Shown: piece by piece, positions 1-32,808 of the stretch | Layout of the letters: each line of letters starts with the position of its first letter | Numbering within the stretch: position 1 is the first letter of the stretch | Position numbers and translations under genes: made by a program | Notes under the pieces: generated by a model | Told to the model about the DNA's origin: nothing | The model's database searches: none | The model's input: only the letters and a program-made list of their open reading frames with translations | DNA from: Sedimenticola sp. | GTDB lineage: Bacteria > Pseudomonadota > Gammaproteobacteria > Chromatiales > Chromatiaceae | NCBI GenBank assembly: GCA_026983675.1 | Contig: JALSTP010000196.1 | Span: forward strand, 1 to 32,808 | DNA length: 32,808 nt | Direction: 5' to 3'

Positions 1-127
1 CTACGCAACGAAAAATCGAGGAAAAATGGACCGCTTTCCCACCAGCGCACGACTGCATGGATGCAGGAGGTAGAGCAACGCATGGAGCAGTTGCCGAGTA
101 GATTAATCCTAAATCCGACAGACTCCT
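1..127 (-). repeat. Family A repeat, copy 1 (cut by window edge)
   Basis: No gene is visible in the first 136 bases. Read on the minus strand, positions 127-110 match the tip of a second copy at 18751-18768 (17 of 18 bases), and positions 34-1 match 18835-18868 with one mismatch. The roughly 75 bases between these two blocks differ completely from the matching part of the second copy. The tip (about GTCTGTCGGATTTA) is repeated in inverted, imperfect form at the far end of the second copy, which suggests a terminal inverted repeat of a non-autonomous element. No transposase is visible. The rest of this copy lies outside the window, so its full length is unknown. Confidence 0.6.
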
Positions 128-136
128 AGTGCACCT

Positions 137-1417
137 TCACGGCCGGATGGCGTTGATAACCAGTTCGATGGGGGCCTTTTGGCCTGGCTTGGCCTTGGTC
201 AGGGGGGCTTCGAGGTCGCCGGAGCCGGAGGTGGCGCTACCGGATTTGGAGATGCGCGCGCTCACGACGACACTGGGAAACGAGGAGAGTTTGAACTGGG
301 GGGTCATCGCCATGGCGTCGCTCAGCTCAAGGGTCAGCGGCAGATCCCGGGCCCGTTTGCTCACCGCGGCGAGCGGCATGCGCGGCCCTTTGGCGGCGCG
401 GGCGAAGATAAACAGCCGGTCGTCGGGTGACACTTTGTCTTTCAATGCTGGGTCGAGTGACACGGTCACCTTGAGCGTGCCGCCGGCTGGGGCCGTGGGG
501 GACGGTTTGGCGGCAGGTGCGGCAGGTTGAATCGCGGCCACTTGTTTCGCCTGTTCCGGGGTGAGGCGGGCGCGCGCTTGTTGCAGATATTGATTGATCA
601 TGGCGGCGTCTTCACTGTCGGGCGGCATCATGGCGACCAGTTTTTGCCAGACGGTGACGGCTTCCACGATATGGTTGCTCTGAAAATTGATCAGTCCGGT
701 CATCCACAGCACGTTGGGATCGTTGGGTCTCAGTGACCGGGCCTTGTTCACCAATTCGGTGGGTTTGCCGGCGAGACTGCCTCCGTTTGACTTCGCCAGC
801 GCCTCGGCCAGGCCGAGAATCAGTTCCGGATCCTCTGGCGCGAGTTTGAGTCCTCTCTCGTAGGCGGTGACCGCCTTTTCATTTTCGTTCAATGCCAGGT
901 AGCTGCGGCCAAGCATCTTCCAGCCCCGGAGATTGTTTGGTTCTTTCTCCATCCGTTCCGCCAGCTTCTGAACCAGGACGTCCATCGGCGGGAGGTCTTT
1001 GGGACCGGCGTTGGCAGTACGCTGGGTGGCGCTGGCAGGGTTGGCAAGCTGGTCGATGATTTGCTGGTTTCCGATCGTCCGATAGAGAAGGATGGTGATG
1101 GCGGGCACCAGAAGGATCAGCAGAGGGATGGCCCAACGGCCGTTCGATGGCCTCTTGGTGTTGGACGGGCTGGTGTCTCCGGAGATGTCTTCGAGCAGTT
1201 CCCGCTCCAGGTCCTGTTTTGCGGCCTCGTATTGCGCCTGGTCAAGGTTGCCGGCCTCAAGGTCGGCCTCCAACTCCTTGAGTTGCTGTTTGATGACAGC
1301 GAGGTTGAGCTCATCCTCGGCGATACCTTCGGACCTCAGGCCCCGGATCATCGGCAGGACAACGAAAGCGAGCGCCAGGGCGATCATCCCGGCGGCGATT
1401 ATCCAGAACAACGTCAT
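137..1417 (-). CDS. ccmI: CcmI, cytochrome c maturation TPR protein
   Basis: CcmI binds the C-terminus of apocytochrome c and hands it to the CcmF/CcmH haem ligation complex. The protein has 426 residues. An N-terminal membrane helix (about 4-24) is followed by a charged, leucine-rich cytoplasmic segment (about 30-75) and a second helix (about 93-113). Tetratricopeptide repeats cover about 150-290, with typical pieces such as GRSYLALNENEKAVTAYERG. A separate beta-rich periplasmic domain ends the protein. Its ATG overlaps the ccmH stop as ATGA. It is the last gene of the ccm operon. In Escherichia coli this part is fused to CcmH; here the two are separate genes, as in Pseudomonas and many other proteobacteria. 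Confidence 0.93.
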   Translation of the reverse strand: MTLFWIIAAGMIALALAFVVLPMIRGLRSEGIAEDELNLAVIKQQLKELEADLEAGNLDQAQYEAAKQDLERELLEDISGDTSPSNTKRPSNGRWAIPLLILLVPAITILLYRTIGNQQIIDQLANPASATQRTANAGPKDLPPMDVLVQKLAERMEKEPNNLRGWKMLGRSYLALNENEKAVTAYERGLKLAPEDPELILGLAEALAKSNGGSLAGKPTELVNKARSLRPNDPNVLWMTGLINFQSNHIVEAVTVWQKLVAMMPPDSEDAAMINQYLQQARARLTPEQAKQVAAIQPAAPAAKPSPTAPAGGTLKVTVSLDPALKDKVSPDDRLFIFARAAKGPRMPLAAVSKRARDLPLTLELSDAMAMTPQFKLSSFPSVVVSARISKSGSATSGSGDLEAPLTKAKPGQKAPIELVINAIRP

Positions 1418-1902
1418 TTATCGGTGCCTTGGGTTTCGGATGCAGTGTTGAGCAGTGCTTCGACGCGCTGTTGCTCTTCGGCGGACAGCGTTTTTTCCCG
1501 CGCGCTCTTTTTTTGCTTGAGGGTACGGATGACCACGAATGCGCCAATGAGCAACAGCACGCCCGGGCCAAACCAAATGAGATAGGTGGAGGGCTTCAAC
1601 GGTGGGTCGTAGAGCACGAAATCGCCATAACGCTGTACCAGGAATTTGATGATTTCTTCCTTGCTGCGTCCCGCCTTCATCATGTCGTAGACCTCCCGGC
1701 GGAGATCTTCGGCGAGGTCGGCATCCGACGCTGCGAGGGATTCATTCTGGCAGACCAGGCAGCGGAGTTTGCCGGTGAGTTCGCGGAATTCCTGTTCCTT
1801 CTTGGGATCGTCGAAAGGGAAGTCCGCAAGGGTGTAGGCGGCGACCGGAAGCGCTGTGGCGATCAGCCACAGGAACACGAGGGACGCAAACTGTTTGCTC
1901 AT
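1414..1902 (-). CDS. ccmH: CcmH, apocytochrome c thiol reductase subunit
   Basis: CcmH is a membrane-anchored thioredoxin-like subunit that helps reduce the CXXCH cysteines of apocytochrome c before haem attachment. The product has 162 residues, with a signal peptide (about 1-22), the family motif LRCLVCQNESL carrying the redox CXXC pair at about residues 48-51, and one membrane helix (about 108-125). A charged tail follows. The length fits the short, unfused CcmH/CycL type. It starts 7 bases after the ccmG stop and shares ATGA with ccmI. The order ccmF-ccmG-ccmH-ccmI supports the call. Confidence 0.94.
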   Translation of the reverse strand: MSKQFASLVFLWLIATALPVAAYTLADFPFDDPKKEQEFRELTGKLRCLVCQNESLAASDADLAEDLRREVYDMMKAGRSKEEIIKFLVQRYGDFVLYDPPLKPSTYLIWFGPGVLLLIGAFVVIRTLKQKKSAREKTLSAEEQQRVEALLNTASETQGTDK

Positions 1903-1909
1903 GGGGCGA

Positions 1910-2449
1910 TCAGCCTTCCTGGTTCAGCTTGTTGATAAGGGGCAAGAGTTCGTCTTCGATCAGCTGTGGCGAGAGCGGCCCGGCGATCTTGTGGCGGATG
2001 GTCCCTTTCTTGTCGATCACAAAGGTTTCCGGTGCGCCATAGACGCCCAGATCGATGGCGGTTCGGCCGATTTTGTCGAAGGCGACGGCGACATAGGGGT
2101 TGCCCAGCCGTTCCAGCCACGCTTGGGCGCCGGCCTCGTCATCCTTCCAGTCGAGACCATAGACGGGGATTTTGTGGGTCCGCGCGAAGTCCACCAGGAC
2201 GCCATGTTCCGCCCGGCAGGAGACACACCAAGTGGCCCAGACATTGAGCAACGAGACCTTGCCCAGCAAATCCTTCCGGGTGACCTTCTCGCCCGGTGCG
2301 TCGAGACGCGGAAGGCTGAATTCGGGCACTGGTTTGCCGATCAATGGAGAGGGGATCGCGCGGGGGTCCATGCTGAGCCCCTTGTACAGGAAAAGCGCAA
2401 TACCGCCGAACAGCAACAGGGGGATGAGGAACTTGAGTGAACGTCCCAT
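1910..2449 (-). CDS. ccmG: CcmG/DsbE, periplasmic thiol:disulfide oxidoreductase
   Basis: CcmG is a membrane-tethered thioredoxin that keeps the haem-binding cysteines of apocytochromes, or CcmH, reduced in the periplasm. The product has 179 residues, with an N-terminal anchor (about 6-24) and a thioredoxin-like domain. The active site reads ATWCVSCRAEH; the WCxxC has V-S between the cysteines, where P-T or E-P is more usual. The GVYGAPETFVID segment contains the family cis-proline region. The start codon overlaps the ccmF stop by one base (TGATG), so translation is probably coupled. The family call is firm; the V-S pair is an observation only. Confidence 0.94.
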   Translation of the reverse strand: MGRSLKFLIPLLLFGGIALFLYKGLSMDPRAIPSPLIGKPVPEFSLPRLDAPGEKVTRKDLLGKVSLLNVWATWCVSCRAEHGVLVDFARTHKIPVYGLDWKDDEAGAQAWLERLGNPYVAVAFDKIGRTAIDLGVYGAPETFVIDKKGTIRHKIAGPLSPQLIEDELLPLINKLNQEG

Positions 2450-4464
2450 CAGGCGGTCTCCGTTGCGGGGTTGCCGGTGGCGTTGGTTCCAGCTTTGCGC
2501 GTTGCCGCCTCACTCTTGCTCAGTTTGCGGACAATGCGGTAGCGGCGGTCGGAAATCGACAGCAATCCGCCCAGCGCCATGAGGATGCCGCCCAGCCAGA
2601 TCCATCGGACGAAGGGTTTGTAATAGACACGCAGGCTCCAATCGCCGCCGTCGATGGGTTCACCCAGCGAGACGTAGAGATCGCGTAACAGGCTGGGGTC
2701 GATCGCGGCTTCCGTCATCGGGCGGCCCTGCATCTGGTAGTGCCGTTTTTCGGGTTCCAGCACGGCCACCTGGTTGGCGCCATCGAAGACCCGAAAGTGG
2801 CCCCGGTAGGCGGTGTAGTTCGGGCCGGGGGTCTTGCTCACGCCGTCAAAGACGAAACGGTAACCGGCGATGGTCACGTCGCTGCCGGGCGTCATCCTTA
2901 TGTCTTTTTCTATTCCGTAGTTGGAGACGACCGTCGCGCCGATGATGAAGGAGGCGACACCCAGGTGAGCGAGCCACATGCCATAGTAGCTGCGGCTCCC
3001 GCCTGCAAGATCGCGCAGAAGGCCTTTCAACCCGTGCTTGTGCTTGAGCCGTTCCTGCAGGTTCTTGAGGTGGGTGGCGATCAGCCAGACGGTGAGCGTG
3101 ACGCCAAGCCCCACGAGCATCTTGCCATGCGAAAACATGGGCAGCAGCGCCACGCCTCCGGCGATGAGAGAGATCACCAGCGCCACACGCACCTGCCGGA
3201 ACAGATGAGCGAAGTCATCGTGCTTCCACCGCGCCATCGGTCCGATGCCCATGGCAAGCACCAGGAAAGGCGCGATCATCTCGAACATGGTATTGAACCA
3301 GGGAAAGCCCACCGAGATCTTGCCCCAACCCATAGCATCGTAGATCAGGGGGGCGAGGGTGCCGAACAGGATCAGGGCGGCCAGCACGGAGAGGAGCAGG
3401 TTGTTGATCAGGAGGAAACTTTCCCTGGAGACGAAATCGAATCGGCCACCGCTCGAGATGCTGGGCGCCCGCCAGGCATACAGCATCAGCGATCCCCCGA
3501 TTACGAGGCAGAGGAAGATAAGGATGAATACGCCGCGCGCGGGGTCAGTGGCGAAGGCATGGACCGAGGTCAGCACCCCGGACCGCACCAGGAAGGTGCC
3601 GAGCAGGCTGAGGGAAAAGGCGAACAGGGCCAACAGTACAGTCCAGCTCTTGAATGCGCCACGTTTTTCCGTGACCGCCAGTGAGTGCATCAGGGCCGTT
3701 CCGGCCAGCCAGGGCATGAAGGAGGCGTTTTCCACCGGATCCCAGAACCACCAGCCGCCCCAGCCCAGCTCATAGTAGGCCCACCAACTGCCGAGGGTGA
3801 TGCCCAGGCTCAGGAAGATCCAGGCGATGATGGTCCAGGGCCGCGACCAGCGCGCCCACGCGGCGTCCAGCTTGCCGCCCATCAATGCGGCAATGGAGAA
3901 GCTGAAGGCCACCGAGAACCCGACATAGCCCATGTACAGCATGGGGGGGTGCATGGCGAGGCCCGGATCTTGCAGCAGGGGATTGAGGTCGCGGCCTTCG
4001 GCCGGCACGGGGAAGATCCGCTCGAAGGGGTTGGAGGTGATCAACATGAACAGCAGAAAGCCGATGCTGATCATGCCCATGACTGACAGTACCCGCGCCA
4101 CCACATGTGCGGGCAGGCCGCGGCTGAACAGGGCGATGGCCGCCGCCCAACCACCGAGGAGAAAGGCCCACAGCAACAGGGATCCTTCGTGGGCGCCCCA
4201 CACGGCGGCCACCTTATAAAGGTTTGGCAGGTGGCTGTTGGAGTTGGTGGCCACGTAGAGGACCGAGAAATCGTCAGTCAGGAACGACTGTATCAGGCAG
4301 CCGAAGGCGATGGCCAGGAATAGGAAATGCCCCCAGGCCACGGGGCGGGCCATGGCGACCCATGATCGCGTGTTGGTGAAAGTGCCGACCAGCGGGAAGA
4401 TGGCCTGGGTGATGGCCAGCGAGAGGGCGAGTATGAGGGCGAGATGACCGATTTCAGGGATCAT
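2449..4464 (-). CDS. ccmF: CcmF, cytochrome c haem lyase subunit
   Basis: CcmF is the large integral membrane subunit that joins haem, delivered by CcmE, to apocytochrome c with CcmH and CcmI. The product has 671 residues and many hydrophobic helices. It carries the tryptophan-rich haem-handling motif of the HHP superfamily, [19 protein letters not shown] (about residues 234-252), and other family segments such as [14 protein letters not shown] and [12 protein letters not shown] large periplasmic domain lies near the C-terminus (about 515-610), followed by a final helix. Length and motif order match full CcmF. Its ATG overlaps the ccmE stop as ATGA. Confidence 0.97.
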
Positions 4465-4922
4465 TGCACCACCGCCCTGGTGGCGTTACCGGCACCTGCC
4501 TCATGGGCGGTCTTGAGCGACGAGGCAACCTCCGGTGGCATATAGTTTTCGTCGTGTTTGGCGAGCACCTCTTCGGCATAGAACACACCGTCCTTTCCAA
4601 GCTTACCCCGTGCAACCATGCCTTTCCCTTCCTTGAAGAGATCGGGCAGGATTCCTGTGTATTTGACCTTTACATCGGCTGCGTTATCGGTGACTACGAA
4701 CTGGACGGTGAGGCCGTCTTTGTCCCTTTTCAGAGAACCCTCGCGGACCAGACCCCCGACGCGGAACACGGCATCTTTTGGGGCTTCGCTCGCGGCGACC
4801 TGGCTGGGGCTGAAGAAATAGGCCAGGTTGCTTCGCAGTGCGGTCGTGATGAGAACCGCGGCGACGGCGATGCCGACCAATGCGGCGAGGGCGAATACCA
4901 GGCGTTTTTGTCTTGGTTTCAT
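4461..4922 (-). CDS. ccmE: CcmE, periplasmic haem chaperone
   Basis: CcmE binds haem covalently through one histidine after the CcmABCD step and delivers it to CcmF. I start it at 4922 ([17 protein letters not shown]): GGAG lies 8 bases upstream, and the start overlaps the ccmD stop as ATGA. A longer open frame upstream only reads through ccmD. The product has 153 residues: an N-terminal signal anchor (about 9-30), an OB-fold core, and the haem-binding motif [12 protein letters not shown] (His about 126). A flexible alanine-rich tail follows. Size and motif are those of the standard histidine-type CcmE. Confidence 0.95.
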
Positions 4923-5098
4923 GGCGTGGCTCCAGGCCTTTTCTCTATACGGGACATTCGACAGAGACGTTGGATAATAGTTCGGCGCTGGCGACGGAGG
5001 ATAACGACTTCTCCAATCATCAGCAATGCAGTCATACCAAAGGAGCTCCAGACGTACAACCCATAGCCGCCCATGGAAATAAACTCGGCGAAGCTCAT
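4919..5098 (-). CDS. ccmD: CcmD, small membrane haem exporter subunit
   Basis: This 59-residue gene is short enough to be missed by length cut-offs. It starts [20 protein letters not shown], the typical CcmD opening in which an F-x-x-MGGYG-x-YVW pattern leads into one membrane helix. A basic stretch ([14 protein letters not shown]) follows, as expected for the cytoplasmic tail. CcmD is needed to release holo-CcmE from the CcmABC complex. The start overlaps the ccmC stop (ATGA) with GGAGG a short way upstream, and the stop overlaps the ccmE start (ATGA). Position between ccmC and ccmE is exactly the family order. Confidence 0.93.
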
Positions 5099-5838
5099 TC
5101 ACACACCTCCGGCAATTCGCGCACCCATTGTGTATTACGCTCGCGCTCGAGGATGATGTTGCGGACGCGCATGAAGGCGACGGCAAAGGAATACATCCAG
5201 AAGGCGATGCTTAATACCAGCATGGCCAGCAGGATATTGCTTTCCACGCCCTTGAACGACGATTGCTGGTGCAGGGCGGCGCACTGGTTGGGGTCCGGAC
5301 AATTGATCGACCAGAAGATAACGGGCACCAGCACCACACCCACCACGGCCAGGAGGGCCGAGGCGCGGTCCGCGCGGCGGGTGTCATCGATGGCCGAGTG
5401 CAATGCCATGTAGCCTACATAGAGAAACAGGAGGATCAGTTCCGAGGTCATGCGAGGGTCCCAGTCCCACCAGGTGCCCCAACTCGTCTTGCCCCAGAAG
5501 GCGCCGGTCCAGAGAGAGAGGAAGGTGAACATGGCGCCGGTCGGCGCCACCGCGGCGGCCATCATATAAGAGAGTCGCGTATTGAACACCAGACCGATGA
5601 TCGCCCATCCCGCCAGCACCACATAGAGCCACATCGACATCCAGGCCGCGGGGACATGGACGAAGATGATGCGGTAGTACTGTTTTTGGTCGGTGAGTAT
5701 CGAAGGGGTCTCGAAGAACCCCCAATAGAGCCCGAACAGGGTCAGTATGATGGCGAGCCAGGCAAACCAGGGGATCATCCGGCCTGCCAGGGGATAGAAG
5801 GTCGCCGGGGACGCATATTTGAACCAGTTGATAGCCAC
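5095..5838 (-). CDS. ccmC: CcmC, haem exporter membrane protein
   Basis: CcmC presents haem to CcmE on the periplasmic side of the inner membrane. The product has about 247 residues and six predicted helices, with the haem-binding WWD motif [19 protein letters not shown] in the middle. I prefer a GTG start at 5838 (reading [19 protein letters not shown]): GGAG lies about 5 bases upstream, and the gene then does not run into ccmB. An ATG at 5907 is possible but would overlap the ccmB 3' end by 40 bases and add a poorly conserved leader. The motif makes the family certain; only the start is open. Confidence 0.94.
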
Positions 5839-5867
5839 ACGATCTCCCGTCAGCGTTGTCGAACGCC

Positions 5868-6539
5868 CTATTCTACAGAAATTCGCAGCGCCGCGGCGGT
5901 CGCCCATGGGGAGAAAACCACCGCGAGCAGCAGAAAGGCACCCAAAATGAACAAATAGGCCTGTACCGCCGCTCCATCCATCATGCTGGCGCTGACCGCG
6001 CCGGAACCGTAGATCAACACCGGGATATAGAGTGGCAGCACCAACAGCGAAATCAGGATGCCACCGCCGCGCAGACCCAGCGTCAGGGCCGCTCCGATGG
6101 CTCCGATAAGGCTCAGGACCGGTGTGCCCAGCAGGAGCGCCAGCATCATCACCCCCTGCGTTGCGCCGGGCAGATGATATTGCAGCCCGATCAATGGCGC
6201 AATCAGCACGAGCGGCAGGCCGGTGAGCAGCCAGTGGGCAGTGACTTTGGCGAATACCACGATACCCAGCGGTTGAGGGACGAGCAGCATTTGTTCCAGG
6301 GTGCCGTCGGCGAAGTCGCTGGCGAACAGACGCTCCAGGGCCAGCATGGAGGCGAGCAGGGCGGCCACCCAGACCACGCCGGGACCGATGCGCCGCAGGA
6401 CTTCCGATTCGATGCCCACGCCGAGCGGAAACAGGCTGATGACGATCAGAAAGAAAAACAAGGCCGTCAACACATCGGTCCGCCGACGGGTGGCGAGCAG
6501 AATGTCGCGGGCAAGAACGGTCTTGAAGGTCTGGAACAT
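5868..6539 (-). CDS. ccmB: CcmB, ABC transporter permease for haem maturation
   Basis: CcmB is the membrane subunit that works with the CcmA ATPase to release haem-loaded CcmE from CcmC. The product has 223 residues and about six helices. It opens MFQTFKTVLARDILLATRRR, the usual CcmB N-terminus, and contains the family stretch ASDFADGTLEQMLL near residues 76-89. It follows ccmA with a gap of only 4 bases. Length equals the family norm (about 220). Confidence 0.95.
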   Translation of the reverse strand: MFQTFKTVLARDILLATRRRTDVLTALFFFLIVISLFPLGVGIESEVLRRIGPGVVWVAALLASMLALERLFASDFADGTLEQMLLVPQPLGIVVFAKVTAHWLLTGLPLVLIAPLIGLQYHLPGATQGVMMLALLLGTPVLSLIGAIGAALTLGLRGGGILISLLVLPLYIPVLIYGSGAVSASMMDGAAVQAYLFILGAFLLLAVVFSPWATAAALRISVE

Positions 6540-6543
6540 GAAA

Positions 6544-7161
6544 TCAGGCGTCCAGCTGTAAGTGTTCGACCTGGCCGGTCGTGAGGGCGACCTCCTGGTG
6601 GGTGGTCAGAATGGCCATGCCGCCGAGGGCGATGTGGTTGGCGATCACCTCCTGAAGGTGCTCCACGGCGCCCATGTCGAGGGCGGAGAAAGGCTCGTCC
6701 AGAATCCACAGTTTTGAACGGGTCAACAACAGACGCGCCAGCGCCGCGCGGCGTTTCTGGCCCTGGGACAGGACCCGGGTGGGGAGGTCTTCGAAACCGT
6801 ACAGTCCCATGTGTTCCAGCGCTGCCCAGATTTCCTTGTCCGAGACGTCGTAACCGCTCAGGCGGCTGTTGATGCGGAGGTTCTCCACGCTGGTGAGATC
6901 GCCCTTGATGCCGTTGTGGTGGCCGAAGTAGAGGATCTCGCGGCGATAGTCGTCGCTCAATCTCCGAATCTCTTCGCCATTCCAGTAAATTTCCCCCGAT
7001 TCCGGAAGAAACAACCCGCAGATGGCCCGCAACAGGGTGGTCTTGCCACAGCCATTCTGCCCCTTCACATAGAGCAGCGCGCCGCTGTCGAGCGAGAAAT
7101 TGAGCCCCGAAAAGAGCTGGCGGTCGCCGCGCGTACAGGTTAGATCGGTGATTTCCAGCAT
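6544..7161 (-). CDS. ccmA: CcmA, ABC ATPase for haem maturation
   Basis: CcmA is the cytoplasmic ATPase of the CcmAB complex. I start it at MLEITDLTCTRGDRQLFSGL (7161), giving 205 residues, the family length; the extra 25 residues upstream in the open frame look non-coding. Walker A is GQNGCGKTTLLRAICG (about residues 34-49), the signature is LSQGQKRRAALARLL, and Walker B is KLWILDEPFSALD, followed by the H-loop TTHQ. It is the first gene of the ccm operon, so the promoter should lie in the 244 bases shared with napF. Confidence 0.95.
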   Translation of the reverse strand: MLEITDLTCTRGDRQLFSGLNFSLDSGALLYVKGQNGCGKTTLLRAICGLFLPESGEIYWNGEEIRRLSDDYRREILYFGHHNGIKGDLTSVENLRINSRLSGYDVSDKEIWAALEHMGLYGFEDLPTRVLSQGQKRRAALARLLLTRSKLWILDEPFSALDMGAVEHLQEVIANHIALGGMAILTTHQEVALTTGQVEHLQLDA

Positions 7162-7405
7162 GATGAGGTGGGCCGGGTGTCGTCTCTGTATCGTTATCAG
7201 GCACCCGATTGTACATAAGCGGCGTGATGCATACACCTGTTGGCCGGTAGCGGGGTGTGATCTCGTGATGAGGGTGCAAAGTTCCCATAAAAAATGAATG
7301 GTATTGATTTAGGTCAAAGGCGACTATTCCTTGAGGTGATAGCGTCACTTTAAATCCTGTAACGGTTCCGGTCTGCCCAGGGCTCTGGATCAATGGGCCG
7401 GCCGC
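7162..7405. promoter_or_regulatory. Divergent ccmA / napF control region
   Basis: These 244 bases separate the ccm operon (leftward) and the nap operon (rightward). They are more AT-rich near 7280-7360 than the genes around them. One clear FNR-type site lies at 7304-7317. If FNR acts at the usual -41.5 position for nap, transcription would begin near 7352; TAGCGT at 7340-7345 would be a poor -10 box, as is common for activated promoters. I did not find an equally convincing promoter for ccmA or clear NarL/NarP heptamer pairs. Confidence 0.55.
7304..7317 (+). promoter_or_regulatory. FNR/ANR-type binding site upstream of napF
   Basis: The sequence TTGATTTAGGTCAA matches 9 of the 10 fixed positions of the FNR consensus TTGAT-N4-ATCAA. 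Its centre is about 95 bases upstream of the GTG chosen for napF, leaving room for a leader. Anaerobic activation of nap by FNR is established in enteric bacteria; that it acts here is inferred from the site and the operon it precedes. It could also influence the divergent ccm promoter. Confidence 0.65.
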
Positions 7406-7909
7406 GTGGGCTCCAACGCGGAGGCGAGGGGATTGGGCAAGGCGATTCATCGAAGGCAACTTTTGGGCGGCGATCTTTCAGGGGATCGCCGTGCGGTGCG
7501 TCCGCCCTGGGCGGTCGAGGAGGGGCTTTTCGTCGACCGGTGTGACCGATGCGGGGATTGTGTCGACGCCTGTCAGGCGCAGATCATCGTGGTGGGAAGC
7601 GGCGGTTTCCCGGAAATCGATTTCAGCCGGGGGGGCTGCACGTTTTGCGAAGACTGTCTGCGTGCCTGCGAGCCCCGCGCCCTGGAAGCCAAAGATCCAC
7701 CCTGGCGTCTCAAGGCGGAGATCCTTACCTCTTGTCTCTCTCTCAATGCAGTCGTATGCCGGTCCTGTGGCGAGGCCTGCGATGAGGAGGCCATTCGTTT
7801 CAAGCTCGAAACCGGCGGTATTGCGCGGCCTGAAGTTGACGCAGGGCAATGCACCGGTTGTGGGGAGTGCTATGGTGTCTGTCCAGTAAAAGCGGTACGG
7901 GTGATGTGA
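7406..7909 (+). CDS. napF: NapF, ferredoxin-type accessory protein
   Basis: NapF is a cytoplasmic iron-sulfur protein that assists maturation of the NapA catalytic subunit. The frame gives 167 residues with cysteine clusters CDRCGDCVDAC, CTFCEDCLRAC, CRSCGEAC and CTGCGECYGVC, fitting several [4Fe-4S] centres. The start is uncertain: GTG at 7406 lacks a good ribosome site. TTG at 7433 (reading MGKAIHRRQLLGGD) has a purine-rich GAGGCGAGGGGA just upstream, and it places the family RR-x-x-L segment six residues in, as I recall for E. coli NapF. It is the first gene of the nap operon. Confidence 0.88.
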   Translation: MGSNAEARGLGKAIHRRQLLGGDLSGDRRAVRPPWAVEEGLFVDRCDRCGDCVDACQAQIIVVGSGGFPEIDFSRGGCTFCEDCLRACEPRALEAKDPPWRLKAEILTSCLSLNAVVCRSCGEACDEEAIRFKLETGGIARPEVDAGQCTGCGECYGVCPVKAVRVM

Positions 7910-7952
7910 TGCGAGTGTGGCCAATTGGCAGCGATAAATGCAAGGCAACGGT

Positions 7953-8219
7953 ATGAATATCTGTAGCGTAGTCGTACATACGCGGCCGGAACAGCTTGAT
8001 GCGGTTCAGGACCGCCTCAAGGAGATGCCGGGGGTGGAGATACACGGGGGTTCGGAAGAAGGGAAACTGATTGTCACCGTAGAGGACACCGACACCTCGA
8101 TGGCCGCGGATACCATGATGGCGTTCAATGATGTTAACGGTGTGCTCAACACTATTCTGGTTTACCACTACGGTGGGGACGAATCGATGGAAGAGGAGGT
8201 CATAAGTGAAACTGACTAG
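7953..8219 (+). CDS. napD: NapD, Tat signal chaperone for NapA
   Basis: NapD binds the twin-arginine signal peptide of NapA and delays its export until the cofactor is in place. Starting at [14 protein letters not shown] gives 88 residues, the usual size. The conserved opening (N-I-C-S-V-V-V-H) and the ferredoxin-like fold pattern support it, as does the position directly before napA, whose start lies inside the napD 3' end (14-base overlap). An ATG 15 bases upstream is in frame but adds only five residues. Confidence 0.93.
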
Positions 8220-10734
8220 GCGAGATTTTATCAAGACACAGGCGGCCGTTACGGCGGCTTCGGTAGCGGGCGTCACCTTGCCCGCAAGCAAGGTGCTGGC
8301 AGATGAAAAATGGGATGCTGGCATCCGCTGGGACAAGGCGGCCTGCCGTTATTGCGGCACCGGCTGCAGTGTGCTGATCGGCACCCGGGACGGTAAAGTG
8401 GTCGCCAGCCAGGGCGATCCGGACGCACCGGTCAACAAGGGTCTGAACTGCATCAAGGGCTACTTTCTGCCCAAGATCCTCTATGGCAAGGACCGTCTGA
8501 CCAAACCGCTGTTGCGCAAGAAGAACGGCAAGTTCGACAAGAACGGCAAGTTCGAGGAGGTCTCCTGGGACGAAGCCTTCGATGTGATGGCGGAGAAGTG
8601 GAAGGCGGCGCTGAAAGCCAAGGGACCAACGGCGGTCGGCATGTTTGGTTCAGGTCAATGGACCGTGTGGGAAGGTTACGCGGCCTCGAAGCTCATGAAG
8701 GCGGGTTTTCGCTCCAACAATCTTGATCCCAACGCACGCCACTGCATGGCGTCGGCGGTGGGCGCTTTCATTCGGGGTTTCGGCATCGACGAACCCATGG
8801 GGTGCTACGACGATTTGGAAAAGGCGGACGTCTTCGTGCTGTGGGGATCGAACATGGCAGAGATGCATCCCATTCTGTGGTCACGCCTGACGGATACTCG
8901 TCTGACAAAGCCCGGGTGCGAAGTGCATGTGCTGTCGACCTACAAACATCGCTGCTTTGAGCTGGCCGACAACGGCATGGTCTTCAAGCCCCAGACCGAC
9001 TTGGCCATCCTCAACTATATTGCCAACTACATCATCCAGAACAAGGCTTATAACAAGGCGTTTATCGACAAGCATGTACAGTTCAACAAGACGCCGACGG
9101 ACATCGGCTATGGTCTGCGTCCCGAGGATCCCAGGGAGAAGGCGGCGAAGAATCGCGCCAAAGGCAAGCTGACCAAGATCAGCTTCGAGGAGTATGCGAA
9201 GTCGGTTGAGCCTTATACCCTGGAAAAGGCGAGCGAGCTTTCCGGTGTACCCAAGGACAAGCTGCTGAAGCTGGCCAAGGCCTACGCAGACCCGAAGAAG
9301 AAGGTCTCATCATACTGGACCATGGGCTTCAATCAGCATACGCGCGGTGTGTGGGTCAACGGCCTGTGCTACAACGTGCACCTGCTGATGGGCAAGATTT
9401 CCGAGCCGGGCAACGGGCCCTTCTCGCTGACGGGTCAGCCTTCCGCCTGCGGGACGGCGCGTGAGGTGGGGACCTTTGCCCATCGTCTGCCGGCCGATCT
9501 CGTGGTCAAGAAAGAGGCGCACCGCAAGATCGCGGAAAAGATCTGGAAACTGCCCGAAGGCACCATCAATCCGAAACCGGGCTATCACGCGGTCCTCATG
9601 AACCGCATGTTGAAGGATGGCAAGATGAATTGCTACTGGCAGCAGTGCAACAACAACATGCAGGCCGCGGCCAACCTGAATAACGAGACCTATCCAGGCT
9701 GGCGTAATCCGGATAATTTCGTTGCGGTCACGGACCCCTACCCAACCGTCTCAGCCATGGCGGCCGATCTGATTCTCCCCACTGCCATGTGGATCGAAAA
9801 GGAAGGCGCCTATGGCAACGCCGAGCGGCGGACCCAGTTCTGGCGTCAGCAGGTAAAGGCGCCTGGCGAGGCCAAGTCCGACCTGTGGCAGACCATGGAG
9901 TTCGCCAAGCGGTTCAAGATGGAAGAGGTCTGGCCACCGGAGCTGCTGGACAAGAAGCCGGAATACAAGGGCAAGACCATGTATGAGGTGTTGTTCGAAA
10001 ACGGTCAGGTCAACAAATATCCCAAGCAGAAGGTGACAGACTCGGAAGGCAACGAGTACATGAACGACGAGATGGAGCATTTCGGGTTCTATGTACAGAA
10101 GGGGCTGTTTGAGGAGTATGCCTCCTTTGGTCGTGGCCATGGCCACGATCTGGCGCCCTTCGACATGTACCACAAGGCACGCGGTTTGCGCTGGCCGGTG
10201 GTGGATGGCAAGGAGACGCTCTGGCGCTTCCGGGAAGGTTACGATCCCTACGTGGCGAAGAATAACCCGGAGGGCGCGAAAGGCGATGTCTTCTTCTATG
10301 GCAACAAGAAGAAGAATGGTGGACGCGCCAACATCATTACGGCGCCCTACGAGCCACCTGCGGAGAGCCCGGACAAAGAGTACGATCTCTGGCTTTGCAC
10401 AGGACGTATCCTGGAACACTGGCATTCGGGTTCCATGACACGGCGTGTCCCTGAGTTGTACCGGGCAGTGCCCAACGCCGTGGTGTTCATGAATAAGAAG
10501 GACGCCAGGAAGCGCAAGTTGCGCAACGGCCAGATGGCCAAGATCCAGTCGCGGCGGGGCGAGATCCTGTGTCGCGTGGAAACACGTGGGCGCAACCGTC
10601 CTCCAGAGGGGTTGGTATTCATTCCCTGGTTCGATGCTGGGCGGCTGGTCAACAAGCTGACGCTCGATGCCACCGACCCATTGTCCAAGGAAACGGATTA
10701 CAAGAAGTGCGCGGTGAAGATATCGAGGGCGTAG
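8206..10734 (+). CDS. napA: NapA, periplasmic nitrate reductase catalytic subunit
   Basis: NapA reduces nitrate to nitrite in the periplasm with a bis-MGD molybdenum centre and one [4Fe-4S] cluster. The product has 842 residues. A twin-arginine signal (LTRRDFIK, cleavage near residue 32) is followed by the cluster cysteines C47, C50, C54 and C82 (CRYCGTGC and GLNC). The molybdenum-ligand cysteine is C180 in [10 protein letters not shown], followed by the Nap-type [11 protein letters not shown] segment. The GTG start has AGGAGG about 7 bases upstream, inside napD. All key residues are present, so it should be active. Electrons arrive from NapC through NapB. Confidence 0.98.
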
Positions 10735-10744
10735 GGATCGGTGA

Positions 10745-10771
10745 GGCCGGTCCGCTGGATGCGGGCCGGCC
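10745..10771 (+). other. Hairpin between napA and napG
   Basis: An 11-base stem (10745-10755 with 10761-10771, one G-U pair as RNA) closes a 5-base loop just after the napA stop. It is very GC-rich and has no downstream run of U, so it looks more like an mRNA processing or stabilising stem than a full terminator. It may set napA output apart from napG. The remaining bases up to 10827 hold no other clear signal. Confidence 0.5.
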
Positions 10772-10827
10772 GATTCGAACAGACGGCTGAGTATCTGGCT
10801 GTTTTCTCCTCAATTGGGAAAACCGAG

Positions 10828-11700
10828 ATGACAATCTCCAAGACACAGCGCAAGCAGACAGACGTCAACCGCCGCCAGTTTCTGGGCACCGTGTTCAAGA
10901 CTGCGGCGGGCGTGGGTCTCATGGGTATGGGGCTGGGCCTGTACGCCAAGCAGTCCTCGAAATTACCGCCTCAGGCGATACGCCCGCCGGGCGCGTTGCC
11001 AGAGGACGAATTTCTAGGGGCGTGCATACGTTGTGGCCTGTGTGTACGGGATTGCCCATATGAGATTTTGAAGCTGGGGCAGTTGGGGGACCAGGTGCCG
11101 ACCGGCACCCCCTATTTTACTGCCCGCACAGGTCCTTGCGAGATGTGCGAAGACATTCCCTGCATTCCGAACTGTCCGACCAACGCCTTGGATCATGCGT
11201 TGAAGGACATCAATAAGGCGCGCATGGGATTGGCGGTCTTGATAGACCATGAAACCTGTATTGCGTATCTCGGCCTGCGTTGCGAGGTGTGTTTCAACAT
11301 CTGTCCGATACGGGGTAAAGCGATTACCCTGGAATACCACCACAATAAACGATCAGGAAAGCATGCGTTGTTCCTCCCGATAGTGCATTCGGATGCATGC
11401 ACTGGATGCGGGCTTTGCGAGAAGGCCTGTATTTTGGAAGAGGCCGCCATCAAGGTCTTCCCGATCCACTTGGCGAAGGGCGAGCTTGGACATCACTATC
11501 GCGTGGGGTGGAAAGAGAAGGAAAAGGCGGGCAGATCGCTGGTCACGCCGGACATCAAGCATCGATATAACCTTCCGGAGGGCGTTCGTTACGATCTTCA
11601 AGGTGAGGGATTGATCATTGAACCGAAAGGCGGACAGGAGGAATTGCCCATGTCCTCCAACCCGCTCGATACCCTGAACAAGGGCCTGGAGAACAAGTGA
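10828..11700 (+). CDS. napG: NapG, ferredoxin-type quinol dehydrogenase subunit
   Basis: NapG is a periplasmic or membrane-associated protein with four [4Fe-4S] clusters that, with NapH, passes electrons from quinol toward NapC, NapB and NapA. I start at MTISKTQRKQTDVNRRQFLG; the NRRQFLG piece is a Tat signal motif. The product has 290 residues and four clusters: CIRCGLCVRDCP, CEMCEDIPCIPNCP, CEVCFNICP and CTGCGLCEKAC. An upstream in-frame ATG (10741) would run through the intercistronic hairpin and add a non-conserved leader. The stop overlaps the napH start. Confidence 0.95.
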   Translation: MTISKTQRKQTDVNRRQFLGTVFKTAAGVGLMGMGLGLYAKQSSKLPPQAIRPPGALPEDEFLGACIRCGLCVRDCPYEILKLGQLGDQVPTGTPYFTARTGPCEMCEDIPCIPNCPTNALDHALKDINKARMGLAVLIDHETCIAYLGLRCEVCFNICPIRGKAITLEYHHNKRSGKHALFLPIVHSDACTGCGLCEKACILEEAAIKVFPIHLAKGELGHHYRVGWKEKEKAGRSLVTPDIKHRYNLPEGVRYDLQGEGLIIEPKGGQEELPMSSNPLDTLNKGLENK

Positions 11701-12629
11701 TGGCGCGCGAAGGGGTGGGGGCCGAGGCCATCGAGAAAAAGGGCTGGCTGAAGGCCCATAGATGGCTCATTTCCCGGCGCATCAGCCAGATCGGCATTCT
11801 GGCGTTGTTCCTGGCCGGGACGGTGGGGGGCGTTTGGATCGTAAAGGGCAATCTGGCTTCCAGCCTGACATTGGATGTACTCCCGCTGACCGATCCTCAC
11901 GTTCTGTTGCAAGCGATCCTCGCCGGTGTGAAGCCCCACAAAGAAGCCATCATTGGCGTGGTTTTGGTGGTGGCCTTCTACATGCTGGTGGGGGGGCGGG
12001 TTTACTGTTCCTGGGTATGCCCGGTGAATATGGTGACGGATGCGGCCTCCTGGCTGAGGCGGAAATTCGGTATTCGCAGCACATCGCAGATCTCGCGGTC
12101 CACGCGGTACTGGGTGCTGGGCCTTACGTTCTTGCTGCCGCTTATCACCGGCTCCATCGTGTGGGAGCTGTTCAATCCCGTCTCGATGATGTTTCGGGGC
12201 ATCGTGTTTGGCATGGGGATGGCGTGGATCATTATCCTCGGTGTATTCGTGTTCGATCTCTTCGTGACGAAGGAAGGCTGGTGTGGTCGGGTATGTCCCG
12301 TGGGCGCGTTCTACAGCCTCGTTGGCGCCAAGAGCTTGGTGCGGGTGGTCGCGGATCGACGCTCCGAGTGCGACGACTGCATGGACTGCTTCGCCGTTTG
12401 CCCTGAATCGCAGGTCATCAAACCGGCTTTGAAGGGCGCGGGAAAAGGGATTGGCCCCGTCATTCTTTCGTCCAATTGCACCAACTGTGGCCGGTGCATC
12501 GACGTGTGCGCGGAGGAGGTATTTCGCTTTGGAACGCGGTTTTCAAAAGAAAAGGGCGACGGTATCAACACAGAGGGCAGCTTAGGGAAGAAAAGGGCGG
12601 CGGAAAAACCCTCGGCAAATGCAGCATGA
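11700..12629 (+). CDS. napH: NapH, membrane ferredoxin-type quinol oxidase subunit
   Basis: NapH is an inner-membrane partner of NapG. The product has 309 residues with four helices, the paired cytoplasmic motifs CSWVCPV and CGRVCPVG, and two C-terminal [4Fe-4S] motifs, CDDCMDCFAVCP and CTNCGRCIDVC. ATG at 11700 overlaps the napG stop by one base; a GTG at 11697 is also possible, with GGAG at 11687-11690 serving either. The last 30 residues are charged and poor in structure, which is usual for the family. Confidence 0.94.
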   Translation: MAREGVGAEAIEKKGWLKAHRWLISRRISQIGILALFLAGTVGGVWIVKGNLASSLTLDVLPLTDPHVLLQAILAGVKPHKEAIIGVVLVVAFYMLVGGRVYCSWVCPVNMVTDAASWLRRKFGIRSTSQISRSTRYWVLGLTFLLPLITGSIVWELFNPVSMMFRGIVFGMGMAWIIILGVFVFDLFVTKEGWCGRVCPVGAFYSLVGAKSLVRVVADRRSECDDCMDCFAVCPESQVIKPALKGAGKGIGPVILSSNCTNCGRCIDVCAEEVFRFGTRFSKEKGDGINTEGSLGKKRAAEKPSANAA

Positions 12630-12671
12630 AAGACACACCCTGGTAAAGATAGTAATTTGATGGAGATAAAG

Positions 12672-13100
12672 ATGAAAAAGAGCATTGTAACTCTCACGAT
12701 TGCCAGCATGGCATTGGTATTCAGCGGAGCTGCGATATCTGGCGTGAAATCATTGCGCGGTGGAGAGGATATCGAAGCGATGGCAAAAAAGCCGATAAAG
12801 GCAAAACCCATGGTGGTGGAGGGCGGTATCGAGCGGAACTACAAGATCCAGCCCCCTCTCATTCCTCACAAGATAGACAAGGAAAAGATCAACTTGAAGA
12901 TCAACACCTGTCTCAAGTGCCATTCGGAAAAGACATATAAGAAGAAAAAGGCGCCCAAGATCGGTGATAGTCACTACATTGACCGAAATGGCAAGGTGTT
13001 GAAGACGGTATCGAGGCGCCGTTATTTCTGCAATCAGTGTCATGCACCTCAAACCAATGCATCCCCCTTGGTGCAAAACGTATTCGAGGGCGCGAAGTGA
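12672..13100 (+). CDS. napB: NapB, dihaem cytochrome c electron donor to NapA
   Basis: NapB is the small periplasmic subunit that receives electrons from NapC and gives them to NapA. I start at MKKSIVTLTIASMALVFSGA (12672) because GGAG lies 6 bases upstream; two further in-frame starts occur within the preceding 15 bases. The product has 142 residues: a signal peptide (about 1-24) and two haem sites, CLKCH and CNQCH. Other histidines (for example in LIPHKID and DSHYID) are candidates for axial ligands, as in the family. Haem insertion depends on the divergent ccm operon. Confidence 0.95.
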   Translation: MKKSIVTLTIASMALVFSGAAISGVKSLRGGEDIEAMAKKPIKAKPMVVEGGIERNYKIQPPLIPHKIDKEKINLKINTCLKCHSEKTYKKKKAPKIGDSHYIDRNGKVLKTVSRRRYFCNQCHAPQTNASPLVQNVFEGAK

Positions 13101-13112
13101 TATGAGCGGTTT

Positions 13113-13158
13113 CAGAGCCCCCCTTGGCTGCATGATGGGCACGCCAAGGGGGGCTCTG
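13113..13158 (+). other. Strong hairpin between napB and napC
   Basis: Positions 13113-13128 and 13143-13158 form a perfect 16-base inverted repeat around a 14-base loop, just after the napB stop. It contains a run of six C on one side and six G on the other, so the RNA stem would be very stable. It is not followed by a U run. napC begins 90 bases downstream with AGGAA ahead of its ATG. The stem may protect the napFDAGHB message or lower napC expression. Confidence 0.6.
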
Positions 13159-13247
13159 CAAGAGTGGCTTTGTGAGGTACGGGGTGGTTGGTTCGTATTC
13201 ACAAGCGTGAGTGCATTGAATCTAATAAAAATGACAGGAATAGAATT

Positions 13248-13826
13248 ATGACGAGTAGCGCCAAACGCGGGACCTTCGGGGTGTTGGTTATCGGCATTGT
13301 GCTGGGTGTGATCCTCTGGGGGGGATTCAACTGGACGCTGGAGCTGACGAATACCGAGCAGTTTTGTATTTCATGCCATGAAATGAAAGACACGCCGTAT
13401 CAGGAATTGCAGGAAACCATCCATTTCTCAAATAGAACGGGTGTGCGTGCGACCTGCCCGGATTGCCACGTGCCGCGGCAATGGATCTACAAGATCGTCA
13501 GAAAGATAAAGGCGAGCAACGAGTTGTATCACCACTTCATTGCCAAGGATGTGGATACACCCGAGAAATTCGAGGCGAAACGGTTCGAGTTGGCAAAGCA
13601 CGTGTGGCGAACCATGAAGGAAACCGATTCAAGGGAATGCCGCAATTGCCACAAGTTCGATTCCATGGATTTCGACCGGCAGGAAAGCCGCAGCGCCGAT
13701 GCGCATGAGGAGGCCATCGACAAGAATCTGACCTGCATCGACTGTCATAAGGGTATCTCTCACCAGTTGCCAGAAGAATACGATCCCGAAAAGGATTTGC
13801 CTGGGGAGAGTATCTACTATAAGTAA
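13248..13826 (+). CDS. napC: NapC, tetrahaem quinol dehydrogenase
   Basis: NapC belongs to the NapC/NirT/NrfH family and moves electrons from membrane quinol to NapB. Starting at MTSSAKRGTFGVLVIGIVLG the product has 192 residues, with AGGAA upstream of the start. One N-terminal membrane helix (about 10-28) anchors a periplasmic domain with four haem sites: CISCH, CPDCH, CRNCH and CIDCH. The conserved histidines in SNELYHHFIA are also present. Length and four-haem layout fit NapC; position at the end of napFDAGHB makes NrfH less likely. Confidence 0.95.
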   Translation: MTSSAKRGTFGVLVIGIVLGVILWGGFNWTLELTNTEQFCISCHEMKDTPYQELQETIHFSNRTGVRATCPDCHVPRQWIYKIVRKIKASNELYHHFIAKDVDTPEKFEAKRFELAKHVWRTMKETDSRECRNCHKFDSMDFDRQESRSADAHEEAIDKNLTCIDCHKGISHQLPEEYDPEKDLPGESIYYK

Positions 13827-13845
13827 TCGGGGTAAGGCGATGTAT

Positions 13846-13874
13846 TTGCCGGGACAAGCGGCTTGTCCCGGCAA
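13846..13874 (+). terminator. Terminator-like hairpin after napC
   Basis: A perfect 13-base stem (13846-13858 with 13862-13874) closes a 3-base loop 19 bases after the napC stop. It is GC-rich and well placed to end the nap operon. There is no clear run of T after it on the plus strand, so it may end transcription weakly or need Rho, or it may protect the 3' end of the message. Confidence 0.65.
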
Positions 13875-14144
13875 GTCGCCCAAGGTTCTCCGTATGGGTT
13901 CTGTCATCGTTTGCCTTAATAAGAAAGTGGGTTCTATCGTAGGCGCTTCCTTGCCCGCCCGGTGTTTTAGGACAATAATCGGTTGAGAGGCGCACCGCCG
14001 GGTTTTGGCAGGATGTTGAAAAAGGGCGATTTGCGGCGGTCTGTGCACGGTCTTTGCTGAAGCGTATTTGGCAGGCTGACCTTGCCGGAGTCCGGCACGG
14101 GTGTCCACGGGTACGAGAAACCTTGGGAGAGAGGGGGAAAGCAG
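13875..14144. other. Intergenic region between nap and moaA
   Basis: I see no gene in these 270 bases. Together with the preceding hairpin they form a gap of 318 bases. A stretch around 14012-14025 (GGATGTTGAAAAAG) resembles ends of some insertion sequences, but no partner end was found. A short GCCGG-AGT-CCGGC stem lies near 14083. A molybdenum cofactor riboswitch was looked for by eye and not recognised. A purine-rich ribosome site (GAGAGGGGG) precedes moaA. Confidence 0.4.
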
Positions 14145-15125
14145 ATGAGAGAACTGGTCGATCCCTTTGGCCGTAGAATCGAATACCTGCGCCTTTCGGT
14201 GACGGATAGGTGTGATTTTCGTTGTTTCTACTGCATCCCCAAGGGTTTCAAGGATTTCACCCCGCCCGATACATGGCTGTCGTTCGACGAGATTGAGCGC
14301 GTTGTGCGGCTGTTTTCCGAGTTGGGGGTGAGCAAGGTACGATTGACGGGCGGTGAACCGCTGGTTCGCAAGAATCTGCCGGAATTGGCCAGCCGCATCG
14401 GGGCCTTGCCGGGGATTCAGGACCTCTCGCTCAGCACCAATGCCTCCAGGTTGGCGAAGCACGCAGACTCACTCAAGAGGGCGGGCGTGGGGCGTATCAA
14501 TGTCAGCCTCGACTCTCTCGATGCCGACCGCTTCAAGGAGATCACACATGGTGACCTGGATAAGGTCATCGAGGGTCTTATGGTGGCCAAACGCGCCGGT
14601 CTCGATCCGATCAAGATCAACATGGTCGTCATGAGGGGTATCAACGACCATGAGATCGGCGAGATGGTGGATTTCTGTCTGCAAAACGATTTCACTCTGC
14701 GCTTTATCGAGACCATGCCGATGGGGGACACGGGGCGTAGGGCCACCGACCTTTACGTGGGACTGGATACTGTTCGCAGACGCCTCGAAGAGCAATTCGA
14801 ATTGGAGACGGCTGTGATGCCGGGGGGCGGTCCGGCCTCCTATGTCCGCGTCAAGGGGACCTCGCTCAGGATTGGTTTCATCACGCCGATGTCACAACAC
14901 TTCTGTGAAAGATGTAACCGCGTCAGGCTCTCCGTCGAGGGGACGCTCTTCCTATGTCTGGGTCAGACGGACAGGATGGAGTTGCGGCCCATGTTACGCT
15001 CGGGAATGGACGACGAGGCGTTGAAGGCGCAGATCATGGCCGCCATTGATCGCAAGCCGGAACGCCACGAATTCAACGAAAAACCGGAGCAGGTGGTGCG
15101 CATCATGTCCCTGACTGGGGGCTAA
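14145..15125 (+). CDS. moaA: MoaA, GTP 3',8-cyclase for molybdenum cofactor
   Basis: MoaA is a radical-SAM enzyme that starts molybdopterin synthesis by cyclising GTP, with MoaC acting next. I start at MRELVDPFGRRIEYLRLSVT, which has a purine-rich ribosome site just upstream; an ATG 63 bases earlier adds a leader not typical of the family. The product has 326 residues. The radical-SAM motif is CDFRCFYC, the C-terminal second cluster is in CERCNRVRLSVEGTLFLCLG, and the protein ends in the conserved Gly-Gly. NapA needs this cofactor, which explains the location. No other mo genes are in the window. The stop codon TAA is also the start of a short repeat. Confidence 0.96.
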   Translation: MRELVDPFGRRIEYLRLSVTDRCDFRCFYCIPKGFKDFTPPDTWLSFDEIERVVRLFSELGVSKVRLTGGEPLVRKNLPELASRIGALPGIQDLSLSTNASRLAKHADSLKRAGVGRINVSLDSLDADRFKEITHGDLDKVIEGLMVAKRAGLDPIKINMVVMRGINDHEIGEMVDFCLQNDFTLRFIETMPMGDTGRRATDLYVGLDTVRRRLEEQFELETAVMPGGGPASYVRVKGTSLRIGFITPMSQHFCERCNRVRLSVEGTLFLCLGQTDRMELRPMLRSGMDDEALKAQIMAAIDRKPERHEFNEKPEQVVRIMSLTGG

Positions 15126-15154
15126 CCCGCATTTCTTAGCGGATTGACGTGCCC
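15125..15154 (+). repeat. Short dispersed repeat, copy 1
   Basis: Thirty bases starting at the last base of the moaA stop codon match 18715-18744 at 25 of 30 positions; the first 12 bases (ACCCGCATTTCT) are identical. It may be the tip of an old insertion sequence or a repeat family of its own. No internal structure or matching second end was found, so the class is open. Confidence 0.4.
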
Positions 15155-15251
15155 TCGCTTGTTCTTTGGAAGTCCCGCCAATGGGTACTTGGACCCCTCA
15201 TTTTTAGACGATCCGGTGGGGCATTCATATCCACTGTAAATGCAGTGCGCT

Positions 15252-15419
15252 CTAGCCCGGATTATTTATGAATCGCCGCGATGATTGCACAGAGAATTGT
15301 CCGCACAGGGGATTTTCCGACCGAGTGGAATACGGGCTGTATTGCCGAGGAAGGAAAATTCCCTGTGTGGACAAGGATCAAGCAAGGGCGCGAGCGACTT
15401 CATGAATAATCCGGGCTAG
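15252..15419 (+). mobile_element. Family C MITE-like element, copy 1
   Basis: A 160-base core (15256-15415) lies between two CTAG tetranucleotides (15252-15255 and 15416-15419). Its ends are inverted repeats: CCCGGATTATTTATGAA on the left and TTCATGAATAATCCGGG on the right (one mismatch). The inside holds a second inverted repeat around ATTTTCC/GGAAAAT, so the whole unit can fold into a long hairpin. It carries no gene. The core is 155/160 identical to the reverse complement of 19392-19551, and all five differences are transitions. The right CTAG holds the stop codon of the neighbouring DsrE-like gene. The element with its flanks fills most of the gap between moaA and that gene. Confidence 0.88.
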
Positions 15420-15913
15420 CGTATCTCGTCGATGGAGAACCGCTTTTCGAAGATGCGGGGCGTGATGAGCGCATAGCCCTTGAGTTGCCAGTGCGCCAGC
15501 TCCGTCAGCGCCGACGGTACCAGCTGAATAAAGTCATAGAAATCCTTGGCGCTGTAGTCATAATCTTTCGCCGCCAGGCCGCACACTTTGAACTCCACGC
15601 CCAACTCTGCGTAGTAGCGCATCCTCTCCACGGCCTCCCGGTATTTTTCGTAGTTGTGCTCCACGGTGGTGACGATCTCGGTGCCGTGAATAACCACAAT
15701 AATGTGGTGATCGTCGATGGGCATGTCGTAGGGCGAGTCGCTGAGCGGGTTGACCAGTGAACGGATCCAGAATAAGGCACTGTTGATCTTGGCCGGTGTA
15801 TCCAGAAAGAAATCGAAGACCACTTTCTGAGGGGTATAAGGGGTTTCCACCACCTGTGCCTCTGCGTGGAGGATCATCGGCCAAAGCAGCAATAGGGTGA
15901 TAAACGAACGCAT
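15416..15913 (-). CDS. Secreted DsrE/DsrF-like protein
   Basis: The product has about 165 residues. I start it at MRSFITLLLLWPMILHAEA (15913), which is a signal peptide; AAGGA lies just upstream. The open frame extends further but the extra part is unlike a leader. The mature part resembles the DsrE/DsrF/YchN fold family: a first strand KVVFDFF, a central strand HHIIVVIHG, the segment RMRYYAELGVEFKVCG with the single conserved-type cysteine, and a final YALITPR strand. DsrE-like proteins often carry or move sulfane sulfur, but the substrate here is unknown. The stop codon TAG lies in the CTAG that borders a MITE. Confidence 0.75.
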   Translation of the reverse strand: MRSFITLLLLWPMILHAEAQVVETPYTPQKVVFDFFLDTPAKINSALFWIRSLVNPLSDSPYDMPIDDHHIIVVIHGTEIVTTVEHNYEKYREAVERMRYYAELGVEFKVCGLAAKDYDYSAKDFYDFIQLVPSALTELAHWQLKGYALITPRIFEKRFSIDEIR

Positions 15914-16066
15914 CGTCATCCTTTCATCGAATAACTGGTAATCAAATAATAGACCACCCTTCAGTGGTCGCGCCCTTGCGATCGACAGGGTTTTGGGTAC
16001 ACGATTGAAAAGCCTGCTCGACACCTCAATATTCGAATCAGGCCTGTACAGTAGGGTTCCCTTACC

Positions 16067-17326
16067 ATGCCTCGTTACGACATCGCCGATATCTCGTTGT
16101 CCGCCCCCGGCCGGCGCCGGATCGACTGGGCATGGGACGAAATGCCGGTGCTGCGTCGGCTGTATGCCCAGTTCGACAGAGACAAACCGTTGCGGGATGT
16201 CCGTATTTCAGGTTGCCTGCACATCACCACCGAGACCGCCAACCTGGCCCGCGTGCTTCAAGCGGGCGGGGCGGAGGTCGTCCTCTGCGCGAGCAACCCC
16301 TTGAGTACTCAGGACGATGTGGCGGCGGCCCTTGTCCGGCATTTCGGCATCCCTGTATTTGCCCGGCATGGCGAGGACACGGAGACATATTACAGGCATA
16401 TACAGGCCGCCCTGGATCATCGTCCCCAGATTACCCTCGATGATGGCGCCGATCTGGTCAGCGAGATGCACAAGACCCGTCCGGAATTACTGGAGGGTGT
16501 CTTGGGCGGTACCGAGGAGACCACCACCGGTGTGATACGCCTGCGGGCAATGGCGGCGGATGGGGCCCTGCATTATCCCATCGTGGCGGTGAACGACGCC
16601 TACACCAAACATCTGTTCGACAACCGCTATGGCACCGGTCAGAGCGCGTTGGATGGCGTGATCCGCGCCACCAATATTCTGCTGGCGGGACGCACCTTCA
16701 CCGTGGTGGGTTATGGCTGGTGCGGTCGAGGGCTTGCCCTGCGCGCGAAGGGCCACGGAGCCCATGTGGTCGTCACTGAGGTTGATCCGGTGCGGGCGCT
16801 GGAGGCGGCCATGGACGGCTACCGGGTAATGCCCCTGAAGGAGGCAGCGGCCATCTCGGATTTCATTGTCACCGTGACGGGGGACAAACATGTGGTGGAT
16901 CGCGTCCATTTTGATGTCATGAAAGACGGGTGTGTCCTCGCCAACGCCGGCCACTTCAATGTCGAGATCAACATTCCTGCGCTGCACGCGATGTCCGTGG
17001 AGACGGCACGGCCCCGTCCAAGTGTGGAGGAGTACCGGCTGGAGGATGGCCGACGTATCCGGCTGCTGGCCGAAGGCCGGCTGGTCAACCTTGCCGCAGC
17101 GGAGGGTCATCCGGCGGCGGTCATGGACATGAGTTTCTCGAACCAAGCCCTGAGTGTCGTTCACATCCGCCGCGACGGGAAGAGGATGGCGCCGGCCGTC
17201 CACCCTGTGCCCACCGGGATCGATCATCGGGTGGCGGCGCTGAAACTCTCCGCTCTGGGGATGGCCATCGACTCGCTGACGCCAGAGCAGGAGCGCTATC
17301 TCCATTCTTGGCAGGAGGGCACTTGA
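16067..17326 (+). CDS. ahcY: Adenosylhomocysteinase, short (archaeal/Thermotoga-like) type
   Basis: The enzyme splits S-adenosylhomocysteine to adenosine and homocysteine using bound NAD, clearing the product of methyltransferases. The product has 419 residues. Visible active-site pieces are [30 protein letters not shown] and [12 protein letters not shown]; the NAD fold carries [10 protein letters not shown] (about 218-227). It ends YLHSWQEGT and lacks the KPDHYRY-type end and the central insert of the longer bacterial/eukaryotic enzyme, so it belongs to the shorter subfamily. Some members of this subfamily prefer S-inosylhomocysteine, which cannot be settled from sequence by eye. A decayed HAD gene follows directly. 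Confidence 0.92.
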
Positions 17327-17342
17327 ATGGCGTCCCATTCGC

Positions 17343-17700
17343 GTGCCACTGTTGGATTTCGGTGGGGTGATCGCGGAAGAAGGCTTCGCCGAGGGAATGG
17401 GCGCCTTGGCGGGGGAACGGGGACTGGATCCGGAATCTCTGCTCGCGGTGGCTATGGCTGCGGTGTACGACCCAGGGTACGGTGGGCAAGGGCAGTGAAG
17501 CGGAGTTCTGGGACCTGTTGCGGCATCGGACCGGATTGAAGGGAGGGGATGCGGCCTTGCGCCAGTACGTCCTTCCCCGCTTCGGCATCCGGCCTGGAAT
17601 GGTTGTGTTGGTGGACGCGCGGCAACACTATATGGGGCATCGCTGCGCGAGCGACTGGCTGCGCTCCTACCGCTCCCGGGGTGATGTGGGCGTTGGATAA
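17343..17700 (+). pseudogene. Decayed HAD-superfamily hydrolase gene
   Basis: The first frame (from GTG 17343) reads VPLLDFGGVIAEEGFAEGMG and continues to VYDPGYGGQGQ before a stop at 17496-17498. The motif DFGGV is the HAD motif I region. In the next frame the text resumes as TVGKGSEAEFWDLLRHRTGL, then LPRFGIRPGMVVLVDA, and reaches ASDWLRSY, which resembles the SDQTDWL region of HAD subfamily IA with residues missing. A frameshift near 17475-17482 therefore splits the gene, and the second half also appears damaged and too short. It sits immediately after ahcY and converges on the next gene, overlapping its 3' end by 34 bases. Confidence 0.65.
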
Positions 17701-18686
17701 CGCAACGGACCCGCGTCCATTTCCGGCGTCGGTCTAGCCGCCTGCGGCATCTTCTCCAGTTCCAGGTCGCAGACGTGTGGGTGTGTTTCCGGCACCTCGG
17801 CCTGATAGAGGGTGATGGGCAGCACGACCGGATTGGGCCAATCGCCCGCCAGAAATCCGGCCAGCCAGCGGCGCCGCTCTTCCTCGCTCTTGACGCACAA
17901 GAGGGCCTCCACCTGATGGACCACGACCCCGCCTTTTTCAGAGAGGGTCTGAAGGACCGATGAAAGCTGCTCCAATCCGATCCGATCGGCATCCTCACCA
18001 AGGTCGCTCATGAACGCGCGTTGGAAATCGAACAACGCCAGATCGAGCCGCTCCGCCATCGTGGCCACGTGTTCCGGCTGAAAGCGGGGAAAGAGCACGA
18101 TGTGTCCACCTTGCAAGCCTTGGGCCTCAAAGTGTTTGGTCACGCGGTCTAACCAACGGTCGGAATGGGCGGGTGCATGGCCGGGGGTGGACGTCGAGGG
18201 TGGTGGCGCTTGCCGGTGGAGCGGCACATGCGCCATGACGGCGTTCAACTCGTCTGCCGAAAAGAGTTGTTCCACCAGCGGAAACAGCCGTTCCTCTTCT
18301 GTCAACGTATGCTGTTTCAGCACCTCGGCGAATTGGGCCAAATCCTCCTTTGCCGTTTTCGGCGTCATCGACTCCACCAGGGTCCGCAACAGGCCGTGTT
18401 CCTGGCCGAGCGCGATGCAGAGATCCCGATGTTCCGGATGGCGCTGAAGCAAAGGTCCCAGGATCGTCTGTTCTTCATGCTGAAGGTGGGTCTCCATCTC
18501 CCGGTCATTGTATTCCCGGACACGTTCGATACCCTCGTTCAGCGCTGCGTCGTCGCCCTCGGCGGCGATTCTGGCCAGTTCGTCCGCAAATCGGATACAG
18601 GTTTCGTGCTCATGCGTCAGCTTCTGCAACTCCGCACATCGGGGGCTGGAGAAGATGTTTCCGTCGTCCGAATGGTGGCTTTTCAT
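17667..18686 (-). CDS. Hemerythrin-domain protein with unknown C-terminal domain
   Basis: The product has 339 residues and no signal peptide or membrane helix. Residues about 15-150 form a four-helix hemerythrin HHE-type domain, with histidines and acidic ligands in THEHETCIRF, ETHLQHEEQTILGP, GQEHGLL and KQHTLTEEERLFP. Such domains bind di-iron and sense or carry oxygen, NO or iron. A proline-rich linker (about 160-180) leads to a second domain of about 120 residues with two hydrophobic strands, GGVVVHQVEALL and NPVVLPITLYQAEVP, separated by an amphipathic helix. I do not recognise it; the strand layout recalls an NTPase core, but no Walker A is visible. AGGAG lies 6 bases before the ATG. 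Confidence 0.78.
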   Translation of the reverse strand: MKSHHSDDGNIFSSPRCAELQKLTHEHETCIRFADELARIAAEGDDAALNEGIERVREYNDREMETHLQHEEQTILGPLLQRHPEHRDLCIALGQEHGLLRTLVESMTPKTAKEDLAQFAEVLKQHTLTEEERLFPLVEQLFSADELNAVMAHVPLHRQAPPPSTSTPGHAPAHSDRWLDRVTKHFEAQGLQGGHIVLFPRFQPEHVATMAERLDLALFDFQRAFMSDLGEDADRIGLEQLSSVLQTLSEKGGVVVHQVEALLCVKSEEERRRWLAGFLAGDWPNPVVLPITLYQAEVPETHPHVCDLELEKMPQAARPTPEMDAGPLRYPTPTSPRER

Positions 18687-18714
18687 GGCGCGCTCCTGGA
18701 TTTTCTATCGGTTG

Positions 18715-18744
18715 ACCCGCATTTCTCACCGGATTGGCAAGCCC
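18715..18744 (+). repeat. Short dispersed repeat, copy 2
   Basis: Matches 15125-15154 at 25 of 30 bases, in the same orientation. It lies between the hemerythrin gene start and the family A repeat. Nothing else was recognised between 18687 and 18750 apart from the ribosome site of the leftward gene. Confidence 0.4.
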
Positions 18745-18750
18745 TTGCCT

Positions 18751-18953
18751 GGGAGTCTGTCGGATTTATTAACCCGGCAATAATATATATCGCATTCAGG
18801 GCTTCAGGCAGGCGCCGGAACAAGGCGCAGTGCGGCGGTCCATTTTTCCTCGCTTTTTCGTTGCGTAGGCCCACTATGCGCCTCAAAATCGAGAAAAACC
18901 GGCCTCGCCTTCCCACCATGCTCGCGATGATCATCTAAACCCGACAGGCCCCT
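18751..18953 (+). mobile_element. Family A repeat, copy 2, with inserted family B arm
   Basis: The unit is about 203 bases with imperfect terminal inverted repeats: 18751-18768 and 18936-18953 pair at 14 of 18 positions. Bases 18835-18868 match the window start (reverse strand, one mismatch). A further imperfect palindrome spans about 18838-18903, with TTTTTC and GAAAAA arms. Bases 18768-18832 are nearly identical to the left arm of the family B element at 27745-27809, so this copy is a mosaic. It encodes nothing. Together with flanks it occupies most of the 373-base gap between 18687 and 19059; 18954-19059 shows nothing I recognise. Confidence 0.6.
18768..18832 (+). repeat. Family B left arm fragment
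   Basis: These 65 bases match 27745-27809 with two mismatches. They begin at the same ATTAACCCGGCAA tip that borders the full family B element and end at CGCAGTG, after which the two loci differ. Only the left arm is present: no right tip (TTGCCGGGTTAA) follows. The fragment starts exactly where the family A tip ends, so it looks like a precise junction formed by recombination or a truncated insertion. Confidence 0.7.
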
Positions 18954-19059
18954 ACGGTGAAGAATACGGGTTGGCAAGTTCCAGATGAGTGTTGCAGATC
19001 GGTGGCCCCGGTGCAAAGGAATCCCTTTCATCGTGGTCGCTGCTCGTTTCATGTGTGTC

Positions 19060-20387
19060 TTATGGTTCGCCGTAGAACCCGGCTGGCAGCAAGCTGGTGA
19101 CGAGCATCACGGCATTGATGTCGAGGTGATCCCGCCAGGTGGTAGCGCTTTGATGGTCCGGATCGAGCCAATAGTTTTCGAGCTCCTCGGCAAGGGGTTG
19201 CCGGCGGGCCAGGTGGGCAAGGAAAGGATTCGCCGGTGCGGGCAGCGTCCCGGCTGTCTGCTGCACCCAGGCTTGCAAGAGGGTGCATCCATGGAGGCCA
19301 ATGGCGAGTCCCAGTTCCCGGAAAGGAAGCCGGTCGTGGGCCGGGTAGGCGGCCTCCCCGCTGTCGATGAAGTGTTGCAGGCCGAGGCTAGCCCGGATTA
19401 TTCATGAAATCGCTCGCGCCCTTGCTTGATCCTTGTCCACACAGGGAATTTTCCTTCCTCGGCAATACAGCCCGTATTCCACTCGGTCGGAAAATTCCCT
19501 GTGCAGACAATTCTCTGCGCAATCATCGCGGCGATTCATGAATAATCCGGGCTAGCGGCCTGCAGGGCGGCGGGCAGGAGTTCCGGATGATCGGCCGCAC
19601 CAGTGAGTAACAGGCGTCCGTGGAGGACGGTATCCATCAGTAACCCGCCGATGCCGAGAGGATCCGTGGTGGCAAGGGCGCCTTGTGCGAGCATCTGCCA
19701 AGCCTCGTCGATCTCTCGGCGTAGCGGCTTGGTTTCGGTGTCAAAGCGCTTGGCAAGGGTGCTGAGTTCGTGATAGACGACCCAGGCGTCGAGGGCGTCG
19801 TGTTGGCCCATGGAGGGGACGAGGGGCCGGGTGAGATCGATGCTCATCTTCCAGTAGAGCCGGGGGCGCCTGTCCCCCGTGCGGTGGCAGAAGGCGCGGT
19901 GCGCAGTTCGGGCGAGTTCGATGCCCCAGTGCACGTATCGGGGATCTCCGCTCGTCTCCGCGGCACGCGCAAGGGCATGCATCCACTTGGTCAGATAGTG
20001 GAAATACTGGCCATCGCGCTCCCACTCCAGTTGGGCGTCGAAAGGGGCATCGGGTGGCCGCTCGTCCAGGGCCTTTCCAATGCGCAGGCCGCCGAGGGTG
20101 GGGTGCTCTCGTGCGGTCTCTTCGTCAAGGCCGCTGAGACGGGGACTGTCAGGCGTGCCGGGACGGGAACGTCCGAGGACGTCGTGTACCTGATCGATGA
20201 GATCAAGGGCGAGCTGCCGCCACGAGGTATCCTTTTCAGCCTCGGCCAGCCCCAACAGGTTGCAGACGGCAAAGGCATCGGTCCAGAGGTAACGCGAGGG
20301 AGGGCGGGAAGGGTCCGTGAGCCCCGTGCGCTGGCAGAAAGAGGTCATCATCGTCTCGGCGGTCCGCATCTCTTCCGGCGTGATCAT
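19060..20387 (-). pseudogene. Unknown protein gene split by a MITE (third gene of agmatine operon)
   Basis: The gene starts at MITPEEMRTAETMM, with its ATG overlapping the aguB stop (ATGA). It reads for 279 codons to LLPAALQAAS, then enters the family C element and stops after PDYS. Beyond the element the same protein continues as LGLQHFIDSGEAAYPAHDRL to a stop at 19060. Removing 164 bases (19388-19551, one CTAG plus the core) gives 1164 bases, exactly 388 codons in frame, hence 387 residues. I do not recognise the family. Segments such as RYLWTDAFAVCNLLGL and LTKWMHALARAAETSGDPRY suggest an all-helical alpha/alpha-barrel-like protein. The 5' part could still give a truncated product. Confidence 0.85.
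19388..19555 (-). mobile_element. Family C MITE-like element, copy 2 (gene-disrupting)
   Basis: A 160-base core (19392-19551) lies between CTAG at 19388-19391 and CTAG at 19552-19555, as expected for a 4-base target duplication. The ends are perfect 17-base inverted repeats (CCCGGATTATTCATGAA and its complement). An internal 15-base perfect inverted repeat, CACAGGGAATTTTCC with GGAAAATTCCCTGTG, lets it fold on itself. The orientation is opposite to copy 1, with 155/160 identity. No coding capacity. The element's end adds the residues PDYS and a stop codon to the gene it interrupts. The source transposase is not in the window; CTAG targets fit IS5-type (YTAR) or other 4-base-duplicating families. 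Confidence 0.9.
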
Positions 20388-21277
20388 GTTTTTCCACCAT
20401 CCAGGTAACGTGTCATCAGGTTGGCGTAGGCATCGGTGCGTCGATCCCTGAAGAAGGGCCATATGCGGCGCACCTGTTCGGCCCGGTCGAGGTCGATATG
20501 GACGGTGAGCAGGGCGTCTTGGTCAGTGGGGGCCTCGCCCAGCATTTCCCCCTGGGGACCACAGGCGAAGGAGCCGCCCCAGAATGCGATAGTACCGTCG
20601 TCTTCTCGCTCCACACCCACCCGGTTACAAGCGAGCAAGGGCAGGCTGTTGGCGATGGCGTGGCCGCGTTGCACTGTCCGCCAGGCGTCGAATTGGCGGC
20701 CACGCTCGGCGGCGTCGTCCAAAGAATCCCAGCCGATGGCGGTGGGATAGATCAGCAGATCCGCCCCGGCCAGGGCCATGAGACGTGCGGCCTCCGGAAA
20801 CCACTGGTCCCAGCAGACGAGCACTCCGAGCCGTCCCACCGTGGTGTCCACGGGCCGGAAACCCAGATCGCCGGGGGCGAAATAGAATTTTTCGTGGTAG
20901 CCGGGGTCGTCCGGGATATGCATCTTGCGGTAACGGCCGGCCAGCCGGCCGTCGGTGTCCAGCACCACCGCGGTATTGTGGTAGAGTCCCGGCGCCCGGC
21001 GTTCGAACACGGAGCCAACGATGACGATGCCAAGCGCCTTTGCGACGCTGGAGAGGCGTTCAGTGGTGGGACCCGGGACCGGCTCGGCAAGGTCGAAGCG
21101 GGCCGGATCCTCTCGCTGGCAGAAGTAGGGGGTATTGTGCAGCTCCTCCAGGACCGCCAGCCGGGCGCCCGCTTCCGCTGCCTTGTGTATCTGTTCGATA
21201 CATGCATCCAGATTCCGTGCCGGGGCGTCGGTCACGGCCCGTTGGATCAGCGCGACGGTGAGCGGGTGTCTGGACAC
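20384..21277 (-). CDS. aguB: N-carbamoylputrescine amidase
   Basis: The enzyme hydrolyses N-carbamoylputrescine to putrescine, CO2 and ammonia, the second step after agmatine deiminase. The product has 297 residues of the nitrilase superfamily. The catalytic triad is visible: Glu in LAVLEELHNTPYF, Lys in RYRKMHIPDDPGYHEKFYF, and Cys in LGVLVCWDQWFPEAARLM. The HIPDDPGYHEKFYFAPGD segment is typical of AguB rather than other nitrilases. The GTG start has GGAG 6 bases upstream. It follows aguA on the same strand (gap 34 bases) and overlaps the next gene by ATGA. Confidence 0.94.
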   Translation of the reverse strand: MSRHPLTVALIQRAVTDAPARNLDACIEQIHKAAEAGARLAVLEELHNTPYFCQREDPARFDLAEPVPGPTTERLSSVAKALGIVIVGSVFERRAPGLYHNTAVVLDTDGRLAGRYRKMHIPDDPGYHEKFYFAPGDLGFRPVDTTVGRLGVLVCWDQWFPEAARLMALAGADLLIYPTAIGWDSLDDAAERGRQFDAWRTVQRGHAIANSLPLLACNRVGVEREDDGTIAFWGGSFACGPQGEMLGEAPTDQDALLTVHIDLDRAEQVRRIWPFFRDRRTDAYANLMTRYLDGGKT

Positions 21278-21311
21278 AGCGGGCTCCGGTGGTATGCAGG
21301 TACCCCCTATT

Positions 21312-22337
21312 TCACACCAGTTGGAGGCCGTGGGGCAACGTCATGACAGCACAATGGATACCGCCCCTTTGGCGGACAAGTTCTCGGCCGTTGACGGGCA
21401 GGATGCGCCGGTGCGGGAAGCAGGCGCCAAGCGTCTGGAGGGCCTCGGCATCCTGGGGAACATCGTACTTGGGCATCAATACCGCGTCGTCGAGTATCAG
21501 GAAGTTAGCGTAGCTGGCGGGAAGGGTGCGGCCCTCTTCGTCGTGCAAGGGGGTGGGAGAGGGCAGCGGGGTGAGTCGGTAGGGTTGCCCTGTTGCCGTC
21601 CGCCAGCATTGCAGTTGTTCTTTCAATGCGGTCAATGCGGCATGATCGGGATGGTCCGGGTCATGGCAGGCCACGAAACAGAGGTGGTCGGGCGCGACGA
21701 ACCGGACCAGGGTGTCCACGTGGCCGTCGGTGTCGTCTCCCGTCAGTGGAGGGATATCGAGCCATAACAGGCGATCGATGCCCAACCAGCGGCGCAACAG
21801 CTCTTCCATCTCGTGGCCCGTGAGTCCAGGATTGCGGAGAGGGTCGATAAGGGTGGGACGATTGGCAATCAAGGTGCCCTGACCGTCGCCCTCGATCGCG
21901 CCGCCTTCGAGTACCCGGCTCACGTGCCGGCAGGGGGTCTGGCCAAAGGCGCCGGCCTCGCATAGACGGGCGGTCACTTGGTCGTCCCGTTCCCCCGGAT
22001 ATTTGCCGCCCCAGGCATTGAAGCGGAAATCGAGGATGACGGGCCGGCCATCCTCGAGCACGGTGATGGGACCGTAGTCACGGACCCAGGTATCGTCGGT
22101 TTCGACGATGCGCAGAAAAAGGGGATGGGGCGGGGTTCCAAACGTTGCCGACAACGCTGCCCGCTGAGCGGCATCGTGGCAGACCACCAGCAGCGCCTCG
22201 TGCTGAAGAATGTGGTGCGCCAACTCCAGGTAGGTCTTTTCGATGGCGGAAAGGCGCGGCCCCCAGTCGCTCTCCGGATGGGGCCAGGCCAGCATGGCCG
22301 CCGCCTGGCGCTCCCATTCGGCGGGGAAGCGGCGCAT
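21312..22337 (-). CDS. aguA: Agmatine deiminase
   Basis: AguA converts agmatine to N-carbamoylputrescine and ammonia in the cytoplasm. The product has 341 residues of the peptidyl-arginine deiminase-like (guanidino-modifying) family. Family pieces include LAWPHPESDW, ETDDTWVRDYGPI, FNAWGGKYP, VLEGGAIEGDGQGTL, DDTDGHVDTLVRF, and the catalytic cysteine in GGIHCAVMTLPHG near the C-terminus. Putrescine made this way serves as a polyamine; the window has no arginine decarboxylase, so agmatine must come from elsewhere. The gene lies 9 bases after a BamE-like gene on the same strand. Confidence 0.95.
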   Translation of the reverse strand: MRRFPAEWERQAAAMLAWPHPESDWGPRLSAIEKTYLELAHHILQHEALLVVCHDAAQRAALSATFGTPPHPLFLRIVETDDTWVRDYGPITVLEDGRPVILDFRFNAWGGKYPGERDDQVTARLCEAGAFGQTPCRHVSRVLEGGAIEGDGQGTLIANRPTLIDPLRNPGLTGHEMEELLRRWLGIDRLLWLDIPPLTGDDTDGHVDTLVRFVAPDHLCFVACHDPDHPDHAALTALKEQLQCWRTATGQPYRLTPLPSPTPLHDEEGRTLPASYANFLILDDAVLMPKYDVPQDAEALQTLGACFPHRRILPVNGRELVRQRGGIHCAVMTLPHGLQLV

Positions 22338-22346
22338 TCCGACGGG

Positions 22347-22646
22347 TCAGGGCCGAGGATGGACCACCGACTCGAGCACGTATTGATGCTCGAAATAGAC
22401 GGTGTATTTCGGGTAGACCCAACGGGTGATGGGCGGCTCGCCCACCGGAGGAATCTCTTGGCCGGGGTTGCCGAAATGGCGGCGCACCTGGTCCATGGTC
22501 ATACCGCGCCGGGGACGGGGAATCCCCTGTGCATTGTTGGGCGGGGCCTGCTGAATGGCTTGCAGCAGCAGGACGTCGGCGGATGTGGTGAAAGGCATGG
22601 CGGCAAGCAGTAAGAGCGGGGCCAAAAGGGCGGTAAGGCGTTTCAT
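22347..22646 (-). CDS. Small secreted SmpA/BamE-like domain protein
   Basis: The product has 99 residues. It opens with a signal peptide, MKRLTALLAPLLLLAAMPF, cleaved near TSA-DV. The mature part contains PRRGMTMDQVRRHFGNPGQE and ITRWVYPKYTVYFEHQYVL. This helix-then-beta layout (a short M-x-x-V-x-x-x-x-G-x-P segment followed by W-x-Y strands) is seen in SmpA/OmlA/BamE-fold domains. There is no lipobox cysteine, so it is probably free in the periplasm. It is the first gene of the leftward agu operon and divergent from lolC. A role with the downstream enzymes is not evident. Confidence 0.7.
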   Translation of the reverse strand: MKRLTALLAPLLLLAAMPFTTSADVLLLQAIQQAPPNNAQGIPRPRRGMTMDQVRRHFGNPGQEIPPVGEPPITRWVYPKYTVYFEHQYVLESVVHPRP

Positions 22647-22752
22647 TCTTGAGTGACTCCGTAGGTCCAGTTCTCGACAAAATATAGCACTCTTGCGTAA
22701 CTATAGAAATATGCAAGGTCTTTCGAGCACATTTGTGGTTTAATTGGCGGCC

Positions 22753-24000
22753 ATGTACAGACCTTTCGAACTCTTTGTCGGCCTGCGTTATACCCGTGCC
22801 CGGCGGCGCAACCACTTCATCTCCTTCATCTCCTTGATCTCCACATTGGGGATTGCGCTGGGGGTGGTGGCGCTGATCGTGGTGCTGTCGGTGATGAACG
22901 GTTTTCACAAGGAGGTCCGCGATCGGATTCTGGGGATGACGGCGCATGCGACCATCGCCGCGGTGGACGGCGGCCTGGCCGACTGGCGCAATGTGGAGAA
23001 GGCGGCGCGCGACAATCCCCATGTGGTTGGTGAAGCGCCCTATGTGGAGGGCCAGGGCATGCTGGTCAACGGCGATCACGTCAGCGGTGCGTTGCTCAGG
23101 GGGATCTTGCCTTCGGAAGAAGGGAAGGTGTCGGATGTGGGAGGCGCCATGCGCGCGGGGCGTATCGATGATCTGAAACCGGGAGAGTATGGCATCATCC
23201 TTGGGAGCGAACTCGCGGCCGTGCTCGGCCTGGGGCCGGGGGACAAGGTGACGGTGGTGACACCCCGCATCACGGTATCCCCGGCGGGCATCATGCCCCG
23301 GTTGAAGCGCTTTACGGTCACCGGGATCTTTCAGGTTGGCATGGGGGAATACGATCGCGGTGTGGCGCTCATCCATCTGAAAGACGCGGCCAAATTGATG
23401 CGTCTGGGCAACCGCGTGACCGGGGTGCGGCTGAAGTTGGACGACCTGTTCAACGCCCCGCGTATCGCACGTGATTTGGCGGTGTCGCTGGGGGGCTACT
23501 ATCGGGTCAGGGATTGGACCCAGTATCACCGGAATTTCTTCGCCGCGCTGCACATGGAAAAGCGCATGATGTCGATCATCCTTTTTCTGATCGTGGCGGT
23601 AGCGGCGTTCAACATCGTTTCCACCCTGGTGATGATGGTGACCGACAAGCAGAGTGACATCGCCATCATGCGCACCCTGGGGGCCTCGCCGGGGAGCGTC
23701 ATGTCGATCTTCATCGTCCAGGGCGCGGCCATCGGCGTGATCGGTACAGTGGCCGGCGTGGTGATGGGGGTGTTGCTGGCCCTCAATCTGGAGGGCGTGG
23801 TCGGATGGGTGGAGCGCACCTTCCATGTGGAATTTCTCGACCCGAACATCTACTACATCAGCGAGCTGCCGTCGGACATCCATTGGGGCGACGTGGGGGT
23901 GATCGCCATCAGCGCCTTTCTCATCACCCTGCTGGCGACCCTCTATCCGGCGTGGCGGGCGTCTCGGGTGCAGCCGGCGGAGGCGTTGCGGTATGAGTGA
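22753..24000 (+). CDS. lolC: LolC/LolE, lipoprotein-releasing ABC permease
   Basis: This inner-membrane protein works with LolD to release outer-membrane lipoproteins to LolA. I start at [20 protein letters not shown]; a TTG 9 bases upstream is an alternative, and neither has a strong ribosome site. The product has 415 residues: one N-terminal helix (about 27-47, with the family stretch [20 protein letters not shown]), a large periplasmic domain (about 50-265), and a FtsX-type three-helix C-terminus ending [18 protein letters not shown]. Only one LolC/E gene precedes lolD; a lolE partner is not in the window, so it may be a LolF-type homodimer or have a distant partner. Confidence 0.93.
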
Positions 24001-24673
24001 TCGACCGGTTGTCGAAGCCATCGACTTGGTGCGCACCTTCGAGCAGGGACCGCTGCGGGTGGAGGTGTTGAAGCACGTCAATCTGAGCGTGGCGCCGGGA
24101 GAGCGTCTGGCCATCGTGGGCGCCTCGGGTTCCGGCAAGAGCACGCTGCTGCATTGTCTCGGTGGCCTCGATACCCCGACGACCGGCCAGGTTCGGGTGA
24201 AGGGCGTCGATCTGCAGACATTGGGTGAGAAGCAGAAGAGTCTGTTGCGCAACAAGACGCTGGGCTTCGTCTACCAGTTTCACCACCTGTTGCCGGAGTT
24301 CACGGCGCTGGAAAACGTGGCCATGCCGTTACTCATTGCGGGGACGCCGGTGACTCAGGCGCGTGAACGCGCGAAGGACATGCTTGGCCGGGTTGGGCTG
24401 GGGGAGCGGCTGCTGCACAAGCCCGGCGAACTGTCAGGCGGCGAACGCCAGCGCACCGCCATCGCGCGGGCGCTGGTGACGCGCCCGGCCTGTCTGCTGG
24501 CGGATGAGCCCACCGGCAACCTCGACAGTCATACAGCCGAGCGGGTCTATGGGATGATGCTGGAACTGAATCAGCAGTTGGGAACCAGCATTGTCGTGGT
24601 GACCCATGACGCCGGACTCGCCGATCGCATGGAGCGCACGCTCCGGCTCAAGGATGGCGTGCTTGTCTCGTAG
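23993..24673 (+). CDS. lolD: LolD, lipoprotein-releasing ABC ATPase
   Basis: LolD powers lipoprotein release by LolC/E. The product has 226 residues with Walker [18 protein letters not shown]-loop [18 protein letters not shown], signature [15 protein letters not shown], Walker [13 protein letters not shown] and H-loop VVTHD. The [14 protein letters not shown] segment is characteristic of LolD within the MacB/LolD group. Its start overlaps the lolC end by 8 bases, so they form one operon. The 3' end overlaps the convergent DUF2062 gene by 26 bases. Confidence 0.95.
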
Positions 24674-25232
24674 CCTTGGGTCCGAGGGCGTGGCGGCGTG
24701 TGGCGGCCCGCTCGCGGCGCTGCTTCAGGTGATTGACCACCCGCAGTCTCCACAGGCCGCGAATGGCCAGGTAGCCCACCGCCGCTGACACCGTTGCGCA
24801 GATGAAACTGCCCAGCAACAGGGGCTCCCAGACGTGATGCAGGCTCTCCCACAGGGAGGTGTTGGCAGAGAGCAACGCCATCTGCTCCGGCCCGGATGTG
24901 TCCGCTGGCGGGGTGCCCAATACCCAGGTACCGACGAGATAGGCGAAATAGAACATGGGCGGGATGGTGATCGGGTTGGTCACCCATACGAGCGCCACCG
25001 ACAGTGGCAGGTTGACGCGGAACACGATGGCCGCCGCGGCCGCAAGCAGCATCTGGAAAGGCACCGGCATGAAGGCCATGAACAACCCCACGGCAAAGGC
25101 GCCTGAGGCAGAGCGGCGGTTCAGATGCCAGAGATTCGGATCATGCAGGAGCGTGCCGAAGATCTGCAGGTGCTTGTGGTTGCGGATGACTTCGTGATCC
25201 GGAATGATGCGTTGTATGAAACGTTTTGGCAT
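24648..25232 (-). CDS. DUF2062 membrane protein
   Basis: I start at [20 protein letters not shown] (25232); the longer open frame upstream has no family-like sequence. The product has 194 residues and matches the DUF2062 pattern: an N-terminal [16 protein letters not shown], then [28 protein letters not shown]-type loop and helices, [20 protein letters not shown], and a basic C-terminal tail. Three to four membrane helices are predicted. Function is unknown; the gene often lies near lolCD and comEC in gammaproteobacteria. It runs opposite to both neighbours. Confidence 0.85.
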
Positions 25233-25442
25233 GAATGTCCACAACCGGGGCCGGGAGACGTCGCGGCACTGTCTGTTAAATCTTTGTATATAGGGATGTA
25301 CAGGGGAATCCCCCTGGCATTTACCCCATATTCTTTCACGCTCGCGCCATTTTGGCCAGTATTTGCCCAATGTATCTGGTCATTTCAGCGGAAGATGTGT
25401 TAGAAACTTGAATCCGTGTCCGCCTTTCCAGGGAGGGGAGAG

Positions 25443-27749
25443 ATGATTGCCGCCATGCTCTCGTTCGTGCTGGGGGCAACCCTGCTTCAGTTTGCGCCGG
25501 TCCTCCCGCCGATGGCGGTGGTCTACGGTGCGTTGGCGGCTATCCTCTTCTTATGGTGGACATTTCCACGTGTTCGTGTGCTTTGGGGATTGCTGCTCGG
25601 TGGTGCCTGGGCCGCTCTGTTTGCGGCAAATATCCTGGCCGAACGCCTTTCTCCGGATCTCGAACGGCAGGATCTGCAGGTGGAGGGCGTGGTGGTGGGA
25701 CTTCCGCAGGTGCGGCCGGATAGCAGCCGGTGGATGTTTGAAGTGGCGGGTGCAGAACGGAATGGAGTCCCAGTGGCAGTGCCCGGCAGGATCCGGCTGA
25801 GTTGGTATCGCTCGGCCCCGCCCCTTGTCCCTGGGCAGCGTTGGCGACTGAAAGTAAGGCTTCGGCGTCCTCACGGTTTCGTGAACCCGGGCGGATTCGA
25901 CTATGAAGGATGGCTGTTCCGGCAGGGGATCGGCGCGGTGGGGTATGTACGGCGTTCTCCGGACAACCGCTTGCTCGACGACAACCCTTGGCGCGCGCCG
26001 GTGGACCGGTGGCGGCAACGGTTGAGCTGGTGGCTCGAACAGGCCCTGCCGGATTCGGCGGGTGGACGGATGTTGCCGGCGCTGGTGGTCGGCGACAAAG
26101 GGCGGCTCAACCGCGACGACTGGCGGCTGTTCAAGCGCACGGGGACCAACCATCTGGTGGCCATTTCCGGCCTGCATATCGGTATCGTGGCAGGACTGGG
26201 CTTTTTGCTGGTGTCCTGGGGTTGGCGCTGGATTCCCTCCGCGCCCTTACGCTTGCCGGCGCCGACAGTGGGCTACGTGGGGGCGCTGGTGGCCGCTACG
26301 GCCTATGCCGCAATGGCAGGGTTTTCGCTGCCGACCCGACGGGCGCTCCTCATGCTGGCAGTGATGCTCGGAGGCCAGTTGCTCAAACGGCATGGCCTAA
26401 GTTTCAGGGGGCTGGTCGTGGCGCTCTTTGTGGTTGTGGCCGCCGATCCGCTGGCGGTGCTGTCGCCAGGGCTGTGGCTCTCATTCGGGGCGGTGGCGGC
26501 GATTTTTCTGGCCAGTCTGTGGCGCGCGGGCGATGGGCGGCGCTGGCGCCAGTGGGGCCGTATACAACTGGCGGTTACGCTCGGTCTGGCTCCGTTGCTG
26601 CTGTTTTTCTTTGGCGAGACCTCGATGGTCTCACCGCTGGTCAATCTCCTCGCCGTCCCTCTATTCTCTTTGGTGTTGATTCCCCTATCCCTGCTCGCGG
26701 TCATGCTGCAAGGGGTCGTCTGGCTGGGCGGAGCATTGCTTCAGCTGGATGTCTGGCTATTGGACATGAGCATCCGACTCATGCAACGGGCAGCCGACTG
26801 GCCGATGGCCGCCTGGCAGATGGCAGCACCGCCCTTGTGGGTGTGGGGCGCACTGTTGGCGGCTGTTGCGCTGTTACTGGGCCCAAGGGGGATGCCGGGC
26901 CGGGCGTGGTCGATGTTTCTGTTACTTCCACTGATTGCGGTCAAGCCCTCCCGGCCACCCGAGGGGGCATTTCGCTTTACCCTGCTGGACGTGGGTCAGG
27001 GGCTCGCCGCCGCCGTGGAGACCCATGCCCATCTGTTGCTGTTCGACACCGGACCCCGGTTCTCCAGACGGTTCGATGCCGGTTCTGCCGTGTTGTTGCC
27101 GTTTATACGTCACGCGGGCTGGCGGCAGGTGGATCGTCTGATCGTCAGCCATGGTGACAGCGACCATTCGGGCGGCGTGGAATCCCTCTACGCGGGGACG
27201 AAGGTGGTCTCCCTGCTGGCCGGTGAACCCGAATCTCTGACAGCGCACGGGGCGCGGCAGTGTCTGTCGGGCATGCGCTGGACATGGGACGGAGTACGGT
27301 TCGAAATGCTCTCGCCCGATCCCTCGATGAGGTTGAGTGAGAACAACCGTTCCTGTGTGTTGCGGGTCGGCAATCGCGAGGGCAGTGTGTTACTTCCCGG
27401 CGATATCGAACGGGGCGCCGAGCGGTGGTTGCTGCGCGCCGGTGAGCCATTGCATGCGGATGTGATCGTCGCGCCTCACCATGGCAGCAAGACCTCGTCG
27501 AGTCCGCGGTTTGTGAATGCCGTAAAACCTCAATACGTTCTCTACGCCACGGGTTATAAAAATCGACATGGTTTTCCACGGCGGTCGGTGGTGGCGCGTT
27601 GGTCGGCCACCGGGGCCAGGGGGCTTGAAACGTCGGTTGTCGGCGCGATCCGGTTCGATTTCGCAAAAGAAAGCATACGGGGCCCGGTAACCGCGCGGGA
27701 GCAGCAACGCCGCTATTGGCGCGATACCCGGGAGAAGGGGAGGTATTAA
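25443..27749 (+). CDS. comEC: ComEC/Rec2, DNA uptake channel
   Basis: ComEC carries single-stranded DNA across the inner membrane during natural transformation. I start at MIAAMLSFVLGATLLQFAPV (25443) because GGAGGGGAG lies directly upstream; a GTG at 25416 is possible. The product has 768 residues. An N-terminal OB-like domain lies between helices, the competence core carries LVAISGLHIGIVAGLGF and FSLPTRRALLML, and the C-terminal metallo-beta-lactamase-like domain carries LDVGQGLAAAVE, VSHGDSDHSGGVES, LLPGDIERGAERWLL and VIVAPHHGSKTSSSP. All domains are complete. The stop codon TAA falls inside the TTAA that borders the family B element. Confidence 0.94.
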   Translation: MIAAMLSFVLGATLLQFAPVLPPMAVVYGALAAILFLWWTFPRVRVLWGLLLGGAWAALFAANILAERLSPDLERQDLQVEGVVVGLPQVRPDSSRWMFEVAGAERNGVPVAVPGRIRLSWYRSAPPLVPGQRWRLKVRLRRPHGFVNPGGFDYEGWLFRQGIGAVGYVRRSPDNRLLDDNPWRAPVDRWRQRLSWWLEQALPDSAGGRMLPALVVGDKGRLNRDDWRLFKRTGTNHLVAISGLHIGIVAGLGFLLVSWGWRWIPSAPLRLPAPTVGYVGALVAATAYAAMAGFSLPTRRALLMLAVMLGGQLLKRHGLSFRGLVVALFVVVAADPLAVLSPGLWLSFGAVAAIFLASLWRAGDGRRWRQWGRIQLAVTLGLAPLLLFFFGETSMVSPLVNLLAVPLFSLVLIPLSLLAVMLQGVVWLGGALLQLDVWLLDMSIRLMQRAADWPMAAWQMAAPPLWVWGALLAAVALLLGPRGMPGRAWSMFLLLPLIAVKPSRPPEGAFRFTLLDVGQGLAAAVETHAHLLLFDTGPRFSRRFDAGSAVLLPFIRHAGWRQVDRLIVSHGDSDHSGGVESLYAGTKVVSLLAGEPESLTAHGARQCLSGMRWTWDGVRFEMLSPDPSMRLSENNRSCVLRVGNREGSVLLPGDIERGAERWLLRAGEPLHADVIVAPHHGSKTSSSPRFVNAVKPQYVLYATGYKNRHGFPRRSVVARWSATGARGLETSVVGAIRFDFAKESIRGPVTAREQQRRYWRDTREKGRY

Positions 27750-28079
27750 CCCGGCAACACTATATATCGCATTCAGGGCTTCAGGCAGGCGCCGGAACAA
27801 GGCGCAGTGGGCAGGCAAGGGTCATTCCCTTGCCAAGGTCGCTCCAGCGCATCCATGCACTCGCGACACTTGGACATCCTGTCCAGCGCGCTGGAACGCA
27901 GGTCCGGCGCCTGCCTGAAGCCCCTAACCCTATGATATTCAAAGACAGGCCGCGGCGTGCCGGCCCGCAGGCTGCGTTGCCCTATCTTGCTGTAGGGTGG
28001 CAATAGCGGCGATGGGCCACCTTGCTGCGAACCGGCACATCACGGCTGAATACGGTATATAGTGTTGCCGGGTTAATAC
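27743..28079 (+). mobile_element. Family B MITE-like element with nested palindromes
   Basis: The terminal inverted repeats are perfect over 24 bases (27743-27766 and 28056-28079), starting GTATTAACCCGGCAA. TTAA at 27746-27749 and 28073-28076 could be the target duplication around a 323-base core. A second perfect 21-base inverted repeat lies inside (27776-27796 with 27903-27923), and this inner unit holds a small GGCAAGGG-TCAT-CCCTTGCC-like hairpin at 27814-27834. The right half folds again (about 27962-28037). No coding frame looks real. It fills most of the 426 bases between comEC and exbB; a partial copy of its left arm lies at 18768-18832. Confidence 0.8.
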
Positions 28080-28175
28080 GATGACTGGATCTCGCGTTCA
28101 GCGGCAGAGTTGATACAATAGTAACTCACTCGGCCATAAACGGGGCGTGACCGCTCTCTCCAGGAGGCCCACTCA

Positions 28176-28868
28176 ATGTTGGAGCTGGTAAAATCAGGCG
28201 GATGGCTGATGCTGCCGATCATCGCCTGCTCGGTGGTGGCGATGGCGATCATCGCAGAGCGGCTGTGGGCGTTACGTACCCGGCGGGTCATTCCCGACAA
28301 GCTGGTGGCGAAGGTCTGGCAGATGCATCGCGCCCATCAGCTCACCCCTATCGCCATCGAAGAGATTCGGCGCAGTTCACCACTCGGGCGGATCCTGGCG
28401 GCGGGCCTACTCAACCGGCAGCACTCGCGTGAGGTGATGAAAGAGGCCATTACCGATGTGGGCCGCCATGTGGTGCTGGAACTGGAACGTTATCTCAATA
28501 CCTTGGGCACCATCGCCGCGATTACCCCGTTGCTGGGCCTGTTGGGCACCGTTATCGGCATGATCAAAGTGTTTTCAGTGATCGTGAGCGCCGGGGTGGG
28601 TGATCCCGGTGTACTGGCAGGTGGGATCTCCCAGGCGCTCATCACCACGGCGGCAGGCCTCTCGGTGGCGATCCCAAGCCTGATGTTCCATCGCTACTTC
28701 AATGGCAAGGTGGATCAGCTGGTGGTCGGCATGGAAGAGGAGGCACTGAAGATGGTGGAGGTCATGCAAGGCGCGCGCGAGGACGAGTCGATCCCCGACC
28801 TCAAGGAAGTCAAGGAGGCCAAGGAGACCAACGATGTCAAGGAGAGCAAGGAGGCCACGGCGCAGTGA
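28176..28868 (+). CDS. exbB: ExbB/TolQ/MotA-family proton channel
   Basis: With ExbD this protein forms an inner-membrane proton channel that energises TonB-type or envelope processes. The product has 230 residues and three membrane helices: one near the start (about 10-28) and two in the conserved MotA/TolQ/ExbB domain, with the hallmark NTLGTIAAITPLLGLLGTVI and GGISQALITTAAGLSVAIPS. AGGAGG lies 7 bases before the ATG. The last 22 residues are a charged, imperfect repeat (KEVKEAKE, KESKEA) not shared with the core. No tonB is next to it; placement before lpxK is usual in Pseudomonas-like genomes. Confidence 0.92.
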   Translation: MLELVKSGGWLMLPIIACSVVAMAIIAERLWALRTRRVIPDKLVAKVWQMHRAHQLTPIAIEEIRRSSPLGRILAAGLLNRQHSREVMKEAITDVGRHVVLELERYLNTLGTIAAITPLLGLLGTVIGMIKVFSVIVSAGVGDPGVLAGGISQALITTAAGLSVAIPSLMFHRYFNGKVDQLVVGMEEEALKMVEVMQGAREDESIPDLKEVKEAKETNDVKESKEATAQ

Positions 28869-29290
28869 ATCTACGGCCGCACCGTCGGGGAAGCCCGGAC
28901 ATCAATCTCACACCGTTGATCGACGTGGTATTCCTGCTGTTGATCTTTTTCATGGTCTCCACCACGTTCGAGCATACTTCACAGATCGAACTGGCGTTGC
29001 CGGAGGCATCGGCGGAGGGCGCGCTGAAGCAGCCGGACAAACGCATCGATATCACCATCGACAAGGAAGGCCATTACTATGTCAATGACAAAGGCGTTTC
29101 AGGGACCGACCTTGCCTCGCTTCGCCGCGCCATCCTGAAGGCCTCGGAGCTGAAGCCCGATCTTCCGGTCACCATCTATGCCGATGGCCGGACTCCTCAC
29201 CAGGCCGTGATCACGGCAATGGATGCCGCCAGCCAGTTGGGCTACAGCAAAATGAGTTTCGCCACCCGGCGGCAGGATGCCGACGAATAG
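28865..29290 (+). CDS. exbD: ExbD/TolR-family biopolymer transport protein
   Basis: ExbD anchors in the inner membrane by one helix and extends into the periplasm. The product has 141 residues. The N-terminal INLTPLIDVVFLLLIFFMVS has the essential aspartate in the membrane (the Asp of PLIDVV), and the periplasmic domain ends with ADGRTPHQAVITAMDAA, typical of ExbD/TolR. The GTG start overlaps the exbB stop by 4 bases (GTGA), so the two are translated together. The 3' end overlaps lpxK by 14 bases. Confidence 0.93.
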   Translation: MNLRPHRRGSPDINLTPLIDVVFLLLIFFMVSTTFEHTSQIELALPEASAEGALKQPDKRIDITIDKEGHYYVNDKGVSGTDLASLRRAILKASELKPDLPVTIYADGRTPHQAVITAMDAASQLGYSKMSFATRRQDADE

Positions 29291-30305
29291 GAAGACAAGG
29301 CGCTCACTCCTGGATGTGAGTACGGTACTGCAACGGGCCTGGTATCAGGGCGGCGTGGTGAGTCGGCTGTTGTGGCCGCTTGGGGCGCTGTTCTGTGGGG
29401 TCGTCCAACTGCGCCGCTGGACCTATGGGACGGGCTGGCTGGCCTCGGACGCTGCACCGGTCCCGGTGGTGATCGTGGGCAATATTACGGTGGGCGGAAC
29501 GGGCAAGACGCCACTGGTGGCGTGGCTGGCCCGGCATCTGCTCGAACGGGGCTACCGGCCCGGTGTTCTCACCCGCGGCTACCGGGGCGAGGCGGTAGAG
29601 TGGCCGCAGTTTGTCACTGCGGATGCGTCGGCGGCTCATGTGGGCGACGAGGCGCTGTTGCTTGCGCGCCGGAGTGGGTGCCCAGTGGTAGCGGGACCGG
29701 ACCGTGGCGACGATGTCCGTTATCTGCTGGAACGTGCCGAATGCGATATCATTCTGTCGGACGACGGAATGCAACACTACGGTTTGAAGCGCGATGTGGA
29801 GATCGCCGTCATCGACGGCCAACGGGGATTGGGCAACCGCCTTTGTCTGCCGGCGGGGCCGTTACGGGAACCTGTGTCGCGTCTGCACGAGGTGGATCTG
29901 GTGATTGTCAATGGCACGGACAAGGGGCGTTACCCCTTCGCCTTCCAGATGCAGCCGACGATGGCCGTGAATGTGAAGGATCCGCGGATTACCCGGCCGC
30001 TGGATGAATTCAGGGGTCGGACGGTGACGGCCGTGGCGGGCATCGGCAATCCCGGGCGTTTTTTCGACGGCCTGCGTGGCAAGGGTCTCGATGTAGAGGG
30101 GCATGCGTTCCCCGATCATCATCCCTTTCGACAGGAGGATCTGGCGCCATTCGGTGACGGTCCGCTGCTGATGACGGAGAAGGACGCGGTAAAGTGCGAG
30201 TCCTGGGCGGCGGATGACTGGTGGTACGTTGCGGTGGAACTTGATGTGGAGCCCGCTTTTGTGGCGCAGCTCGATCTGATACTCGAAGGGTTGAACTATG
30301 GATAA
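29277..30305 (+). CDS. lpxK: LpxK, tetraacyldisaccharide 4'-kinase
   Basis: LpxK phosphorylates the lipid A precursor at the 4' position on the cytoplasmic face of the inner membrane. The product has 342 residues. The P-loop is [13 protein letters not shown] (about residues 64-76), the segment [20 protein letters not shown] is a family signature, and HHPFRQEDL and [11 protein letters not shown] follow near the C-terminus. An N-terminal helix region ([13 protein letters not shown]) docks to the membrane. The gene overlaps exbD upstream and ycaR downstream, indicating one operon for envelope lipid synthesis. Confidence 0.95.
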
Positions 30306-30498
30306 AAGACTGCTGGACATCCTCGTATGCCCGATTTGCAAGGGTGCATTGACCTATGACAAGAAGGCGCAGGAACTGATTTGTCCCGTCGACCGACTGG
30401 CGTTCCCTGTTCGGGACGGGATCCCGGTGATGCTGGAGGAAGAGGCGCGGCAGATCCCCGCTGACGAGGAAATCCCCAAGACCGGGGCGAAACGGTAG
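30298..30498 (+). CDS. ycaR: YcaR/Trm112-family small zinc-type protein
   Basis: The product has 66 residues beginning [20 protein letters not shown]. It has the LL-x-I-L-x-CP-x-C-KG motif and [20 protein letters not shown], typical of the Trm112/UPF0434 family. The usual four cysteines are reduced to three (CPIC and a single C in ICPVD), which is common in YcaR. It lies between lpxK (8-base overlap) and kdsB (5-base gap), as in E. coli and Pseudomonas. The exact role is unknown; eukaryotic and archaeal Trm112 proteins support methyltransferases. Confidence 0.93.
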
Positions 30499-30503
30499 CG
30501 GCC

Positions 30504-31277
30504 ATGGCGTTCAAGGTAGTCATTCCGGCGCGTTACGCCTCCACCCGGCTCCCCGGCAAGCCGCTCCGTGAGATTGCCGGCAGACCGATGATCCGGCACG
30601 TCCACGACCGGGCGTGCGAAAGCGGTGCGGAAGAAGTGATTATTGCCACCGACGATGAGCGTGTGGCCGAGGCGGCGGTGGAATTTGGGGCGGAGGTCGC
30701 CATGACCCGTGCCGACCACCAGAGCGGCACGGATCGCATCGCGGAGGTGGTGCAACAGCGGGAATGGGACCCGGCGACGATCATCGTCAATCTGCAGGGA
30801 GACGAACCCTGCATGCCACCGGTCCTGATCGACCAGGTAGCAGCGGATATGGCGGCGTATCGAGAGGCGGGTATGTCGACGCTGGCATCGCCCATCCGGA
30901 TGCGTGCACATCTTTTCGATCCCCATGTGGTGAAGGTGGTACTGGACGAGGAGGGCTTTGCCCTTTATTTCAGCCGGGCGCCGGTCCCCTGGCACCGGGA
31001 CGAGTTCATGAGCGGTGATGCGCCGCTGCCGGCAAACGTGACGTTTTTACGCCACATAGGGCTGTATGCCTATCGCGCGGGATTCTTGGCGCAATATGTC
31101 GACTGGCCCCCGGCCCCCATCGAGATGGCGGAGGCCCTGGAGCAGTTGCGTGTGCTATGGCATGGGGGGCGCATCCACGTGGCTCTCGCGGCCGAGGAGC
31201 CCGGCCATGGCGTGGATAACCCGGCTGATTTGAAACGGGCGGAGGCGATGTTGTCCAGCCAGGCAGGGGCTGAATGA
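30504..31277 (+). CDS. kdsB: KdsB, CMP-Kdo synthetase
   Basis: KdsB activates Kdo with CTP to make CMP-Kdo for the inner core of lipopolysaccharide. The product has 257 residues of the nucleotidyltransferase fold. Motifs: VIPARYASTRLPGKPL at the N-terminus (CTP binding), IATDDERV, MTRADHQSGTDRIAEV, NLQGDEPCMPP, ALYFSRAPVPW, RHIGLYAYRAGFL and GVDNPADL. All are in family order and the length is normal. It is the last of the tightly spaced exbB-exbD-lpxK-ycaR-kdsB run. Confidence 0.96.
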   Translation: MAFKVVIPARYASTRLPGKPLREIAGRPMIRHVHDRACESGAEEVIIATDDERVAEAAVEFGAEVAMTRADHQSGTDRIAEVVQQREWDPATIIVNLQGDEPCMPPVLIDQVAADMAAYREAGMSTLASPIRMRAHLFDPHVVKVVLDEEGFALYFSRAPVPWHRDEFMSGDAPLPANVTFLRHIGLYAYRAGFLAQYVDWPPAPIEMAEALEQLRVLWHGGRIHVALAAEEPGHGVDNPADLKRAEAMLSSQAGAE

Positions 31278-31348
31278 GGGGGCATTCCGGTGGCGCGCGG
31301 GTCCCCCCCACCGCCTCGACGCCCGTGTTTAGGGCTTCATACGGAAGG

Positions 31349-31627
31349 TCACGGTTGGCGAGGGCTGCTTTTCATCTCCAGCAGTTCCATGACTTCCGGC
31401 GAATAGCCCCCTTGGTCATCGAAGATTGAAACCTGTCGCACCGCCTGGGAACGGCGTGATGGACGGCCATATTGATCCGGCTGGATGGCGGTTTCAGAGC
31501 CGGCGCATTCGAGGATCAGTTCCGCTTCCTCCACCAGCACGTCCACAAGGACACAGCGGCAGCCTTCCCAGTAGAATTCTGCGCCGATCATTTTGCGAAA
31601 CCGTTGAATAATCTGGTTGTCATTCAC
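31349..31627 (-). CDS. Hypothetical small cytoplasmic protein
   Basis: The product has 92 residues with no signal peptide or membrane helix. The first half is RFRKMIGAEFYWEGCRCVLV followed by DVLVEEAELILECAG, a beta-rich pattern with one Cys-x-Cys pair. The second half contains RPSRRSQAVRQVSIFDDQGG and ends with a short helix, SPEVMELLEM. I do not recognise a named family. It is transcribed opposite to its neighbours; its start is 88 bases from the nearer possible ptp start and 166 bases from the one chosen. The absence of frame damage suggests a real gene. Confidence 0.65.
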   Translation of the reverse strand: MNDNQIIQRFRKMIGAEFYWEGCRCVLVDVLVEEAELILECAGSETAIQPDQYGRPSRRSQAVRQVSIFDDQGGYSPEVMELLEMKSSPRQP

Positions 31628-31793
31628 GGAAAAGGCCTCATGTTGGAAAAATACGGTCTGCGCCAGTATGGGTATGCGGACCGCGACAGGTCAAGACTTG
31701 GAAAAAGAGTGGAACATGCGTAAATTGATGAGTCGTTTCTGGCCCTCCAGATCGGAAGAGGCCACGCAGCAGTCTATTGGAGATCATTCGGAT

Positions 31794-32294
31794 ATGGAAG
31801 GCAAGGTTTCAGTGCTTTTTGTGTGTATGGGGAACATCTGCCGTTCTCCCACGGCACATGGCGTATTCCGCAAACTCGTGGAAGAAGAGGGGTTGAGTGA
31901 GCGGATTTTCATCGATTCTGCGGGCACCTACGCCTATCACGTGGGCAGTGGTCCAGATCGCCGCGCCCAGGAGACGGCGAGGCGGCGCGGTATCGATATC
32001 AGCGATTTGCGGGCGAGGAAGGTCGAGACAACGGATTTCGAACTGTTCGACTATATCCTGGCAATGGATCAGTCCAACGTGGATGAACTGGCGGAGATCG
32101 CGCCCGCGGGATTGGAGCACAAGGTCCGGCTGTTCATGGATTTTGCCACGGATATGAACTGGAGTGAGGTGCCAGATCCATATTATGGGGGGCTCAGCGG
32201 TTTCGAGCGGGTGTTCGATATGGTGGAAACGGCCTCCAAAGGCCTGCTGGCGGAGATCCGCCGGACCCATCTTGGTGTGGAAACGGGGACCTGA
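31794..32294 (+). CDS. Low-molecular-weight protein tyrosine phosphatase
   Basis: The catalytic P-loop is VLFVCMGNICRSPTAHGVFR, with nucleophile Cys and Arg spaced C-x5-R, and the general acid Asp is in PDPYYGG. The core from MEGKVSVLFVC has 166 residues, normal for the family. The frame stays open upstream, and an ATG at 31716 (MRKLMSRFWPSRSEEA) would add 26 basic residues; neither start has an ideal ribosome site (GGAG lies 11 bases before 31794). In Pseudomonas a ptp gene occupies the same position after kdsB. Bacterial members act on protein tyrosine or arginine phosphates; the substrate here is unknown. Confidence 0.9.
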   Translation: MEGKVSVLFVCMGNICRSPTAHGVFRKLVEEEGLSERIFIDSAGTYAYHVGSGPDRRAQETARRRGIDISDLRARKVETTDFELFDYILAMDQSNVDELAEIAPAGLEHKVRLFMDFATDMNWSEVPDPYYGGLSGFERVFDMVETASKGLLAEIRRTHLGVETGT

Positions 32295-32345
32295 GTCCGC
32301 CGGTCTCTCTGTCAAGTCCGCCCGGGTTCTGAGCGAACCGCGCTG

Positions 32346-32379
32346 CGAACCCCCTCCCGCACAGCGGGAAGAGGGTTCG
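32346..32379. terminator. Bidirectional terminator between ptp and rne
   Basis: Positions 32346-32352 pair with 32373-32379 (CGAACCC with GGGTTCG), and 32355-32360 pair with 32364-32369 (TCCCGC with GCGGGA) around a 3-base loop, with a small internal mismatch. It stands between two convergent genes and can serve both. There is no strong T run on either side. Confidence 0.65.
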
Positions 32380-32398
32380 GCCCGAGCGCTATGTCGTA

Positions 32399-32808
32399 TC
32401 AGTCAGAGGGCTTGTCCGGGGCGGCCGCCACTTTAGCCGGCTGGACGGTAGGCCCGGGTGTTGGCGCCTTTGCCGGCGCAGCTTCTGGCGTCACGGGGGT
32501 GACGGGGGCTTTTGGCGTTTTGTCTGTCACGGTCTTGGTATCGGATGCCGGTGGGGAGGACGGTATCTTGGTCTCCCCGGTTGTGTCCGCAGTACGTTTT
32601 GCGCGCCGTGGGCTGATGGTCCGTTTGACCTTGGGTTTTTCCTCCGCTTTGGTGGGTGTTTCAGGACGGGAGGTATCGGTCTTCTCCTTCGGGGACTTGG
32701 CCTCCGCCGCGACCTTGGCGCGCGAGGTGCTGCCCGCTCGGCGGTGGCCTGCCAGGGTTTTCGCTACGGGTTTTTCCTCTGCATTGGCCGGTGTTTGCGA
32801 ACTCGCTG
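32399..32808 (-). CDS. rne: Partial CDS, probable RNase E C-terminal tail
   Basis: Only the last 135 codons are in the window; the gene continues beyond the right edge. The reading is low-complexity: alternating lysine, alanine, proline and threonine, for example PANAEEKPVAKTLAGHRRA, TPTKAEEKPKVKRTISPRRA and TPEAAPAKAPTPGPTV, ending APDKPSD. The basic clusters (RR, KRT, PRRAKR) and Pro/Ala/Glu-rich spacers resemble the unstructured scaffold half of RNase E. The gene order kdsB-ptp-(murB)-rne in Pseudomonas supports this. The catalytic half is not visible, so another disordered protein remains possible. Confidence 0.55.
   Translation of the reverse strand, partial: ASSQTPANAEEKPVAKTLAGHRRAGSTSRAKVAAEAKSPKEKTDTSRPETPTKAEEKPKVKRTISPRRAKRTADTTGETKIPSSPPASDTKTVTDKTPKAPVTPVTPEAAPAKAPTPGPTVQPAKVAAAPDKPSD

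Follow-up and report, generated by a model that had tools for sequence, protein, structure and literature searches.

A 160-bp MITE with the ends of an IS1380-family element splits a conserved gene downstream of aguB in Sedimenticola sp.

The window, by which we mean the whole 32,808-nucleotide stretch analysed here (Sedimenticola sp., contig JALSTP010000196.1), contains a 160-bp MITE that has inserted into a conserved, enzyme-like gene and split it in two. Homology provided the decisive evidence, and with at least 40 copies of the element in the same genome the case for insertion goes well beyond chance. A full IS1380 element with the same ends and the same target is present in another genus, and an IS1380-family transposase acting in trans very probably moved the MITE, which inserted at CTAG and duplicated 4 bases. 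In the mechanism that we propose, such a transposase would recognise the non-coding MITE through its 17-bp CCCGG...CCGGG ends and mobilise it in trans; the MITE would then insert at a CTAG in the gene downstream of aguB, with 4 bases duplicated and the gene split. The move was presumably cut-and-paste, and resident IS copies, of which this genome shows the ends, probably mobilised the element. The features concerned are as follows.

19060 to 19387, minus strand: 3' portion of the split gene, now displaced (LGLQHF...FYGEP; 108 codons and a stop), with no start of its own; homologous to residues ~280-383 of relatives
19388 to 19391, no strand: target-site duplication CTAG, copy 1; its 4-bp nature comes from the flanks of other copies
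19392 to 19551, no strand: MITE, 160 bp, no open reading frame; near-perfect hairpin (-103.6 kcal/mol as RNA, z -14.8)
19392 to 19408, plus strand: left terminal inverted repeat CCCGGATTATTCATGAA, 17 bp
19535 to 19551, minus strand: right terminal inverted repeat, 17 bp, CCCGGATTATTCATGAA inverted, reading TTCATGAATAATCCGGG
19552 to 19555, no strand: target-site duplication CTAG, copy 2, counted as the gene's own (codons GCT AGC)
19536 to 20387, minus strand: 5' portion of the split gene, cut short at 283 aa: 279 native residues (MITPEE...LQAAS), then PDYS and TGA from the MITE
15256 to 15415, minus strand: second MITE copy in the window, with CTAG flanks at 15252-15255 and 15416-15419

The split gene runs along the minus strand from 20387 to 19060, downstream of aguB, and its ATG at 20387 shares the letters ATGA with the aguB stop codon. 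In the present DNA, the 5' part reads ...LQAASPDYS* and ends at a TGA (19536-19538) that lies within the MITE. Omitting the 164 bases from 19388 to 19551 gives an open reading frame of 1164 bases (387 codons plus stop) in which LQAAS is joined to LGLQHF, as the first-pass annotation had stated. Since a frame is restored by chance in one case out of three, this restoration taken alone is weak evidence for an insertion, and we therefore sought independent evidence in homologues. A search of related genomes returned full-length relatives of the joined protein at 46-53% identity, and 8 of the 9 that were aligned to the restored 387-residue protein cross the junction (...LPAALQAAS joined to LGLQHFIDSGE...) without a gap. 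The ninth (L061) is without the C-terminal part, but it is located at a contig break. Among 84,980 genomes scanned, at least 573 relatives were confirmed, and the best 80 of these 573 all align to about residue 380 or further. None of these homologues ends naturally at LQAAS, and the part encoded at 19060-19387 is present except in L061. The alignment thus bears out the earlier reading of a gene split by an element that moved as a unit, to which the dispersed copies also testify. A further suggestion, that the insertion is recent, is weakly upheld for the interval 19388-19555: both gene halves are still open, but of its 160 sites this copy has 4 that depart from the family consensus, which is the family median, and no empty site turned up in a strain of the same species or genus.

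No Pfam or NCBIfam model matches the protein family of the split gene. The structure model of the closest homologue (mean pLDDT 94.9) is an alpha/alpha toroid that matches GH76 enzymes and AGE-type epimerases (sugar 2-epimerases) only remotely, with a TM of ~0.5, and because of this remoteness we assign the protein no function. Across 80 homologue loci, no conserved link of the family to aguA/aguB could be found. The last 108 residues, removed by the insertion, make up over a quarter of the predicted toroid and include the invariant R298, F301, R302, E303, W352, D368, I369 and N370; because the lost segment holds these positions, the truncated product is likely to be inactive. Such a loss would be reversible if precise excision, as in the distantly related eukaryotic piggyBac, gave some members of the population the intact gene back. 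IS1380 and piggyBac have in common 4-bp duplications and 5'-CC..GG-3' termini (PMC10045372), and the two halves here have stayed open, but we found no demonstration of precise excision for IS1380 in the literature searched, and we consider a switch of this kind improbable.

The element has the usual make-up of a MITE: at 160 bp it falls within the range of short elements (30-300 bp), it is non-coding, with no open reading frame of 80 aa or more inside, and it has IS-like terminal inverted repeats, a target-site duplication and many dispersed copies. The length of the duplication had to be read from other copies, because CTAG contains TA and the window locus cannot separate a 4-bp from a 2-bp duplication. 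IS630 elements prefer CTAG and duplicate TA. An element of this type (IS630/Tc1-mariner) that duplicated TA alone and carried the neighbouring G...C, with CTAG-CTAG as target context, would leave DNA identical to that seen here. Across the genome, 22 of 52 paired MITE copies have CTAG on both sides, but other copies have the symmetric flanks CTAA/CTAA (L011), TTAG/TTAG (L110) and CCAG/CCAG (L095, and L096/L097, which we read as one locus on two contigs), so that positions 1, 2 and 4 of the tetranucleotide vary jointly on both sides, and TTAA, CTAT and GTAA occur in relatives. These symmetric variants rule out a TA duplication of the IS630 type, and the IS that carries these ends is an IS1380, not an IS630; the TA model is hardly tenable. 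The earlier claim that CTAG is the target duplication therefore holds as a 4-bp duplication, shown by the CTAA, TTAG and CCAG copies and not by this locus. The two flanks of some copies do not match, perhaps through mutation or through misassembly at the repeat.

The 40 or more full-length copies in this genome are 93-100% identical. Most are exactly 160 bp long; shorter derivatives measure 145, 97, 94, 82, 60 and 26 bp, the shortest consisting of two MITE ends joined and nothing else. The 16-base MITE end occurs 131 times at one mismatch or fewer, against 0 occurrences for the reversed control. A second gene, belonging to TIGR00341 (DUF389), is split by another copy (L002), and the model is matched over positions 2-325 of 325 across the junction. 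Beside the second copy in the window, a DsrE-like gene (15416-16024, minus strand) takes its TAG stop from the CTAG at 15416-15419. Of 41 copies, about 10 terminate an open reading frame of at least 200 codons, compared with 1 of 20 other CTAG sites, which is no more than suggestive of an excess of insertions at stop codons. A plasmid search with the MITE as query gave no match. CTAG is scarce in the window (8 sites in 32.8 kb, against ~23-117 expected under different models), and four of the eight sites flank the two MITE copies. Four contig ends (L012, L081, L015 and L026) have the MITE end minus its last bases joined to an identical TATATGGTCTCCTCCCG, possibly another IS inserting into the MITE end. 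In two half-length copies (L042 and L049), the sequence breaks off at an internal GAATACGGGC with TAG or CAG after it, as would happen if a pseudo-end within the element had served as a terminus.

Numerous contigs of the assembly break off within MITE copies and the flanks of some copies differ, as would suit an assembly chimera in which unrelated loci were joined at the repeat; at the split gene, however, the two flanks code for consecutive portions of a single protein family and have the 4-bp duplication in common, which makes a chimera very unlikely. That the two halves are open in their own frames would agree with an intergenic repeat that separates two genes or follows a gene naturally ending at LQAAS, but the homologues run through the junction as one protein, ruling out a natural end at LQAAS, and the 3' half, without a start, aligns to residues 280-383, so this reading deserves practically no credence.

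The link from the inserted MITE to IS1380 came from a class-wide pattern search, which found a complete 1680-bp IS in another genus (G302) with the left end CCCGGATTATTCATGAA, one difference in the right end and CTAG on both sides. Its transposase matches NF033539 (IS1380) with E=1.2e-108. The 17-bp terminal repeat of the MITE is identical to the left terminal repeat of this IS1380 and to IS left ends in the window's genome. CTAG likewise borders both sides of IS1380 elements from two more genera, whose ends are CCCGGATATTTCAC and CCCGCATTTCTCAC. Two contig ends in the window's genome carry the first 97 bases of a similar IS, which stop near the transposase start; one of these left ends reaches the start codons ATGAGTAATACTACC (MSNTT). 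At two other contig ends, a second kind of inward sequence stands behind the same end, giving two presumed IS right ends, and we read the four ends as two IS copies lost between contigs. A search with PF13701 found no whole IS1380 transposase gene in this assembly; the IS ends stop at contig breaks, and the assembly shows no contigs shorter than ~3 kb, which would explain the negative result. The MITE thus has the 4-bp duplication and CC..GG ends of the IS1380 type (PMC10045372) together with the 17-bp ends of a full IS1380, but at 160 bp, without a transposase and with a core of its own, it has the ends alone in common with that IS.

A different repeat lies at ~18753-18951, with the ends GAGTCTGTCGG...CCGACAGGC. 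In G302, a full IS with a similar end (GAGTCTGCGCG) and an adjoining CTAG encodes an IS1182 transposase. Like the MITE, the IS1182-type repeat of this genome (ends GAGTCTGTCGG..) is multicopy and sits at CTAG, and the MITE often directly adjoins it with one CTAG in common, but its ends and its transposase family are different.

Five other genera of the bacterial family contain relatives of the MITE that are 159-161 bp long and 70-77% identical. A covariance model built on seven sequences detected the 160-bp hairpin element in 18 of the family's 61 genera (40 of 204 genomes). Identical 4-bp flanks border 18 of the 38 elements examined: CTAG in 8, TTAA in 4, CTAA in 3, CTAT in 2 and GTAA in 1. 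TTAA is the target word of piggyBac, and its presence among these targets is a likeness to that element. In the seven-sequence alignment, 25 of 54 hairpin pairs have changed on both sides (51 cells in total), whereas one-sided changes that preserve the pair account for 2 cells. This suggests that the two hairpin arms are matched at the DNA level, because selection for an RNA hairpin should leave G-U intermediates, which are nearly absent. The lineage of equal-sized elements found across these related bacteria was previously unnamed. A nearly identical copy (97% in the core) occurs in a genome from another bacterial family (L067; G237:C56:17664-17829), where adjoining repeats are also common to both genomes; this copy reflects either horizontal transfer or a mis-binned contig.

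Terminal repeats vary from element to element and mostly agree within each. The window's MITE has CATGAA-type ends, matching the resident IS. Its core is 71-80% identical to those of six of the seven elements with CACC-type (CCCGCATTTCTCACC-type) ends, compared with 57-68% for CATGAA-type elements that do not belong to its own close group (G000 and G237). In the tree, it falls inside the CACC group with starred support, and two end changes, forced by starred branches, are needed. A single clade survives the AU test (p 0.14, and 0.08 for the inner core), and because of these values an exchange of terminal repeats is suggestive at most. We see about an even chance that a single old lineage of ~160-bp hairpin MITEs kept its length and core over many genera while its ends were exchanged to suit different IS1380 transposases; the window's family, with a CACC-like core and CATGAA ends, would be an example. 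Two remnants in the window (15122-15161 and 18712-18751) begin with CTAA/TTGA plus CCCGCATTTCT, the end carried both by a second IS1380 lineage (L208) and by this same MITE in its CACC-type version.

In being short, non-coding and multicopy, with IS- or transposon-like terminal repeats and flanking direct repeats, the element resembles the TIMEs (PMC4133298) and MITEAba12 of Moraxellaceae (PMC6382973). It differs from bacterial MITEs in general in that its partner is IS1380 and its ends change between lineages, with core and length constant. We found no description of an IS1380-linked MITE in the literature searched, and IS1380 is unmentioned in a 2024 review of prokaryotic MITEs. The insertion as such is ordinary; the interesting part is the equal-sized MITE lineage with changing termini. 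Here, a high-copy bacterial MITE that breaks at least two genes is tied to a named transposase family through its ends, its target and the length of its duplication. Given the distant kinship of IS1380 with piggyBac, a set of related elements that target CTAG, TTAA, CTAA and CTAT is useful material on target choice in the IS1380/piggyBac superfamily, and an equal-sized lineage with changing ends makes the change of transposase by a non-autonomous element a testable question.
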